Source: Gemmatimonadota bacterium (GTDB taxonomy: Bacteria > Gemmatimonadota > Gemmatimonadetes > Longimicrobiales > Gaopeijiaceae). Taken from it: 64,000 nucleotides of DNA. Shown in pieces: positions 1-64,000 of the stretch (positions within the stretch are counted from its first letter, which is position 1; each line of letters begins with the position of its first letter). The stretch spans positions 62,001 to 126,000 of the forward strand of contig SKKN01000025.1 of NCBI GenBank assembly GCA_007121455.1, written 5' to 3'. The position numbers were made by a program, and so were the translations under genes. The notes under the pieces are model-generated. The model did no database searches. It was not told where the DNA came from and worked only from the letters and a program-made list of their open reading frames with translations.

Positions 1-1
1 G

Positions 2-367
2 TCCTCACTGAACCGCCCCCTCACCGGCCCCAACCTCACGTTCAACCTTCAGGCGCAACTCGAGGAGCTCCGTCGGGAGGAGGCCTATACGCGAAGCGGC
101 CGGGCCGGGCGAACGCTTGCAAAGCACGGTCCTCTCCGCCTCACGCTCACCGTGCTCCGCAACGGGGTGGAGGTCGGAACCCATCATGCGGATACGCCGA
201 TGACCCTCCAGGTGCTCGAAGGCCGCCTGCGCTACCGTGTCGGGTCCGAACAGTGTGAGATCGAGGCGGGGGAGGTCCTCTACTTCGGCCCGGGCCACGC
301 GCAGGATATCCAGGCGCTGGAGGACACGGCCCTTCTCCTCACGATCACGGGCCACTCGCCGAGCTGA
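2..367 (+). CDS. Cupin-domain protein, 5' partial
   Basis: The frame is open from the first bases, so the start lies outside the window and about 121 residues are visible. The core is a small single-cupin beta barrel: a valine/leucine-rich strand, the paired histidines of GTHHAD, a loop with LEGRLRYRV, then GEVLYFGPGHAQDIQALED, which is the second cupin motif with Gly-Pro-Gly-His. Such small cupins bind a metal or a small ligand and are often sensors or minor enzymes; the sequence does not indicate which. It converges on tctA, with 3 bases between the stop codons. Confidence 0.7.
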   Translation, partial: SSLNRPLTGPNLTFNLQAQLEELRREEAYTRSGRAGRTLAKHGPLRLTLTVLRNGVEVGTHHADTPMTLQVLEGRLRYRVGSEQCEIEAGEVLYFGPGHAQDIQALEDTALLLTITGHSPS

Positions 368-370
368 GCC

Positions 371-1873
371 TCAGGACGGCACCCGACGCCGGCGGCGGCG
401 AAACCAGAGGACCGCCGGCACGAGGAGGCCCAGAGCCGTCACCAGCCAGATCGAGATGGAGAGCGGGGACGCGACGAGCACCGCCCAGTCCCCGTCGCTC
501 AATGCCAGCGCCCGGCGCAAGTTCCTCTCCATCAGCGGCCCCAGAACCAGCCCCAGGATCACCGGCGCCAGCGGAACCCCCACCTTCCTGAGCCCGTATC
601 CGAGCAGCCCGAACCCGACCATGAGGAAGAGGTCGAAGACGCTGCTGTTCACCGCGTACACTGCGACGAAGCTCATTCCCGCCACACCTGGGATCAGGAA
701 CCACTTCGGAAGGGTGAGGATGCGGATGAACACGCCCACGAGCGGGAGGTTGAGGAGCAGGAGGAAAAGGTTGCCCAGGTACATCGAAGCGGCGAGACCC
801 CAGAAGATCTCGGGGCTCCGCTCGATGAGCAGAGGTCCAGGGGTCACGTTGAGCCCCATCAAGGCCCCGAGGAGAACGGCGGTGGTGGCGCTCCCGGGGA
901 TCCCGAGCGTGAGCAGTGGGATCATCGCCCCCGTCGCGGCTGCGTTGCTCGCTGCCTCGGGCACGGCTACCCCCCGGAGATCCCCCTTCCCGAAGGTGCC
1001 TTCCCGGTCCGTGACTCGCTGCTCCAACCCATAGGCCACGAAGGCAGCAATCGTCCCGCCGGCACCGGGAAGGACGCCCACGACGAAACCGACCAGTCCC
1101 CCTCGCATCATCCCCCACGTCGATGAGGCAAGCTCTTTCGCTGTCATGAGGACCCGCCCCACGACCCGGTGCACCTGCTCCCCGGCCCGGCTCCCTTCGA
1201 GGAGAAGCAGCACCTCGCTGACCGCGAACAGCCCGATCGTGACGACCACGAAATCGAGCCCGTCGAACAAGCGCAGCTCCCCGAAGGTGAACCGGGGCAC
1301 GGCGCTGTTGGGATCGAGCCCGACCGAGGCAAGGAGGAGACCCAGCCCGGTGGCGGCGAAGGCCTTGGCGAGGCTGCTCCCCGCGAAGCTGGAGAGCGCC
1401 GCGAAGGCGAAGACCATCAGGGCGAAGTACTCGGCGGGGCCGAACCGAAGCGCCCAACTCGAGAGGATCGGTGCGAAGAGGACGAGGCCGAAGATGGCGA
1501 GCGTGCCCCCCACAAAGGATGCCACGGCGGCGGTGGCGAGCGCTGGACCCGCCCTTCCCTGCTGTGTCAGCGCATAGCCGTCGATCGCCGTCACCACCGA
1601 GGAGGTCGTGCCCGGCACGTTGAGGAGGATCGTGCTGATCGAGTTCCCGTACTGCGATCCGTAGTAGATCCCCGCAAGAAGGATCAACGCGGATTCGGGG
1701 GGAATACCCGCGGCGAAGATGAGGGGAATGAGGATCGCGATCGCGTTGATGGGCCCGATCCCGGGGAGCAACCCGACCACGGTCCCCACCAGCACTCCTC
1801 CGAGCGCGAACCCGACGTTCAACGGTCGCAGAGCGACGGCAAAACCGTCGATCAGATGGAGAAAGCTCTCCAC
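371..1873 (-). CDS. tctA: TctA, large membrane subunit of a tripartite tricarboxylate transporter
   Basis: 500 residues, very hydrophobic, with the length and signatures of the TctA permease family: GLLPGIGPINAIAILIP near residues 34-50, the ISTILLNVPGT segment near 79-89, and a second internal Leu-Pro-Gly-Ala-Gly repeat near the middle that matches the inverted-repeat fold. TctA is the ion-coupled translocation channel of the inner membrane and works with TctB and the periplasmic TctC. The start is GTG at 1871-1873, directly after the tctB stop with no gap, behind a purine-rich GGGGGAGGA site, so translation is probably coupled. Substrate cannot be read from the sequence; family members carry citrate, other di/tricarboxylates or aromatic acids. 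Confidence 0.93.
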   Translation of the reverse strand: MESFLHLIDGFAVALRPLNVGFALGGVLVGTVVGLLPGIGPINAIAILIPLIFAAGIPPESALILLAGIYYGSQYGNSISTILLNVPGTTSSVVTAIDGYALTQQGRAGPALATAAVASFVGGTLAIFGLVLFAPILSSWALRFGPAEYFALMVFAFAALSSFAGSSLAKAFAATGLGLLLASVGLDPNSAVPRFTFGELRLFDGLDFVVVTIGLFAVSEVLLLLEGSRAGEQVHRVVGRVLMTAKELASSTWGMMRGGLVGFVVGVLPGAGGTIAAFVAYGLEQRVTDREGTFGKGDLRGVAVPEAASNAAATGAMIPLLTLGIPGSATTAVLLGALMGLNVTPGPLLIERSPEIFWGLAASMYLGNLFLLLLNLPLVGVFIRILTLPKWFLIPGVAGMSFVAVYAVNSSVFDLFLMVGFGLLGYGLRKVGVPLAPVILGLVLGPLMERNLRRALALSDGDWAVLVASPLSISIWLVTALGLLVPAVLWFRRRRRRVPS

Positions 1874-2338
1874 CTATCCTCCCCCGAGCGGTGCCGTGAA
1901 CACCGTGCCGACCGGAAGGGGCACGCCCAGCGCATGAACGAAGAGGAGGTGGAGCCCGCCGGCGAACAGGAATGCTGCCAGGGAGCTGCGCAGGACCGGG
2001 CCACCGAAGAGGACCGACAGACAGAGCACGACCGTTCCCGTCGTGACGATGAAGCCGATGACGGGGAGGAGTACGGGATACGCGAAAAGGGCGCCGGTGG
2101 CGAGACCGAGTCGGATTCGACTCGCCCCGTCGGGCCAGCGCGGGTCCCGCTCCGGGCGGAACAGGACCCGGAGCCCCACGACTGCGAGAAGCGCCGCCGC
2201 GAAGAGCGGAAGGGCGCGAGGTCCCACCGGGTCGGCCGGGAACCCCACGACGAATTTCCGGGACTCCCAGGCCACGACCGCCCCGAGCAGGAGGAGCGCG
2301 ACGCCGAGGACGCGATCGGTCCGGGTGCGGCGGTCCAT
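1874..2338 (-). CDS. tctB: TctB, small membrane subunit of the tripartite tricarboxylate transporter
   Basis: 154 residues from an ATG at 2336-2338, 17 bases after the tctC stop. It has the four-helix layout of TctB: a first helix at about residues 10-25, the GPRALPLF segment just before helix two, and a hydrophobic C-terminal half ending right at the tctA start. TctB is the poorly conserved small subunit that assembles with TctA. The reading frame stays open far upstream into tctC, but that extension is a shadow of tctC. Assignment rests on hydropathy, length and position between tctC and tctA. Confidence 0.88.
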   Translation of the reverse strand: MDRRTRTDRVLGVALLLLGAVVAWESRKFVVGFPADPVGPRALPLFAAALLAVVGLRVLFRPERDPRWPDGASRIRLGLATGALFAYPVLLPVIGFIVTTGTVVLCLSVLFGGPVLRSSLAAFLFAGGLHLLFVHALGVPLPVGTVFTAPLGGG

Positions 2339-2355
2339 CCGGGCGCCGCCGTCCG

Positions 2356-3345
2356 TCACGGAATCAGACCGAGCCGGCGCGAAAGCTCCCGGAACTCGCT
2401 CACCTGCTCCCGGACGAACGACTCGAACTCCTCTCCGCTCAGGAGAAAGGGATCGAGTCGGGCCTGCTCCCTCGCCCGGGCCCACTCGGGAGAGTCCGCC
2501 AGGGTATCGAGCACGCCCACCCACCGGTTGTAGGTGGAGTCGGCGATCCCGGCCGGGGCGTAGAACCCCCTCCACGTGACCCACTCGACGGGGTAGCCGA
2601 GCTCTTCTGCTGTGGGTACTTCGGAGAACACCCCTTCCACCCGAGCGGGTGCCAGCACGGCCAGCACACGGAGATTTCCGGCCTCGTGCTGACTCTCCGC
2701 CTGCGTCACGTCGCCCGAGAAGACATTCACGAATCCTCCGAGCAGCGCGGTCATCGCCTCCCCGCCGCCGTCGAAGGGGACGTACCGGACGCTCCGCGGA
2801 TCCATTCCCGCTGCCCGCGCGAGCAGCAGAACCTTCATGTGATCCTGTCCGCCGACGGCGCTCCCACCACTCACCACCACGGACCCGGGTGCTTCCCGCC
2901 AGTGGTCGAGCAGCTCGTCGAGCGTCCGCCATGGCGCCTCGGGTTGGACGGCGACGACTCCGTAGTCCGTCGCCACGGCCCCGAGCCAGCGAACGTCATC
3001 CTCGGTGAGGTGGGCGAACTGTCCCTGGGCGAGCCGAAGGAGCGTTGCGGGACTCGCCGCCACGATGACGTTGGGATCACCGGCACGTTGGCTGACGGTG
3101 TGTGCGTAGGCGATGCCCCCGCCCGCCCCCGGGAGGTTGGTGACCCTCACCATCCCGGGGGCGATCCCTCCATCGGTCAGAGAGCGACCCACCGTCCGGC
3201 AGGTGAGGTCCCAGCCGCCACCCGGGTTCGCGGGGGCGATGCATTCCCAGCCTCTCGTGCCCGACGTCTCCTCGCACGCCGCAAAAGCAAACGCGCCGAG
3301 GAGGATCGCGCCGAGGGCGGCCACACATCCGGAGGAGCGGGCCAC
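2356..3345 (-). CDS. tctC: TctC, periplasmic solute-binding protein of the tripartite tricarboxylate transporter
   Basis: 329 residues with a signal peptide ending at AFAAC, so Cys24 may be a lipidation site. The mature part matches the TctC/Bug fold: ANPGGGWDLTCRTVG near residues 39-53, a ligand-loop VTNLPGAGGG near 68-77, and VVVSGGSAVGGQDHMKV followed by the YVPFDGGGEAM segment. The protein captures a carboxylated ligand in the periplasm and delivers it to TctAB. GTG start at 3343-3345. It is the first transporter gene in the operon, 16 bases after the M14 peptidase stop, which suggests cotranscription with that secreted enzyme. Confidence 0.93.
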   Translation of the reverse strand: MARSSGCVAALGAILLGAFAFAACEETSGTRGWECIAPANPGGGWDLTCRTVGRSLTDGGIAPGMVRVTNLPGAGGGIAYAHTVSQRAGDPNVIVAASPATLLRLAQGQFAHLTEDDVRWLGAVATDYGVVAVQPEAPWRTLDELLDHWREAPGSVVVSGGSAVGGQDHMKVLLLARAAGMDPRSVRYVPFDGGGEAMTALLGGFVNVFSGDVTQAESQHEAGNLRVLAVLAPARVEGVFSEVPTAEELGYPVEWVTWRGFYAPAGIADSTYNRWVGVLDTLADSPEWARAREQARLDPFLLSGEEFESFVREQVSEFRELSRRLGLIP

Positions 3346-3361
3346 GACGGGGAGCTCCAGG

Positions 3362-4960
3362 CTAGGGGTCGACCAGGACCGGGAAGGCGTCCGGTAATGC
3401 CCTCAAGCGGTGGACGGGCAGCATTCCACCCACCTGTTTCTCCGCGCTGAACTCGCCGATGGAGGCGAAGGAATCGATGTCCTCCGGCTCCAGTAACACG
3501 AACGCGAGAGCGGCGAGCGGCTGGGTGGCGCGTACGAGGAAGGTCCCTGCCGGCAGCTCCAGAGTCCGGCTCACCGTCGAGGTCCACACGTCCCTGGAGG
3601 AGTACCCTTCATAGACTTCCGCCTCGATATGGACCGAATCCACCTGAAAGCTCTCCACTTCGGCCTCCACGGGCTCCCGGTACCGTTCGACCTGGATGCC
3701 GTGATCCCGGAGCTTCCGGGCGAGGTCACCCCGATGGGGCTCGAGGAGGTAACCCACCGGCCGTACCCTGGAGAGCGTGGCGACTGCGCTATCGGCATGA
3801 GGGACCTGAAGCTCCAGAATCTCCCCGGTACGCTCCCAGCCGCCGTCCGCCCCACGGCGAGGCTCCGGCATCCGGTAGTCGACGAGCCCCGACGAGACGT
3901 ACTCCGCCCGAATCGCGATCGAGTCGGCAGAATCCCACTCCGCACCGCGCATCGCCATCTCCCGGCGTCCCTCGGCTACGCCCTCGAGAACATCGTCCGC
4001 GTGGTTCGCCAGATACTGCGCGAGTCCGCCCATGGCGAGCCGCTGCCAGCGGGTCCGTTCTTCGATCTCCACGCGCGCATCGTCATCCCGTCGGCTCTCG
4101 AAGAGGAGCGTCACAGCACCCCGTACGCCTCCGTACGAACGGAGGATCCGGGCGCCGTACCCTCCTGCCCGGATGCCCTCTTCGGGAACGAGCGTCAGAT
4201 CCGACGGCTGGAGGTGGTAGGGGAAGTACGAGTAGCCGGCCTCCTCGATCGCGTTTCGCACCGCATCGGTCGCGGGCCCTTTGGAGAGGGCGAGGGGGGC
4301 GGCGGGCGAGTTGAGGTTGCTGGGGTGCAGTGCGTAGAAGTCGTACATCCGGAAGCCGGTCAGCTCATGGGCATCCACGATGGCGTGCGGCTGCCAGGGT
4401 ACGAGCACCTGTTCGACCACCGCTCGCGATTCCGGGTTGACGAGACGGGTGTAATCGCGGTTCACGTTGTAGCCTGCACGGTTCGTCCGGGTCCCCCAGG
4501 GCCCGGATTCGGCACCGTCGGGGTTGATCTGCGGCACGAGCACGAAGACGACCTCGTCCAACAGGTGCTGAAGATCCCCGAATGCGAGGTCCCGGGCGAG
4601 AATCATCAGCCCCTCCTTCGACGCCTGCTCGTCTCCGTGAACCTGAGCGCCGATGAAGAAGATCGGCTTTCCCGAAGCGTGGGCCTCGGTCGGTGTGGCC
4701 ACCGCGGGCCTCGAAAGGGTCACCTTGAGGAGAGGTCGCCCCTCCCTGCTCTTCCCGATCTGCCGGGCGCGAGCGTCGGGTGACAGCCTCGTGAGATCCT
4801 CGTAGAACCGGACCACCTCGGCGTGAGGCGTGAGCTCAGTCCAACCGGAACGCTCCGAATGGGTCCGGAGCTCCGAGGGGACGCCCTGGCGGGCCTCCAA
4901 CTCGGCGGCAGGAAGGAGAAGCAGCGCTCCGAGCGCCCAACCCAATACGACACGTGACAT
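3362..4960 (-). CDS. Secreted M14-family zinc carboxypeptidase
   Basis: 532 residues with a Sec signal peptide (residues 1-24). The M14 zinc site is complete: His108 and Glu111 in VHGDEQASKEG, the third ligand His198 in VDAHELTG, and the likely catalytic Glu288 in LLFESR. QINPDGAE and NVNRDYTR are the other family hallmarks (substrate carboxylate-binding Asn/Arg). The roughly 220 residues after the catalytic domain are beta-rich and resemble the accessory region of bacterial secreted M14 proteins. It is expected to trim peptides or amide conjugates in the periplasm or outside the cell. It lies between the LVIVD protein (28 bases upstream) and tctC (16 bases downstream), all in one direction, so its products may feed the transporter; that link is inference. 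Confidence 0.9.
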   Translation of the reverse strand: MSRVVLGWALGALLLLPAAELEARQGVPSELRTHSERSGWTELTPHAEVVRFYEDLTRLSPDARARQIGKSREGRPLLKVTLSRPAVATPTEAHASGKPIFFIGAQVHGDEQASKEGLMILARDLAFGDLQHLLDEVVFVLVPQINPDGAESGPWGTRTNRAGYNVNRDYTRLVNPESRAVVEQVLVPWQPHAIVDAHELTGFRMYDFYALHPSNLNSPAAPLALSKGPATDAVRNAIEEAGYSYFPYHLQPSDLTLVPEEGIRAGGYGARILRSYGGVRGAVTLLFESRRDDDARVEIEERTRWQRLAMGGLAQYLANHADDVLEGVAEGRREMAMRGAEWDSADSIAIRAEYVSSGLVDYRMPEPRRGADGGWERTGEILELQVPHADSAVATLSRVRPVGYLLEPHRGDLARKLRDHGIQVERYREPVEAEVESFQVDSVHIEAEVYEGYSSRDVWTSTVSRTLELPAGTFLVRATQPLAALAFVLLEPEDIDSFASIGEFSAEKQVGGMLPVHRLRALPDAFPVLVDP

Positions 4961-4988
4961 CCGACACCCCCTGGTTCGATGACGCGGA

Positions 4989-7076
4989 TCAGCGGCGGCT
5001 CACCGGCCGTCCCTCTGGATGAGGCTGAAGCTGAATCGACCACAAGCCACTGTTGTGGTCCGAAAGAAAGACCTTCCCTTTGTACGGCATGCCGCTCCAG
5101 ACCATCGGAGCGTTCCGAATGAAGCCGGCCGGATCGAAGGGCTTGAACACGGAGATCTCGCGCCCCTGCGTCGCGAGGTTGCCGCGCAGCTCTCCGCTCA
5201 CATCCACGACCCTCAACCCCCCTTCGTAGTAGGCCTGGTACAGCACGTCGTCCTCCACCCAGATGTTGTGCGCACCATACTCCGGCAGCTCGTATCGGGC
5301 GACCTTCCGCGGTTGGCCCGGATCCGTGAAGTCCACGATGTGAGTGTAGCCTGCGGTCTGCTCCGGGAGTCGGCCTCCTTCGGTCTCCAGGGCGTCCCAG
5401 CTCGCGTCGACGCCTCCCCATGCTCGATCGCCTCGGCCGATGATCTCGTCGCCGAGGAAGACGTAGAACCTTCCGGTCGCTTCCTGGAGGTACGGGAACA
5501 CGGCATGGGTGCGCCCGCCGGGTGTGACGTACTGCGACACGAACACCGGCTCCTCCGCGGTCCCTCCCCACCGTCCGTTCCCCACGTCATAGACCAGAAG
5601 ACCGCAGGCCCACTGCGCCGAATACGCGATCCCATCCTCGACCCAGACGTCATGGATGCGGCAGTTCTCGTGCTGCACCTCCCCGACGACCATCGGGTTC
5701 TCGAGGTCCTGCACGTCGATGATGAGGTACTTTTCACCGCCCGAAAGGGCGTAGACGTACTCGTTCGTGGGAAACGCGTTGTGCACGCCACCGGTCAGCC
5801 CCTCGTCGAACTCTGCTGCGACGGCAGGGTGCGCCGGATCCGCGAGGTCGAGGAGCACCAGGCCATTCCTCCGGTCGGAAGCACCCTCCCGCGTGAGCGT
5901 GGCATACCGAGCGTCGGGCGAAACCTTCACGTCGTTGACCGTCCGGGCGTCCACGCGGACGGAGTCGGTCCTGACCATCCCGGCCGGATCCGTGACGTCC
6001 CACATGTAGGCCCATCCGTCCGCCCCCCACGTTCCCGAGATCGCGTAGTCCCGGCCATCGTTTCCTTCGAAGATCCAGAAGTCCGAAGTGTGGTATTCAT
6101 CGACCCGCCCCATCCCCTCGAACCGGGCCTGCTGTACGACGAGGCGCGGAGAGACCTCGAAGGAGGTCCGCACGGTAAGCGGGCCGGCGGTCGCCAGAAC
6201 GGTATAGATGCCGGGCAACTCGGCGACGAACGTGCCGTCGTCGACCTCAGCTGCGCCTCCCGGCGTCCGGATGTCGGTCTCCCCCGGGTCGTATGTGTAC
6301 GCCCATGTCAGGGGCAGGTCCTCCACCGGCGCACCGCTCTCGTCGAGTGCCTGTGCGCGGAAGTGGATCACATCCCCGGTCCGAGCACCCTCCCCGTCTC
6401 CCAGGATCTCGAGGCCTGTCGCAGGAAAGGGAGTGACCTCGTGCTCCATCCGGCCGCGGACCCCTTCCACCTCGGCCTTGATCACGACCTGCCCCGCCCG
6501 GTGAGCGATCACGTTCCCGAATCGGTCCACGGAAGCAATCGACGGATCGTCGCTCTCCCAGCGTACGTCCAGTCCTCTCCGTTCCGTTTCATCAGCGAGC
6601 AGTGCGCGTGCTCGGTGCCGAACGACCGTCCCTTCGTGGAGCACCGGGCTCTCGGACGTGACGTCCACGCGTGCCACGGAGGGCCAGGAGACCCGCACCG
6701 GCACCTCGACGGAAGGAGGGGCCCGGTCCGCATCCGGAGGCAGAACCACCGTGGCGACCACGAGAAAATCTCCGGCCTGATGCGCGCGGACGATGTCGTC
6801 TCCCACCTCGAGGGCCGGACGCGGGGCCGCGAAACGGAGGAGGGCGTCCACCTCGGCTCCCGTGGAATCGAGGGCCCGGACCCGCAGCTCGGCCGACTCC
6901 CCCAGCTCGAGAGAGACGGAGCCCGGCTCCGTTACGACCTCGACGACGCGCAGGCCCGCCTCGAGCTGCGGCTCCTGCCCGAAGATATCCGTAGGAACCC
7001 CAACCCACGCGGTCAGCACCGTGAGCGCGAGGAACCCTCCAGGAAGTCGAGCGCTCGACCTTCGAAGGTGCATCAT
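4989..7076 (-). CDS. Secreted LVIVD-repeat protein with N-terminal Ig-like domains
   Basis: 695 residues with a signal peptide ending near GQEPQ at residue 35. The N-terminal half (about 40-320) is a series of Ig-like beta sandwiches of the bacterial Big type, with phrases such as SVSLELGESAELRVRALDS and WESDDPSIASVDRFG. From about 330 onward the chain is a propeller of LVIVD repeats, with recurring blade motifs such as GLVLLDLADPAHP, YLIIDVQDLENP, GLLVYDV and GLRVVDV. No enzyme motif is seen, so a surface binding or scaffold role is likely. It is the first gene of the run that continues with M14 and tctCBA. A very long plus-strand frame covers it and the next gene but has no coding character. 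Confidence 0.85.
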   Translation of the reverse strand: MMHLRRSSARLPGGFLALTVLTAWVGVPTDIFGQEPQLEAGLRVVEVVTEPGSVSLELGESAELRVRALDSTGAEVDALLRFAAPRPALEVGDDIVRAHQAGDFLVVATVVLPPDADRAPPSVEVPVRVSWPSVARVDVTSESPVLHEGTVVRHRARALLADETERRGLDVRWESDDPSIASVDRFGNVIAHRAGQVVIKAEVEGVRGRMEHEVTPFPATGLEILGDGEGARTGDVIHFRAQALDESGAPVEDLPLTWAYTYDPGETDIRTPGGAAEVDDGTFVAELPGIYTVLATAGPLTVRTSFEVSPRLVVQQARFEGMGRVDEYHTSDFWIFEGNDGRDYAISGTWGADGWAYMWDVTDPAGMVRTDSVRVDARTVNDVKVSPDARYATLTREGASDRRNGLVLLDLADPAHPAVAAEFDEGLTGGVHNAFPTNEYVYALSGGEKYLIIDVQDLENPMVVGEVQHENCRIHDVWVEDGIAYSAQWACGLLVYDVGNGRWGGTAEEPVFVSQYVTPGGRTHAVFPYLQEATGRFYVFLGDEIIGRGDRAWGGVDASWDALETEGGRLPEQTAGYTHIVDFTDPGQPRKVARYELPEYGAHNIWVEDDVLYQAYYEGGLRVVDVSGELRGNLATQGREISVFKPFDPAGFIRNAPMVWSGMPYKGKVFLSDHNSGLWSIQLQPHPEGRPVSRR

Positions 7077-7157
7077 ACGCTCCTGTCCCGTGCGAACCGG
7101 AAACCACTCCGAGAACCGGGCAATATAGGCTCCCCCCGCCCCTCCCGCCCAGGCTCG

Positions 7158-8579
7158 TCACCCGAGCCGCTTCCATCGACCGCGACGAACAGGCACCGGA
7201 TCGGTGAGCTCCTCCTCCACCACGAGTCGGCGAAGGACCCTCCCGAAGCGAACCCGGATTCGAAGAAGAAGGAGCACCGCGACCGCGGCGAGCCCCGTCG
7301 CGAGCCCCCACCAGAGCCCCACCGGACCGGCCCCGGCACCGAAGGCGAGGTATCCCCCGACAGGGAGCCCGATCACCCAGAAGCCGATGAGGTTCAGGAC
7401 CATCGGCAGTCGCGTATCCGCGACCCCGCGGAGCACGCCCGCTGCAACCGCCTGGACCCCGTCGAAGATCTGAAACAGCCCGGCGATCGGAATGAGAGCC
7501 GCAGCCACGGTGAGAACGGCGACATCGTTCGTATACGCCCTCGCGAGCACGGTTGGAAATCCGAGGAAGAGCGCAGCGGTGGCCCCCATGAGGCCGACGC
7601 AGAGGACGAGGGCCGCCCCCGCGGCCCGCCGAGCCCGATCCGGATCCCCCTCGCCGACGGCCCGCCCGACGAGGACTGCGGCAGCGCCCGAAATGCCGAG
7701 AGGGAACATGAATGCCGCTGCGGCGAGGTTGATCGCCACCTGATGCCCGGCCATCGAGATCGTGCCGAGCCAGCCCATCATCAGCCCGGTCATGGCGAAG
7801 GCTCCGAACTCGACCTGGAAGTGGACCCCGATCGGCACCCCGACGGAGACCATTCTGAACAACGGTCCCCGCTCGAAGATGCGCCGGTCGAAGGCCCGGA
7901 GGTGAAGCCCCAACACGGGCCACGCCACGAGCAGGAGCATGAGAGCCATGAACCACCGCGCGAGGCTCGAGCCGAGCGAGGACCCGATCGCGCCCATGGG
8001 TGGCACCCCCAGGTTACCGAAGATGAGGATCCAGTTGAGGAGGAGATTCAGCAGGTTCGCCCAGACGATCGTCCAGACGATCGGCCTCAGCCTCCCCAGC
8101 GCCTGGAGGGTCTGGCGGAAGACGACGAACGCGTAGAACGGCAGCATTCCCGGGATGGCTGCCCATGCGTATCCGGCGGCAATGGGAATGACCTCGGAGG
8201 GCTGCCGAAGGAGAACGAATACCTGGCCGGCAGGGATGAGAAGGATGGAGGCGACGAGGGTGAGCAGGACGGCGAGAAGCAATCCCCGCTGCACGCTTCG
8301 GGTGACCGCGGGCTCATCCCCGGCGCCCGTCGCCTGCGACACGAGCGGATCCAGGGACATCAGGACCCCCATGCCGAAGATCGCGACGAGAAAGAAGTAG
8401 AGGTTTCCGAGCGCCACGGCCGCAAGATCCGCCGGAGAGGCGCGGCCGACCATCACCGTGTCGGCGATGCCCATGGCCATGAGCCCGACCTGAACCGTCG
8501 TGATCGGGAGAGCGAGGAGAACGAGCGCGTGGAAGTCCGACCGCCGGGGCCGGAGAAGCTGTGCGGCGGGACCCTTCAC
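7158..8579 (-). CDS. MATE-family multidrug/cation antiporter
   Basis: 473 residues with twelve predicted membrane helices in two related halves. Family motifs are clear: LPITTVQVGLMAMGIADTVM in helix 1, LDPLVSQATGAGD after helix 2, and the second-half counterpart AGHQVAINLAAAAFMFPLG followed by AAAVLVGRAVGEGD. These proteins export drugs or metabolites in exchange for sodium or protons. The gene starts with GTG at 8577-8579 and overlaps the DUF2203 stop in a GTGA junction, so the two are translationally coupled. Substrate is unknown. Confidence 0.92.
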   Translation of the reverse strand: MKGPAAQLLRPRRSDFHALVLLALPITTVQVGLMAMGIADTVMVGRASPADLAAVALGNLYFFLVAIFGMGVLMSLDPLVSQATGAGDEPAVTRSVQRGLLLAVLLTLVASILLIPAGQVFVLLRQPSEVIPIAAGYAWAAIPGMLPFYAFVVFRQTLQALGRLRPIVWTIVWANLLNLLLNWILIFGNLGVPPMGAIGSSLGSSLARWFMALMLLLVAWPVLGLHLRAFDRRIFERGPLFRMVSVGVPIGVHFQVEFGAFAMTGLMMGWLGTISMAGHQVAINLAAAAFMFPLGISGAAAVLVGRAVGEGDPDRARRAAGAALVLCVGLMGATAALFLGFPTVLARAYTNDVAVLTVAAALIPIAGLFQIFDGVQAVAAGVLRGVADTRLPMVLNLIGFWVIGLPVGGYLAFGAGAGPVGLWWGLATGLAAVAVLLLLRIRVRFGRVLRRLVVEEELTDPVPVRRGRWKRLG

Positions 8580-9067
8580 ATCCCCGGCGGAGGGGGACCG
8601 AGATCCTCTCCACCCCTTCCGTCCCTCCCCATCAAGAGGGCGTGCTCACCGGTGAGCGGCCGGCGCCCACGATAGCCCCCCTCCAGCTCGTGCCAGGCTT
8701 CGATCTCCTTTTCGCCCCGCTGCCAACAGAGGAAGACCCACCGCCCTTCGTAGGTCGTGGGAAAATCCAGGAGCCCCTGCTCCACTCCTCCCGGCGGGAG
8801 CCGGATGCCCCGATCCAGCACCTCCTTCTGCACCACGCTCCTGAGGCGCTTCATCGCCTCGCGCACTGCAGCCCGGAGGTGCAGGAACTCTTTGCGGTCC
8901 GGATTTCCAGGCTCGCGAAGACTGGGGCCCCAGAGCACGTCCAGCACCTGCAGCTTGTCCGTGTCCTCCTGGATTCGGGCCCGCAACCCGTCCATGTGTC
9001 GGAAGACCTCCTCCAGGTCGGGGAGAAGGGCGTTCGCCTCGTCGACGGTGAACGGCTTGTTCTGCAT
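8576..9067 (-). CDS. DUF2203-family protein
   Basis: 163 residues from the ATG at 9065-9067, 11 bases after the proC stop. The N-terminus FTVDEANALLPDLEEVFR is the signature of DUF2203. A long charged helix-turn-helix section follows (about residues 15-95), then a compact segment with GIRLPPGG, LLDFPT, and a Trp-rich VFLCWQRGEKEIEAWHEL near 130-147. The biochemical role of this family is not established. It overlaps the MATE gene by four bases and follows proC closely, so proC-DUF2203-MATE probably form one transcript. A frame extension upstream to 9199 lies inside proC and is not used here. Confidence 0.82.
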   Translation of the reverse strand: MQNKPFTVDEANALLPDLEEVFRHMDGLRARIQEDTDKLQVLDVLWGPSLREPGNPDRKEFLHLRAAVREAMKRLRSVVQKEVLDRGIRLPPGGVEQGLLDFPTTYEGRWVFLCWQRGEKEIEAWHELEGGYRGRRPLTGEHALLMGRDGRGGEDLGPPPPGM

Positions 9068-9078
9068 CGAGCCGGGAG

Positions 9079-9918
9079 TCAGCTGGACTCGGTGCCACGG
9101 TAGAGGACCGCGGCTCGCTCCGAGGAAGTGACGATCCCGCGAATCAGCGCAGAGCTGAACCCCCGGTTCTCCATGTCGTTCAGGCCGGCGATCGTGCACC
9201 CGTTCGGCGTTGTGACCTTGTCGATCTCCATCTCGGGGTGACTCCGGTTCTCGAGAAGGATTTCCGCCGCTCCCTTCGCCGTCTGGGCGGCCATCCGGAT
9301 CGCCTCATCGGCATGGAACCCGATCTCGTTCCCCCCCTGCGCGGCCGCTCGGATCGCCCGCAGGAAGAACGCGATCCCGCAGGCACAGAGCGCGGTCGCA
9401 GGAGTGACCTGGTCCTCCCCGATGCGGATCGTCTCCCCCACGCAGCCGAACACCTCCTCGACCAGGGGCAGCGCGCCTTCGGACACCGGGTCGGCCGCAA
9501 TGCACGTCATGGACTCCCGAATCTGCACGCCCAGGTTCGGCATGGCCCGCACCACCGGAATCCGGTCTCCCAGGTTCCGGCGCATCGCGGAGATCGACGC
9601 CCCCGACACCGTGGATACCACCACGTGCCGGTCGGGATCGAGATAGGTCGCGATCTCTTCGAGGAGGGGGTCGAGTTGCTGTGGCAGGACGCAGAGAATC
9701 ACGACTTCAGCCTGCTCGACCGCCTCCGGATTGCTCGCTCCGGTCGGGTGCCCCTCGTATGCGAGCTCCCTGAGATGGTCCGGGTCCCGCCGGGTCACAT
9801 GGACCCGGCCCGGCGGAAACCTCCCCGATCGAACCACGCCTCGTGCGATCGCCATCCCGAGATTCCCACCGCCGAGAATGGCGATGTTCCGTTCCGTCAC
9901 CGCTTCTTTCGCCCTCAC
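9079..9918 (-). CDS. proC: Pyrroline-5-carboxylate reductase
   Basis: Catalyses the NAD(P)H-dependent last step of proline synthesis in the cytoplasm. The Rossmann loop ILGGGNLGMAIARG sits at the N-terminus, followed by the VRAMPNLG segment and the C-terminal dimer/active-site region TPNGCTIAGLNDMENRG, the family hallmark normally written SPGGTTIAGL. Two starts are possible: GTG at 9916-9918 with an AGGAG-like site close in front (279 residues), and GTG at 9898-9900 (273 residues), which sits four codons before the Rossmann strand. Both fit the family's usual 270 residues. It heads the proC-DUF2203-MATE run. Confidence 0.88.
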   Translation of the reverse strand: MRAKEAVTERNIAILGGGNLGMAIARGVVRSGRFPPGRVHVTRRDPDHLRELAYEGHPTGASNPEAVEQAEVVILCVLPQQLDPLLEEIATYLDPDRHVVVSTVSGASISAMRRNLGDRIPVVRAMPNLGVQIRESMTCIAADPVSEGALPLVEEVFGCVGETIRIGEDQVTPATALCACGIAFFLRAIRAAAQGGNEIGFHADEAIRMAAQTAKGAAEILLENRSHPEMEIDKVTTPNGCTIAGLNDMENRGFSSALIRGIVTSSERAAVLYRGTESS

Positions 9919-9960
9919 GTGCTCCTCTCCTCTCGCTTCTGCACCAGTTGCCCGAACCGC

Positions 9961-9993
9961 GAAGGGGGCGGGCATGCCTGCCCCGCCCCCTTC
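9961..9993 (-). terminator. Strong GC inverted repeat, possible terminator of the upstream M14 gene
   Basis: A 12-base stem of GAAGGGGGCGGG pairs exactly with its complement across a 9-base loop. It lies 66 bases downstream of the stop of the 880-residue peptidase and just before proC, so on the minus strand it would end the peptidase transcript. On that strand no T-run follows the stem; on the plus strand a CTTTTTC follows, but no plus-strand gene precedes it. A terminator lacking a U-tail or an mRNA-stabilising hairpin are both possible. Confidence 0.45.
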
Positions 9994-10058
9994 CGGTGTA
10001 CCCTTTTTCAGCAGGGCGTTCCCCGAGCCCGCTGGATCCGCCTGGAACAGGACCCTCC

Positions 10059-12701
10059 TCAGTGCCTCCCTGCTCCCTCGAGCTCGAGGCCGGACTCCTC
10101 CCCGATCAGCGGCCGATCGACGAGTCCGGAACCGTGGATCCCGTTGAAGATCAGCTTGAACGTGCCCGTCGGCTGAGCACGGAACTGCGACCTGAACCCG
10201 ATCAGGATCACCTCTCCGGCCCCGACCTCAACCCGGACGACGGCAGCTTTCCCGGCAAGGTGCTCGTCCGCCCCCACCTCCCAACCGCTCATGAGGAGAT
10301 CCTCATCGCTGTACCGGGCCACCACCTCGGCGCGGGAATCATCCAGGACGTCGAAGACGCTACTTCCCTGGAAGAATGCTGCCACTTCCTCCGGCATTCC
10401 GAAGCCTACCGGATGCTCGTTATCCACCGTCGTCCGGATGAGCGACCCGGGAATGAAAAGCTCCTCCTGTGAAAGGTCGGCGGCCGGGTTTCGTACGGGG
10501 AGATCCAGGTGCTCGATCGCAAACTCGGATGCTCCGTCGAAGGCGAGCAGGGTGCCCCCTCCCTCGACGAACTCGAGCAGACTCTGCACCCCCTCCTCTC
10601 CGAGCCCACCGACGAAGTCGGGCGGGCGATCCCCCTCCTCATGTCCATTGAAGATCGCGCTCGACGACTGGTCGGCGAGGATGACTGCGTCGAACCCGTC
10701 GAGGCCGTTCCGGATGTCGTCGTTCCGGAGTGAGTCGAACGGAAACTCGTAGTGGTTCAGGACCCAGCGGGTCCACCCTTCGTCCATGTTCGGCATCCAT
10801 GGCATGTAGATCCCGAGCCGAGGGGAGCGAAGCGCATGAAGCTCGATCTCGGAGTCGTTCGCCACGCCCGTCGCGTCCGCGCCGAGTTCACGGGAAGCCG
10901 CCTCCACGCGGCCGCGCGTCTCATCTCCACGCGCCTCCACGATGAAGGAGCCGGGACCAAAGCTCCGGCCCTCCGCAGAGAAGGATTCGCTCGCGACGTG
11001 GACGACCTCTCCCTGGGCAAGGAGCCGGTTCACGGCGACCCGGCTCACATTTTCCTCCGCAGAGAAGGCATACCCGAAGCCGGCCGTCCCTGCGACCACG
11101 GCCTCAGGTCGCGGTGCAAGGTCCACCTCTTCGACTTTCGCTTCGAACGGGTCATCGATGCGTGCGACCTCCACACCCATCTGCATCGGGAGCGTCCATC
11201 CGGAAAGCCCCCCGTAAGGAGGCTCGGGCGGTCCGCCGGGGAACTGCTCCCGATGGGGATGTTCCTGGTTCTCCATCAGGTCCATGAGATACGGACGGTA
11301 CGCCTGGCCGGCGTAGGCGATGTAGCTTCCCGCGCCATACTCCCGATCTCCGGCCTGGAAGGGCGCGGTGGCTCTGTGGATCTCCACCCCACCTCGACGG
11401 AGCACGTTCAGCATCTCCACGGCCTCGCCCCGGTCCCACTGCTCCTCGAGGGAGACCACGTAGGCGTAGGGTCCGCCGGCCTCTCCCTTCTGCACCTGAT
11501 CGCTGGCCATCCGGTGCATGTTGAAGAGCCAGTCCTCCCGCAGTCGCTCAGCGATGTCGAGCGTTGCGAGTGAAGACTCGAAGTGGTATCCCACCGCGTC
11601 TCCCAGCCGGGCCCACCCTCCTTCCCACGGGGACGAATAGTAGACGCTCGGCTCGTGGGCGTGGATCCGGTGGCTTCCGCTCCCGAAGTACTCGGGAAGA
11701 TCCGCCGGGTCGTGATACTGGGGGGTCGCGGAGGCGTGACCGACCTCCGAGAGGATGCCGACCATGTTCTTGAAGTACGGAACCGTCCGCATCCCACCGT
11801 TCCACCACATGGTGAAGGTCATGCGTGAGACGGCGCCCGGCATACTCTTCTCCTCCAGGCGCTTATGGATCGCCTCACCAACCATGTTCACACCCCGGAC
11901 GACGAGGGGCGGGATGTGCGGGTTCACCGGGTCCGCGAACGGAGGAATGAAGATCCTCGCCGGAAACGGTGCAGTCTGATGGTGATTGAAGACGATCTGC
12001 GGGTACCACTCGCTGTAGAGGACCCGGGAGGTGTGCTTCGTCTCCTCCTGCCGGATCATGAACCAGTCACGGTTGTTGTCGTGGCCGACATACTCGTGAT
12101 AGAGCTGGACCGGACTCGTGGTCTCCCAGTCCGTCCCGAGGTTCTCCCGATACCAGTCCACGACGACCCGGTGTCCGTCGGGGTTCATGAGCGGCATCAG
12201 AAGGAGCACGACGTCCTCGCGGATCCGCCGGCTCTCCCCCGACTCGTCCGTCGCCATGTGATGGGCGAGGAGCGGCGCGTGCTGGGAATGAGCGACCTCG
12301 GTCGAGTGCAGTCCGGAGTCGATCCAGACGATCGCCTTCCCCTCCTCCGCGAGCCGTCTCGCCTCCTCGTCGGAGAGTCGGCCCCGCGCGAGTTCCTCGC
12401 TCATCGAACGCCAACCATCGATCTGGGCGAGGTTCTCCGGTGTCGAGATGAAGAGGAGGAGCATCGGCTCCCCCCGGGTGGTCTCCCCGATCTCGGTCAA
12501 CTCGACGCGGTCGCTCGCATCCGCCAATTGGCGGTAGAAGTCGTAGAGTTGATCCACGTCCGCCAGCTCGTAGTCCGCTCCCGGCTCGAAGCCGAAGACG
12601 GAGGACGGGTGGGGAACCTGCTGCTGGGCCGGCAGCTCGAACGCGCCGAGGGCGAGGGCGGCGAACAGGCCGAGAAATGCCGATCTACGGACCTTCCACA
12701 T
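10059..12701 (-). CDS. Large secreted M14-family peptidase with C-terminal amidotransferase-like domain
   Basis: 880 residues with a Sec signal peptide ending near AQQQ (25-28). The M14 zinc site appears as GLHSTEVAHSQ (His132, Glu135), followed by LMPLMNPDGHR, HDNNRDWFM and the later FNHHQTAPFP, which carries the third ligand. The gap between blocks and the HSTE form place it in the group of long bacterial M14 proteins. From about residue 630, PRLGIYMPWMPNMDEGWTRW and the later FDAVILADQ and EFVEGGGTLLAFDGASEFA look like a class I glutamine-amidotransferase-like (flavodoxin-type) domain, probably without catalysis. It is single, diverges from the nitrilase gene, and differs from the 532-residue M14 enzyme at 3362. 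Confidence 0.87.
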   Translation of the reverse strand: MWKVRRSAFLGLFAALALGAFELPAQQQVPHPSSVFGFEPGADYELADVDQLYDFYRQLADASDRVELTEIGETTRGEPMLLLFISTPENLAQIDGWRSMSEELARGRLSDEEARRLAEEGKAIVWIDSGLHSTEVAHSQHAPLLAHHMATDESGESRRIREDVVLLLMPLMNPDGHRVVVDWYRENLGTDWETTSPVQLYHEYVGHDNNRDWFMIRQEETKHTSRVLYSEWYPQIVFNHHQTAPFPARIFIPPFADPVNPHIPPLVVRGVNMVGEAIHKRLEEKSMPGAVSRMTFTMWWNGGMRTVPYFKNMVGILSEVGHASATPQYHDPADLPEYFGSGSHRIHAHEPSVYYSSPWEGGWARLGDAVGYHFESSLATLDIAERLREDWLFNMHRMASDQVQKGEAGGPYAYVVSLEEQWDRGEAVEMLNVLRRGGVEIHRATAPFQAGDREYGAGSYIAYAGQAYRPYLMDLMENQEHPHREQFPGGPPEPPYGGLSGWTLPMQMGVEVARIDDPFEAKVEEVDLAPRPEAVVAGTAGFGYAFSAEENVSRVAVNRLLAQGEVVHVASESFSAEGRSFGPGSFIVEARGDETRGRVEAASRELGADATGVANDSEIELHALRSPRLGIYMPWMPNMDEGWTRWVLNHYEFPFDSLRNDDIRNGLDGFDAVILADQSSSAIFNGHEEGDRPPDFVGGLGEEGVQSLLEFVEGGGTLLAFDGASEFAIEHLDLPVRNPAADLSQEELFIPGSLIRTTVDNEHPVGFGMPEEVAAFFQGSSVFDVLDDSRAEVVARYSDEDLLMSGWEVGADEHLAGKAAVVRVEVGAGEVILIGFRSQFRAQPTGTFKLIFNGIHGSGLVDRPLIGEESGLELEGAGRH

Positions 12702-12879
12702 GATCCTCCTCCACGGTGCTGGTTGATGGGGAGGGAGCTGAAGGAGCTCCCACGGTCTGGGCCATTCGCCTCTTGCTCGACCGGGAACGGAACAACCCTC
12801 CCGGGGGGCGGTTCAAGGAGAACGATGGCGCCGGAGGCACATCCCGGCACTGACCGTACGCCTCGGCCTCGAGGAGCGA

Positions 12880-13764
12880 ATGAAGCGAATCCGCGTTGCA
12901 TCTCTACAATACTATATTCGGCCGGTCTCGGTATTCCAGGAATTCGAAGACCAGGTTGCGAGCCTGGTCGAAACCGCAGCGGACTATGGCTGCCACCTCC
13001 TCGTCTTCCCGGAGTACTTCACGGCGCAGCTTCTCACCCTGAACGACACCCGGCGACCCATTCGGAACCAGATCCGGGAGCTCGCGGACCATGCTCCTCG
13101 CTTTCGGGAGCTCATGGCCGGGCTGGCCCGATCGAACGGGCTGCACATCGTCGCAGGAACCGTTCCCACCAAGGACGAGTCGGGGCGCGTCTACAACGAC
13201 TCGATGGTCTTCTCACCCAGTGGGGCGCACGGCGTCCAGGGAAAGCTGCACATGACCCGGTTCGAGCGGGAGGAGTGGGACATCTCCCCCCGCTCGGACC
13301 TCAAGGTCTTCGACTCCGAGATCGGGAAGTTCTCCGTAGCGGTCTGTTACGATGTGGAGTTTCCCGAGATCACGAGGGCCGCCGCGCAGGAGGGAGCAGA
13401 CCTCCTCGTGGTCCCGAGCTGCACCGACGACCGGCTCGGCTTCCTGCGTGTGCGCTACTGCGCGCAGGCCCGCGCGATCGAAAATCAGATGTACGTGGTC
13501 CAATCGGGCACCGTCGGCTCACTCCCGATGGTTCCCGCCGTGCATCTCAATTGGGGCCAGGCCTCGATTCTCACGCCGAGCGATTTTCCCTTCGCCCGCG
13601 ATGGGATCCTCGCCGAGGGCGTCCCCAACCAGGAGAGCATGGTGATCGGAGACCTGAACCTCGAGACGATTCAGGAAAGCCGCACGTTCGGGACGGTGCT
13701 CCCCCTCCTGGACAGCAAGCGAACCCGAGCGCTCGCGGAGAGCGTCTCCGTCGAGCCTCTCTGA
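12880..13764 (+). CDS. Carbon-nitrogen hydrolase (nitrilase superfamily)
   Basis: 294 residues. The catalytic triad is visible: Glu45 in VFPEYF, Lys122 in GKLHMTRFE, and Cys156 in VAVCYDVEFPE. Enzymes of this superfamily cleave amides or nitriles through a cysteine thioester. FPEITRAAAQEGADLLVVPS after the Cys is the usual context. The ATG is preceded by GAGGAG at a short four-base distance. It is followed after 15 bases by a GNAT acetyltransferase. In many bacteria a GNAT domain and a nitrilase domain of this type are fused in one polypeptide, so the pair is probably functionally linked. Substrate unknown. Confidence 0.92.
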   Translation: MKRIRVASLQYYIRPVSVFQEFEDQVASLVETAADYGCHLLVFPEYFTAQLLTLNDTRRPIRNQIRELADHAPRFRELMAGLARSNGLHIVAGTVPTKDESGRVYNDSMVFSPSGAHGVQGKLHMTRFEREEWDISPRSDLKVFDSEIGKFSVAVCYDVEFPEITRAAAQEGADLLVVPSCTDDRLGFLRVRYCAQARAIENQMYVVQSGTVGSLPMVPAVHLNWGQASILTPSDFPFARDGILAEGVPNQESMVIGDLNLETIQESRTFGTVLPLLDSKRTRALAESVSVEPL

Positions 13765-13779
13765 CTCCCGGAGCACGCA

Positions 13780-14415
13780 ATGGCCGAACCCACTGCTCCC
13801 GACCCGAACCCGGGGGTAGTGATCCGCGAGACCGACCCCGGGGACCTCCCACGGATCGTGGAGATGTCCCGAGAGGTTTACCGGCCAAAGGCCGCATGGC
13901 GAATGGAGGAGCTTTCGTCCCATCTCAAACTCTTCCCCGAGGGTCAGCTCGTCGCCACGCTCGGTGGGGATCTGGTCGGCATGGCGGCGAGCCTTATCCT
14001 CCCCCTCGAGGACTTTCCACCTGATTCGGACTGGTGGACCCTTACGGGAGAGGGCCGATTCCACACCCATGACCCGGAGCGAGGAGAAACCCTCTATGGG
14101 GCGGGGATCCTCGTCCGACCCGGGGCCCGGGGGCAGGGCGTGGGCGGTGCCCTCTACGAAGCGAGAGAGGCCCTCGTGCGGCGCCTCGACCTGGAGCGCA
14201 TCGTCGCCGGAGCGCGGCTGAGTGGATACCGGGAGCACGCGGACCGCATGTCGGCCGAGGAGTACGTGGAGGAAGTGATCGAGGGAAGGCTCGAGGATCC
14301 GGCGCTTTCCTTCCAGCTCGCCCACGGGTTCCGCGTTCGACGCGTCGTGCCGAACTACCTCCCGGAGGATCACGAGAGCCTGGGCTACGCCGCCGTCGTC
14401 GAATGGAGGCCGTGA
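13780..14415 (+). CDS. GNAT-family N-acetyltransferase
   Basis: 211 residues. The acetyl-CoA loop of the GNAT fold is GAGILVRPGARGQGVGGALYEA (V-x-P-x-x-R-x-x-G-x-G near residues 110-125), preceded by the strand GDLVGMAASLILP. The N-terminus, VVIRETDPGDLPRIVEMSREVY, matches the acetyltransferase half of the GNAT-nitrilase fusion proteins, including the large insert with DSDWWTLTGEGRF. The start has a GGAG site seven bases upstream and follows the nitrilase gene by 15 bases, so one transcript is expected. It converges on the DUF389 gene. Acceptor substrate unknown. Confidence 0.9.
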   Translation: MAEPTAPDPNPGVVIRETDPGDLPRIVEMSREVYRPKAAWRMEELSSHLKLFPEGQLVATLGGDLVGMAASLILPLEDFPPDSDWWTLTGEGRFHTHDPERGETLYGAGILVRPGARGQGVGGALYEAREALVRRLDLERIVAGARLSGYREHADRMSAEEYVEEVIEGRLEDPALSFQLAHGFRVRRVVPNYLPEDHESLGYAAVVEWRP

Positions 14416-14443
14416 AGACCCCGGGAGGCGGGGCAGTCGAGCT

Positions 14444-15472
14444 CTATCCCGCCTGGAGCTCGACCCAGATGATCACGAGCAGTGCGATCACGACCAGCGC
14501 CCACACCGCCACCGCGAAGAACGTCGCGCGCTTTGCTCGCTCCCCCTCCCACCACGAGAGGGGCCGCACCCCCTGAGCGAGGAAGGTCCCGATCCCCGCC
14601 AGGTTGATGCAGGCGAGGTTCGCGACCGTAAGGAGAAGCGCCCCGATCCCGAGCTCCCACCGTCCGTCTCCGATCAGGAGGCCCGCTGCGGCGAGCGGTG
14701 GAAGCAACGCCACGGCGACCATCACGCCGACCAGGCCCGCCGCCACACCACGGGTGAGGGAGAGCACCGCAGCAGCACCCGCTGCCAGCGCGAGCGCCAT
14801 GTGGCCGAAGCCGACGGTCGTTCGCGAGGCGATCTCCGCACCACTCGGGTCCACGGTGAGCGCGAGCCCCAGAAGGACGGCCACTCCGAAGGCTACGGCC
14901 GCACCGGCGGCCGACGTCCGGAACGCCGTACGTCCCATCTCCACATCCCCCACGGTCGTCGCGAAGGAGATCGCCATGTTCGGGCCCAGGAGCGGCGCGA
15001 TGACCATCGCGCCGATGATCACCGCGGTATCCTCCATGAGGAGGCCCGCGCATGCCACGATGGAGGACAGACCTGTCAGCACCAGGTAGAAACGGGTGGT
15101 CCCGACGGACTCGGAAACGGTGGTGTAGAGTTCCTCCCGGCTGATCCGCTGGGAGGTCCGGTTCTCCTCCCGCTTCCCGACGGCGGGGCGATGCTCCGGC
15201 TCCTTTGGGTCGGGCTCGGGCTCCGCGATCCTCGGAACGGTCGCCTGAACAGGAAGGAGGATGATCCGAAATCCCTCCATCCCTTCGAGGGCACGTTCCA
15301 ACTCGTCGAGGAGCGGCTCGGCGCCTTCCGCCTGGAGGAGGACCTGAATCTCCGTACTCGCGTCCTCCTCCCGGTGCCACCAGCGCGGGGCGTCGGTGTA
15401 CTCTTCGAGAATGGAGAAGACCCGATCCTCTCCCTCGCTTGGGACGAGAACCTTCAGGAGGCGGAGGGCCAC
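14444..15472 (-). CDS. DUF389 (TIGR00341-like) integral membrane protein
   Basis: 342 residues. A soluble N-terminal alpha/beta domain (1-95) of ferredoxin-like character is followed by a charged linker and six or so helices. The hallmarks of DUF389 are present: SSIVACAGLLMEDTAVIIGA, MVIAPLLGPNMAISFATT and VGVMVAVALLPPLAAAGLL. The function of the family is unknown; a transport role is often suggested. It begins with GTG at 15470-15472 inside the end of asd, a 19-base overlap, so the two are probably cotranscribed. Confidence 0.9.
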   Translation of the reverse strand: MALRLLKVLVPSEGEDRVFSILEEYTDAPRWWHREEDASTEIQVLLQAEGAEPLLDELERALEGMEGFRIILLPVQATVPRIAEPEPDPKEPEHRPAVGKREENRTSQRISREELYTTVSESVGTTRFYLVLTGLSSIVACAGLLMEDTAVIIGAMVIAPLLGPNMAISFATTVGDVEMGRTAFRTSAAGAAVAFGVAVLLGLALTVDPSGAEIASRTTVGFGHMALALAAGAAAVLSLTRGVAAGLVGVMVAVALLPPLAAAGLLIGDGRWELGIGALLLTVANLACINLAGIGTFLAQGVRPLSWWEGERAKRATFFAVAVWALVVIALLVIIWVELQAG

Positions 15473-16533
15473 GACGCATCCACTCCGGCGACGTGCCCTC
15501 GGGCCACCGCGAGCTCACCACAGAGAATCGCTCCGCCGGCAGCCCCGCGGACCGTGTTGTGGGAGAGCAGCACGAAGCGCCAGCCCAGGATCGGGCACCG
15601 CCTGAGCCGGCCGACGGATACGGCCATCCCGCCGTCGAGATCCCGGTGCCGGCGGGGCTGAGGATCCGCCTCCCCAGTGAGAACGTGGATCGGATGCCGC
15701 GGAGCCGAGGGCAGACCCAATCCCTGAGCCACTCCGCGGAACTCGGAGAGGGCCCGGGCGATCTCGTCGCGCTCCGGAGCGGAGCCCTCGCCGAGCTCCA
15801 CAGAGACGGACGCGAGGTGCCCGTCCAGGACCGGCACGCGGTTGCACTGGGCACTGACGCGGAGCTCCGCGCGCTGGATTCCGCCCGACCCGAGCCGGCC
15901 CAGGATCTTGCCCGCCTCCCGCTCGATCTTTTCTTCCTCACCCCCGATGAACGGGATCACGTTGTCGAGGATCTCCAGCGAAGAAACGCCCGGGATACCT
16001 GCGCCCGAAACGGCTTGAAGCGTCACCGCGTGGAAGCTCCGAAGTCCGAACGCGTCGAGGAGGGGCTTGAGGGCGAGCGCGATCCCGATCGTCGAGCAGT
16101 TCGGGTTCGTGACGATCCCCCCCTTCCCCCAGCCCTGTCGTTCGAGCAGCGCCAGGTGGTCCCCGTTCACCTCGGGGATCACGAGCGGCACGTCCGGCGC
16201 CATCCGGTGACTCCCTGCGTTCGAAATCACCAGACGGCCGTCCCGGGCCATCTCCTCTTCGACCGGGCCGGCGACGTCGGCTGAAAGGGCCGAGAAGACG
16301 AGCGGCGCCTCGATCGGCTCACCCACCTCCTTCACGACGAGATCGGCGACGGAAGAGGGGAGAGGCCGTGACTGGAGCCATCTCGACGCCTCCCAATACG
16401 GTTTTCCGGCGGACCGGGACGAGGCTGCGACGGCCACGACCCGGAACCATGGATGGTCTTCGAGCAAGCTCACAAACCGCTGGCCCACGGTCCCGGTCGC
16501 CCCCAGCACTCCGACGGGAATCCTCTCTCTCAT
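15454..16533 (-). CDS. asd: Aspartate-semialdehyde dehydrogenase
   Basis: Reduces aspartyl phosphate to aspartate semialdehyde in the lysine, threonine, methionine and cell-wall diaminopimelate pathways. The N-terminus has the nucleotide loop VGVLGATGTVGQRF; the nucleophile is the Cys of IVTNPNCSTIG (about residue 146 from this start), and the substrate-binding section VSGAGIPG follows. The RHPIHVL region and GWRFVLLSHNTVRGAAGG near the end are typical of the archaeal/fungal-type branch of the family. Start taken as ATG at 16531-16533 with a GAGG nine bases before; a TTG three codons earlier is an alternative. The matching aspartokinase lies 28 kb away. Confidence 0.93.
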   Translation of the reverse strand: MRERIPVGVLGATGTVGQRFVSLLEDHPWFRVVAVAASSRSAGKPYWEASRWLQSRPLPSSVADLVVKEVGEPIEAPLVFSALSADVAGPVEEEMARDGRLVISNAGSHRMAPDVPLVIPEVNGDHLALLERQGWGKGGIVTNPNCSTIGIALALKPLLDAFGLRSFHAVTLQAVSGAGIPGVSSLEILDNVIPFIGGEEEKIEREAGKILGRLGSGGIQRAELRVSAQCNRVPVLDGHLASVSVELGEGSAPERDEIARALSEFRGVAQGLGLPSAPRHPIHVLTGEADPQPRRHRDLDGGMAVSVGRLRRCPILGWRFVLLSHNTVRGAAGGAILCGELAVARGHVAGVDASWPSAS

Positions 16534-16617
16534 CGACCACAACCTCGTTCAGCATTCAGACGGCTCCGGATCCGGCGGCGGGCAACTACCTGCTCCTCGA
16601 CCGACCGCACCCCCACT

Positions 16618-16643
16618 CGCGGAATAAAGTAGCAGATTCCGCG
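16618..16643. promoter_or_regulatory. Perfect dyad CGCGGAAT-N10-ATTCCGCG, candidate operator
   Basis: Two 8-base arms are exact inverted copies separated by ten A-rich bases, in the 297-base space between the divergent asd and MutS-like genes. The spacing places the arms about one and a half helical turns apart centre to centre, as for a dimeric regulator. It sits in the most AT-rich stretch of the interval and may overlap a minus-strand -10 element. No regulator is encoded nearby. Confidence 0.4.
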
Positions 16644-16830
16644 GTGCCCCGAAGGCCCCCGCGCTGCGCCCTGCCATCGGTCGCTCCATCGGTGCGGGTT
16701 GACCTCACCCGGGCCCGGTCGGATCTTCGGTCGCGCTGATCACCGGCGGCTTCGGTCGAGGCCGGACGGTACCCAAAGCGAACCCGACACCAGAACGAGC
16801 GCCGGGGCGAGGACGAAGGGGAAATGGGCC

Positions 16831-18705
16831 ATGAGTGAATCCGCGCCATCGGATCGAGTCGAAGAGATCTATCGAGGTCGCATCCGCGAGCTGAACGAGA
16901 ACCGCGAGACCCTCCTCGATCGATTCACGCTCCTGTCCCGTCTCCGGGCCGGCACCTTCATCGCCGCGATGATCCCGCTCCTCCTCATCGAGACCTCTCC
17001 GCCGGGCCGCAGGATTCTCCTCGCGGCCCTCGGAGTGGGCCTTCTTCTCGGCTTCGTGGCACTCGTGATCCGTCACCGGAGAGTGCGCCTCGCCCTGGAG
17101 GAGCTGGACTCGAGGATCCGGTTCTCGAAGGATGGCCTGGCTCGGGGGGAGCGCGACTGGAGCCACCTCCCGGACCCGGACGACCCTTCCCCCGCTCCGG
17201 ATCATCCGTATGCGGGAGATCTGGACGTCTCCGGACGGGCCTCGCTCCTCCACATTCTCGGAACCGCCGTCACGTTGCCGGGGCGTAGTGCCCTTCGAAG
17301 TTGGCTTCTGGATCATCCGCCCCTCGCCCAGGTGGCGCCGCGACAGAACGCGGTCCGGGACCTGGCCTCGAGGTTCTCCCTCCGGGAGGATCTCTGGGTC
17401 CGGAGCGGGAACGTGCGAGGCGAGGACGAGAACGCCCTCGAGGGGTTCATCGCATGGGCCGAGGCGGGAGGGGAGGACCCGGTCCTCTCGCCGCTGCAGC
17501 TCTGGGCGGCGGGCATGCTGCCGGTGACGACGTTCGTGCTCCTCGGCCTCCACCTGTCGGGAGCCCTCGCGTTCCCCTTCTGGCTCCTGCCGATCGGAGC
17601 GGTATTCCTGCTCGACCGCGGCGCCCGGGACGATATTCATGCCGTCTTCGACGCGGCAGAGGGAGTCGAAGCCAGCACGCGCACGTACGCCGGTCTCCTC
17701 GAGCGCCTGGGAGATGAGGAGTTCGAAGCCCCCCGACTTCAGGAGATCGGCGAGCGGGTGCGCGAGGGGGGAGCCCCCGCTCACGAGGCCCTGGATTCCC
17801 TCCGCCGCGGCCTCGACCTGGCCGCAGTCCGCTACTCCGGCCTCAGCCATGCCCCCCTACGCCTCCTCTTCGCGTGGGACTTTCATGTCGTGAACCGCCT
17901 GGATCGCTGGCGGTCCCTGCACGGGCACCGGGTGCGGGGGTGGATCGACGGCCTCGGTGAGACCGAGGCGCTCGCAGCGCTCGGCGCCCTCGCCCACGAC
18001 CATCCGGGCTGGACCTTCCCCGAGGTGAAGGACTCGTCCGATGGAGGCAACCGCGTGCTCCGCGGCGTAGAGGTCGGGCATCCCCTCCTCCCTCCGGACC
18101 GGTGCGTTCGAAACGAGGTCGAGGTGGGCCCTCCGGGCACGTTCCTTCTCGTCACCGGCTCGAACATGTCCGGAAAAAGCACCCTCCTCCGCGCAGTCGG
18201 GCTGAACGCCGTGCTCGCCCGGGCAGGGGGCCCGGTCTGCGCGTCCAGCCTCACGATGCCCGTGGTGAACGTGCACACGAGCATGCGGATCCGCGACTCC
18301 CTCGAGGCCGGCCTCTCCCTCTTCATGGCCGAGCTGCGGCGACTTCGCATGGTGGTGGATGCAGCACGGGAGGGTGACGGGGGAGGAAACCCGTCCCTCT
18401 TTCTCCTCGACGAGATCCTCCAGGGCACGAATACCGTGGAGCGGCGGATCGCGGCGCGGACGGTGCTCCGGCACCTCACCGGGACCGGAGCCATCGGAGC
18501 GGTGACGACGCACGACCTCACCCTGGCATCGGCGCCAGACCTCGAGCAGCGTGCCCGTGCCGTTCACTTCCGGGAGACGATCCGCGAGGAGGAGGGCGGG
18601 TCCATCCTCGACTTCGACTACACCCTCCGGCCCGGACTCGCGACGACCCGGAACGCGCTTCAGCTCATGAAGCTCGTGGGACTGGAGCCTCCGGAGGGGA
18701 CTTGA
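16831..18705 (+). CDS. Membrane-anchored MutS-like ATPase
   Basis: 624 residues from the ATG at 16831; the frame is open further upstream but that part is low-complexity and lacks coding character. The C-terminal third is a MutS ATPase: Walker A GSNMSGKST at about 443-451, then SMRIRDSLEAGLSLFMAELRR, Walker B SLFLLDEILQGTNT and the switch THDLTLA. The N-terminal mismatch-recognition and connector domains of true MutS are absent. Instead there are two hydrophobic pairs near residues 33-75 and 225-275, so the protein is probably tied to the inner membrane. Members of this branch are common in Bacteroidota and related phyla and have no established role in repair. The stop overlaps a putative tRNA promoter. 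Confidence 0.85.
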   Translation: MSESAPSDRVEEIYRGRIRELNENRETLLDRFTLLSRLRAGTFIAAMIPLLLIETSPPGRRILLAALGVGLLLGFVALVIRHRRVRLALEELDSRIRFSKDGLARGERDWSHLPDPDDPSPAPDHPYAGDLDVSGRASLLHILGTAVTLPGRSALRSWLLDHPPLAQVAPRQNAVRDLASRFSLREDLWVRSGNVRGEDENALEGFIAWAEAGGEDPVLSPLQLWAAGMLPVTTFVLLGLHLSGALAFPFWLLPIGAVFLLDRGARDDIHAVFDAAEGVEASTRTYAGLLERLGDEEFEAPRLQEIGERVREGGAPAHEALDSLRRGLDLAAVRYSGLSHAPLRLLFAWDFHVVNRLDRWRSLHGHRVRGWIDGLGETEALAALGALAHDHPGWTFPEVKDSSDGGNRVLRGVEVGHPLLPPDRCVRNEVEVGPPGTFLLVTGSNMSGKSTLLRAVGLNAVLARAGGPVCASSLTMPVVNVHTSMRIRDSLEAGLSLFMAELRRLRMVVDAAREGDGGGNPSLFLLDEILQGTNTVERRIAARTVLRHLTGTGAIGAVTTHDLTLASAPDLEQRARAVHFRETIREEEGGSILDFDYTLRPGLATTRNALQLMKLVGLEPPEGT

Positions 18706-18729
18706 CCGGCGGCGCGCCGGGGATACCTT
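18702..18729 (+). promoter_or_regulatory. Candidate promoter of tRNA-Asn
   Basis: TTGACC at 18702-18707 and TACCTT at 18724-18729 are separated by 16 bases, close to a sigma-70 type -35/-10 pair. The -35 hexamer contains the stop codon of the MutS-like gene. Transcription from here would produce a leader of roughly 60 bases before the tRNA, including a stable hairpin. Confidence 0.4.
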
Positions 18730-18771
18730 AGAGGCGTTCTGCGGAGCACCGACGAGTCCGTGGACGACCTC

Positions 18772-18799
18772 GGAGGGCGGCATCGCCCTCCTCCTTTTT
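18772..18799 (+). terminator. Intrinsic terminator abutting the tRNA
   Basis: GGAGGGCG pairs perfectly with CGCCCTCC across the tetraloop GCAT, followed by TCC and five T residues. This is a textbook intrinsic terminator for the MutS-like gene, 66 bases after its stop. Its last T is also the first base of the mature tRNA-Asn. Confidence 0.75.
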
Positions 18800-18871
18800 G
18801 GGGTGTAGCTCAATCGGCAGAGCGCCTGGCTGTTAACCAGGAGGTTGAAGGTTCGAGCCCTTCCGCCCCAG
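18799..18871 (+). tRNA. tRNA-Asn (GTT)
   Basis: The cloverleaf folds completely. Acceptor TGGGGTG (18799-18805) pairs with CGCCCCA (18864-18870) with one G-T wobble. The D-stem is GCTC/GAGC. The anticodon stem CCTGG/CCAGG encloses the loop CTGTTAA with anticodon GTT at 18832-18834. The T-stem GAAGG/CCTTC encloses TTCGAGC. The discriminator base is G at 18871 and CCA is not encoded. It is followed at once by a terminator hairpin. Confidence 0.96.
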
Positions 18872-18876
18872 CTTGC

Positions 18877-18915
18877 AAAGCCCTCTCTCGTAAGGACTTA
18901 CGGGAGGGGGCTTTT
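18877..18915 (+). terminator. Intrinsic terminator after tRNA-Asn
   Basis: An 18-pair imperfect stem (AAAGCCCTCTCTCGTAAG against its complement, two G-T pairs) closes on a very small loop and ends in TTTT. It starts six bases after the tRNA discriminator base, so it probably ends the tRNA transcript and supplies a processing substrate. Confidence 0.75.
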
Positions 18916-18940
18916 CGTTCTGGGGGCGACTCGGGGCCAG

Positions 18941-18978
18941 GGTCACCATAAGGTCACCACCCGCAGAAAGGGTCACCA
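18941..18978. repeat. Three direct copies of GGTCACCA
   Basis: Identical octamers begin at 18941, 18952 and 18971, i.e. 11 and 19 bases apart, between the tRNA terminator and the stop codon of the histidine kinase. They could be protein-binding arms or the debris of an integration site. Nothing else in the interval explains them. Confidence 0.5.
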
Positions 18979-18984
18979 TCACCC

Positions 18985-20124
18985 CTACCCCGCCCCCCGC
19001 CGGAGCTCTTCCGGCAACTCAACATGGAATGCCGCCCCAGCGGGGGCGTTGTCCTCCACCCAAATACGTCCGCCGTGCGCCTCCACCGCGACCTTGCAGA
19101 ACCTAAGCCCGAGCCCGCGGCTTCCTGCACGACGCCTCGAAGCATCTCGTTCGACCATGGCGTACTTCTCGAAGATCCTCTCCCGCAGCTCCGGCGGAAC
19201 CCCCGGACCCTCGTCCCTCACACGAATCAGGACCTTCTTTCCGGCCAGGGGCCTGGCGTCCAACCAAATCGCCCCCTGACGCGGGGCGTACTTTATGCAG
19301 TTGTCGATAAGGTTGCCCATCACCCGGCCGAGCAGTTCCGGATCTCCTTGGATCACCGGGTCTCCGGTGACGTCCACCGAGAAGCGCATGGAGCTCCAGT
19401 CCGTGCGTGGGACCGCGGTGTCAAGGAGCTCGCGGACGCGCACGTCCTGGCAGTCGGGCTCGAGCCGTCCATTCTCCGCCGCCTGGATGTCCAGCATATT
19501 CAGCACCATTCGGTGGAGGACCTCTGCCGCCGCCTTGATCTCGGCGGTCTGCTGGCGATCTACGGTGGATGGGCCGTCGTCCGTCAGCATCAGGTCCGCG
19601 CCCATCAGAATGGCGGTCAGGAGGCTCTTCATGTCGTGCACGAGGAACCCGATGAGCTCGGACTTCTGTCGTTCAACCTCTTTCAGGCTTTCCAGTGCCT
19701 CCCTGAGCTCCCGCCCGGTCTGCCAAAGCTGGGTAATGTCGCGGAAGACGACCGCCGCCCCGACGATCTCTCTCTGCTGGTTTCGTACCGGGCGGCCCGA
19801 TGAGGAAATGAGCACTCCCTTGGGGTTCTGATCGTTCCGGATGAGCATCTGCACCCGGTCCGTTTCCTCGCCCTTCAGCGCTCTGACAAGCGGGTACCCC
19901 CCCTCGGGAAAGGGCTCGTCCGTCCACGGGATGAAGACCCCATAGTGTTTCGCCCACTCCGATGCAGGAGCTCCAGTCGCGGTTACGCCGAGAATTCGAT
20001 CTGCAGCGGGGTTGGAATACAGGATCCGCCCCCTGGCGTCCGCCAGCGTGATGCCTTCACCAAGAGCGTCGAGGGCGGACTGTAGGAGGGTAGGGTCCGG
20101 CCGCGTCGGCGAGGATCCGCTCAT
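18985..20124 (-). CDS. Orphan PAS-domain sensor histidine kinase
   Basis: 379 residues from the ATG at 20122-20124; no signal peptide or membrane helix, so a cytoplasmic sensor. Residues 12-132 form a PAS domain (LGEGITLADARGRILYSNPA to VVFRDIT). A coiled-coil linker at about 133-158 leads to the phosphoacceptor His163 in FLVHDMKSLLTAI, an H-box of the HDMKS type. The ATPase part has the N-box NLIDNCIKYAP (Asn275), G1 DEGPGVP and G2 GSRGLGL. No response regulator is near. Its promoter region contains a transposase vestige, with a TATACT -10-like element (plus-strand 20171-20176) about 47 bases before the start. Position next to a tRNA suggests acquisition by transfer. Confidence 0.88.
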   Translation of the reverse strand: MSGSSPTRPDPTLLQSALDALGEGITLADARGRILYSNPAADRILGVTATGAPASEWAKHYGVFIPWTDEPFPEGGYPLVRALKGEETDRVQMLIRNDQNPKGVLISSSGRPVRNQQREIVGAAVVFRDITQLWQTGRELREALESLKEVERQKSELIGFLVHDMKSLLTAILMGADLMLTDDGPSTVDRQQTAEIKAAAEVLHRMVLNMLDIQAAENGRLEPDCQDVRVRELLDTAVPRTDWSSMRFSVDVTGDPVIQGDPELLGRVMGNLIDNCIKYAPRQGAIWLDARPLAGKKVLIRVRDEGPGVPPELRERIFEKYAMVERDASRRRAGSRGLGLRFCKVAVEAHGGRIWVEDNAPAGAAFHVELPEELRRGAG

Positions 20125-20483
20125 GGCTGGCCAAGTGTGGGGAGTACGGGCGTTCACTACGCACCGGCAGAGTATAGCCCGCAGTATGTGCACGCAACCG
20201 TACGCAGCCCCAGGTGGTAGCGCTTCTCGGGAGCCGCTCCGAGGCACGTTTCGATATCCCGGAGAGTCTCTCGGAAGGTCAGTTGGGTGAACACGAGCTG
20301 TCCCGATACATCTGCCGCTCCCGGTTGAGGTAGGTCGCGGTAGGATGCATCCGGAAGCATCCCGCATCATGTCGATGACACCCACTCCCATCTGTACATA
20401 CATGACAACAAAGAGCTTGCGGGAATGGTCACTCCGCTAAGCGGGACGGTCCTGGGTTCGGAGAGCATTGCCTTAGAGCCTCC
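20125..20483. other. Gene-free interval between histidine kinase and hicA
   Basis: 359 bases with no complete gene. It holds the IS4-type transposase vestige (separate entry), a TATACT -10-like hexamer on the minus strand at 20171-20176 that may drive the kinase, and a small inverted repeat CCGCTAAGCGG near 20435 downstream of hicA. No convincing terminator with a T-run was seen. Confidence 0.5.
20202..20303 (-). pseudogene. Vestige of an IS4-family (DUF4372-type) transposase
   Basis: On the minus strand the peptide GQLVFTQLTFRETLRDIETC, continuing to EKRYHLGLR, matches the conserved N-terminal block of IS4-family transposases, usually seen as FAQLT-R-SLRDIE-CL-----K-Y-MGFR. About 34 codons are recognisable. 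The DDE catalytic domain, the rest of the gene and any terminal inverted repeats are absent, and the frame ends at TAG near 20157. It is an old remnant lying directly upstream of the histidine kinase. The match is from memory of the family pattern. Confidence 0.65.
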
Positions 20484-20726
20484 CTATCCGAACAGTTCCC
20501 TCAAGAGCTCCTCCCGGGACTTCCCGAGCTCCGCCTCGATCTCCCGAAGGATCGCACTGAGGGTCCCGACGCGAAGGTTCGCGTGGGCAGGGATGGTAAA
20601 GTGACGGGCCTCCCCGTGTTCCCGGGTGAGGCGGAGGGGAGAGCCTTTCTGGCGGGTGATCTCGTATCCGTACCGTTCGAGCGCTCGAGCGAGATCGACT
20701 CCCGAGACGTCCCACGGGAGCCTCAC
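20484..20726 (-). CDS. hicA: HicA-family toxin, probably catalytically altered
   Basis: 80 residues, the usual length for HicA, an mRNA interferase with a double-stranded-RNA-binding-like fold. The family end block TIPAHANLRVGTLSAILREI is clear at residues 44-63, and the N-terminal helix GVDLARALERYGYEITRQKG matches. The catalytic histidine of HicA lies in a Gly-Ser-His motif; here the motif reads KGSPLRL, with Pro30 in that place (codon CCC). The toxin may therefore be inactive. GTG start at 20724-20726 overlaps the hicB stop in a GTGA junction, so hicB is translated first. Confidence 0.85.
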   Translation of the reverse strand: MRLPWDVSGVDLARALERYGYEITRQKGSPLRLTREHGEARHFTIPAHANLRVGTLSAILREIEAELGKSREELLRELFG

Positions 20727-20950
20727 GTAGCGAACACTTCCTGGTGGACGCGGTGGATGCGCACGGAAGCGGGCTGCTCTCCTTCATCGAAGTGACAGCG
20801 AACCGCCTCCCGGATCGCTTCACGGAGCTCGTCCCAGGTATCCGCTTCGGTAAAGATGGGCTCCGAGGCCGCACGGGCCGTGAACCCCCCTTCCGGGGCT
20901 TCCTCGGCGATGAACAAGAGCTCGCCGGATCCCCTCGCTTGAACGGTCAT
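20723..20950 (-). CDS. hicB: HicB-like antitoxin
   Basis: 75 residues from the ATG at 20948-20950. The core is the short beta-alpha HicB fold: ELLFIAEEAPEGGFTARA, then EPIFTEADTWDELREAIREA, then VRCHFDE. Small proteins of this exact type are often mislabelled as 2-oxoisovalerate dehydrogenase in databases. It lacks the C-terminal DNA-binding domain found in longer HicB proteins, so autoregulation by this subunit alone is doubtful. It lies upstream of hicA with a four-base overlap, the reverse of the classical hicA-hicB order but common for this subfamily. Confidence 0.82.
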   Translation of the reverse strand: MTVQARGSGELLFIAEEAPEGGFTARAASEPIFTEADTWDELREAIREAVRCHFDEGEQPASVRIHRVHQEVFAT

Positions 20951-21122
20951 GTTCGCCCCCAAGATGCCCGTTCTTCCTCCCCCATCTCCTGCGGGATGGA
21001 TACCATGGTACCCGCACACCGCGCCAAGCGGTTTCGCCGTTCCCGTTCTGGCGGCAACCGCCGAGCGTGAGCGCCGCTCCGGCGCCGACCGTCACCCTCA
21101 GCCAATTCCGTCTGGAAATCAT
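20951..21122 (-). pseudogene. Decapitated Tat-lipoprotein gene: signal peptide only
   Basis: An ATG at 21120-21122 opens a 23-residue Tat signal MISRRNWLRVTVGAGAALTL followed by GGC. It has the twin-arginine SRRNWLR, a hydrophobic core and a lipobox-like Leu-Gly-Gly-Cys. A GAGG-like site precedes the ATG. After about ten further residues (RQNGNGETAW) the frame turns into an Arg/Trp/Gly-rich shadow of hicB in another frame, with no recognisable mature domain. The simplest reading is that the 5' end of an exported-protein gene was cut off when the material now holding hicAB arrived or by deletion. A real short protein overlapping hicB cannot be fully excluded. Confidence 0.6.
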
Positions 21123-21383
21123 ATCGGTCCTCACCTCGGCGGGAACGTTTCGGCCATTAAAGGTTCAAATCCCGTTGAATTGGCAAGGTAGGGCGGGCCT
21201 TTTGGGGCAGGCACGCAATCGGACCCGGTCCGGACCGCGGCGCCCCACGGCTTCCCGGCAAACTTCGCTTGACCGATGTACTGTTGACCGACCGTTTGCG
21301 TATTACGGAGAGGCGGTTCCACCACTCCAGGCAATTAGGTATATTGAATACATCTTTGCCGAACCCCAGCTTCCGGCTATTCC
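21123..21383. other. Gene-free interval with candidate multicopper-oxidase promoter
   Basis: 261 bases before the multicopper oxidase. The last 90 are clearly AT-richer than the surroundings. TTCCAC at 21317-21322 and TATATT at 21340-21345 are spaced by 17 bases and would start transcription about 32 bases before the ATG at 21384. A tRNA T-arm-like GGTTCAAATCCC at 21162-21173 has no partner arms. No copper-regulator dyad was recognised. Confidence 0.4.
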
Positions 21384-22922
21384 ATGCGTAAGACGACCGA
21401 CATCAGTGGAGGGCGACGGCCCGCAGCCGATTCGGGCGGGGGCCGCGTGTCGCGAAGGGCGTTCATCCGGACCGTTTCCGCCGGTGGAGCTGCCGCGTTG
21501 ATCGGGATCGGGGGTGCGGGCCGGGCCCTGTGGGGGGCGACCTCGACGGAGCCGGGGCTTCGCAGCTCGAGGGACCGGAACCCCCTGCGATTCGCTCCGG
21601 AGGTGATTCCGAACGACCTGACCCTCGATGCCGCCGTGGGGTCGGCAGACATCGGCACCGGCATCGAGAGCCCGGCCTGGCTTCTCAACCAGACACTTCC
21701 CTCCCCCCTCATTCGAGCGCGCAAGGGTGACCCCTTTCGCGTGACGCTCGCGAACGAGTTACCCGAACCCCTCATCCTGCACTGGCACGGACTCACTCCA
21801 CCGGAGGAGATGGACGGGCATCCCCGCTTCGCGGTACGGAGAGGGCGGACCTACGACTATGACTTCACCCTGGAGAACCGGGCCGGGACGTACTGGTATC
21901 ATTCCCACGCCCATTTCAAAGTGGGAAAGCACACATACCTCGGCATCGCGGGCATGCTCATCGTGGAGGACGAGGAGGAGGAAGGCCTCGGCCTTCCCTC
22001 CGGAGATCGGGAGATCCCGATCATCCTCCAGGATCGCCGGATGCACGGAGCGAAGACGCCGAGCTACAGCAACCCGGACACCCTCGAGGGTATCCTGGGC
22101 GACGAACCCTTCGGAAACGGTGTCCGCCGGCCGAAGCTCGAGGTGGACACGGCCCTCTACCGGTTCAGGATCCTGAACGGATCCAATGCTCGCATCTTCC
22201 GGTTGGCACGGGACGATGAGCGCCCCCTGGTCCTCATCGGGAACGATGGCGGCCTGCTCGAGCGCTCCGTCGAGGTGGACGCGATCGACCTCGCCCCGGG
22301 CGAGCGGGTGGACCTCCTGGTCGACCTGAGCGAGGCGCAGGTCGGAGACCGGATCCTCCTCAACTCCGAGGCCTTCCACATCGCAACCGGCCTGGGCCGC
22401 AAGGAGCAGGTGCACCGCCAGGGCCACCCGCTCGACCTCCTCGAGCTCCATGTGACCCGGGAGGTCGACGAGCCCGCGACGGTTCCCGTCCACCTCTCCG
22501 CTCCTACCCTCCCCGACCCGAAGGACGCCGTTCGGGAGCGGTCCTTCGTCTTCAGCTCGGACCGGGACGAGTGGACCCGTACGATGATGCAGCACCAGAT
22601 CAACGGGCTTTCATATGAAATGGGACGTGTGGACGAACGGGTCCCCTTCGGTGAGACCGAGATCTGGTCCTTCACGAACGAGAACCAGTTCGCGCATCCC
22701 ATGCACCTTCACGCCACCCACTTCCACGTCCTCTCCCGCACCGAGGGTCGAAACCGCGTGATGCCCTGGGAAGGGGGCCTGAAGGACACCGTCCTCGTCC
22801 ATCCGGAGGAGACGGTTCGCCTCGCTGTTCGCTTTACCGCCCACCGGGGACTCTTCCTCCTTCACTGCCACAACCTCGAACACGAGGATGTGGGCATGAT
22901 GCTGAACGTCCTCGTGGAGTGA
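21384..22922 (+). CDS. Tat-exported multicopper oxidase
   Basis: 512 residues. A long N-region leads to a Tat signal with SRRAFIRTVSAGGAAAL at about 23-39, so the enzyme is folded with copper in the cytoplasm before export. All four copper-site motifs are present: HWHG (His133, His135), HSHAH (173-177), HPMHLH near the end, and HCHNLEHEDVGMM, which contains the type 1 copper Cys, His and Met. Three cupredoxin domains of the laccase/CueO/SufI group are implied. Likely roles are oxidation of cuprous ions, phenols or metals in the periplasm. No methionine-rich CueO-type insert was seen. It stands alone, with its own AT-rich promoter region. Confidence 0.93.
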   Translation: MRKTTDISGGRRPAADSGGGRVSRRAFIRTVSAGGAAALIGIGGAGRALWGATSTEPGLRSSRDRNPLRFAPEVIPNDLTLDAAVGSADIGTGIESPAWLLNQTLPSPLIRARKGDPFRVTLANELPEPLILHWHGLTPPEEMDGHPRFAVRRGRTYDYDFTLENRAGTYWYHSHAHFKVGKHTYLGIAGMLIVEDEEEEGLGLPSGDREIPIILQDRRMHGAKTPSYSNPDTLEGILGDEPFGNGVRRPKLEVDTALYRFRILNGSNARIFRLARDDERPLVLIGNDGGLLERSVEVDAIDLAPGERVDLLVDLSEAQVGDRILLNSEAFHIATGLGRKEQVHRQGHPLDLLELHVTREVDEPATVPVHLSAPTLPDPKDAVRERSFVFSSDRDEWTRTMMQHQINGLSYEMGRVDERVPFGETEIWSFTNENQFAHPMHLHATHFHVLSRTEGRNRVMPWEGGLKDTVLVHPEETVRLAVRFTAHRGLFLLHCHNLEHEDVGMMLNVLVE

Positions 22923-23034
22923 TGTAGCGGCGCTGCCACACCTCCCGTCCACTCCACCCGCACCGTCGGCCCCTCTGACGGCGAGTCCGCTCCCGATCCG
23001 GCAACGCCCCACGCTCCCATAGCCTTCGCCTGGC

Positions 23035-24912
23035 ATGATGGGTGCAAGCCGCACCCCTTCGGGCCGGCTCCGGATGCCCCGGAGCCATGGATCATCTCCA
23101 CGACGCACTGGAGTCTCCGTGGGAGCCATCTTCGCCAGCGGCAGCACGCTCGGATTCATCGCCTACTTCTTCCGATCGTATCCGAAGCGCTCCTTCCTCA
23201 TGGTGGGGCTCCTCATCTTCGCGGGGTTCGCCGAAGGGGTCGGCATCCTGACCCTGCTGCCCGTGCTCGAGGTCGCAGTCGGAGCCGAAGGGGAAGAACC
23301 GTCCAGGATCGGCCTCCTCGTGGCGGACGGCCTGGGGCGGATTGGACTTCCGGCGAGTCTCGGGGTGCTCCTCACCCTGCTCGTTCTCGCTATGGGCCTG
23401 AAGGGTGTCTTCCGCTGGGCCGCGATGCGGCAGGTGGGGTATACCGTGGCCCAGCTCGCGACGGACCTTCGCCTCCGGCTCCTCCGAGCGATCATGCGCT
23501 CCCGCTGGAGCCATTTCACGAGTCAGTCGACCGGTCATTTTGCAAATGCCGTGGGCACGGAAGCCCACCGAGCTTCTTCCGCGTACCGGGAGGCCTGCTC
23601 CGCGATCGCCGGCCTGGTCGAGGTCAGCCTCTACCTGGTGGTGGTCGTGATCGTCTCCTGGCAGGTCGGGCTGATGGCCCTCTTTGGAGGGATCGCCATC
23701 GTCTGGCTGCTGCACTCCCTGATCCAGATGAGCCGACAGGCCGGATACGATCAGACGGAGCTGAAGAAATCCCTGATCAAGCGGCTCACGGAAGTCCTGC
23801 CGGGGATCAAGCCGGTGAAGGCGATGGGGCGCGAAAACGACCTTCTACCGATCCTGGAGGAGGAGACGAACAGCTTCAATCTGGCGCAGCAGCGATCCGT
23901 CCTCGCGTCCGAGACCCTTCGGTCCTTCCAGGAACCGATCATGGTCCTGATGATCGCGATCGGCCTCTTCGGCGCCCTGACATGGGGCAACCAGCCGTTC
24001 TCGACCGTGCTTCTCCTCGCCTTCCTCTTCTACCGCGTGATCACCACGGTCAACAATCTGCAGAACCAATACCAGGTGGTCGCCGAGGGGGAGAGCGCCT
24101 TCTGGTCGTTGCACCAGCTCGTGGTGGAAGCGGAGGATGCGCGAGAGGCCACGGAGGGCTTTCTGCCGCCCCCCACGCTCCGGAGCGGGATCCGGGTCGA
24201 GCGGGTCCGGTTCGCGTACGACGAAAGACCCGTCCTGAACGATGTGTCGCTCTGGATCCCCGCCGGCTCCTTCGTTTCCCTCGTGGGGCCTTCGGGCTCG
24301 GGAAAGACCACCCTGGCGGACCTGATCACCGGACTCCACCGACCACAATCGGGCGAGATCTACCTCGACGACATGCCCTTGAGCGACCTGGACCTGGCGG
24401 CCTGGAGGAGCAAGATCGGATACGTCCCGCAGGAGACGCTCCTCTTCAATCAGTCCGTGTACCGGAACGTGACGCTCGGCCGCGATGACTTCAGCGAAGA
24501 GGAGGTGCGCCGGGCCCTGACGAATGCGGGTGCCTGGGAGTTCGTCACGGAGATGCCGAACGGGCTGGAGCAGAACATCGGAGAGCTCGGGTCGATGATC
24601 TCGGGTGGCCAACGACAGCGAATCGCGATCGCGCGGGCCCTGGTCGGGGACCCGGAGCTCCTCATCCTGGACGAAGCCACCACTGCCCTCGACCCGGATA
24701 CGGAGCGGGCGATCTGCGACACGCTCCAGGAGCTCCGGGGGAGCGTCACGATCCTCGCGATCTCCCATCAGACGGCCCTCAAAGAAGCGGCGGAGGTCGT
24801 GTACGAGGTCGCCGCCGGCTCGGTGCGGCGGATCGAGGCAGTGGGAACTCCATCGGGCACGGCCGGCGGCGCCGTCACGAACCCGTCGCGGAGTGGAAGC
24901 CCGGCGACCTGA
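23035..24912 (+). CDS. ABC exporter, fused membrane and ATPase domains
   Basis: 625 residues. Residues about 45-340 form the six-helix exporter domain; about 385-600 form the ATPase: Walker A VGPSGSGKTTL, Q-loop near YVPQETLLFN, signature SGGQRQRIAIARAL, Walker B LLILDEATTALD and the H-loop His in AISHQ. It is a half-transporter that must dimerise to export a lipid, peptide or drug. The extra YREACSAIAGLVEV section in the membrane domain resembles exporters of the lipid A/saccharide-linked lipid group, but the cargo cannot be assigned. The ATG at 23035 is uncertain; the first 28 residues look non-coding, so a GTG near 23116 may be the true start. It converges on the type III glutamine synthetase. 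Confidence 0.88.
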   Translation: MMGASRTPSGRLRMPRSHGSSPRRTGVSVGAIFASGSTLGFIAYFFRSYPKRSFLMVGLLIFAGFAEGVGILTLLPVLEVAVGAEGEEPSRIGLLVADGLGRIGLPASLGVLLTLLVLAMGLKGVFRWAAMRQVGYTVAQLATDLRLRLLRAIMRSRWSHFTSQSTGHFANAVGTEAHRASSAYREACSAIAGLVEVSLYLVVVVIVSWQVGLMALFGGIAIVWLLHSLIQMSRQAGYDQTELKKSLIKRLTEVLPGIKPVKAMGRENDLLPILEEETNSFNLAQQRSVLASETLRSFQEPIMVLMIAIGLFGALTWGNQPFSTVLLLAFLFYRVITTVNNLQNQYQVVAEGESAFWSLHQLVVEAEDAREATEGFLPPPTLRSGIRVERVRFAYDERPVLNDVSLWIPAGSFVSLVGPSGSGKTTLADLITGLHRPQSGEIYLDDMPLSDLDLAAWRSKIGYVPQETLLFNQSVYRNVTLGRDDFSEEEVRRALTNAGAWEFVTEMPNGLEQNIGELGSMISGGQRQRIAIARALVGDPELLILDEATTALDPDTERAICDTLQELRGSVTILAISHQTALKEAAEVVYEVAAGSVRRIEAVGTPSGTAGGAVTNPSRSGSPAT

Positions 24913-24927
24913 CCCCCTTCCCCGCAT

Positions 24928-24955
24928 CCCCTCACGGATCGCATCGGGAGAGGGG
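24928..24955. terminator. Candidate bidirectional terminator
   Basis: CCCCTC plus CGGAT pairs imperfectly with ATCGG plus GAGGGG across a three-base loop in the 51 bases between two convergent genes. A run of C upstream and G downstream extends the pairing. No clear T-run is present on either side. Confidence 0.4.
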
Positions 24956-24963
24956 GCCGCGCA

Positions 24964-27162
24964 TCAGCGCAGGAAGAGCATCTCCCGGTACCTGGGGATC
25001 GGCCAGAGGTCGTGCGGCACGAGCGTTTCCAGGCGGTCGACGGCGGCGCGCACCCGGTCCATCGCCGGCACGATGTGCTCCCGCATGTGCACCGCCTTCG
25101 AGCTCACCTCCTCGCCGCCCAGTTCGGCGTTCTGTGCCCTGAGGTGCTCCACGGCATCCTCGAGCTCGTCGGTGAGCTCCGCCACCTCGCGGACGCGACG
25201 CCCGATCGCCGGAAGCTTCACTCCCCCCTCCTTCGCCCTCCGGGCGACGTCCAGCAGCTCGTTCAGGTGCCGGATCGCCGCCGGAAGGACCATCGTCCCG
25301 GCCAGATCCGCCGCGGTCTCACCTTCGATGTTGATCGTGTGGAAGTATCGCTGCAGCGCGATCTCGTAGCGGGACTCCAGCTCCCTCCGGGACAGCACGC
25401 CATACCGTTCGAACAGCTCGGCGTTCTTGTCCTTTACCAGGAAGGGGAGGGCGTCGAGGGCGGTGGGAAGGTTCAGGAGGCCTCTCCGCTCCGCCTCCCG
25501 GGCCCATGCCTCCGAGTACCCGTCGCCGTTGAAGATGACGGGGCGAACTTCGGGTACGACCCTCCCGATCACGGTGCGAACGGCGACCCCCAACTCCTCC
25601 TCCACCTTGAGCTCGGACTCCAGCCGGCCGGAGAGCTCGTCGATCGCCTCGGCCGCGATCGTGTTGAGGACTGTCGCGGGAAAGGAGATGCTCTGGGAGG
25701 CGCCGACCGTCCGAAGCTCGAACTTGTTTCCGGTGAAGGCGAAGGGCGAGGTGCGGTTCCGGTCGCCGGCATGCTTCGGGAGGTCGGGGAGAGCCTTCAC
25801 ACCCAGACCCAGAAGGCCGGAGCCCGCCACCGGCGAACCGCTCGCGCCGCCCACCTCCGCGACCTGATCGAGGATGTCGCTGAGCTGGTCCCCCAGAAAG
25901 ACGGACATGATCGTCGGAGGAGCCTCATGCCCGCCGAGCCGCTGATCGTTCCCCGCGAATGCGACGGAAGCTCTCACGAGGTCCTGGTGCCTCTTCACTC
26001 CCAGGAGGATCGCGGTGCACAGGAAGAGGAAGAGCATGTCTTCCTCCGGGGTGTCTCCGGGCTCGAGGAGGTTGTGACTGCCGTGATAGAAGGACCAGTT
26101 CAGGTGCTTGCCGCTCCCGTTGACCCCCGCGAACGGTTTCTCGTGAAGCAGGCAGGCAAAGCCGAAGCGTCGAGCCACCCTGCGCAGCGTGGACATCATG
26201 AGCTGCTGATGGTCGGCGGCGGTGTTCGCCTCCTCGTGGACGAGCGCCATCTCGAACTGCCCCGGAGCCACCTCGTTGTGACGCGTCTTCACCGGCACGC
26301 CGAGCCGGTAGAGTTCGGTCTCGACCGCCTGCATGTATTCGAGCACCCGATCCGGGATGGCCCCGAAATAGTGATCCTCGAGCTCCTGCCCCTTCGGGGG
26401 GTTCGCGCCGAAGAGGGTGCGTCCGACCGTGGCGAGATCCGGTCGACGATGGTAGAACTCCCGGTCCACCAGAAAGAATTCCTGTTCCGGGCCGAGCGTC
26501 ACGCGAACGCGCTCGGGAGTGACCCCGAAGAGCGTCAGTGCTCTGCGGACCTGCTTCTCGAGCGCATCGATCGACCGGAGGAGCGGAAGCTTTTCGTCCA
26601 GCGCCTCACCCGCCCAGGAAGAGTACGCCGTGGGAATGCAGAGGGTGGCACCTTCGGGTCCGTCGACGATAAAGGCCGCGGAGGTGGGGTCCCAGGTGGT
26701 GTATCCGCGGGCCTCGAAGGTCGTTCTGAGCCCACCGGATGGGAGGGAGGAGGCGGCGGGCTCACCCTGGACGAGGTCATCGCGCGAGAACTCCGTGAGG
26801 CCCTGGCCCGGATTGGAGGGAGTGGGAGTGAGGAAGGAATCGTGCTTCTCGGCGGTCAAGCCGGTGAGCGGCTGGAACCAATGGGTGAAGTGCGTCGCTC
26901 CCCGCTCCTGGGCCCACTCCTTCATCGCGGACGCCACCGGGTCGGTCACCGACGCGTCGAGAGCCGCCCCCGCCTCCATCGTCGCCACGAGGCGCCGGAA
27001 AACGTCTTCCGGAAGCCGGGCACTCATCTCCGAAAGGCCAAACGTGTTCTGGCCGAAGATCTCGGCCACGTCCCGGTACCGGCCGCCTTCGCCGCCCGAC
27101 GGTGGGGGCACCGATTCGGATGAAATTGCCTGTCCGGCGATCGGACGGGAGCGTTCCCTCAT
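24964..27162 (-). CDS. glnN: Glutamine synthetase type III
   Basis: 732 residues, the length expected for the dodecameric GSIII family and far longer than type I. Active-site blocks are present: VTLGPEQEFFLVDREF, RHNEVAPGQFEMALVHEE, the ATP-side AGVNGSGKHLNWSFYHGS and NRTSPFAFTGNKFELRTVG. It condenses ammonia and glutamate using ATP. ATG at 27160-27162 has GGAG seven bases upstream; a TTG four codons earlier is less likely. It is the last gene of the nitrogen cluster, 111 bases after the porin gene, and shares the transcription direction of amt, PII and glnA. GSIII is often an alternative enzyme induced under nitrogen limitation; that timing is not shown here. Confidence 0.94.
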   Translation of the reverse strand: MRERSRPIAGQAISSESVPPPSGGEGGRYRDVAEIFGQNTFGLSEMSARLPEDVFRRLVATMEAGAALDASVTDPVASAMKEWAQERGATHFTHWFQPLTGLTAEKHDSFLTPTPSNPGQGLTEFSRDDLVQGEPAASSLPSGGLRTTFEARGYTTWDPTSAAFIVDGPEGATLCIPTAYSSWAGEALDEKLPLLRSIDALEKQVRRALTLFGVTPERVRVTLGPEQEFFLVDREFYHRRPDLATVGRTLFGANPPKGQELEDHYFGAIPDRVLEYMQAVETELYRLGVPVKTRHNEVAPGQFEMALVHEEANTAADHQQLMMSTLRRVARRFGFACLLHEKPFAGVNGSGKHLNWSFYHGSHNLLEPGDTPEEDMLFLFLCTAILLGVKRHQDLVRASVAFAGNDQRLGGHEAPPTIMSVFLGDQLSDILDQVAEVGGASGSPVAGSGLLGLGVKALPDLPKHAGDRNRTSPFAFTGNKFELRTVGASQSISFPATVLNTIAAEAIDELSGRLESELKVEEELGVAVRTVIGRVVPEVRPVIFNGDGYSEAWAREAERRGLLNLPTALDALPFLVKDKNAELFERYGVLSRRELESRYEIALQRYFHTINIEGETAADLAGTMVLPAAIRHLNELLDVARRAKEGGVKLPAIGRRVREVAELTDELEDAVEHLRAQNAELGGEEVSSKAVHMREHIVPAMDRVRAAVDRLETLVPHDLWPIPRYREMLFLR

Positions 27163-27273
27163 CTGACTCTCCAAGGTGAGCGGCGGGCCCGGAACTCGAC
27201 CGGAGGTGCGCGTTGGCCCCCCCCAAGCTTGCTCCCCCGCGACCGCCGATCAACCGGGCCCGCTATTTTCGTG

Positions 27274-27918
27274 TCAGCCCCCGAGGAGACGGAAGGTTTT
27301 CGTGATCCCGAGAGCGAGGGTGTGATCGGGCACCCCTCGACCTGATAGAGCCCGGTCACTCCAGATCCACGACGCCCTCATGTCGAGGTCCGCCACGATC
27401 GAGAAGTCGTACCCGGCCTCGGCATACCGACCCTCGAAGTCCCCGCCGAAGATACCGCCGGACAGGTAGAGCCCTTCGTGGGACGCCGTGGCTCCGACGA
27501 ACGTGTAGTTTTCCGAGGGGCCTTCGAACGCGTCCCACTGGCCGAACGAGAACTCCACCTCGATGGGCCCTCGTCCCGCGAAGACGTTCGCCTCCCGGTA
27601 GGTGGCGTCGAAGTCGCCGGTATAGAAGTACCCGGTCGCTCCCAGCCCCAAATCGAAGCCAGCTGCCTCGACCGCGTATCCGCCGTAGAGGTCGATCTCC
27701 GCCCCGTCCCCCACGTCGGCGGCCCAGCTCCCGAGATAGAACCCGGCGGTCTCCAGCTCCAATCCGGCGCTGGCGGAGGATGTGGCCTGCGGAATCCCCC
27801 GGTAGTAGTACTCGCTCACCCATCCCACCTCACCGGTGACATCGACCGTCTGGGCGCTGCTCATTGTGGGAAGGAGGACGGAAGCCACGAGGGCCGCTGC
27901 ACAGATCATCTGCTTCAT
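27274..27918 (-). CDS. TorF-type putative outer-membrane porin
   Basis: 214 residues with a Sec signal peptide ending at SSAQT (residues 20-24). The mature chain is an all-beta outer-membrane protein with alternating aromatic strands: VGWVSEYYYRGIPQATSSAS is the opening block of the TorF/TIGR02001 family, followed by DLYGGYAVEAAG, FYTGDFDATYREANVF and the closing LGITKTF strand. Family members usually lie with nitrogen or energy genes and are thought to form a small pore. Here it sits between glnA and the type III glutamine synthetase, 99 bases after glnA, so it may help ammonium or another small nitrogen source cross the outer membrane; this is inference. Confidence 0.85.
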   Translation of the reverse strand: MKQMICAAALVASVLLPTMSSAQTVDVTGEVGWVSEYYYRGIPQATSSASAGLELETAGFYLGSWAADVGDGAEIDLYGGYAVEAAGFDLGLGATGYFYTGDFDATYREANVFAGRGPIEVEFSFGQWDAFEGPSENYTFVGATASHEGLYLSGGIFGGDFEGRYAEAGYDFSIVADLDMRASWIWSDRALSGRGVPDHTLALGITKTFRLLGG

Positions 27919-27961
27919 CGTGTGGTTCTCCTGGGCGGGGTCGCAACCCCGAATGGGTAGA

Positions 27962-28000
27962 GGGCCGCGCCCCGGCGAGCGTGCTGCCGAAGCGCGGCCC
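27962..28000 (-). terminator. Long hairpin between glnA and the porin gene
   Basis: GGGCCGCGC (27962-27970) pairs with GCGCGGCCC (27992-28000). Inside, CGGC pairs with GCCG, giving about 13 pairs around a nine-base loop. It starts 18 bases after the glnA stop on the minus strand. No T-run follows, so it may act as a partial terminator or an RNA-stabilising element that lowers expression of the porin and type III enzyme relative to glnA. Confidence 0.5.
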
Positions 28001-28017
28001 GAAGATCGAGTTCCAGG

Positions 28018-29430
28018 TCAGCTGTCGTAGTAGAGGAAGAACTCGTGGGGGTGCGGCCGGAGCCGAAGCGGAAGCACTTCGTTCTCCATCTTGTATTCGA
28101 TCCAGGTCTCGATCAGGTCGTCCGTGAACACATCGCCTTTCGTGAGAAAAGCATGATCCTCGTCGAGTGCATCGAGGGCCTCTTCGAGGTCCGTAGGTGT
28201 CTTGGCGGTTTCGTCGAGCTCGACCTGGGTCATCTCGTAGATGTCGCGGTCGAGAGGCTCCCCGGGATCGATCTCGTTCTCGATGCCGTCGAGGACCGCC
28301 ATGAGGATCGCGGAGAACATGAGGTATCCGTTCGAGCTCGGATCCGGGCAGCGGAACTCCAGTCGCTTGGCCTTCGGGCTGTTCACGTACATCGGAATCC
28401 GCACGGATGCGGAGCGATTGCGCTTCGACATCGCGAGGTTCACCGGCGCCTCGTAGCCGGGCACGAGCCTCCGGTACGAGTTCGCGGTGGGTGCGGCGAA
28501 GGCGAGGACGGCGCGGGCATGTTTGAGCAAGCCTCCGATCCCGTGGAGCGCCATGTCGCTCAGCCCTGCGTACCCATCGCCGGCGAAGAGCGGCTGCCCG
28601 TCCTTCCAGAGGGACAGGTGCGTGTGCATCCCGCTTCCGTTGTCCTCGAAGATCGGCTTGGGCATGAAGGTGACCGTCTTGCCGTGGTTCTTCGCGACAT
28701 TCTTGATGATGTACTTGAACCACATGAAGTGGTCCGCCATCTGAAGGAGCGGCTCGAATTTCATATCGATCTCGGCCTGACCGCCCGTCCCGACCTCGTG
28801 GTGGTGAGCCTCGACCGTGATCCCGACCTTCTGTAGCTGGAGGGTCATCTCGGTCCGGAGGTTGTGGTAGGTGTCCGTGGGGCTGACGGGGAAGTAGCCC
28901 CCCTTATAGCTCGGCTTGTAGCCGAGGTTCGGCTCCTCGAAGCGGGCCGTGTTCCACTGCCCCTCCACCGAGTCGATCTCGTAGAAGCCACGGTTCTGCG
29001 TCTGCTCGTACCGCACCTGGTCGAAGACGAAAAACTCGGGCTCGGGCCCGATGTAGCACACGTCCGCGATCCCGCTCTCCTTGAGATAGGCATCCGCCTT
29101 CCGGGCCACGTGCCGGGGGTCACGGGAGTAATCCTCGCGCGTCTCCGGATCGACGATGTTCGCGATGATGCTCACCGTGGGTTCGTCGAAGAACGGGTCG
29201 ATCGCGGCGGTGGAGGGGTCCGGCACCGCCACCATGTCGGAGACGTTGATCGCCTGCCATCCCCGCACGGACGAGCCGTCGAAGCCCACACCGTCCACGA
29301 AGGTGCTTTCGTCCCAGGTCTCGATCGGGAAGGTGCAATGCTGCCACGTGCCGAGGAGATCGGTGAACTTGAGGTCCACCATGCTGGCTCCGTTCTCCTT
29401 GGCGTAACGAAAGAAATCATCGGGTGTCAT
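28018..29430 (-). CDS. glnA: Glutamine synthetase type I
   Basis: 470 residues, typical dodecameric GSI. Motifs: [13 protein letters not shown] region, [32 protein letters not shown], the ATP/NH4 block [17 protein letters not shown], the flap/substrate section [11 protein letters not shown], and [16 protein letters not shown]. The adenylylation-site tyrosine is retained as Tyr398 in RDIYEMTQ, corresponding to E. coli Tyr397, so covalent inactivation by a GlnE-type enzyme is possible. ATG at 29428-29430 follows a good AGGAG. It lies 59 bases after the PII gene. The N-terminus [20 protein letters not shown] is complete. Confidence 0.97.
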
Positions 29431-29489
29431 TCTGGTCGCTCCTGTTTGGATTGTGGTGGTAACTCACGTCCTGCTCCTGCACCGAGCGG

Positions 29490-29831
29490 TCAGCCCACGG
29501 CGGGGCTTCCCGATTCTCCCGTGCGGATTCGGTAGCACTCGGCCAGCTCGACGACGAAAATCACTCCGTCCCCGAACTCCCCGGTCCGCGCTCCCTCGAT
29601 GATGGCGTCGCGCGTCCGCTCGACGAACTCGTCGTTCACGGCGATCTCGAGGCGGATCTTCTTGAGGAGTTGCACCTCGAACTCTGCGCCCCGGTACGTC
29701 TCCTTGAATCCTCTCTGCTGTCCGCATCCGAGCGCGTTCCCTACCGACATGCGGGCCACTCCTACGTCCGCGAGGGCCTTCTTCACGTAATGGAGCCGCT
29801 CCGGCTGTATGTAAGCGATCACTAATTTCAT
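29490..29831 (-). CDS. glnK: PII nitrogen-regulatory protein with Phe at position 51
   Basis: 113 residues from the ATG at 29829-29831, with GGGAG nine bases upstream. PII proteins sense 2-oxoglutarate and ATP/ADP and bind Amt to block ammonium uptake. The fold is complete: MKLVIAYIQPERL at the start, Gln39 in GCGQQRGF, the T-loop KETYRGAEFEV, GKK-type KIRLEIAVND, and TGEFGDGVIFVVEL with RIRTGE at the end. The uridylylation residue of E. coli GlnB and GlnK, Tyr51, is Phe51 here, while the nearby Tyr46 is kept. It lies 46 bases after amt and before glnA, so it probably acts as GlnK. Confidence 0.96.
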   Translation of the reverse strand: MKLVIAYIQPERLHYVKKALADVGVARMSVGNALGCGQQRGFKETYRGAEFEVQLLKKIRLEIAVNDEFVERTRDAIIEGARTGEFGDGVIFVVELAECYRIRTGESGSPAVG

Positions 29832-29877
29832 CGGATCTACTCCCTTGCTGTGGGTGCGTGGGATCGTGTACGAGCCA

Positions 29878-31191
29878 TCATGAGCGCGTGTTGAAGATCT
29901 GGAAGTCGGAGTACGCCTCCATGTTGTGCTCCGCCAGGTCGAGCCCCCTTCGTTCGTCATCCTCGGAGACCCTGAGACCGATCGTCGCCTTGATCACGGC
30001 GAAGAGGGAGAGGGCGCTGAGGAAGGCCACCGCCCCGTAGCCGGCCACGCCGATGAGCTGCGTGACGACGCCGAAGTCCGGGCTGAAGATTCCCACCGCC
30101 AGCGTTCCCCAGATGCCGCAGGTCAGGTGCACCGAGATCGCGCCGACGGGGTCATCGAGCTTCATGCGATCGAGCAGCATGACCGAGAAGACCACGATCA
30201 CCCCCGCGATGAGACCGATCATCACCGAGGACAGCACGGTCACGACGTCGGCTCCCGCCGTGATTCCGACAAGGCCGGCCAGGGCTCCGTTCAGCACCAT
30301 CGTCACGTCCGGGTGCTTGTGAACCGTCCACGTCGTCACCATCGCCCCCGCGATACCCGCGGCTGCCGCGATCGCCGTCGTGACGAAGACGAAGGAGACC
30401 TCCCCGGGGTCAGCGCTCAGCACCGAGCCCCCGTTGAAGCCGAACCACCCGAACCAGAGGAGAAACATTCCGATTACGGCCAGCGGGATGTTGTGCCCGA
30501 GGATCGGCCGGATCGAGCCATTGACGTACTTGCCGATCCTCGGTCCGAGAAGGATCACGCCCGCGAGGGCGGCCCACCCCCCGACCGAGTGCACGATCGT
30601 GGAGCCGGCGAAGTCGTAGAACCCCAGCTCGTCGAGCCAACCCCCGCCCCACTGCCAGGAACCCAACACCGGGTACACGAGCGCGACATAGAGCGCAGAG
30701 AAGACGAGAAAGGCTTCGAGCTTGATCCGCTCGGCGACCGCCCCGGAGACGATCGTGGCGGCCGTGGCTGCGAACATCGCCTGGAAGATGAAGTCGGCCC
30801 AGTAGGTGAAGCCGGGATCGTAGGCCGCCGTCAGTCCTTCGGCGTCCGTCCCCACCCCGAAACCGGCCCACCCGAGAATGCCCCCGAGAAGGAATTCATC
30901 CGGATACATCAGGCTGAACCCGATCAGCGCGTAGGTGAGGATCCCGATCGCGATGATGCTCATGTTCTTGAAGAGGATGTTCACCGTGTTCTTCGACTGC
31001 GCGAGCCCTGATTCCAGCGCGGTGAACCCGAGGTGCATCAGGAAGACGAGGAACGTCGCGATCAACAGCCACAGATTGTTGACCGTGAAGAGCACGTCGG
31101 CGGCGGTGGCCTCCTGGGCCCCCGCTTCGGAAGGGAGGCCCACAAGGAGCACCAGGGCAAGGACAGGTATCCACCTGCATGTAAGCCGCAT
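29878..31191 (-). CDS. amt: Ammonium transporter (Amt family)
   Basis: 437 residues with an N-terminal signal peptide (ending near residue 25) before eleven helices, as in many bacterial Amt proteins. The twin conduction-pore histidines are in GSTIVHSVGGWAALAG and VGAISVHLTCGIWGTLAVG. The ammonium gate phenylalanine is in FIFQAMFAATAATI. The cytoplasmic C-terminal tail (LRVSEDDERRGLDLAEHNMEAY) is the docking site for PII. It is the first gene of the nitrogen cluster. A TATACT -10-like element lies about 120 bases upstream in an AT-rich interval. Confidence 0.96.
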   Translation of the reverse strand: MRLTCRWIPVLALVLLVGLPSEAGAQEATAADVLFTVNNLWLLIATFLVFLMHLGFTALESGLAQSKNTVNILFKNMSIIAIGILTYALIGFSLMYPDEFLLGGILGWAGFGVGTDAEGLTAAYDPGFTYWADFIFQAMFAATAATIVSGAVAERIKLEAFLVFSALYVALVYPVLGSWQWGGGWLDELGFYDFAGSTIVHSVGGWAALAGVILLGPRIGKYVNGSIRPILGHNIPLAVIGMFLLWFGWFGFNGGSVLSADPGEVSFVFVTTAIAAAAGIAGAMVTTWTVHKHPDVTMVLNGALAGLVGITAGADVVTVLSSVMIGLIAGVIVVFSVMLLDRMKLDDPVGAISVHLTCGIWGTLAVGIFSPDFGVVTQLIGVAGYGAVAFLSALSLFAVIKATIGLRVSEDDERRGLDLAEHNMEAYSDFQIFNTRS

Positions 31192-31312
31192 CGATCTGCT
31201 TCCTCCGAGTCGGTCGGTCCTGTGGGGACGGCGCCCGGCAGAAGGCCCTTGAACCGACCCTCCCCGAAGCCGCCCGGAGGCCGCCGTGCCCCGAGGGGCG
31301 GGCGACGGCGAG

Positions 31313-31400
31313 AGTATACGGCGCGTGGAGGGGCAAAAGAAGGGGAAATGGGTTGAAATTTTGCAATAGTTTGTTTAGCCTACTTCCTCTTTTGTTATTG
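31313..31400. promoter_or_regulatory. AT-rich divergent control region of amt and the ATPase gene
   Basis: Within a GC-rich neighbourhood this stretch is strikingly AT-rich. On the minus strand TATACT (plus-strand 31313-31318) is a good -10 for amt, though no strong -35 is spaced from it. On the plus strand TTGAAA near 31353-31358 and TAGCCT 17 bases later form a weak pair towards the ATPase. No sigma-54 GG/GC pair with correct spacing was recognised. Confidence 0.4.
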
Positions 31401-31426
31401 TGGGCCAATCCGAACCGGAAACCCGG

Positions 31427-32881
31427 ATGCCGAAAACCATGGACCTGCTTCTTGGGAGGGGACCGGAGGTGGCCGAGCTTCGCGACCTCGTGGCGACGGA
31501 AGGTCCCCACCTCATCTCCGTTTCGGGTCCTCGAGGCCGGGGCAAGACCGCACTGCTCCACGCTGCATTCCAAGACCTGCCCGTCGTCCACTTCCAGGCA
31601 TCGCACCTTCCCGAAGGCGCGCTCGTTCGGGACCTGGAAGCCCTCGCTCTGGTCCTCTTCGGAGAGGTGCCCACCCCGAGGCGGCCCGGGGTACTCCCCC
31701 TCCCCTCGGGCGAAGGGGGCTGGCTCTCTCTACTGATCGGGATCGTGGACCGGATCGAAGCCGATGGCCGCCGCCTCATTGTCATCTTCGACGGGATGGA
31801 CCCGCTCCTGAGCACGGCTCGCGGGCTTCCTGCCCACCTGGCGGAAATGTTCGAGAGCGCGCTCAGCCGCGGTCTTCCCCTTTCACTCGTTCTCACGGCA
31901 CGGTCCCGTGGCGTGCTCGAGTCCTTGAGTGGACCGGACGGCCCGATGCCGCCCCCCGACCTGGAGGTCTCCCTCGGATCCCTTCCCTTTCGTGTCGCCG
32001 GCTGGGGGCACGGCGCCGTCGACGCCGAGGATGCCTTCCATCGATGGGCTCTCCTCGGTGATCACCCCGCGCACCTTCCGAGGACCAGGAGGAGGCGGAG
32101 CCTGGAGGGAGCCGTGCTTTCCAGGGTGTTGCGACCGAGCGGGGACCTGTTCGAGTCGCCACTCCGACGACTCGAGGGAACGTTCCAGAGGCCGGCACGC
32201 TACGCGGCGATTCTGAGAGCCCTCTCCTCCGGTCCCCTCGACTGGTCCGGGATCCTGGAGCGGGCTCCCGGAATCGAAACGGGCGGACAGCTCGCGCCCT
32301 ACCTCCGTCGCCTCGAGGAGGAGGGACTGGTCGTCGTGGAGCTCCCCCTCGATGCGGACCCGGAGAGCCGGAGTCGCCGGTACGGGCTCGCGAACCCCTT
32401 CCTGTCCTTCTGGTTCGGCTCGGTCCTTCCCCACCGCAGCCTCCTCCTCGCCCACGGCGCAGAGCAGGTCTGGAAGGAGCGCATTCGGCCGAGCCTGTCG
32501 GGTCACATGCAGGTGTGGCTGGAGGAAGCGGCGCGTCGTTGGCTTCTAGAGCACGCCGAAGAGCAGTTGGGCGCCCCGGCACGCCAGACCGGCGCGCTAT
32601 GGGCCGGAGACGCTGACTTCCCGGTTGCGGGACGACTCACGAACGGTCAGGTCTGCTACGGGCTCGTCGAGTGGGGGGATGTGGGCGGGCTCGCTGCCGA
32701 CATGACGCACCGGATGAAGGAGGTGCGGTACGGGCTCGGAAGGGAAGCTCGCTCGCCTCTCTTCTTCCTCGCGGGAGGAGTCGACGAGGAACTCCGCCGA
32801 CTCGTGGCCCGAGAGCCCCTTGCCCGAATCATAGGGTTCGAGCAACTCATGGGGACCGCTCGAATCGTTCCCGGGACCTGA
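31427..32881 (+). CDS. AAA ATPase with DUF234-type C-terminal domain
   Basis: 484 residues from the ATG at 31427, which has GGAA upstream; a GTG at 31400 without a ribosome site is the alternative. Residues 34-41 are the Walker A GPRGRGKT, and LIVIFDGMDPL near 117-127 is the Walker B. The middle part contains a winged helix (RYAAILRALSSGPLDWSGIL) and the YGLANPFLSFWFGSVLP segment that follows the ATPase in DUF234 proteins. The C-terminal part VAGRLTNGQVCYGLVEWGD looks like the restriction-endonuclease-like fold of that domain. These archaeal-type ATPases are of unknown function, often in variable regions. Confidence 0.8.
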   Translation: MPKTMDLLLGRGPEVAELRDLVATEGPHLISVSGPRGRGKTALLHAAFQDLPVVHFQASHLPEGALVRDLEALALVLFGEVPTPRRPGVLPLPSGEGGWLSLLIGIVDRIEADGRRLIVIFDGMDPLLSTARGLPAHLAEMFESALSRGLPLSLVLTARSRGVLESLSGPDGPMPPPDLEVSLGSLPFRVAGWGHGAVDAEDAFHRWALLGDHPAHLPRTRRRRSLEGAVLSRVLRPSGDLFESPLRRLEGTFQRPARYAAILRALSSGPLDWSGILERAPGIETGGQLAPYLRRLEEEGLVVVELPLDADPESRSRRYGLANPFLSFWFGSVLPHRSLLLAHGAEQVWKERIRPSLSGHMQVWLEEAARRWLLEHAEEQLGAPARQTGALWAGDADFPVAGRLTNGQVCYGLVEWGDVGGLAADMTHRMKEVRYGLGREARSPLFFLAGGVDEELRRLVAREPLARIIGFEQLMGTARIVPGT

Positions 32882-32892
32882 GAGATGCACTT

Positions 32893-33801
32893 GTGCCCCA
32901 ACCCTCCTCACCTTCCCCCGCTCGCCGTACCGTGATCGGGTCGATCCTCCCCTGGATCGGGGTTCTGGCCGCGTTCCTCGCCCTCCTCTACCTCGCCGCC
33001 CCGACGCTCGCGAACGTGCTCCTCTTCCACCCCTCGACCGGGGCCTTGAACAGCCCCCCACCCCTCGCCGGGGCAGCCGGGGAAGTGGTCGATGACGAAG
33101 CCGCGGACGGGATCCGCCTCCGCCACTGGTGGTACGAGGCAGACCCGAACGCCCCGATCGTGATCCTCTTCCAGGGAAATGCCGGCCACCTCGGTCACCG
33201 CGACTTTCTGGCCCAGGGGCTCATCGAACGGGGGCTATCCGTACTCCTGGTGGGATACCGTGGCTACGGCGCGAGCGAAGGGCGGCCGACCGAAGAGGGG
33301 CTCCATCGGGATGCGGACGCCGCCATTCGGTGGACTGCGGAGCGGACGGGCCGCTCCCAGGACATCGTGCTCCTCGGCCGCTCGCTCGGGGCCGCCGTCG
33401 CGGCACAGGCCGCTATACGACATGACATCGCCGGGCTCGTTCTGGATTCCGGCTTCACATCGCTCGCGGACGCGGCGCGCGCCGTCTACCCGATCCTTCC
33501 CCGATTCGTGCTCAACCGGATCACCAACCGCTTCGGCACGTTGGCTGCGCTCGAGCGCTTCGAGGGTCCGGTTCTCGTGATCCATGGGACCGAAGACGAG
33601 ATCATTCCCTTCAGGATGGGCGAAGCCCTCTACGCGGCGGCACGTCCTCCGAAGGAGTGGTACCCGGTGCCGGGCGCCCGCCACAACGACCTCCTCCTCG
33701 TGGCCGAGGACGAATACTTCGACGTGGTGGAGGACTTTGCGCGAAGGGCGGCGAAGTCCGACGCGGCCGGCGGAGAACCTCCCCCTCCGATCTTTCCTTG
33801 A
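32893..33801 (+). CDS. Alpha/beta hydrolase of the BEM46-like membrane-anchored type
   Basis: 302 residues from the GTG at 32893, 11 bases after the ATPase stop and behind a GAGAG site. Residues 13-36 form a single membrane anchor. The hydrolase core has the nucleophile Ser164 in LLGRSLGAAVA, the acid Asp235 in HGTEDEIIP and His264 in PGARHND, with the oxyanion-strand motif ILFQGNAGHLGHR. Substrate is not evident; related enzymes are esterases or depalmitoylases. It is probably cotranscribed with the ATPase. The open frame extends far upstream inside that gene. Confidence 0.85.
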   Translation: MPQPSSPSPARRTVIGSILPWIGVLAAFLALLYLAAPTLANVLLFHPSTGALNSPPPLAGAAGEVVDDEAADGIRLRHWWYEADPNAPIVILFQGNAGHLGHRDFLAQGLIERGLSVLLVGYRGYGASEGRPTEEGLHRDADAAIRWTAERTGRSQDIVLLGRSLGAAVAAQAAIRHDIAGLVLDSGFTSLADAARAVYPILPRFVLNRITNRFGTLAALERFEGPVLVIHGTEDEIIPFRMGEALYAAARPPKEWYPVPGARHNDLLLVAEDEYFDVVEDFARRAAKSDAAGGEPPPPIFP

Positions 33802-33923
33802 CCCCGGTGGGCCGCGCACGCAGCTTCACCTTTCGGGCAGATGGTCAAGAGGCCGTTGAAGACCCGGTTCCCTTCCGTCCCCTTGAGACGGATCAGGAGA
33901 CCCGAACGCAAGGTCGGTGAACG

Positions 33924-34559
33924 ATGCGTCCCCGTGCGATCCTCCCCACGTTCGTCGCCGTCCCCCTCCTGCTCTTCGCATGCGGAGAGCCACCCGAGTC
34001 CGAGGAAGCCCCGGAGGCAGCCCCGGTCGCAACGGAGGAGGCATCCGCACAGGACCGGTTCTGGCACAACCTCGCGACCCTCTGCGGCCTCGCCTTCCGG
34101 GGTGCGGCCACGGAGCAGCAAGCCGTCGAAGACGACTTCGCGGGTGAGATGGTGATGCACGTGCGGGAGTGCCGTGACGAGGAGATCCGGATCCCGCTTC
34201 ATGTCGGCGAGAACCGTTCGAGAACCTGGATCCTCACGCAAACCGAAGATGGGCTCCGCCTCAAACACGATCATCGTCACGAAGACGGGACCGAGGAGGA
34301 GGTCACGCAGTACGGAGGGGACACGGAGGACGAGGGGAGTGCTGGGCGCCAGGACTTCTACGCCGACGAGTTCACGGCGGAGCTGCTTCCGGCCGCTGCG
34401 ACGAACGTGTGGACGATCGAGATCTCACCGGGGAGAAGCTTCGCGTATCAGCTCGTGCGGGAAGGGACGGACCGGAGGGTCCGCTTCGAATTCGATCTCA
34501 CGGAGCCCGTCGATCCTCCCCCTCCACCCTGGGGTCACGAGGACCGGCCTGCGACCTGA
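33924..34559 (+). CDS. Conserved exported lipoprotein of unknown function
   Basis: 211 residues. A signal peptide ends in the lipobox LLFAC (Cys20), followed by an acidic, proline-rich linker (residues 21-45). The mature core contains two conserved Cys, at LATLCGLAFRGAA and VRECRDEEIRIP, and the sequence RLKHDHRHEDGTEE with a run of His and acidic residues that may bind metal. The pattern FW-NL-LCG-AF, MHVREC and RIPLHVGENRSRTW is shared with unannotated lipoproteins of other bacteria. It converges on the DUF420 gene. Confidence 0.7.
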   Translation: MRPRAILPTFVAVPLLLFACGEPPESEEAPEAAPVATEEASAQDRFWHNLATLCGLAFRGAATEQQAVEDDFAGEMVMHVRECRDEEIRIPLHVGENRSRTWILTQTEDGLRLKHDHRHEDGTEEEVTQYGGDTEDEGSAGRQDFYADEFTAELLPAAATNVWTIEISPGRSFAYQLVREGTDRRVRFEFDLTEPVDPPPPPWGHEDRPAT

Positions 34560-34579
34560 GCACGACCGGCCTACGAGGC

Positions 34580-35140
34580 TCAGTAGTACGGCACCATCAG
34601 CCAGAAGACAAGCACGCCGGTGACCGTCACGTACAACCAGAGGGGGAGGGTCCACCGAGCGATTGCCCGGTGCTTCCCCAGTTCGTCGCGGAGCGCGCGG
34701 AGCAGAGTGAAGAGCGCGAGCGGAAGGATCACCGGCGCAAGCACGACGTGGGTGATGAGAATCACGTAATAGAGGGGGCGGATCCATCCCTCGCCCCCGA
34801 ACGTCGTCGGCTCCGCCTGCGAGTGATAGACGACGTAGGAGACGAGGAAGATGCAGGAGAGCAGGAAGGCCGAAAGCATGAGGGCCCGGTGCGCTTCGAC
34901 CCGTCCTTTCTGAATCTGCAGCCAGCCGAAGACGAGCAGGACCGTGGCCGTCGCATTGAGGCCCGCATGAAAGGCCGGAAGGCGCGAAACGTCGAAACCA
35001 TCGACGACGACGAGCTGCGGCAGGAGGATCAGCAGCACCACGAGCAGGACGACCGCGGCGGAGACCCCGTAGACCAACCAGGCGAGGCTCCGCTCGCTCA
35101 TCCCCCGAACGACGCGCGACAACACTCCCGTTGCTTCCAT
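34580..35140 (-). CDS. DUF420-family membrane protein
   Basis: 186 residues with five hydrophobic helices. The family features are HAGLNATATVLLVFGWLQI in helix two, the loop KGRVEAHRALMLSAF, SYVVYHSQ, and the paired ILITHVVLAPVILPLAL with a final short helix before RWTLPLWLYVTVTGVLVF. Several histidines sit at helix ends, as in heme or copper-linked membrane proteins; DUF420 genes often accompany cytochrome oxidase genes, but none is here. ATG at 35138-35140 is chosen; a TTG start 12 codons earlier is possible. It lies downstream of sppA on the same strand. Confidence 0.85.
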   Translation of the reverse strand: MEATGVLSRVVRGMSERSLAWLVYGVSAAVVLLVVLLILLPQLVVVDGFDVSRLPAFHAGLNATATVLLVFGWLQIQKGRVEAHRALMLSAFLLSCIFLVSYVVYHSQAEPTTFGGEGWIRPLYYVILITHVVLAPVILPLALFTLLRALRDELGKHRAIARWTLPLWLYVTVTGVLVFWLMVPYY

Positions 35141-35232
35141 GGCTCCGAAGATCGTTCTTCCGGACGCTTCGATCAACTGGAGGAGCCGTTCGGCTCCCGC
35201 CCCGATTCGAGCTCAGCGAGAAACGGCCGCGT

Positions 35233-37065
35233 TCACCAGGGAAGATCCAACAACTCCGGGGCCGTGACCGGACCGGGGAGCGGCAAGGCTCCGGCTCTCA
35301 TCAGGGCCCGCTGAAAGGGTCGGACCGCCTCCACGGCGCTGACCAGGACCTCCTCTCCAGCCCCCGCGCGATCGAACCGCCCTTCGTCGAGCAGCACCTG
35401 GAAGAGGCTCCGCTCCGGAGGGAAGACGGTCAGTTCCACTGCCCGGTCCGGATCGATTCCGGCGACCTCTCGCACGACCTCCAGGGCCGTCGTGAACCCG
35501 CCGAGGTGATCCACGAGGCCCAGGTCGCGTGCTTGACGACCGGTCCAGATCCGGCCCTGAGCGACCTCGTGAACCTCCTCCCTGCTCATCCCCCGGCCCT
35601 CCGCGACCTTAGCCTGGAACTCATCGTAGATCCGGTCGAGGCCGGCCTCGACCCGCTCCCACTCGGCGTCACCGAACGGCCGGACGGGAGACCACATCGC
35701 GGTCCGCGAGCCCACCTCCACCACATCCCACGAAACCCCGACCTTCCCCCACATTTCGTTCGTGACGGCCTTCCCCGCCACGACCCCGATCGAACCCGTG
35801 ATGGTGGAAGGGTGGGCGACGATCCGGTCCGCTCCCGCTGCGACCAGATAGCCCCCCGAGGCCGCCACGTTCCCCATCGTGACGACCACGGGCTTTCCCT
35901 GATCGCGGGCACGGCGAACTTCCCTGTGGATCACGTCCGAAGCCACATACGACCCACCCGGACTGTCGACGCGGAAGAGAATCGCCTCCACCGAGGGGTC
36001 GTCGACCGCCTGCCGGAATGCCCGCGCGACCGTCTCGGATCCGACCGAGGATCCGCCGAAGACCGGATCGAACCCGCTTTCTCCGCGGGTCACGGTGCCC
36101 GATCCGTGGATCAGAGCGACGGTCGCGCCGCTCCCCCATGCGCTGCCGGCACGGTTTCGGTAGCGCCGGAAGGAAACGAGCTCTACCTCCTCGCCCAGGC
36201 GGGCCCGCAGGTCGTCCATCACCTCATCCCGGTACGCCAGTCGATCGACGAGCCCCGCCGCGACCGCTTCCTCTCCCCAGAAGGGCCCGCTGTCCAGGAT
36301 CGTCCGTACCTGTTCCTCGCCCATCGCCCGGGCATCGGCGACTGCCGAAACCAATTCTGCGAAGACCGCCTCGAGCACGCCTCGGGTGGCCTCGCGGCTC
36401 GCTTCGGTAAAGCCGTCCTCAGTAAACGCTTCGGCGGCGGTCTTGTACGCTTCCCGTTGGCTTACCTGGGGCTCCACGCCCATCCGATCCAGCGTGCCGC
36501 GGAAGAAGGGCGCCTCGGCGGACAGTCCCGTCAACCCGAGGTCCCCCGACGGCTGAAGCACGATCTCGTCGAAGGCCGTCGCCAGGTAGTAGCCCCCATG
36601 TCCGGGACCGAACTCCCCAAACGACTCCGAGAAGAGGATCGCCGGCTTCCCCGACTCCCGGAATCGGAGCACGCCTTCCCGCAGCTCCTCCACGACGCCG
36701 AGGCCGAGCGCACCATCTCCGACTCGTACGAGGAGCCCCCTCACCCGGTCGTCGTCGGCCGCCCGGTGAAGTCCGTCGACCACGCCCCGAACCGTGAGCC
36801 GGCGCCGTTCTAAGGTGAGCAGGATCGGGTCGTCGGGCACGTGTTCGACGAGGCCCGGCTCCAGGTCCACCTCCAGCACCGCGGCTCGGGGGACCGGCTC
36901 CGGGGCGACGAAGAGGAAGGTCACGAGGACGAGCGCTGCCAGTCCCACCGTGACAAGCACCCCGATGATGGCGAAGAATCGAAGGAGAAATCGGCGCACG
37001 GTCCTGCTCCCGCAGTCGAAAGGTCCCGGTGGAGCCGCCGGATCCCACAGGACGACTCCGCTCAT
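35233..37065 (-). CDS. sppA: Signal peptide peptidase SppA, long (67K) type
   Basis: 610 residues from the ATG at 37063-37065. One membrane anchor at residues 25-53 holds the enzyme on the periplasmic face. It contains two tandem S49 peptidase domains as in E. coli SppA. The catalytic dyad is split between them: Lys208 in REAYKTAAEAF of the first half and Ser425 in TITGSIGVVAGK of the second. VDSPGGSYVASDVIHREV is the usual second-half substrate-binding section. It degrades cleaved signal peptides and membrane proteins. It is transcribed towards the DUF420 gene and diverges from the DUF4105 gene across 213 bases. Confidence 0.95.
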   Translation of the reverse strand: MSGVVLWDPAAPPGPFDCGSRTVRRFLLRFFAIIGVLVTVGLAALVLVTFLFVAPEPVPRAAVLEVDLEPGLVEHVPDDPILLTLERRRLTVRGVVDGLHRAADDDRVRGLLVRVGDGALGLGVVEELREGVLRFRESGKPAILFSESFGEFGPGHGGYYLATAFDEIVLQPSGDLGLTGLSAEAPFFRGTLDRMGVEPQVSQREAYKTAAEAFTEDGFTEASREATRGVLEAVFAELVSAVADARAMGEEQVRTILDSGPFWGEEAVAAGLVDRLAYRDEVMDDLRARLGEEVELVSFRRYRNRAGSAWGSGATVALIHGSGTVTRGESGFDPVFGGSSVGSETVARAFRQAVDDPSVEAILFRVDSPGGSYVASDVIHREVRRARDQGKPVVVTMGNVAASGGYLVAAGADRIVAHPSTITGSIGVVAGKAVTNEMWGKVGVSWDVVEVGSRTAMWSPVRPFGDAEWERVEAGLDRIYDEFQAKVAEGRGMSREEVHEVAQGRIWTGRQARDLGLVDHLGGFTTALEVVREVAGIDPDRAVELTVFPPERSLFQVLLDEGRFDRAGAGEEVLVSAVEAVRPFQRALMRAGALPLPGPVTAPELLDLPW

Positions 37066-37278
37066 TGGTGCCGTCCTGATTCTCGCGGCTCCTCTCCGGA
37101 CGGGGAAGGTCCCTCCCCTGTGGAAAACCGACGACACCTCGATACGAGCTTCCGCACCTCGAGAGGAACTATTGCGGCGTCCCGCTGTTCTTCCTTCGGA
37201 TGCCTCTGCACAGGGGGTGCCGACTCTTCGTGCCGGACGAACCTCCACCGGACTCTTCGATCCACCCGGGCCGTCCTG

Positions 37279-38553
37279 ATGCAACCGACCCACACACCGA
37301 TGTTCCCCGCCTCCAGGCTCGCCCGGCTATTCCTCCTCCTCGCCATGCTGGCCGCTGGTCCACTCCACGCCGAGGCGGCGGACCCGGTCCAGCTTCCCGG
37401 AGAGGATCTGAGGGTCTTCCTTCTCACGATGGGTCACGGGGACGAGCTCTGGGAGCGATTCGGGCACAACGCTCTCTGGATCCACGATGCGCAGGAAGGT
37501 ACGGATGTCGTGTACAACTGGGGGCTCTTCTCCTTCGATGAGGAGGGATTCCTCCTCCGGTTCCTCCGAGGCGAGATGCTCTACTGGATGGACGGGGTCC
37601 CGCTCCCGGTCACCCTGGCTGAATACGAGCAGAGGAATCGCTCCGTCTGGGCCCAGGAGCTCGCTCTCACCCCCGCACAGCGAGCCGAGCTCCGGGAGTT
37701 CGCGGAGTGGAATCGGCTGCCGCAGAACCGGTACTACCGCTACGACTACTTTCGGGACAACTGCTCCACCCGGGTGCGGGATGCGCTGAACCTCGTGCTC
37801 GATGGAGCCCTGAGGCAGGAGGCGTTCGATGCGGGGCGCGGTACCTACCGGTGGCACGCCCGCCGCCTCGTTCAGGACATGTTCGTCATCGATCGGGGGA
37901 TGCACATCCTGCTCGGTCCGCGCAGTGACGTGCTCCTGACCCGCTGGGAGGAAGCGTTCCTACCGAAGGACCTGATGGAGCTCGTATCCAACACCATGGT
38001 GGAGGGTGAGGGTGGCGCGGAGGTACCGCTCGTGGTGGAGACGCGCACCCTCTTCGAGGCGGATCGCCCGCCTCAGCCCGCGGAGGCGCCGGGATTCCGC
38101 CTTGGATTCCTCGCATTCGGGCTGCTGGCCGGGGTCGGGCTCGCGGCACTTTCGGCGCCCCGATTCCGTGGTGGCAGCGCGGGCCGCTGGGCCCTGGGGC
38201 TCGCCGGGGCGGGATGGTGCCTCCTCGCAGCGTTCTTCGGCACGATCTTCGTGCTCGGTTGGCTCTGGACCGACCACGTCTTCATGCACGGCAACGAGAA
38301 CATCCTCCAGATGAACCCGCTGTCGCTCCTGCGCCTTCCAGCCTTCCTGGGAGCGGCGGTCTCGAACCGCTGGGTCGTCCCCGCCCGTGCGCTCGCGCTC
38401 GTCGTGCTCACGCTCTCGGTGAGCGGCCTCCTCCTGAAGGCCTTCCCGGGGTTCATCCAGTCCAATCTCGACGTCATCGCTCTCACGCTTCCCGCCCACG
38501 CGGGGCTTGCCGTGGCACTCCTTCGAATCCGGCCGGACGAACGCGACCGCTGA
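37279..38553 (+). CDS. DUF4105 exported membrane protein
   Basis: 424 residues with a signal peptide ending near HAEAADP (residue 34). Residues about 45-200 form the DUF4105 domain, seen as FLLTMGHGDELWERFGHNAL, VVYNWGLFSFDEEGF, FLRGEMLYWM and RYDYFRDNCSTRVRDAL. The last has the conserved Asn-Cys-Ser-Thr-Arg that suggests an NlpC/P60-like cysteine. The C-terminal half has about five hydrophobic helices. The domain was also defined as the N-terminal part of Lnb lipase-like proteins; an acyl or amide bond in the envelope is a plausible substrate. ATG at 37279 has no strong ribosome site; ATG at 37300 is possible. Confidence 0.82.
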   Translation: MQPTHTPMFPASRLARLFLLLAMLAAGPLHAEAADPVQLPGEDLRVFLLTMGHGDELWERFGHNALWIHDAQEGTDVVYNWGLFSFDEEGFLLRFLRGEMLYWMDGVPLPVTLAEYEQRNRSVWAQELALTPAQRAELREFAEWNRLPQNRYYRYDYFRDNCSTRVRDALNLVLDGALRQEAFDAGRGTYRWHARRLVQDMFVIDRGMHILLGPRSDVLLTRWEEAFLPKDLMELVSNTMVEGEGGAEVPLVVETRTLFEADRPPQPAEAPGFRLGFLAFGLLAGVGLAALSAPRFRGGSAGRWALGLAGAGWCLLAAFFGTIFVLGWLWTDHVFMHGNENILQMNPLSLLRLPAFLGAAVSNRWVVPARALALVVLTLSVSGLLLKAFPGFIQSNLDVIALTLPAHAGLAVALLRIRPDERDR

Positions 38554-38779
38554 GTCGAGCATTGCAGCTCGCACACCACCCGGACCAGCCCAGCTATTTC
38601 CAGGATCGCATGCGTCCCCGCTCAGGCTCGTCCCATCACGCCTCAAGCAAAGCGAATCCTGCCGTGGCCGCCAGCCACCGCCGACCCTCTCTTGCGTTCC
38701 CGGTCCCGGGGCACTCGGTTTCAGGCGGCGGGCAGGTCCGTGCCCCACACGTCCGGCGGATCGGGAAAAAGGAGTCGGG

Positions 38780-39595
38780 ATGGCGAGGGACGAGGATGGT
38801 GTGAGAAAGGGAAGCGAGAAAGTCGCGTCACCGGAGCCGGAGGCGGATCCGACTCCCGAGGACGCACAGTGGGGGCGCCCGACTGCTGATGCGGACGAGC
38901 GAATCTTCCTCGAAGGACCCCGGAGCCGGACGAGCGAATTCTTCCGCGTTCTGCGGATCGGCCGTGAATTGATCTCGGGATTCCGGGCGCTCCACTTCGT
39001 GGGGCCCTGCGTGACCGTCTTCGGCTCGGCGCGCTTCAAGGAGGACAACGAGTACTACCAGATGGGAAGAGCAGTCGGATCGGAGCTGTCCCGAGCCGGC
39101 TTCACGGTGATGTCCGGCGGGGGGCCCGGGATCATGGAAGCCGCGAACCGGGGAGCCAGGGAAGCAGGAGGTCCTTCGATCGGGTGCAACATCGAGCTTC
39201 CGAGGGAGCAGACGCCGAACCCCTATCTCGACCGATTCATCGAGTTCCGGTATTTCTTCGTGCGGAAGCTCATGCTCGTGAAGTACTCCCACGGCTTCAT
39301 CACCTTACCGGGCGGGTTCGGCACTCTCGACGAGATCTTCGAGACCGTGACCCTGATCCAGACCAGGAAGATCTGGAACTTCCCCGTCGTGCTCATGGGA
39401 GTGGAGTTCTGGGAGCCCCTCGTCCACTTCATGCGGACACGGCTCGTGGCGAGAAACACGATCGACCCCGAAGATCTCGATGCCCTGCTGATCACGGACT
39501 CGCCGGAGGAAGCCGTGCACCATGTGCTCAGCGTAGCGGAGACCCACCCCAAGCTCAGCCAGAAGCCGTCTCCCATCCTCAGAGAGCATGCCTGA
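38780..39595 (+). CDS. LOG-family (TIGR00730) nucleoside-monophosphate hydrolase-like protein
   Basis: 271 residues from the ATG at 38780 with GGAG six bases upstream. A polar N-terminal extension of about 70 residues precedes the Rossmann-like domain. The LOG signature is complete: VTVFGSARF, GGGPGIMEAANRGA with the conserved Arg/Glu, and PGGFGTLDE at 177-185. Family members cleave N6-substituted adenosine monophosphates (cytokinin-type) or other nucleotides; bacterial substrates are often unknown. The longer N-terminus resembles the group sometimes labelled lysine decarboxylase, which is a misannotation. Confidence 0.88.
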   Translation: MARDEDGVRKGSEKVASPEPEADPTPEDAQWGRPTADADERIFLEGPRSRTSEFFRVLRIGRELISGFRALHFVGPCVTVFGSARFKEDNEYYQMGRAVGSELSRAGFTVMSGGGPGIMEAANRGAREAGGPSIGCNIELPREQTPNPYLDRFIEFRYFFVRKLMLVKYSHGFITLPGGFGTLDEIFETVTLIQTRKIWNFPVVLMGVEFWEPLVHFMRTRLVARNTIDPEDLDALLITDSPEEAVHHVLSVAETHPKLSQKPSPILREHA

Positions 39596-39682
39596 AGCCA
39601 AGGTGTCGGGGGCATCGCGGAGGGGAACCCGTCGCTCTCCGGATGCGTACCGAATGGGAACCGACAACGAGGATCGAGGACG

Positions 39683-40144
39683 ATGCACAGGATCGCCATC
39701 CATGGAACCGCGTGGCTCACCGTGGCCCTCGCAAGCACGGCGTGTGGCCTCACCGACCCGGACGCGTCGTCCCTCGACGTCCAGGGACACTACAGCGTGT
39801 GGCTTGCCCACCGTCCCGCAGCGTATGCCTTCGAGGTGAACCGTCGGTGCGATTGTCCGGATGACGTGGAGCGGCCTACCTGGATCCGGGTGGAAGGAGA
39901 TCAACCCGTGGAGGTTCGGGACGTCGAGACGGGAGAGGCCCTCTCGACGACCGGGCTACGCGCCATCACCGTAGACGACATCTTCATCTTCCTGCTCGAG
40001 CACATGGCGGAGGAAGCCTCCCATCTCACCGTCGGGTTCGACGTGGAGCACGGGTTTCCGACCCAGGCGAACGGGTGGGTGACCGGATCCCTCGCGGACG
40101 AGTTCACCTTCACCATCGTCGATTTCGAGCCGGACGACGGCTGA
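39683..40144 (+). CDS. Small exported lipoprotein resembling DUF6174
   Basis: 153 residues. Signal peptide with lipobox ALASTAC (Cys21). The mature part reads VWLAHRPAAYAFEVNRRCDC, then PTWIRVEGD, VRDVETGEALSTTGLRAITV and DDIFIFLLEHM. This order of a Trp/Pro/Tyr opening, a Cys-x-Cys pair, an immunoglobulin-like strand and a short helix is that of DUF6174 proteins. No activity is known. It ends 74 bases before the stop of the convergent peptidase gene; no clear hairpin lies between. Confidence 0.65.
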   Translation: MHRIAIHGTAWLTVALASTACGLTDPDASSLDVQGHYSVWLAHRPAAYAFEVNRRCDCPDDVERPTWIRVEGDQPVEVRDVETGEALSTTGLRAITVDDIFIFLLEHMAEEASHLTVGFDVEHGFPTQANGWVTGSLADEFTFTIVDFEPDDG

Positions 40145-40218
40145 GGCCCGGATCGCGAGCTATCCAGACACCCCCCCTCGCCTCACCGACCACCACTCCT
40201 CCCCAGGGCCGCCCCTCC

Positions 40219-43200
40219 TCACCAGCCGGGGGAGAAGTGGAGACCCCAGTGCGCTCCCCGCTCCGGCCGCTGCCACGGCTGCGCGTAGTAGAGCTCCAGG
40301 ATGAACGCCCCGAAGAGGTTCGTCCGTGCGCTGAGGCCGGTGCTGAACACGGGAACCCGGGCCGTCGTGTCCCGCTCGAAGGAGAGGTCCACTTCGTCTC
40401 CCCGGCTCCACGCGAGCCCGGCATCGGCGAAGGCCACGAGCTCCACCGGCAGGAGCGGAGTCGCGAAGATTCCGTAGCGATCCGTCCCCAGCAGCGGGAT
40501 CCTCGCCTCGACGTTCACCACCCCGATCCGCTGCCCGAGGAGCCGCTCGAACTCGGCGCACGTGCCGTCGGCAGTCGGGGTGCACTCGGTCGCATCGAAC
40601 GACTGGGTGGAATACCCCCTCAACAGGTTCTCCCAACCCAGGAAGAGGGGCTGGATCACGCTTCCGGTCTGGATCCCGGTACCGACGTCGACCCGGCTAT
40701 CGATATCGCTGCCGTACCGTCCGATGTGGAGTCCCCGCATCGCCAGGGTCAACTCCTGGAATGGCGCGAAGTACCGACGGTAATCGGTGGTGAGCTGGGT
40801 GAAGTCCACCGAACCGATCGTCTGGCTCAACTCGAACCGGTACCGCCAACCGCGAACGGGCGAGGTGAAACCGAAGAAGCTGTTGTCCCCCACGAAAGCG
40901 ACGGAGGCCTCACCGAGATGGAGTGGGTCTGCGGCATCCATCGATTCCCGTCGGTGATCGACGAGTTGACCGAACTGGTTGAACCGAAAGGTCTCCCGCT
41001 GCACATCGAATCCGTAGCGCGAGTATCCTCCGCCGAACTCCAGCCTTCGGGTCGTGGAGAAGGGGTACTGGATCTGGCCGAGCGCCTGGGTGAGGAAGAT
41101 CCGCTGCGTGTCCTGAACGAACCGGATGAGGTTCGGGTCCGGATCCTGGACACGGAAGCCTCGCATGAAGCGGAGCGGGATGTGTGAAGCCCCGACCCCC
41201 CAGTTCCACCTCCGGCCCACGTCCTGGTAGAAGAGCTGGCCGCCGATGTCCTGGATCTCCCCCTGCGCCTGAACGCCCGCGAAGAGGTTCCGGTCCCCGA
41301 GGATGTCGGAGAAGCTCGCCGCCACCGACCCTGCGACGAACGTCCCGAACTGGTCCGTCCCGGCGCCGATCGTCGGCTGTCCGACCCAGTCCAGGCCGAG
41401 GCTGCGGTCGACCTGCGGCGCCTCGTCCATCTGGAAGGCATCCGGAGGAGGGAGCCCGACATCCGCGTCGGCGAGGATCCTGTCGACGCGGTCGCTGCCC
41501 TCCGGAAGCGCTCCGGGGAGTCGCCGCCCCTCCGCCGCCATCACGTCACCCGCCTGAACCGGGTCACCTGCGGCCCCGACCGCGTCGAGCGAGTACACAT
41601 GGTACTGCGCATCATCGAAGACGGTGAACGCCACGGTGCCGCTTTCCTGGGCCACGCTGATCGCCGGCGTTGCGGGAGTGATCCCGCTGACCGCCGTCAC
41701 GATCCGCGTCACGCGGACCAGGGAGTTGTCATCGAGCGAAACGCGGTAGATGTCCCGGAACCCGTCCGGGTCCGCGAGGAAGTAGAGCTCCCTCCCATCG
41801 GGAGTGAACTGCGGGTTCCAGTGATCCGCGTCCCCGAGCGGCGCGAGCTGCTCCACCTGCCGCGTGTCGAGATCGAAGAGGCCGATCGACATCGATCCGA
41901 AGGTGAGATTCACGAAGTCCGTGCCCGGGCCCACATCCGTGACGAAGGCGATCGTCCGCCCATCGGAGGAGAAGGTGGGCTGGAGCGCCGCATGCCGATC
42001 ATCGGTGAGCTGATCGACTTCCCCGCTCTCGAGGTCGACCAGGAAGAGATTCGTCATCCCCCCTGCCTGGCCTGAAAAGACGATGCTTTCCCCGTCGGGT
42101 GAAAATGCCGGATTCCGGATCTCGCCGATGCGCTCCGGAACCCGCACGGTCTGCAGCCTCGCTCCCCCGTCCGTCGCGTAGATCTCGATCTGGTTCCGTC
42201 CCCGAGCGAAGACCGAGATCCCAATGCGGTCGCCTGTGGGAGACCAGCCTCCCGCCGAATCGATGAAGCGGAGCGCGTCGAAGTGGGTGTCCCGGACGGA
42301 GCGGGTGAGGGACCGGATCACCTCCCCCGTCTGGGCATCGGCCAGAAAGAGCTCGATCGTGAAGAGGTCACGCTCGGACAGAAATGCGATGTATCGTCCA
42401 TCCGGGCTGAGGGACGGCGCCAGATTCATCTCCCCACCGCCGGTCTCGGGGGAGATCAGCAGCGTCCCTGCCTCCCCCGGAGGGGTCCGCCCCTCCATGA
42501 GCGGCAGATAATGCTCGGTCGCCGCTTCCTTCCACCGGACGGACAGGGTATCGCCCGAGATCCCCAGAACGCGATTCACCCCCGTCTCCCATCCGGCACG
42601 GGTGGATGCCCGCAGCAGGGCCGGCACCGCCTGATCTCCGTAGACCCCACCGGCATACGCCCAAAACGCATGACCGAATCTGTAGGGGAAGTACCGCGGG
42701 TCACGGCTCATCTGACGGAGGGTCGGGAAGGTGTCGTGGAGGATCGCGTCCCTCAACCACATCCCGGTGAGCGAAGATTCGGACCCGATCGAGAGATACT
42801 CCGCCTGCCCCTCGACGAACCAGAGCGGAAGACGCATCAAGCCCTGGAGCCCGGCACTCTGGCGTCCCTGCGCGATGTCGAATTGGAAGGAATGGACGAT
42901 CTCGTGCCCGAGCACGTGGTCCGTGCTCGCGTACGTATCGCCCAGCGGCATGATGATCCGGTCGCGAAGACCCTCCGTCACACCTCCTGTCCCCTCTCCG
43001 ATGGCTCCTCGCAGGATGTTCGTCTGCTGGAAATCCGGATGGTCCGCATAGAAGACGAGGGGCCGACGCTCACGAATGTCGTGCTCGAGCACCCGGGCGA
43101 TCCGCTCGTACCATCGCTCCGCCATGCGTGCGGCATCCTCCACCACACCCGCGGCTTCCGGATAGAAGTGGACGTCGTAGTGTTCGGTTGAAAGCACCCT

Positions 43201-43317
43201 GAAGTCGAACTGATCGTACTGGACCTTGTTTCGTCCGAAGTACTGAGCTTCGATCGGGTGAGGCACGGAAGTCAGAGTGACCACCATCGCCGCGAGGAAG
43301 AGGAGAAGACGTGTCAT
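40219..43317 (-). CDS. Secreted metallopeptidase / TolB-like propeller / outer-membrane barrel protein
   Basis: 1032 residues from the ATG at 43315-43317; the frame is open further upstream but without coding character. Signal peptide 1-24. Residues about 40-240 form a gluzincin-type zinc peptidase: HEIVH at 138-142 and a WFVEGQAEYL segment with the third-ligand glutamate at about 169-173. Residues about 290-620 hold WD40/PD40-like repeats (APSLSPDGRYIAFLSE, PAFSPDGESIVFSG, PQFTPDGRELYFLAD). From about 680 to the end alternating beta strands form a surface-antigen/BamA-like barrel ending in WGLHFSPGW, with the aromatic C-terminal residue of outer-membrane proteins. It probably displays a peptidase on the cell surface. 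Confidence 0.85.
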   Translation of the reverse strand: MTRLLLFLAAMVVTLTSVPHPIEAQYFGRNKVQYDQFDFRVLSTEHYDVHFYPEAAGVVEDAARMAERWYERIARVLEHDIRERRPLVFYADHPDFQQTNILRGAIGEGTGGVTEGLRDRIIMPLGDTYASTDHVLGHEIVHSFQFDIAQGRQSAGLQGLMRLPLWFVEGQAEYLSIGSESSLTGMWLRDAILHDTFPTLRQMSRDPRYFPYRFGHAFWAYAGGVYGDQAVPALLRASTRAGWETGVNRVLGISGDTLSVRWKEAATEHYLPLMEGRTPPGEAGTLLISPETGGGEMNLAPSLSPDGRYIAFLSERDLFTIELFLADAQTGEVIRSLTRSVRDTHFDALRFIDSAGGWSPTGDRIGISVFARGRNQIEIYATDGGARLQTVRVPERIGEIRNPAFSPDGESIVFSGQAGGMTNLFLVDLESGEVDQLTDDRHAALQPTFSSDGRTIAFVTDVGPGTDFVNLTFGSMSIGLFDLDTRQVEQLAPLGDADHWNPQFTPDGRELYFLADPDGFRDIYRVSLDDNSLVRVTRIVTAVSGITPATPAISVAQESGTVAFTVFDDAQYHVYSLDAVGAAGDPVQAGDVMAAEGRRLPGALPEGSDRVDRILADADVGLPPPDAFQMDEAPQVDRSLGLDWVGQPTIGAGTDQFGTFVAGSVAASFSDILGDRNLFAGVQAQGEIQDIGGQLFYQDVGRRWNWGVGASHIPLRFMRGFRVQDPDPNLIRFVQDTQRIFLTQALGQIQYPFSTTRRLEFGGGYSRYGFDVQRETFRFNQFGQLVDHRRESMDAADPLHLGEASVAFVGDNSFFGFTSPVRGWRYRFELSQTIGSVDFTQLTTDYRRYFAPFQELTLAMRGLHIGRYGSDIDSRVDVGTGIQTGSVIQPLFLGWENLLRGYSTQSFDATECTPTADGTCAEFERLLGQRIGVVNVEARIPLLGTDRYGIFATPLLPVELVAFADAGLAWSRGDEVDLSFERDTTARVPVFSTGLSARTNLFGAFILELYYAQPWQRPERGAHWGLHFSPGW

Positions 43318-43394
43318 GACGCTCGATCGGCGAAGAGGGGACGAGTGAGTTCGCAATCTAAGGAATACCGGACAGTACGGCTGCGTTCCTGCAC

Positions 43395-43412
43395 GGTCGA
43401 GGTTGCTCGACC
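43395..43412. repeat. Perfect inverted repeat GGTCGAG-GTTG-CTCGACC
   Basis: Seven-base arms around a four-base loop in the 287-base interval between the divergent peptidase and aspartokinase genes. It may be an operator or an RNA hairpin in the minus-strand leader. Its role cannot be told from sequence. Confidence 0.4.
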
Positions 43413-43475
43413 CCTTCCTACTGGAACGATCGAGCGGGCGGTCTCGTATCGGCACCTTCCGGATGGGTTCGACGC

Positions 43476-43484
43476 TGATACATT
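43476..43484 (+). promoter_or_regulatory. Extended -10 element before aspartokinase
   Basis: TGATACATT matches the extended -10 form TG-n-TATAAT. It would start a leader of about 115 bases before the GTG at 43605. The leader is too short and lacks the conserved core for a lysine riboswitch. Confidence 0.3.
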
Positions 43485-43604
43485 CCCGGGCCGGGGCCGA
43501 ACGCCGTAACAGGACGCCGCGAGCATTTCGCGCCCCGCAGTCGGACCCGACCGAGTCGGAGCCCGCTCCATGGACAAGCGAAGAGGAATCAGGGAGAGAT
43601 CCAG

Positions 43605-44876
43605 GTGCATCTGATCGTCCAGAAATACGGGGGTACGTCCGTCGCAACCGCGGAACGCATCCACGCTGTAGCGGAACGGATCGCGCGAAAGCGGCGAGAG
43701 GGGTCCGGGATCGCCGCGGTCGTCTCCGCCCGAGGCGGCATGACGGACGAGCTGATCCGGCTTGCCCAGGAGATCACCGACCGTCCTCCTCGAAGGGAGA
43801 TGGACATGTTGTTGGCCACGGGGGAACAGATCTCCGTCGCCCTCCTCGCCATGGCGCTCGACAAGCTCGACGTCCCCGCGATCTCCCTCACCGGTGCGCA
43901 GGGAGGCATCCGGACCGACCAGATGCACACGAAGGCCCGCATCAGAGCTGTGGACACGGGCCGCCTCGTCCGGGAGCTCGAATCCGGAAAAGTCGTCATC
44001 GTGGCCGGGTTCCAGGGGATGAACGAAGTGGATGACATCACGACCCTGGGTCGAGGGGGATCGGATACGACCGCCGTTGCCCTGGCCGCCGCCCTCGGTG
44101 CCGACATCTGTGAGATCTTCACCGACGTGGATGGCGTCTACACCGCAGACCCTCGGATCGTGCCCGGAGCCCGACTTCTCCCTCGCATCTCGTACGGCGA
44201 GATGCTGGAGATGGCTTCGCTCGGTGCCGGCGTCCTTCAGCCCCGCTCGGTGGAGGTCGCGGCCCAGCATCACGTAAGGATCGAGGTCCGGTCGAGCTTC
44301 AATCACAACCCCGGAACGATCGTAGAGGAGGTGGGAACCGTGGAGAAAGACATCGTCGTCGTGGGTGTCACGCATGACGCGAATGTGGTGAAGGTGATCG
44401 TCGCCGACGTGCCGGACCGGCCCGGGCTCGCCCACCGCATCTTCGCCGCTCTCGCGGACGCGGGGATCAACGTGGACGTGATCGTCCAGACGACAAAGGG
44501 AGAGGCCGTCACGGACCTGATCTTCACCGTGAGCCGGGATGAACGCGATCACACGGTGGAGATCCTGGAACGGATCTCCGGCGAAACCGGCGCCACTCGG
44601 GTCGAGGCGGACGAGAGCGTGGCCAAGGTCTCGATCGTCGGAGCCGGTATGGTGAGCAATCCCGGCGTGGCAGCGCGCATGTTCGGCGCCCTTTCTCGCG
44701 AGGGAATCAACATCCAGGTAATCAGCACGTCGGAGATCAAGGTCTCCTGTCTGATCGCCGCGGACGCGGCAACGCGAGCGGTCCGAGCGATCCACGAAGA
44801 GTTCGAGCTCGGCGAGGCCGGGAGCGACGGAGCGGCCGGCGAGAGCCCCGAAGCCGAACCTCAGGGAACGGTCTGA
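43605..44876 (+). CDS. lysC: Aspartokinase
   Basis: 423 residues; phosphorylates aspartate at the entry of the lysine, threonine and methionine pathway. N-terminal kinase motif VQKYGGTSVATAERI (4-18), the ATP/substrate section LGRGGSDTTAVALAAALGAD, and CEIFTDVDGVYTADPR. Two C-terminal ACT domains (DVPDRPGLAHRIFAALADAG, then GMVSNPGVAARMFGALSREG and VISTSEIKVSCLI) imply feedback regulation by lysine or threonine. GTG start at 43605 behind AGGGAGAG. The last 16 residues are an acidic tail outside the family domain. The 3' end overlaps the convergent M28 peptidase gene by 16 bases. Asd is at 15.5 kb. Confidence 0.97.
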   Translation: MHLIVQKYGGTSVATAERIHAVAERIARKRREGSGIAAVVSARGGMTDELIRLAQEITDRPPRREMDMLLATGEQISVALLAMALDKLDVPAISLTGAQGGIRTDQMHTKARIRAVDTGRLVRELESGKVVIVAGFQGMNEVDDITTLGRGGSDTTAVALAAALGADICEIFTDVDGVYTADPRIVPGARLLPRISYGEMLEMASLGAGVLQPRSVEVAAQHHVRIEVRSSFNHNPGTIVEEVGTVEKDIVVVGVTHDANVVKVIVADVPDRPGLAHRIFAALADAGINVDVIVQTTKGEAVTDLIFTVSRDERDHTVEILERISGETGATRVEADESVAKVSIVGAGMVSNPGVAARMFGALSREGINIQVISTSEIKVSCLIAADAATRAVRAIHEEFELGEAGSDGAAGESPEAEPQGTV

Positions 44877-46252
44877 ACCGGCTCCGCCTCGCGCGGTGGC
44901 CGCACGTACGCCGAAACCAGACTCTCATGGCCCCCGGCACCGACGGCCGCGACCCCGAAGATGTAGTCGTCGATCGACAGGTCGGGAAAGGTCCACTCCT
45001 CCACATCTCCGACGGTCACGACCTCCTCCCAGTCCGGCGTCCACGCCGTTCGGACGAAGATGCGGTACGCCACAGCCCCCGGGGAGGGATCCCACTGCAG
45101 GCGCGCATCGTAGCCAGTCTCTCCACGATCCAGCCGCGGAAGCCCCTGCTCGTTGTCGACGAAAGGAGCCGGAGGCGCCAGGGCCATCGAAGCGACCCCC
45201 GCCAGGTTCACCCGGGCGTTGCGCGCGAGGTACGCCTCGTCCACACCGTCCGGGGTGTCATCGACCGTGTGCTGCCTCGAGTAGTCCTCCTTCGATTCGG
45301 TCATGCGAACGGCGGCGAACCCGTGCCAGTTGAACGGCGTGTGGTCGCCTCCACGCCCGAACCGATCCTCACGGGCAATGAGGCGGACCTGATGGGACGG
45401 CAGATAGGCCCCGCCATGCCGCCGGATGTAGCGGGCGAGCTGGCGAGCCGGGGAATCCGTCGGCCCCGGAGAGAATAGACGCACCGACGCGCCATCCTGC
45501 AGGCCATTGCCGCCCGTGATGTTCCCCACCACATCGTTGTTGAAGACGGCATCGATTCGAAGTCCCTCCTCCTCCGCACGCTGAGCATGCAGGCGTGCCC
45601 CGAACAGACCCTGCTCCTCGCCCGCGAACCCGATGAAGACGAGCGTCGCGTCAAACTCCAGTCCGCTCTGTGCAAGGACGCGTGCAAGCTCCATCGCGAG
45701 CGCGGTGCCGCTTCCGTCGTCGTTCGCGCCAGGAGCCGGATTGTCGTAGGGCGCCCAGACATCTTCCACTCCTTCCGGAATCTGGGCGACCGTGTCGTAG
45801 TGGCCACTCACGTAGACGCGGCGGTCGCTGCGCCCGGGAAGCACGGCTTTCACGTTGCAGATCTCGGCCTCACGGGTGATTCGCCCCTGCTCGGCAATTC
45901 GGTAGCAGTCGAGATCCACCTGAAGGCGGTCGCTGTACCCCCGGAGCTCGTCGACCATCCAGTCGCGCGCGGCTCCGATTCCCCGATCCGGATCGTCCGT
46001 CGAGGAAAGGGTGTGCCGTGTCTCGAAGGCGGCGAGTCCATCGACCAGAGCGCGCAGCCGCTCCTCCGAAACCTCTTCCAGCAACTCCTGGATTCGGGGG
46101 TCGATCTGCAGTGAAGCGGCTCCACCGGCACCGGCCTGGGCCCGAGCATCGACCGCCGAAACCGATGACAACCCAAACCCCATCAGAATGACAAGGCCCA
46201 AGCCGACAAGAGAACCCCTGCATCGAACCCGAACGACGTTCGTCCTTCCCAT
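44861..46252 (-). CDS. Secreted M28-family aminopeptidase with a C-terminal fibronectin-like domain
   Basis: 463 residues from the ATG at 46250-46252 behind a strong GGAGGT. Signal peptide 1-39. The two-zinc M28 site is complete: His151 and Asp153 in SGHYDTVAQ, Asp178 in GANDDGSG, catalytic/ligand Glu212-Glu213 in FAGEEQGLFGA, Asp240 in FNNDVVGN, and His328 in SRQHTVDD. A beta-rich domain after residue 375 (DARLQWDPSPGAVAYRIFVR) resembles fibronectin type III. It should remove N-terminal residues of peptides outside the cytoplasm. The 3' end overlaps lysC by 16 bases. Confidence 0.92.
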   Translation of the reverse strand: MGRTNVVRVRCRGSLVGLGLVILMGFGLSSVSAVDARAQAGAGGAASLQIDPRIQELLEEVSEERLRALVDGLAAFETRHTLSSTDDPDRGIGAARDWMVDELRGYSDRLQVDLDCYRIAEQGRITREAEICNVKAVLPGRSDRRVYVSGHYDTVAQIPEGVEDVWAPYDNPAPGANDDGSGTALAMELARVLAQSGLEFDATLVFIGFAGEEQGLFGARLHAQRAEEEGLRIDAVFNNDVVGNITGGNGLQDGASVRLFSPGPTDSPARQLARYIRRHGGAYLPSHQVRLIAREDRFGRGGDHTPFNWHGFAAVRMTESKEDYSRQHTVDDTPDGVDEAYLARNARVNLAGVASMALAPPAPFVDNEQGLPRLDRGETGYDARLQWDPSPGAVAYRIFVRTAWTPDWEEVVTVGDVEEWTFPDLSIDDYIFGVAAVGAGGHESLVSAYVRPPREAEPVQTVP

Positions 46253-46433
46253 CCGTACCTCCGCACTCGTGGAATGAAAGCGGCGACCGCTCCCGATGAA
46301 CGTATAGATTGACGGCTCTCCTCGCTCGGACAGGGGTACCGCCGAACTCGAACGCCCGGAACGTCGGTCCTGCCGCGGAAAGCCTGTCGACCCCCCGGGC
46401 AGAGCCACCTTCACACCACCGACGGGCTGGAGC

Positions 46434-48020
46434 ATGGACACTCGCCGTCTGATCGAGGAACTCACCCGTCCCGAGGCATACCCTCACACCACCCAGGACG
46501 TCCAGGTTCGTCAGACCCACATCTCGGTCGTCTTCCTGGCCGGAGCCTTCGCGTACAAGGTCAAGAAGCCGCTGGACCTGGGCTTCCTGGACTTCACATC
46601 GCCCGCCAAGCGCCTTCATTTCTGCCGCGAAGAGGTGCGTCTCAACCGGCGCCTCGCCCCGGAGGTATACCTCGGGGTCGTGCCGATCACGGAGGGAGAG
46701 GAGGGACTCAGGGTCGAGGGGAGCGGAGAGACCGTCGAGCATGCCGTGAAGATGCGACGGCTCCCCCCGGATGCGACGCTTCGCGCCCGCCTCCTCCGAG
46801 ACGAACTCACCCCGGAGGTGCTCCGCACCCTCGCCGGCCGGATTGCCCGGTTCCACGACGAGGCCGAGTCCGGACCGCGCATCGCGGAGCAGGCGCGGTG
46901 GGAGGTGGTCGCGGAGAACGCCCGTGAGAACCTGCGCCGGGCCCAGGATCAGGTGGGCCTCACGCTGAGCAGAGCGGTACTCGACCGGCTCGAAGGTGCC
47001 CTCGAAGTACACCTCGAGGGACTCAGGCCCCTCATCGAGAGACGGGCCGAGCGGGGGGTACCCCGGGACACGCACGGAGACCTCCACCTCGATCACGTCT
47101 ACCTCTTTCCGGAGCAACCGGTCCCTCGCGACCTGGTGATCATCGATTGCATCGAGTTCAGCGAACGGTTTCGCCACGCCGACCCCGTCTCGGACGCCGC
47201 CTTCCTCGCGATGGACCTCATCCACCTCGGCCGTCGCGACCTCGAGCGCACCTTCTCCGCTGCGTACTTCCAGGCGTCAGAGGACGAGGAAGGGCGGTCC
47301 CTCCTCCCGTTCTATCGATCCTACCGAGCAGCAGTCCGCGGCAAGGTGGAAGGACTGGCGGCCACCGAGGAGGAGATCCCGACGGACGAGCGAGAAGAGG
47401 CCACCCGCAGCGCCCGAGGGCATTGGGGCTTGGCGCTCACCGAGCTCGAGCCGGCTTCCCGGAGGCCTGGGCTCGTCCTCGTCTCCGGTCTCCCCGGCTC
47501 GGGAAAATCGACCATTGCAGAGGGTTTGGCTCACACCTGCGGCTTTGGCGTGATCTCCTCGGATCGGATGCGAAAACGGCTGGCGGGAATCCCTGAGGAT
47601 ACGCCCGCACCGGCTTCCTTCGGAGAAGGGATCTATGGGCCGGATTGGACCGAGCGCACCTATGCCCGCTGCCTCGAGGAGGCTCGCAAGGCCCTCTTCG
47701 AGGGAGAGAGGGTTCTCATCGACGCGACGTTCCGTGAAGAGGAGGCGCGGCGGGCCTTTCTGGCTACCGCCAGAGAGCATGGCGTGCGGGCCCTCCTGGT
47801 TCGCTGCGAGGCGAACCCGGAGGTCATCCGGGGGAGGATGGAGGGAAGAGGCGGGCCATCCGATGCCGACTGGCAGATCCACCGGGAGGTAGCGGCGCGA
47901 TGGGAACCGCTCTCGACGGAGACGGAACGCGCCGCGACCAAAGTGCGAACGGACACCACGCGCGAGGAAGCTACGGCGGATGCGGTCGCCCAACTCCGCC
48001 TCGCCGGCCTCGCCGAATGA
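46434..48020 (+). CDS. Fusion of an aminoglycoside-phosphotransferase-like kinase and a P-loop kinase
   Basis: 528 residues. Residues about 15-330 resemble the APH fold: YKVKKPLDLGFLDF, catalytic loop GDLHLDHVYLF and the IDCIEFSERFRHADP section. Residues about 345-500 form an AAA_33-type kinase with Walker A SGLPGSGKSTIAEGLA, then VISSDRMRKRLAG, and VLIDATFREEEARRAFL. Proteins with this order occur in many bacteria as DNA-binding or zeta-toxin-like kinases of unknown substrate; there is no evidence for antibiotic resistance. It diverges from the M28 gene across about 180 bases. Confidence 0.88.
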   Translation: MDTRRLIEELTRPEAYPHTTQDVQVRQTHISVVFLAGAFAYKVKKPLDLGFLDFTSPAKRLHFCREEVRLNRRLAPEVYLGVVPITEGEEGLRVEGSGETVEHAVKMRRLPPDATLRARLLRDELTPEVLRTLAGRIARFHDEAESGPRIAEQARWEVVAENARENLRRAQDQVGLTLSRAVLDRLEGALEVHLEGLRPLIERRAERGVPRDTHGDLHLDHVYLFPEQPVPRDLVIIDCIEFSERFRHADPVSDAAFLAMDLIHLGRRDLERTFSAAYFQASEDEEGRSLLPFYRSYRAAVRGKVEGLAATEEEIPTDEREEATRSARGHWGLALTELEPASRRPGLVLVSGLPGSGKSTIAEGLAHTCGFGVISSDRMRKRLAGIPEDTPAPASFGEGIYGPDWTERTYARCLEEARKALFEGERVLIDATFREEEARRAFLATAREHGVRALLVRCEANPEVIRGRMEGRGGPSDADWQIHREVAARWEPLSTETERAATKVRTDTTREEATADAVAQLRLAGLAE

Positions 48021-48030
48021 GTACGAGGCC
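48006..48030. terminator. Candidate shared terminator spanning convergent stops
   Basis: GGCCTCG (48006-48012) pairs exactly with CGAGGCC (48024-48030) across an 11-base loop holding the stop of the kinase fusion. It ends one base before the stop of the facing lipoprotein gene. No T-run follows. Confidence 0.3.
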
Positions 48031-49125
48031 TCAGCGGGGGCAGCCGCCTGCCGGCCCTTCCCCGCCCCCGGGTGGAAGCGAACCATGCGGGCTGAGTCCC
48101 AGCTCTTCCCGGACCGCCTCGTCCCCAGGGCGGTTCAGATTCCAATACGCGAGTCGAGCCGTCCCGACAAGCTCGGCCTCGTCTCCTGTCGATGTAGACC
48201 ACCACAGGACCCGGCGTGCGCCCTCCGCTTCCACCTCGTAAACCCGCTCGTACTCACCGGCTGTGAGAGTGAAGCGGGTGACCGGCACCTCCCGGCCCTC
48301 CGCGGTACGGACGCCCTGCTCCCGCCCGATCCGCGCCTGAACCGGCTCGGTTCCTCCGTGTCCGGCCCGGAGACGCCAGAGTTCCGGGACGAGAAGACCT
48401 TCCCATTCACCCCCGCCTGCGAATGGGCCGTCCAGCTCCCTGAGCTGAACCAGAAGCGCGTCCTCGTAGAGCGTGTCCCGATCCGTGTCGACCTCGGAGA
48501 CCCGCTCCCCCTCGTGGGCGAAGTACGACATGCGGAGAGACCGAAAGCGATCGCGTCCCGGCCAGACGAAGTGGCTGTACGCACCGCACCACTCCTGGAC
48601 GGAATGGGCGATCCGAACCGGAGCGAACGGCTCTTCCCGGTACCGATCGACCGGGGCGAATACACTCGTCATCACGGAGTACGGATAGACCCCGGTCAGA
48701 AACTGAACCGTGCTGTTGAGCTTGAGCACCTCGACCCGGTCCCCTCCCGCTACGTCGTCGTCCTTGATCCACGTCCTGCGGTCGTGGGGCTCGGTGACGT
48801 AGATCAGTGCGAGCTCCGCCTCCCTCGCTGCGCCGTACCTCTGGATCGTCATGCGATACCCGGAGAGCTCGGCGTGTCCGTCCCCCCAATGATCCCAGAA
48901 CTCCCCCGATGCGCTCTCCTGCGGCGCGGAAGGCAGTTCCCCGAATTCCGCCAGGTCCGGGAAAAGCGAGCGCTCCCCGTCCCCGACCCCATCCCCCACA
49001 TCGGCCGCGTTCTGCGCACATGCCGTGCAGAGGAGGAGCACCAGGAACGCGAGCGGGCGGCTCGGCCGGGTGCGGCGTTTCGGCCCGGCACCGCGCCACG
49101 CTCCGTGCACCCGCGGCGGGCTCAT
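48031..49125 (-). CDS. Conserved exported lipoprotein of unknown function
   Basis: 364 residues. A basic N-region and hydrophobic core end in the lipobox LLCTAC (Cys36). The mature part starts EFWDHWGDGHAELSGYRMTI and contains AELALIYVTEPHD, RVEVLKLNSTVQFLTGVYPY, SVMTSVFAPVD and IAHSVQEWCGAYSHF. The same blocks are seen in a widespread lipoprotein family with no proven role; some database entries call it a septum formation inhibitor, for which there is no support here. It overlaps the DUF1028 gene by four bases (ATGA), so the two are translationally coupled. Confidence 0.7.
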   Translation of the reverse strand: MSPPRVHGAWRGAGPKRRTRPSRPLAFLVLLLCTACAQNAADVGDGVGDGERSLFPDLAEFGELPSAPQESASGEFWDHWGDGHAELSGYRMTIQRYGAAREAELALIYVTEPHDRRTWIKDDDVAGGDRVEVLKLNSTVQFLTGVYPYSVMTSVFAPVDRYREEPFAPVRIAHSVQEWCGAYSHFVWPGRDRFRSLRMSYFAHEGERVSEVDTDRDTLYEDALLVQLRELDGPFAGGGEWEGLLVPELWRLRAGHGGTEPVQARIGREQGVRTAEGREVPVTRFTLTAGEYERVYEVEAEGARRVLWWSTSTGDEAELVGTARLAYWNLNRPGDEAVREELGLSPHGSLPPGGGEGPAGGCPR

Positions 49126-50132
49126 CGATTCTCTCGGGGCGACCGAGCGGGGTCCGCGGTCAACGCACGAAACTCAGGATCGGCCCAGAGCGGCTCGAAG
49201 TTCTGATTTTCGGGCAGAGCGACTCGGTTTCCGGGGTTCAATTCCACCGCCGTTCGAAGCGCCTCGAGGGCCGCGTCCGTTCGCCCGGACCTGAGGTGCC
49301 CGTGCGCCAGCGCGATCCACGCATTGTCGTTTTCCGGGGACTTCTCCGTCGCTTCCGTGAAGATGCGAAGCCCTTCTTCCCTCTCGCCTTCCTCGAACCG
49401 CCGGTTCCCTTCGCCGAGCATCTGTTGCGAGCGGATCCGGTTCAGGATCCTCCGGGCCTCCGTGATCGGGGCCGTGTGATCGTCGACGCGGATCTCGACG
49501 ACCTTGTCGCTGAATCCGCCGGAGCTCGCGCCTCTGCGCACGACGAGGAGGTAGGACTCCTGCTTCCCCCTCCGATCGCCGCCCTCCGCCTCACCCGCTT
49601 CGAGCGCGCTCACGAGCCGCTCCGCGAGAGGACCGGTGGAGCTTTCGAATGAGCGTGCCATCGCGTCCAGCACCTCGGGCCCGGCAAGGCTGTTTCCCTG
49701 CACGCAGTAGTCGACCCCGCAGTGGTGCCCCTTCCATTCTCGGGGCGACGACCCGGTGAAGGCGGCGGTGCGTCCCTCGATGTCGATGATCGCCACCTGT
49801 CGGCGCTCCCGGTCCTCGTCGGCCCGGAGGAGGAACTCGAGGGCCTCCTCGGGGCTGAACCCCATCTCGAGCATCTCGATGCCGAGCTTTCCGTACATGA
49901 TCAGGGTCGAGGCCTGGTTCGTGATCATTCCGACTCCGCCCTTTCCGGCGCCGAAGTTCGTGCCGCCCGCGAGAGCCTTCGAGGCTTCGGCATGCCCGAG
50001 CTCTTCAGCCTCGGCATCTCGTGCGACGATCGAAAAGGTCGCGCGGTAGTCGGGGTCGTACTCCTGCGCGGCGACCGGGGCCACTGCGAGAACTGCGACT
50101 GCGATCGCGGCGAGGCGAAAGGTGTGATGCAT
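49122..50132 (-). CDS. DUF1028 Ntn-hydrolase-like protein with C-terminal TPR
   Basis: 336 residues from the ATG at 50130-50132 with GAGG seven bases upstream; another ATG four codons earlier lacks this site. Signal peptide 1-23. The DUF1028 opening ATFSIVARDAEAEELGHAEA and the FGAGKGGVGMITNQASTL block are clear, as is GVDYCVQGNSLAGPEVLDAM, the Ntn-hydrolase-like closing section. After about residue 230 three helical hairpins (EGEREEGLRIFTEATEKSPE, NAWIALAHGHLRSGRTDAAL) look like tetratricopeptide repeats. The catalytic status is unknown. It lies at the head of a two-gene unit with the lipoprotein. Confidence 0.85.
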   Translation of the reverse strand: MHHTFRLAAIAVAVLAVAPVAAQEYDPDYRATFSIVARDAEAEELGHAEASKALAGGTNFGAGKGGVGMITNQASTLIMYGKLGIEMLEMGFSPEEALEFLLRADEDRERRQVAIIDIEGRTAAFTGSSPREWKGHHCGVDYCVQGNSLAGPEVLDAMARSFESSTGPLAERLVSALEAGEAEGGDRRGKQESYLLVVRRGASSGGFSDKVVEIRVDDHTAPITEARRILNRIRSQQMLGEGNRRFEEGEREEGLRIFTEATEKSPENDNAWIALAHGHLRSGRTDAALEALRTAVELNPGNRVALPENQNFEPLWADPEFRALTADPARSPRENR

Positions 50133-50214
50133 GCTGAACCTCATTCGGGTGGGTGTGCAGGTGGAACCCTCGGACTCGACGGAGCACGCCGGAAAGCGTT
50201 TGCGACCGATCGAA

Positions 50215-51426
50215 TCAGCCGACGATACCCCGGCGACGGAGCTCCTCGACCTCCGCTGCATCATAGCCGGCCTCGTGGAGCACCGCGTCCGTGTGCTCGC
50301 CCACGCCGGGGGGCGGGCGGTGGGGGGGCACCCGCTCTCCGTCCCAGGTGACGGGGAGAGCCACGGCCCGGTACCCGGGGATCCGTGGGTGGGGCTCCAC
50401 GCGAAGCGGCCCCTTCCGGAGCTCTGGATCCTCGGCCACCTCCAACATGTCCCGGACGGCCGCGCAGGGCACTCCTCCAGCGCGAAGGCGGACCTCCAGC
50501 TCCTGCCGAGTATGGCGGCGCGTGAGATCGGCGACGAGAGGTTCGAGAATGGCCCGGTGCCGCACGCGCTCCGGATTCGTCGCGAAGCGCGGGTCCGAGG
50601 AGAGCGTCGGCGCCTCGAGGGCGGCGCACAAGCGCCCGAACAGCTCATCGTTCCCCGCCGCGATCATGAGCTCTCCGTCGGACGCGGGGAAGGCTCCGTA
50701 CGGGGAGATCATCCCGAGGCCGGTTCCCATCGGCCTCGGAGCGTGTCCGGTGGCGAGAGCTCCCATCACGTGGTACGCCCCCCAGGCCAACGCCGCGTCG
50801 ACGAGCGCCGTACGTACGTGCGCTCCGCGCCCGGTGGCGTCACGCACCCGAAGCGCCGACAGGATGCCCATCGCGGCCCACATTCCGGCGCCGAGGTCCA
50901 CCATCGACGTTCCGACCCGAACAGGCGGTCCTCCCTCCGGCCCGGTCACGGACATGAGTCCCGCGTGTGCTTGCAGGAGCGGGTCGTACCCGGGGCGGTC
51001 CCGGTTTTCGCCCTCGTGCCCGAACGCCGTGATCGTGCAGAGGATCAGCCCGGTCTCCTGCGGCCGAAGCGCTTCCTCCGTGAGCCCGAACCGCTCCGCG
51101 ACCTCCGGCCGAAAGGATTGGATCAGAACGTCAGCCCGTTGGATCAGCGCGTCCAGCACCGCCTTGCCCTCGACCGTGCCCAGCTCGAGGGCAAGGCTGC
51201 GCTTCCCGCGGTTCACCGCCAGGAAGAGCGCCCCTTCCCGTTCCCACGCGGGAGGAGCCCATGCCCGTGAGGGGTCCCCTTCGCCGGGCCGCTCGACCTT
51301 GACGACCTCCGCCCCGAGATCGGCGAGCACCTGACCGCAGTAGGGCCCCGCCAGGTTCAGGGAAAGGTCGAGGACACGCAGACCCGGAAAGGGGGCCTGG
51401 AGCGAGGGCGGATCGACGTCGGTCAT
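50215..51426 (-). CDS. CaiB/BaiF-family (class III) CoA transferase
   Basis: 403 residues. The family features are FPGLRVLDLSLNLAGPYCGQ at 13-32, LADLGAEVVKVERPGEGDPSR, NRGKRSLALEL, and the catalytic Asp177 in GTSMVDLGAGMWAAMG, where acyl-CoA is linked during transfer. It moves CoA between a carboxylate and an acyl-CoA. The chain is complete to the DAVLHEAGYDAAEVEELRR tail. The substrate pair cannot be told from sequence; it is single with no acyl-CoA gene beside it and diverges from the glycohydrolase gene. Confidence 0.93.
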   Translation of the reverse strand: MTDVDPPSLQAPFPGLRVLDLSLNLAGPYCGQVLADLGAEVVKVERPGEGDPSRAWAPPAWEREGALFLAVNRGKRSLALELGTVEGKAVLDALIQRADVLIQSFRPEVAERFGLTEEALRPQETGLILCTITAFGHEGENRDRPGYDPLLQAHAGLMSVTGPEGGPPVRVGTSMVDLGAGMWAAMGILSALRVRDATGRGAHVRTALVDAALAWGAYHVMGALATGHAPRPMGTGLGMISPYGAFPASDGELMIAAGNDELFGRLCAALEAPTLSSDPRFATNPERVRHRAILEPLVADLTRRHTRQELEVRLRAGGVPCAAVRDMLEVAEDPELRKGPLRVEPHPRIPGYRAVALPVTWDGERVPPHRPPPGVGEHTDAVLHEAGYDAAEVEELRRRGIVG

Positions 51427-51580
51427 CGCAAATCTCCGTCTCCTTCTTCATCGGTGCGGGCGGGATCCTCGATGAGCACCGTAGTCGGGCGGGAAACCTC
51501 CGGCAAGGCCGTCGCGGGGATCCCGCCTCTTCCCTATGTTTTGAGAGGGGTGTGGCCGGACGGCCGAGCGAGAACTTCCG

Positions 51581-52534
51581 ATGTTGGGGGGCAGCGTGGA
51601 CCGCGACCGATTCCGTGGAGCCCTTCTCGGCGTCGCAACCGGGGACGCCCTCGGAATGCCCGTCGAGGGGATGCCACGAACAGGCATCGAGGCTTCCTAC
51701 GGGAGGATCCGGGAGATGCTCCCAGGGCGGCTCGGACGGGGGACCGTCACGGACGATACCCACATGACCCTCTCGCTCGCGGAGGTGCTCGCCGAGACCC
51801 CGGGCAACCTCGACCAGAACCTGCTCGCTCGGCGTTTCGCCGAGCGCTTCGACCCTGCCCGCGGGTACGGAGGAAACACCCGCCTCCTCCTCTCCGAGAT
51901 CCGCAGCGGGGAGGATTGGCGTGAGGCGCTCGTGAACCTCCGCCTTCCCGGAGGCTCCTGGGCGAACGGGGCCGCGATGCGCGTGGCTCCGGTCGCGCTC
52001 GCGTTCTGCCGAGATGCGGGAGCAGTGCTCGATGTTGCCGGCAGGCAAGCAGAGGTTACCGGCCACGATCACCCGGTCGGGCGAGACGGCGCCCGGCTTC
52101 AGGCGCTGGCGGTGTTACGAGCACTCGAAGCGTCCCTACCACTCGATCCCGCGGCATTCCTCGACGCGCTCGAGCCGCTGGACGAGCCATGGCAGCCGGA
52201 ATTCCAGGAGGCGCTCCGCTGGATTCGCGGCAATCTCGGAGCGGAGCCCGAAGCAGCGGTGCGCCAACTGGGAACGAGTGGACGAGCCTCCCACTCGGTT
52301 CCGGCTTCCCTCTGGGCCTTCCTGACCGCACCCGAGTCGGTTTCCCGAAGCCTCATCAAGGCGGTGAACCTTGGAGGGGACACGGATACGATCGGCGCCA
52401 TGGCCGGAGCGCTCGCGGGGGCGCTGCACGGATGGGAAGCTTTTCCTCGTGAGTGGACCGAGGTCGTGGAGGACGGCCCGGACGGGAAAACAGCGCTTCT
52501 CCGCGCAGCGGACCGTCTACACGGGCTCGCATAG
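51581..52534 (+). CDS. ADP-ribosylglycohydrolase-family protein
   Basis: 317 residues. The two magnesium-binding blocks are present: TVTDDTHMTLSLAE (Asp58, Asp59) and VNLGGDTDTIGAMAGALAG near 262-280. The helical fold removes ADP-ribose from proteins or small molecules, or acts on related linkages. FRGALLGVATGDALGMPVEG at 11-30 is the usual opening. A GTG at 51596 with a GGGGGG site in front would remove the first five residues and is equally credible. It converges on the RCC1 gene. Target unknown. Confidence 0.9.
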   Translation: MLGGSVDRDRFRGALLGVATGDALGMPVEGMPRTGIEASYGRIREMLPGRLGRGTVTDDTHMTLSLAEVLAETPGNLDQNLLARRFAERFDPARGYGGNTRLLLSEIRSGEDWREALVNLRLPGGSWANGAAMRVAPVALAFCRDAGAVLDVAGRQAEVTGHDHPVGRDGARLQALAVLRALEASLPLDPAAFLDALEPLDEPWQPEFQEALRWIRGNLGAEPEAAVRQLGTSGRASHSVPASLWAFLTAPESVSRSLIKAVNLGGDTDTIGAMAGALAGALHGWEAFPREWTEVVEDGPDGKTALLRAADRLHGLA

Positions 52535-52564
52535 CGGAAGCGCTGTTCTCCCCCGTCCGAGGTC

Positions 52565-53812
52565 CTACGGCGAGCCGAACACCACGCCTTCCGCAACCCT
52601 CTCCGGCTCGGTCCGGTCCGTCGCGGGATCGGCGCCGAGGCTCTCCGCCTGGTCCCGGCCCCAGCAGTGCGCGTCGCCTTCGGAGGTGACTCCGCAGGTG
52701 TGGTGCGCCCCAGCCGAGATGAACTCCAGCGCGAGATCGCCGGCGACCGGCGTGGGTACCGATCGGCTCGTCCGGCTTCCGTCTCCGAGCTGGCCTCGAC
52801 TGTTCAGGCCCCAGCAGTACGGCGCTCCGTCCTCGGTCACGGCGCAGACGTGGAGCTGTCCCACGGAGATGCTTCGAAAGGTCTGGTCGCTGTCGACGCG
52901 GGTGGGCTCGAGCCTCAGCTCATCCGTTCCGTCCCCCACGGCGCCCGTGTGATTCACCCCCCAGCAGTAGGCTTCACCTGCAGCGGTGAGACCGCAGGTC
53001 ACGTTGTAGCCCGCCGCGATCGCCTCGAACGTCATCTCGCCCGCGACGCGGATCGGCTCGGTCCGTGCGTCCGTGCGCTCGCCATCACCAAGCTGCGCCA
53101 GGTGGTTCGCGCCCCAACAGTGGGCTCCGCCGGCCTCGGTGAGGGCACATGTATGCTCGAGCCCCGTGCTCACCGTAGTGAATGAGAGGTCCGTCTCCAC
53201 CCTGGTGGGCTCGGAACGGTTCTCGAGCGTCCCGTCGCCGAGCTGCCCCTGTCGGTTCACTCCCCAGCAGTGCACCTCGCCGTCCGGCGTGAGACCGCAC
53301 GTGTGCCGGGTGCCCAGGGAGACCGCGGAATACGACTGGTTCCCCGCTACCGGCCCTGGCTCGCTCCGGTTCGTATCCGTTCCATCCCCCAGTGCCCCGA
53401 ACCGGTTCAGTCCCCAGCAATGGATCCGGTCGTCCGCCGTGAGGCCACAGGTCCGCCTCTGCCCGGCAGAGATGGCATGGAACTGAAGGTCGCCCACGAC
53501 CGGGGCGGCCTCGGCACGGACCTCCTCCGTTCCATCGCCGAGTTGGCCGGAGTCGTTCGCGCCCCAGCAGTAGGCAGCGCCGTCCGCCGTGACGCCGCAG
53601 ACGTGATTGAACCCGACCGAGATGGGGGCGGTCGGGGACCCGACCTGCACCTCGAGCGCCCCGCTCACCGGGAAGGCGCTCTCCTCCGTGGCGGCGACCG
53701 TGTCCCCTTCCTTCTCGAGTGTTCCGGGGTCCGCCAAAGCCGGCGAAGGTGACGAGAATAGAATGAGAAGCGCCATGCTGCCCCCTACGAACACACGTTG
53801 CGTCGCGTTCAT
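52565..53812 (-). CDS. Secreted RCC1-repeat propeller protein
   Basis: 415 residues from the ATG at 53810-53812, which has AGGAGAG in front; an earlier ATG at 53860 lacks a site. Signal peptide 1-27, then a Thr/Glu-rich linker. Residues 65-415 are seven tandem repeats of 50 residues (one of 51), the number for a closed propeller. Each has the pattern [VIS]S-G--H-CGLT-DG--[YH]CWG-N--GQLGDG. Two Cys per blade, 14 in all, recur at the same place and probably form one disulphide per blade in the oxidising periplasm. No catalytic motif is visible; binding to a partner or polymer is likely. Confidence 0.92.
   Translation of the reverse strand: MNATQRVFVGGSMALLILFSSPSPALADPGTLEKEGDTVAATEESAFPVSGALEVQVGSPTAPISVGFNHVCGVTADGAAYCWGANDSGQLGDGTEEVRAEAAPVVGDLQFHAISAGQRRTCGLTADDRIHCWGLNRFGALGDGTDTNRSEPGPVAGNQSYSAVSLGTRHTCGLTPDGEVHCWGVNRQGQLGDGTLENRSEPTRVETDLSFTTVSTGLEHTCALTEAGGAHCWGANHLAQLGDGERTDARTEPIRVAGEMTFEAIAAGYNVTCGLTAAGEAYCWGVNHTGAVGDGTDELRLEPTRVDSDQTFRSISVGQLHVCAVTEDGAPYCWGLNSRGQLGDGSRTSRSVPTPVAGDLALEFISAGAHHTCGVTSEGDAHCWGRDQAESLGADPATDRTEPERVAEGVVFGSP
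52568..53620 (-). repeat. Seven tandem ~150-bp coding repeats
   Basis: The repeats encode the RCC1 blades and differ at many bases, so they are old duplications rather than recent copies. Period 150 bases, one of 153. Such tracts can recombine and complicate assembly. Confidence 0.85.
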
Positions 53813-54142
53813 GCTCTCTCCTGTAGCTGGATCCAGAGAGATCGGGGCATCGTTCGGCACGGCCGCAATCGGACGCCCCGATCATCGGTCTTCACACTTC
53901 CGCCCATAGAGCGGAACACCGTCTGGGGACCCGCTGGAAAGAACGCCGGCAAGGCACACCAGCGACCTCCAGGGTCCGCAGCCGGGGTGGATCCATGGTA
54001 TGTTCACGGGAGAGGGGGTGCAAGACTCGCCCCGGGGCGCCGTGGCTCGCTCATTGCACCTGCGATGCGTCACCGTCATTGTGTGCGGTTTGGAACCGCA
54101 TCCGCGGATCCTCCCTTCAGCCCTCGAGCCCCGAGCCACCTC
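53813..54142. other. Gene-free interval between divergent RCC1 and thioesterase genes
   Basis: 330 bases. An open plus-strand frame runs through it into the thioesterase gene but reads as Arg/Gly/Pro-rich shadow peptide. No confident promoter, RNA gene or repeat was recognised. Confidence 0.4.
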
Positions 54143-55012
54143 ATGCGCACCACCGTGGAAGAGCTTCTCGAGCTCATCGACCTCGAATCCATCGAGCACG
54201 ACATCTACCGCGGCCAGAACCGCGACATCGGGACGGAGCGCGTCTTTGGAGGGCAGGTCCTCGCCCAGGCACTCGTCGCGGCCAGGCGCACTGTCGGGGA
54301 AGGAAGGGAGGCACATTCGCTGCACGGATACTTCATCCTTCCCGGGGACCTGGATCTCCCGATCGTCTATTTCGTGGACCGGCTGCGGGACGGAGGAAGC
54401 TTCACCACCCGAAGGGTGACGGCGATTCAGCACGGGCGCGCGATCTTCAATCTCTCTGCATCGTTTCACGCGGAGCAGGAGGGTCCGGAACACCAGGCGG
54501 ATCCTCCCGATGCTCCCCCGCCGGAAGAGCTGCCCTCGGAGCTCGACCGAATCAGGGATACGGCCGAGCGGCTGCCACCGGACATCCGGGGTGTGCTGAC
54601 CCAGGACCGGCCGATCGACTTTCGTACCGTCGACCCGCCGGACCTCTTCGACCCGGACCCGAGCCCGGCCTCCCGGATGACGTGGTTTCGCGCGGTTGGG
54701 ACCCTCCCCGACGACCTCGCTACCCACCAGGCCCTTCTGGCATACGCATCCGACTACGGGCTCCTGTCCACGGTCCTCCAGCCTCACGGACTCACGGTTC
54801 GCTCCGAGCAGATCCAGGTGGCGTCGCTCGACCACGCGCTCTGGTTCCACCGGGCCTTCCGCGTCGATGAGTGGCTTCTCTACGTGGTGGACAGCCCGGC
54901 TGCGAGTGGAGGACGTGGCTTCGGCCGCGGCAGCATCTTCACGCGGGACGGATCGCTCGTGGCATCCGTCGCTCAGGAAGGTTTGACCCGGACGCGGCGC
55001 AAGGAGGGTTGA
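54143..55012 (+). CDS. tesB: Acyl-CoA thioesterase II (TesB family)
   Basis: 289 residues from the ATG at 54143, the length of E. coli TesB. Double hot-dog fold: ERVFGGQVLAQALVAARRTV in the first half with LHGYFILPGDLDLPIVYFVD and FTTRRVTAIQHGRAIFNLSASF. In the second half the catalytic Asp is in YASDYGLLSTV, the Thr/His region is LDHALWFHRAF, and the Gln is in ASVAQEGLTR. It hydrolyses medium- and long-chain acyl-CoA. The stop is 6 bases from the stop of the convergent methyltransferase. The ribosome site is weak. Confidence 0.94.
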   Translation: MRTTVEELLELIDLESIEHDIYRGQNRDIGTERVFGGQVLAQALVAARRTVGEGREAHSLHGYFILPGDLDLPIVYFVDRLRDGGSFTTRRVTAIQHGRAIFNLSASFHAEQEGPEHQADPPDAPPPEELPSELDRIRDTAERLPPDIRGVLTQDRPIDFRTVDPPDLFDPDPSPASRMTWFRAVGTLPDDLATHQALLAYASDYGLLSTVLQPHGLTVRSEQIQVASLDHALWFHRAFRVDEWLLYVVDSPAASGGRGFGRGSIFTRDGSLVASVAQEGLTRTRRKEG

Positions 55013-55018
55013 CCCCCG

Positions 55019-55765
55019 TCAGATCCGGCCGACCCGGACGGTGAGCGGCCATCGCACCCGCCGCGGCGCATCTCCCCCCCAGGCCTCCGTGAGCTCTGCC
55101 GCGAAGGTGCGCGTCGGGCCCGTTCCCTCCGCCCGCTCGAGGGCGCGGACGGCCGACCAGGTTCCCACATACCCCAGGAACTCGGGGGCCGTCCACTCCA
55201 CCTCCATCTCGAAGTTCGGAGCCTCGAGCTCCGGGAAGGGGAATGGAAGGGAGCGGTATCCTTTCTCGACATGGGAACGCTCGGGAGGCCAGTATCGACC
55301 CAGCGCCCCGGAATAGAACCGCTCGACCACCCAGTCCACCGTCGCTACGACGGAAGGGGTCCCATAGGTGAGCAGCGCCAGGAGCGCCCCTGGGCGGGCC
55401 ACCCGCTGCACCTCGCGGTAGTAGGACTCCAGGTCGAACCAGTGCGCGGCCTGGGCGGCTGTCGCCAGGTCAACGGATCGACGAGGAAGGCCGCTTTCGC
55501 CCGCGACGCCTCGGTGGAACTGGGCGCGCGGGTGTACCGGAGCCCGGGCGATCTGTTCGCCGCTCGCATCCGTGCCCAGAACCCGCCGGAACTGCTCCGC
55601 AAGAAGGAGCGAGAACTGTCCCGAGCCACAACCCGCATCCCACGCGAGCCCCCGGGACGGGGCGGAACCTGCCAGGAAGTCCGCAAGCTCCTCGGGATAG
55701 GTGGGCCGGTAGGACGAGTAAGCCCCCGCCCGCTCCGAAAAGTGATCGGGGAAGCCCTCGTCCAC
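55019..55765 (-). CDS. Class I SAM-dependent methyltransferase
   Basis: 248 residues from the GTG at 55763-55765, 17 bases after the stop of the TIG-domain gene; the next upstream start would overlap that gene by 58 bases. Motif I is GLAWDAGCGSGQFSLLLAEQ near residues 40-55, with Asp in LGTDASGEQI and the ATAAQAAHWFDLESYYREV post-motif region. The opening FPDHFSERAGAYSSYRPTYP is that of a broad methyltransferase_11 type. The substrate is not apparent. Confidence 0.88.
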   Translation of the reverse strand: MDEGFPDHFSERAGAYSSYRPTYPEELADFLAGSAPSRGLAWDAGCGSGQFSLLLAEQFRRVLGTDASGEQIARAPVHPRAQFHRGVAGESGLPRRSVDLATAAQAAHWFDLESYYREVQRVARPGALLALLTYGTPSVVATVDWVVERFYSGALGRYWPPERSHVEKGYRSLPFPFPELEAPNFEMEVEWTAPEFLGYVGTWSAVRALERAEGTGPTRTFAAELTEAWGGDAPRRVRWPLTVRVGRI

Positions 55766-55782
55766 CTTTCGCTGCTCGCCCG

Positions 55783-56442
55783 TTACGGGCTTGCCCGCAC
55801 GTCCAACTCGATGATCTCGAGGTGAATGTGTTCCCCGCATTCGGACGACTCGACGACCCTCGCCTCCACGACGAGGGCGTCACCGACCGCGAGCCCCTCC
55901 GTATCGCCTACGATGCTGTATTCGTCCTGGTCCGCGCCCACGATGAGCGCACAGGTCGGGCCGGCTTCGATCACCTCGACCTCCCGCAGGATCCGTCCAT
56001 CGGCATCCGTAACGTGGAAGAGGTCGGTCATCGAGATCGGGTCGAAGTAGGCATCGAAGATGATGAAGCGGTGGATGCGATCGCGGTCGGCCCATTCCGG
56101 AACTTCGAGGATCTCCTCGACTTCCCCGCCCCGGGTGGTGAGCACGAAGGTCAGCCCCTCGAAGCCGGAGCGCGTGCCTCCAAAAGCGATGTTGATCGGG
56201 GTGATTGCGGGCAGGTGGAGACCCCGGACAGTCACCTCCGTGCCGGGCGGACCACTCTTCGGAGAGATCTCGGTGGGCCTCACCAGCAACTCGGCGGTGG
56301 GATCGAGCCGCTCGCCGTCCTGCCGGACCTGACCGAGCACGTCTGCGACTCCGAACCACAAGAGCCCCACCAGCACCGCCGGGGCGACCAGCATCCGGGA
56401 ACTCACCGACCGCCGCTCTCGAACATCTCGACGAATGGACAT
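55783..56442 (-). CDS. Exported IPT/TIG-domain protein
   Basis: 219 residues from the ATG at 56440-56442, with GAGGGAAAC in front. A basic N-region and a hydrophobic stretch end near VLGQVRQ (residue 40), a Sec signal. The domain RPTEISPKSGPPGTEVTVRG at 57-76 is a classic IPT/TIG opening with the Pro-x-Ser-Gly-Pro turn. The second half contains RIHRFIIFDAYF and a small beta domain with DEYSIVGDTEGLAVGD and Cys in ESSECGEHIHLEI. No activity assigned. It precedes the methyltransferase gene. Confidence 0.72.
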   Translation of the reverse strand: MSIRRDVRERRSVSSRMLVAPAVLVGLLWFGVADVLGQVRQDGERLDPTAELLVRPTEISPKSGPPGTEVTVRGLHLPAITPINIAFGGTRSGFEGLTFVLTTRGGEVEEILEVPEWADRDRIHRFIIFDAYFDPISMTDLFHVTDADGRILREVEVIEAGPTCALIVGADQDEYSIVGDTEGLAVGDALVVEARVVESSECGEHIHLEIIELDVRASP

Positions 56443-56596
56443 GTTTCCCTCTCCCTCGTTGGATCGAACGGCCGCGAACAGGTCGGCGTGTAGGCCGATT
56501 TCCATATTACCCGCGCCGGCCCACGCGGATCCCGGCACACCGGCCGCTGCACGCGACACGCCGCTGCACCCGAGACGGGGATCTCAAGACCGCCCC

Positions 56597-57520
56597 TCAG
56601 TGATCCTCGCCCTGGAGGAGTCGGGCCAACTCGTCGCCCAGGTGCTCTTGGAGCAACTCCCGGTACCAGTCCGTCCCCTGAACACCTTCATTCGCACCGA
56701 AGAAAGCATCGACGACCGGGGCCCAGTCCGAATCCCTCGGCATGATCACTCCAAACTCCTCGGAGTCGTCGTCGGCGACGGAGTGCCGACGAAGCGGAAG
56801 GCCGTCCTCGACGGCTCGCCAGTAGTTGTAGATGTCGATGAACCCGAAGTACCCTCCGGAAGCCGCACGACCCACGAGCTCGTCGTTCGACTCGACGGGA
56901 ACCGTCTCCATCTCCGGAAAGTGGGCCCGTCGAAGCTCGTCCAGCCGCTCCTCGTGGAGGGTCCCTGGATAGGAGAGCCCGATGAGCCCGGCGAACGTCT
57001 CCCCCACCTCATCGAGCGCCTCGAGCTCGGGCACCTCCTCGTGGGTCATCAGGGTGGCCACGTTGCTGAGGTACGGCGGAGAGAAGGTGATCTCATCGCG
57101 CCGGGACTCCGTGATCGTGACGTTGCCGATCCCGAACACCCCTCCCCGAGAGCGTCGCACCCGCTCGTAGAAGTCCGCCCATCGCTCCTCCGGAATGAAA
57201 TCCACCTCCATTTCGATCCCGTGTGCGTCCTCCACGAAGCGGGCGAACTTCCGCAGCAGCTCGATCGTCACCCCTGTGAGCTCTCCATCGCGCCCTTCGC
57301 CGGCGAACCCCGAAGATGGGACGTAGTGGACGAGAATCCTTGACTCCCCGGCTTCCTGCGCCTCCGCGAAGGAGACCGCCTCGAGCCCGCCCTCACCGGT
57401 CCCCACCGCCGCTGTGGACGCCGGAGCTTTCCCCCCTTCCGGTTCGGGGTCACCCGCACAGCCGAGGGTGAGAGCCGCCAGCACCGCGCACAGTCCACCG
57501 GTGATGAAGCTCGCTCTCAT
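56597..57520 (-). CDS. Family-3 solute-binding lipoprotein
   Basis: 307 residues from the ATG at 57518-57520 with GGAGGT in front. Signal peptide with lipobox LTLGC (Cys21) and a Pro/Ala/Gly linker. The periplasmic-binding fold of the amino-acid type follows: SRILVHYVPSSGFAGEGRDG, GVTIELLRKFARFVED, GVFGIGNVTITESRRDEITFSPPYL. The last block is the ligand-binding hallmark with Arg and Asp. No permease or ATPase gene is nearby, so it may be an orphan binding or a murein-lyase-like regulator domain; no lysozyme domain is visible. It lies 56 bases after the Nramp-like gene. Confidence 0.85.
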   Translation of the reverse strand: MRASFITGGLCAVLAALTLGCAGDPEPEGGKAPASTAAVGTGEGGLEAVSFAEAQEAGESRILVHYVPSSGFAGEGRDGELTGVTIELLRKFARFVEDAHGIEMEVDFIPEERWADFYERVRRSRGGVFGIGNVTITESRRDEITFSPPYLSNVATLMTHEEVPELEALDEVGETFAGLIGLSYPGTLHEERLDELRRAHFPEMETVPVESNDELVGRAASGGYFGFIDIYNYWRAVEDGLPLRRHSVADDDSEEFGVIMPRDSDWAPVVDAFFGANEGVQGTDWYRELLQEHLGDELARLLQGEDH

Positions 57521-57576
57521 CCGGCACCTCCACCGTGGCCCCTCTTTCTCGATTGCCATGGACTCCATCTCACCGA

Positions 57577-58869
57577 TCACAGCCAGCTCAGCAGGTGACT
57601 CCCGAGGAACGCGACGGCGACGGACCCGAGCAGGACGAGCCCCAGGTAGGAAAAAATCCGCATCGCCCTACCCGGCCGATCCTCCTCCGGCATGTCCGTC
57701 GAGGTGACAGCGCGCAGATTCAGATATCCGAGGATCGGTCCGGTAATGAACGAGAGGCCGGTCGCAAAATCGATCATCGTCGTGAGATTCCCCCGGAAGA
57801 AGGCCAGGAGCAGGAGGACGCCGACTCCGAGGAGAACGAATGAGATCCAGTACAGGCGCCCTGCCGCCCGGTTCGCGGTCACGGCGACATCGTCCACCTG
57901 AATCAAGGTAATGGCCCGATCGATCACGCGGGGAAAGCCGTCCAGGACCGTGAGCGTCGTCGAAAACATCGTGGTGAGCGCGAGAACCACGATGATCGGC
58001 CGGATCCACTCGCCGATCGTCTGCGCGTAGAGATCGATCAACTGCGTAGAGAAGACGGCGCCGTCCATGCTGAACTCGAGGCCGGACCCGTACATGAGCC
58101 CGGTACCCAGGAGCAGGAAGGCGAACGCCAGGAAGCCGGTCCCCACATATGCCACCATGAAATCGAGCCGGGCGATTCCGACCGACGCACGCACTCCCGA
58201 AGCACGATCCTTCGCCAAGGTCCAGAGGGAGTTGTACACGGAAGCCGCGATGTCGGAAGGCATCCATCCCATGAGCGCCAGGAGGAACCCGAAGGAGACG
58301 GTACCGGCTGCCGGCCACGCGAGGCTGAAGGTGGAGAAGTCGGTCCGCGGCAGGACCAGCACGGCGGCAACGATCGTGGATACCGCCAGGAGCCCGAGCA
58401 TCACCTTGATCGCAATGTCGAGGGCTCGGAACCGTCCGACGGCCAGGAGACCTCCGCAGAGCGAATAGATGAAAGCGGCGGCCGCAGTCGTCGACCAGCC
58501 GAGGTCGAACGCATAGAGGAAAAGGAAGGCGGTGAAGAGCACGATCGCGGTCTGTGTGATCACCGCGATGCCCAGCACGACCGTCATGTAGAGCCAGAGG
58601 GCCCACCGCCCGATCCGTCGATACCCCTCGATCAGGCTCATGCCGGTTGCCGAGGCGTACCGGGGCCCGAACTCGAAGAACGGGTACTTCAGGATGAGCG
58701 CCAGCAGAATCACTCCGGAGAGCCCGAAGCCCATCGCGGCTCCAGCCCGGGTCGCCTGGACGAGATGAGAGAGCCCGATCGCGGTACCGGCCCAGATGAG
58801 GCCGGGCCCGAAGCTCTGCCAGAACGTCCCCCGAGGAGCACCCTTGGCGGGCGCGGAAACAACGGACAT
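57577..58869 (-). CDS. Nramp-superfamily divalent-metal transporter, divergent branch
   Basis: 430 residues from the ATG at 58867-58869, with eleven predicted helices. The overall order matches Nramp: FGPGLIWAGTAIGLSHLVQA in helix 1, YASATGMSLIEGYRRIG, LALMGWMPSDIAASVYNSLW in helix 6. In ordinary Nramp proteins helix 1 has Asp-Pro-Gly-Asn and helix 6 Met-Pro-His. Here helix 1 lacks the Asp and Asn and helix 6 reads Met-Pro-Ser, so only the metal-binding Met is kept. Ion choice is therefore uncertain. It diverges from the TolB-like gene. Confidence 0.82.
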   Translation of the reverse strand: MSVVSAPAKGAPRGTFWQSFGPGLIWAGTAIGLSHLVQATRAGAAMGFGLSGVILLALILKYPFFEFGPRYASATGMSLIEGYRRIGRWALWLYMTVVLGIAVITQTAIVLFTAFLFLYAFDLGWSTTAAAAFIYSLCGGLLAVGRFRALDIAIKVMLGLLAVSTIVAAVLVLPRTDFSTFSLAWPAAGTVSFGFLLALMGWMPSDIAASVYNSLWTLAKDRASGVRASVGIARLDFMVAYVGTGFLAFAFLLLGTGLMYGSGLEFSMDGAVFSTQLIDLYAQTIGEWIRPIIVVLALTTMFSTTLTVLDGFPRVIDRAITLIQVDDVAVTANRAAGRLYWISFVLLGVGVLLLLAFFRGNLTTMIDFATGLSFITGPILGYLNLRAVTSTDMPEEDRPGRAMRIFSYLGLVLLGSVAVAFLGSHLLSWL

Positions 58870-59044
58870 GAGACCTGTGGCTGCAGGTGAGAGGAAGAGG
58901 AAACCGGGAGAACGTGGGGGCGCAGCTCCTTCCGGGCAAGGCGCTCGGCAGCGGGGACTTGCCTCCTCCGGAAACAGAACCGATCGTCCAGGGTGTGGCG
59001 ATCGTGGTGCACTGCCGGGACTCATCCTCTGAAGCGGAGTTTTC

Positions 59045-60232
59045 ATGGTCGAGTGTCCTTTTCCGAAACGGTGGCTCGAAGGGTGCATCCCCGGAGCCGC
59101 GATCCTGGCGCTGATGGCCTGCGGACAGGCCCCGGATGAGCATCCTCCGGCCGCGGAGGCGGACCCGGCGCTGGGGAGCGAGGAGATGTGGAGCCCGCCG
59201 GAGGATCGAACGAGGGCCCATTCGGTGCCCTCGTCACCGGAGGAGCCCCGGCTCCAGCGCGTGCAACAGCTCACGCACGGCGGTACGAACGCGGAGGCCT
59301 ACTTCTCGTACGAAGGAGACCGACTCATCTTCCAGGCAACCTGGCCGGGAGAGTCGGAGTGCGACCAGATCTACGCGATGGACCTGGACGGATCGAACCT
59401 CGAGCGAATCTCGACAGGTGGGGGGAGGACGACCTGTGGCTACTTCTTCCCCGGACAGCGACAGGCCCTGTTCAGCTCCACACATCACCTCGACCCCGAG
59501 TGTCCGCCTCCTCCGGACCGGAGCGAAGGATATGTCTGGGGCCTGTTCGACTATGACATCTTCGTTCGGGACCTCGAAACGGGAGAGCTCACCCAGCTCA
59601 CCGATTCCCGAGGATACGATGCGGAGGCCACGCTCTCACCCGACGGCGAGACGATCGTATTCACCTCCGACCGGGACGGAGACCTGAACCTCTGGGCCAT
59701 GGATGCCGACGGGTCGAGCCCCCGTCAGCTCACGAGCCGCGAGGGATACCAGGGGGGAGCCTTCTTCTCCCCGGATGGATCACAGATCGTGTATCGGGCA
59801 TTCCATCCGCGGACGGAAGAGGAGCGTGAAAGCTACCGGAGCCTTCTGGACCAGGGGTTGGTCGCGGGCGGTCGGTTGGAGGTGTTCGTCATGGATGCGG
59901 ACGGCGGCAACCCACGGCAGGTCACGGACAACGGCGCCTCCAACTTCGCGCCGTTCTTCCATCCGGACGGTGAGCACATCATCTTCAGCTCGAACCTGCA
60001 CAACCCGGGTGGCCGAAGCTTCAACCTCTATCTCGTTCGAACGGACGGAACGGACCTGGAGCGCGTGACCGTGGACGACGCAGGCTTCGACGGCTTTCCT
60101 CAGTTCAGCCCCGACGGACGGCACCTCGCCTTCGCCTCGAGCAGAGGAGCGGAGGCGCCGGGTGAGATCAACGTCTTCCTCGCTGAATGGGCCGACCTCG
60201 AGCCGGGGGACGAGGGACCGGCCGGAAAGTAA
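59045..60232 (+). CDS. TolB-like propeller lipoprotein
   Basis: 395 residues. Signal peptide ends in the lipobox LALMAC (Cys26). A proline-rich linker leads to a propeller with PD40 motifs: AYFSYEGDRLIFQATW, EATLSPDGETIVFTSDRDGD, GAFFSPDGSQIVYRAF, APFFHPDGEHIIFSSN and PQFSPDGRHLAFASSRG. The alternation with QIYAMDLDGSN, LWAMDADGSS and VFVMDADGGN is usual for TolB/WD40-like proteins. It has no TolB N-terminal domain or Tol neighbours, so a general envelope binding role is likely. CGGAG lies seven bases before the ATG. Confidence 0.85.
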   Translation: MVECPFPKRWLEGCIPGAAILALMACGQAPDEHPPAAEADPALGSEEMWSPPEDRTRAHSVPSSPEEPRLQRVQQLTHGGTNAEAYFSYEGDRLIFQATWPGESECDQIYAMDLDGSNLERISTGGGRTTCGYFFPGQRQALFSSTHHLDPECPPPPDRSEGYVWGLFDYDIFVRDLETGELTQLTDSRGYDAEATLSPDGETIVFTSDRDGDLNLWAMDADGSSPRQLTSREGYQGGAFFSPDGSQIVYRAFHPRTEEERESYRSLLDQGLVAGGRLEVFVMDADGGNPRQVTDNGASNFAPFFHPDGEHIIFSSNLHNPGGRSFNLYLVRTDGTDLERVTVDDAGFDGFPQFSPDGRHLAFASSRGAEAPGEINVFLAEWADLEPGDEGPAGK

Positions 60233-60286
60233 GGCCGCCGTGCGTCCAGACGCCCCCTCTTTCGGTGGCGCCGCTCCGCTCTGCCC

Positions 60287-61579
60287 TCAGTTCGCGAGCC
60301 AGCGCGCGCTCAGGCGTTCGCGATCCACGGCGACCCCACCGAGGTAGACGGCGGAGATTTCCCGTGTGTACGTGATGTCGTCGAGCGGGTTCGCGTCCAG
60401 CACGACGAAGTCCGCCCGCTTCCCCTCCTCGACCGTGCCCGCATCCGTGAGCCCGAGCAGTTCCGCCGAGTTCCGGGTCGCCGCCACGATCACCTCCGCC
60501 GGTGACATTCCCGCACTCACCATGTTCGCCATCTCGAGGTGCACGCTCCAGGGGGCGCTGCCGTCCGTGCCGAAGGCGATCCGCACCCCTTCCTCGTTCA
60601 GTCGAGCGAGGTTGCGGGCCTGGACCGCGAATCGCTCCTGTGCATCCGGCCGATCGGTGGCGGTCGCCTGCATCTCGCTCAACTGCTCAGCGGGAACCGT
60701 CCCACCGAGCCAGCTCACGTCTCTCGCGACGCCGGGATCGGGAAGATTCGGAACGAGGACGACATGGGGACGCTCCCTCCACAACTCGAGCAGCTCGTCG
60801 TCCACGTCCCGGTCCCGGATCCCATGGGCAAAGGCGTCGAGCCCTGCCCGGAGGAGCCCCTTGGCATCCTCGAGCGTGAAGATGTGGGCGGTGACGAGCA
60901 GGTCATGCCGGTGCGCTTCGTCGATGATCGCGCCGTAGAGCTCCGGGGTGAGCTTCTCGTACTGGCCATTCCGATCGTCGACCCAGATCTTGACGAGGTC
61001 CACTCCGCTCGCCGCAAGTTCCCGCACGGCTGCTCGAGCCTCGTCCTCCGTATCGATCCAGTACGGTGCCTCTCCCCGTCCAGGCTCCGGCCTGGTGATC
61101 CCCCGCCCCGCCGTGCGGAGCCTTGCTGCACCTGCAACCGGCTCATCGCGCACCTGAAACACGACCTCGCTCGAATCCGAGCCGAGGCTCACGGCTACGC
61201 CCACTCCGTAGTACGCGAGATGCTCGAGCTGGTCGAGGAGGGCCTCGCGAGTCTGGGCGAGGTGAAGGTGGGTGTTGATGAGTGCCGGGATTATCGTCTT
61301 GTCACTCAGGTCGACGCGGTCCGCTCCCGCCGGAACATCGACCTCTCCCCTTCGGCCGACCTCGATGAAATGCCCCTCGCGGACCACGAGAACGGCATCC
61401 TCGACCGGGGCCCCACCCTGGCCGTCGATGAGCCGAGCCCCCTCGAAGACCGTGACTGGAGCGGAATCCACGACCTCCGCCGAATCCGACGGCGAGCAGC
61501 CCGTGGCGGACAGAAAGAGCAGGACCAGCGGGATCATGAGGAGGCGCGGAGGAGAGGACCACCCGTTCTTTCGACGCAC
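60287..61579 (-). CDS. Secreted amidohydrolase lipoprotein
   Basis: 430 residues from the GTG at 61577-61579. This start gives an Arg-Arg-Lys N-region and the lipobox LSATGC (Cys28), and has GGAG seven bases upstream; the later ATG at 61537 would lose the positive charges. The metal-dependent barrel shows NTHLHLAQ, the carboxylated-lysine candidate in VDLVKIWVDD, LLVTAHIF, DAFAHGIRD and the Asp of IAFGTDGSAPW. C-terminal sections VIVAATRNSAELLGL and GKRADFVVLDANPLDD are typical of imidazolonepropionase- or dipeptidase-like amidohydrolases. Substrate unknown. Confidence 0.92.
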   Translation of the reverse strand: MRRKNGWSSPPRLLMIPLVLLFLSATGCSPSDSAEVVDSAPVTVFEGARLIDGQGGAPVEDAVLVVREGHFIEVGRRGEVDVPAGADRVDLSDKTIIPALINTHLHLAQTREALLDQLEHLAYYGVGVAVSLGSDSSEVVFQVRDEPVAGAARLRTAGRGITRPEPGRGEAPYWIDTEDEARAAVRELAASGVDLVKIWVDDRNGQYEKLTPELYGAIIDEAHRHDLLVTAHIFTLEDAKGLLRAGLDAFAHGIRDRDVDDELLELWRERPHVVLVPNLPDPGVARDVSWLGGTVPAEQLSEMQATATDRPDAQERFAVQARNLARLNEEGVRIAFGTDGSAPWSVHLEMANMVSAGMSPAEVIVAATRNSAELLGLTDAGTVEEGKRADFVVLDANPLDDITYTREISAVYLGGVAVDRERLSARWLAN

Positions 61580-61767
61580 GAGGGGCTCCGGCAAGGGTTC
61601 CCGGGGGCCGAGGGCCGCTGGTTGGACCACGCGCAGCGCCGCCCCTCCTCCCGGCACGCTTCCGCGCTGACGCGCACGCGGATGCACACGATCCCAAACT
61701 GTAGCTCGCGCACGTCGGGACCGCCAGAAGAGCAGCGGGCAAGCCCTGCTCTTCCGCGAAACTTCCG

Positions 61768-62133
61768 TCAGAAGGTCAAGGTCACGCTGTGGGCCTTCGC
61801 ACTTGTCGCGAGATCCGCGGCTCCACCCATCCGCGCGTACTCCACGAGATCGGCCTCGGAGATCCCCCTCGGGGCGGCGCACGGAGCACAGACGATTACT
61901 TCGAGGCCTTCACCTTCGAGGAACTCGACCACCTCACCGATCGAAGGGAGCCCGACGGCCTTGATCTCCCGCAGGTCCGTCTTCCGGTCCGCGAGGTATG
62001 TGGCCTCCTGCATGAGGAAGACGACCGGGGGCTCCCCCGGAAACTCACCGGATTCGACGGCTCCCTTCAGGGCCACGAACGGGAGTGCGGCGAGATTGGG
62101 CTGATCGGGCCCACGAGTCGCGATGACGAACAT
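61768..62133 (-). CDS. DsrE-family protein
   Basis: 121 residues, complete for the DsrE/DsrF-like fold. It opens FVIATRGPDQPNLAALPFV and has FLMQEATYLADRKTDLREI and a Cys pair Cys82-x-x-Cys85 in IVCAPCAAPRGI, where family members carry the sulfur-relay Cys. The protein may transfer sulfur or act as a small redox or metal-linked factor. No sulfur-oxidation genes are next to it. It is separated from the DUF5916 gene by 46 bases and from the amidohydrolase gene by 188. Confidence 0.85.
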   Translation of the reverse strand: MFVIATRGPDQPNLAALPFVALKGAVESGEFPGEPPVVFLMQEATYLADRKTDLREIKAVGLPSIGEVVEFLEGEGLEVIVCAPCAAPRGISEADLVEYARMGGAADLATSAKAHSVTLTF

Positions 62134-62179
62134 ATGACTACCTCCTTTCAGGGGATCCGGTCGCGTCCGAGGCGTGGAC

Positions 62180-64000
62180 TCAGAAACCGATCCAGTAGTT
62201 GACCTTGATCACGAACACATTGGCAGGGGCCGCATCGAACAGGGCGCGAGCGTCACGGTCCAGGGAGAAGTCCCCCTGCTGCACCCGGTCTCGGCGCTCC
62301 TGCTGCCACACGAGAAAGAGCTGCGAACCGGGCCGATATTCCCAGCGCAGAACCGCATTGCCCCGGAGTGACCTCAGGTTGAAGTCCGGGTCCTCGAAAA
62401 CGAGATCGCTCGACCCATCGCCACGGAAATCCAGGTGACGCCGGCCATCCATTTCACAGCTTCGGCCCTCCACGCATCGTACCCCTCCTTCGCCGAGCAC
62501 CGCCTCCCCCTCGGGCAAGGAGATGAACTCGAACGTGCGCGCGCGAGCAAGCTGCTTGTATCCCAGAAAGTCGCCTGCGGAGAGGAGGGGCTGGCCGAAG
62601 ACCTCGAGGGTGAGCGTCGGGGAAAATGCCCACGAAAGCCTCGTATCGATCGACAGGGTGCGTGTATCGAGGTCCGCGAAGAAATACCGGCCACCGTACG
62701 TCGGGGCGAACCCTCCGTTCCGGAGTTGCGTCACGTACTGGGCTCGATCGATCGAGCGGGTGTAGGTGGGAGCAAGCGCGAGCTGCATCGATGCGGAAGG
62801 CCGGTACGCCACCTCGAGGGAGAAATCTACCTCACTCCCGCCTCCGGAAGCGTCGACGTACCCGGCCTCTACGGAAGCGCTCAACCCTCTCCGCGGATCC
62901 GAGCCGAGTGAAAGCCCAGCCTCGACGGATCGGGGCACCTCCATCAAGGGGCCCCCACGGGTCGCACGGTCGTCGAGGACGCTTGGCGAATAGCCGAGCC
63001 TCAATCCTGCTTCCCAGAGGTTCAGGAAGGTGAAATCGGCATTCACGTTCAGCGGCCCCGCGGTGTACGCGTCGTTCCAGCGGCTGCGATGGACTTCGGA
63101 TGAGAAGAGGCTGTTCCGCCAGCCCCGGAAGGCGAAGACCGAGAAAGAGTATTCTCGAAAGACCTCTCCCGGCTCGATCTCCCGGTACTCTCCGTAGAAC
63201 CCGGCGAAGATCCGCTCCGAGGACGTCGAGAATCCGAGGTCGTTCACTGCGAACCCGGGTGTTCGATGCCCAAGCCAGGCACGTCCCGTCCACGGGCTTC
63301 CTCCCCGACGCGCGAGATCCAGATACCAGTGGCCTCCGGTCATCGACGTGGCGCTGGAATCCACCTGCACATGGACCGCGTCCGGGCGCTGGAAATAGTG
63401 GACGCTCGATTCCTGAAGACGGAGCATCGCAGCAGGAGAACCTCGCACGTGATTCGCCACGACTCGCCCTTCGAGAGCCCACTCGCGATCGGCCCAACTA
63501 TGCTCGAAGTCGACACCGACGCTGTGCGCGCTCGAGGTCAGGAAATCGGCGCCCCCGTCGGAAGGAAGGTGACGGCCCACATGCGTGAAGATCGCGCCCA
63601 CCTGGGAGTCTCCTCCCGCGAGATCCTGCCGGGCGCGCAACACCCCATACTGCGCACGCGGCTCAGCAAGGAACCCACCGTAAAGCTCCTCCTCTGGATC
63701 ATAGGTCCGCCCGCGAACCCGATCGGTCACCGCGGCGAGCCCCCCGAGGCTGAGGCCGTCTCGGGTACGCCCCGTCACCTTCGCGGCGCCGATGATCGGG
63801 GTCTCGCGAGGGACGTCCGAAAAGGCGGCGTCGGCAGGCGCGCGCCCCTGGGGCGATCGGCCGATGCGACGTGAGTGGAACAGGGTGCTCTCGGGTCCCG
63901 GAAGCTCGAAGTCGAAAAGTCGGTCATCCCGCGTGAAGAAGGGCCGCTGCTCCGGGAAGAACGTCTCGAACGCCGTCAGATTCACGACGGCCGGGTCGAC
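62180..64000 (-). CDS. DUF5916-type outer-membrane barrel protein, 5' partial
   Basis: At least 606 residues are visible and the frame continues past the window end, so the N-terminal carbohydrate-binding-9-like part is missing. The sequence NLTAFETFFPEQRPFFTRDD near the window end is the marker block of DUF5916. The remainder is a series of alternating strands (REYSFSVFAFRGWRNSLFSS, FLNLWEAGLRLGYSPS, VEAGYVDASGGGSEVDFSLE, SMQLALAPTYTRSIDRAQYV) ending in VIKVNYWIGF, with a final Phe as in outer-membrane barrels. It probably forms a surface pore or polymer-binding protein. An internal GTG at 63983 is not the start. Confidence 0.88.
   Translation of the reverse strand, partial: VDPAVVNLTAFETFFPEQRPFFTRDDRLFDFELPGPESTLFHSRRIGRSPQGRAPADAAFSDVPRETPIIGAAKVTGRTRDGLSLGGLAAVTDRVRGRTYDPEEELYGGFLAEPRAQYGVLRARQDLAGGDSQVGAIFTHVGRHLPSDGGADFLTSSAHSVGVDFEHSWADREWALEGRVVANHVRGSPAAMLRLQESSVHYFQRPDAVHVQVDSSATSMTGGHWYLDLARRGGSPWTGRAWLGHRTPGFAVNDLGFSTSSERIFAGFYGEYREIEPGEVFREYSFSVFAFRGWRNSLFSSEVHRSRWNDAYTAGPLNVNADFTFLNLWEAGLRLGYSPSVLDDRATRGGPLMEVPRSVEAGLSLGSDPRRGLSASVEAGYVDASGGGSEVDFSLEVAYRPSASMQLALAPTYTRSIDRAQYVTQLRNGGFAPTYGGRYFFADLDTRTLSIDTRLSWAFSPTLTLEVFGQPLLSAGDFLGYKQLARARTFEFISLPEGEAVLGEGGVRCVEGRSCEMDGRRHLDFRGDGSSDLVFEDPDFNLRSLRGNAVLRWEYRPGSQLFLVWQQERRDRVQQGDFSLDRDARALFDAAPANVFVIKVNYWIGF

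What the first reader, a model, noticed from the sequence alone, without database searches (positions are those of the whole stretch)
29490..29831. PII protein with Phe51 where uridylylation normally occurs
Counting from the start, the T-loop reads ETYRGAEF with Phe at 51. Tyr46 is retained. Enteric-type control by GlnD uridylylation at Tyr51 is therefore impossible here, although the neighbouring glnA keeps the adenylylation-site Tyr398. Control must rest on effector binding, on modification at another T-loop residue, or not involve GlnD.
Basis: partly seen in the sequence, partly recalled or inferred. Interest (0 to 1): 0.65.

Follow-up and report, generated by a model that had tools for sequence, protein, structure and literature searches.

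The report
Ammonium-channel GlnK without a modification tyrosine
This is an ordinary GlnK-type nitrogen-sensor protein, encoded beside its ammonium channel in an uncultured Gemmatimonadota bacterium; it lacks the tyrosine that E. coli modifies, and the genome has no detectable modifying enzyme, so it is probably controlled by small-molecule binding alone, as in many other bacteria and archaea.

Summary
The minus-strand gene at 29490-29831 encodes a 113-residue PII protein with Phe51 and Tyr46, in the order amtB-PII-glnA. The genome (Gemmatimonadota, 95.6% complete) has one PII and no detectable GlnD or GlnE, so Tyr51 uridylylation and the adenylylation cascade both appear absent.

This is ordinary. 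No canonical PII retrieved from a 150-genome survey of the phylum has Tyr51. In the multi-phylum, AmtB-linked GlnK clade to which this protein belongs, position 51 is mostly Ile, Val, Lys, Met or Phe. Among 50 relatives, all 4 genomes with confirmed GlnD carry a Tyr51 PII, against 4 of 46 without. Published work already shows that E. coli GlnK Tyr51Ala still binds and releases AmtB through effectors, and that PII modification is restricted to a few lineages. GlnA Tyr398 is real but says nothing about adenylylation here.

It may alter nucleotide sensing; untested. Finding: real, explained, low interest.

The parts
29490..29831 (-). PII protein of GlnK type, 113 aa, including stop codon
   Evidence: ORF and translation; Pfam P-II E=1.3e-22; best solved-structure match GlnK1 7p4v E=7.6e-31; AlphaFold model matches GlnK structures with probability 1.00
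29679..29681 (-). codon 51, Phe (Tyr in uridylylated PII proteins)
   Evidence: read from the sequence, ungapped alignment
29694..29696 (-). codon 46, Tyr of the general YRG motif
29562..29564 (-). codon 90, Val where Lys contacts the ATP beta-phosphate in other PII proteins
   Evidence: role of Lys90 from PMC8395244
29878..31191 (-). amtB, ammonium transporter, first gene of the row
   Evidence: Pfam Ammonium_transp E=1.7e-117; beside this PII type in 79/80 named relatives
28018..29430 (-). glnA, type I glutamine synthetase with Tyr398
   Evidence: TIGR00653 645.7 bits over its cut-off; Tyr398
27274..27918 (-). TorF-family putative porin
   Evidence: TIGR02001 over cut-off, PF09694
24964..27174 (-). 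type III glutamine synthetase
   Evidence: PF12437 E=8e-67

Best explanation
The gene encodes GlnK, the PII partner of the ammonium channel encoded directly upstream. Inferred mechanism, from conserved parts and known relatives: when nitrogen is plentiful (low 2-oxoglutarate), the ADP-bound trimer puts its three T-loops, with Arg47, into the AmtB pores and closes them; when nitrogen is short, ATP and 2-oxoglutarate binding reshapes the T-loops and frees the channel. No covalent modification takes part. Tyr51 is free to vary because this lineage has no GlnD, and GlnA is not adenylylated because there is no GlnE. Shown here: sequence, gene order, the single PII, absence of detectable GlnD and GlnE, and the clade-wide lack of Tyr51. 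Inferred: channel blocking, effector control, absence of any other modification.
For: amtB is beside this PII type in 79/80 named relatives from many phyla. Arg47, Gln39, Lys58, Gly87, Asp88, Arg101 and Arg103 are kept. One PII, no PF08335 and no PF03710 in the genome, and no PF08335 in the 8 nearest named relatives' genomes. The GlnE/GlnD-domain hits in the four other Phe51/Val90 genomes are desaturase fusions, not GlnE. No canonical Gemmatimonadota PII retrieved has Tyr51. Confirmed GlnD occurs in 4 of 50 relative genomes and all four have a Tyr51 PII, against 4 of 46 without GlnD. E. coli GlnK Tyr51Ala still binds and leaves AmtB according to nitrogen status (PMC4274968, PMC4285133).
Against: No experiment on any member of this clade was found. 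The genome is 95.6% complete, so a missed gene is possible, although 12 related assemblies agree. A modification of another T-loop residue by an unrelated enzyme cannot be excluded by sequence. Val90 removes a contact to the nucleotide phosphates, so the effector response may differ from the textbook one.
Confidence: 0.85

Rival explanations
1. The T-loop is modified at another residue, for example Tyr46 or Thr45, by an enzyme other than GlnD, so covalent control exists in another form, as Ser49 phosphorylation does in some cyanobacteria.
For: Tyr46 is kept here and in all 8 nearest named relatives. Ser49 phosphorylation of PII in cyanobacteria is a precedent (PMC4285133, PMC6243067).
Against: Tyr46 belongs to the general YRG motif and is equally kept in PII proteins of the Tyr51 kind, so its presence is no sign of modification. 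Ala49 cannot be phosphorylated. No candidate enzyme was found.
Confidence: 0.07
2. The PII acts mainly on the co-encoded GlnA by direct binding, as Methanosarcina mazei GlnK1 does with its GS, rather than mainly on AmtB.
For: glnA follows directly in this genome and in L002 and L005. M. mazei GlnK1 is among the solved relatives (8tge, E=1.4e-26), and its T-loop binds GS directly without modification (PMC10651883).
Against: glnA is next to PII in only a minority of relatives while amtB is there in 79/80. The GlnA here is of the type closest to cyanobacterial and mycobacterial GS (E about 1e-202 to 1e-179), far from the M. mazei enzyme (E about 1e-80). Conservation of the interface was not tested.
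Confidence: 0.05
3. The genome does have GlnD or a second, Tyr51-bearing PII that falls in an assembly gap.
For: Completeness is 95.6%, 80 contigs.
Against: All 12 nearest Phe/Leu51, Val90 relatives lack a recognisable GlnD, and no phylum member surveyed yielded a canonical Tyr51 PII.
Confidence: 0.03

Closest known systems
GlnK of AmtB-GlnK pairs (E. coli GlnK; Methanocaldococcus jannaschii and Methanothermococcus thermolithotrophicus GlnK1)
   Same: fold, length, T-loop with Arg47, most effector-site residues, gene beside amtB
   Different: Phe51 for Tyr51, Gln9 for Lys/Arg9, Val90 for Lys90, one extra C-terminal Gly
GlnD-uridylylated GlnB/GlnK of proteobacteria; GlnD-adenylylated GlnK of actinobacteria
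   Same: PII fold and AmtB link
   Different: no Tyr51, no GlnD, no GlnE in the genome
Multi-phylum CGQQ/AIG-type GlnK clade (Kiritimatiellota, Planctomycetota, Spirochaetota, Lentisphaerota and others)
   Same: Gln9, CGQQ T-loop start, variable residue 51, C-terminal AIG or AVG, amtB next door
   Different: Val90, Tyr100 and Pro110 fixed in the Gemmatimonadota branch

Membership tests
PII signal transduction protein (Pfam PF00543) | P-II domain above the curated cut-off over the full profile | tested here: met
   80.5 bits against cut-off 25, profile 1-102 of 102; AlphaFold model matches PII structures with Foldseek probability 1.00
GlnK of AmtB-GlnK pairs | gene linked to amtB | tested here: met
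   amtB 46 bases upstream on the same strand; 79/80 named relatives
GlnK of AmtB-GlnK pairs | T-loop Arg47 that enters the AmtB pore | tested here: met
   Arg47 present and invariant in the clade alignment
GlnK of AmtB-GlnK pairs | effector-controlled binding to AmtB | not testable with these tools
   needs a binding assay
PII with canonical ATP/2-oxoglutarate site | Lys90 (ATP beta-phosphate contact) and Arg/Lys9 (2-oxoglutarate carboxylate contact) | tested here: not met
   Val90 and Gln9; Gln9 is usual in the wider clade (75/80), Val90 is not
Enteric-type uridylylated PII | Tyr51 | tested here: not met
   Phe51
Enteric-type uridylylated PII | GlnD in the same genome | tested here: not met
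   no PF08335 match; TIGR01693 gives only weak partial hits, the best in a CCA-adding enzyme-like protein
GS adenylylation cascade | GlnE in the same genome | tested here: not met
   no PF03710 match, while the control rings in E. coli, Caulobacter and Corynebacterium
GS adenylylation cascade | target tyrosine in GlnA | tested here: met
   Tyr398; also Tyr in 3ng0, so not diagnostic

The most novel reading that the evidence does not exclude
The Gemmatimonadota clade of AmtB-linked GlnK proteins (Val90, with Gln9 and Phe/Leu51) has dropped not only covalent control but also part of the nucleotide-phosphate contact, so that it reads the ATP/ADP ratio or 2-oxoglutarate differently from characterised GlnK proteins, for instance with weak ATP-ADP discrimination.
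Probability: 0.25. Interest if true: 0.45.

Novelty: new member of a known kind. Interest (0 to 1): 0.2.

Why it matters
It adds a clear natural case, in a poorly studied phylum, to the view that effector binding is the core of PII signalling and covalent modification an add-on that goes with GlnD. Tyr51 tracks GlnD among relatives, so position 51 can serve as a cautious predictor of GlnD control in genomes. The clade-specific loss of Lys90 offers a natural variant for testing how PII proteins tell ATP from ADP.

Tried and rejected
A weak GlnD-profile hit in the own genome (C51:92714) was followed and is a CCA-adding enzyme/poly(A) polymerase-like protein (identified by me from its sequence), not GlnD. 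Weak GlnE hits in Gemmatimonadota sister genomes were followed: those examined are fusions of a fatty-acid desaturase with a GlnE-like region. One relative (G199) was first counted as having GlnD; its protein proved to be GlnE, so the script's Fisher value (5/5 against 3/45, p=2.6e-5) was replaced by 4/4 against 4/46, p = 70/230300 = 3.0e-4, worked out by hand. That test ignores shared ancestry. The extended C-terminus (AVG) was considered as a partner change to Val90 and rejected: the Gly ending is common to the whole clade, including Lys90 members. Promoter and terminator scans gave nothing above chance. Searches for papers on Gemmatimonadota GlnK or PII Lys90 variants found nothing on point beyond PMC8395244.

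Full report
Observation. The gene lies on the minus strand, start codon at 29831 and stop ending at 29490, 113 residues. It aligns without gaps to solved PII proteins (best 7p4v, Methanothermococcus GlnK1, E=7.6e-31), so residue 51 is Phe and residue 46 Tyr beyond doubt. Pfam gives P-II over the whole profile. An AlphaFold model (mean pLDDT 84.7, T-loop region less sure) matches GlnK and GlnZ structures with Foldseek probability 1.00. The neighbouring type I GlnA does carry Tyr398.

Surroundings. Reading the minus strand, the row is amtB (31191-29878), PII (29831-29490), glnA (29430-28018), a TorF-type porin (27918-27274) and a type III glutamine synthetase (27174-24964), with gaps of roughly 50-100 bases. 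The source is a Gemmatimonadota genome: the eight nearest relatives are labelled Gemmatimonadetes, Gemmatimonadales or Longimicrobiales. amtB lies beside this PII type in 79 of 80 named relatives; glnA follows in a minority. This marks the protein as GlnK, the channel partner.

Is there a modifying enzyme? The genome is 3.53 Mb and 95.6% complete. It has one PII, no PF08335 (GlnD domain) and no PF03710 (GlnE); the same two enzyme searches ring in E. coli, Caulobacter and Corynebacterium. The full GlnD profile at a permissive threshold finds only weak partial hits, the best in a protein that reads as a CCA-adding enzyme. None of the eight nearest named relatives has PF08335. In the phylum (150 genomes) PF08335 occurs in 15 and PF03710 in 24. 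GlnE-type proteins were confirmed in G058 and, with one domain unit, in G001; the weak hits examined in the window's own family are fatty-acid desaturase fusions with a GlnE-like region. One PF08335 hit without PF03710 (G037, cut by its contig end) was left unresolved.

Is Phe51 unusual? No. Among 88 PII proteins from the 80 named relative loci, position 51 is mostly Ile, Val, Lys, Met or Phe, and Tyr in 2. No canonical PII retrieved from the Gemmatimonadota survey has Tyr51; the commonest class there has Val51 and even Glu at 39. In 50 relative genomes, all four with a confirmed GlnD (PF08335 plus HD; G177, G183, G196, G198) carry a PII with Tyr51, against 4 of 46 others (p=3.0e-4 by hand, shared ancestry not corrected for). 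Tyr51 thus tracks GlnD. Merrick's review says the same from the literature: glnD is ubiquitous only in proteobacteria and actinobacteria, modification is restricted, and target binding is mainly set by MgATP, ADP and 2-oxoglutarate (PMC4285133). E. coli GlnK Tyr51Ala still associates with and leaves AmtB in response to nitrogen (PMC4274968).

Tyr398 in GlnA. It aligns with the LYEL tyrosine of M. tuberculosis GlnA1, but the closest solved enzyme, 3ng0, also has Tyr there. That 3ng0 is cyanobacterial and that cyanobacterial GS is controlled by inactivating factors rather than adenylylation is my own background knowledge. With no GlnE found, the tyrosine carries no weight.

Position 90 is Val. 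Lys90 makes a salt bridge to the ATP beta-phosphate and also contacts dADP in methanogen GlnK structures (PMC8395244). Lys90 is present in 79 of 80 non-Gemmatimonadota PII proteins of the named set, but Val stands at 90 in all 13 members of the window's clade, which is monophyletic with support 100/99 (few columns, so deeper forks are weak). Arg27, Tyr100 and Pro110 are fixed with it. Gln9 in place of Arg/Lys9, a 2-oxoglutarate contact, is shared with the whole wider clade (75/80). Whether Val90 changes sensing is not shown.

Verdict. A GlnK most likely controlled by effectors alone, in a lineage with no detectable GlnD or GlnE: real, and already explained by the literature. New member of a known kind. 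The Lys90 loss is the one feature that deserves a bench test.

Noticed in passing
window 29562-29564 (codon 90); L002-L009, L113, L117, L118, L120: Lys90 of PII, which contacts the ATP beta-phosphate, is Val in this protein and all 12 close Gemmatimonadota relatives, one supported clade; Lys in 79/80 other named relatives.
   Followed up: partly
L175:2181-4904 (-), L172:756-2981 (+), L181:2106-4595 (-): Gemmatimonadota sister genomes encode a fusion of a fatty-acid desaturase (PF00487, E about 1e-23) with a C-terminal GlnE-like nucleotidyltransferase region (PF03710, E 3e-5 to 1e-12); function unknown.
   Followed up: partly
L086, L093, L102, L139 and other Gemmatimonadota loci: The commonest PII class in the phylum has a T-loop beginning HGGE, with Glu at 39 instead of the Mg/2-oxoglutarate-site Gln39, and mostly Val51.
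   Followed up: no
L178:736-3252 (+), L180:1124-3481 (+): In another class of the phylum (f9) proteins of about 790-840 aa carry a single PF03710 plus PF08335 unit instead of the two expected of GlnE (Pfam run on L178; L180).
   Followed up: no
window 24964-29430 (-): A type I and a type III glutamine synthetase lie in one gene row with a TorF-type porin between them.
   Followed up: no
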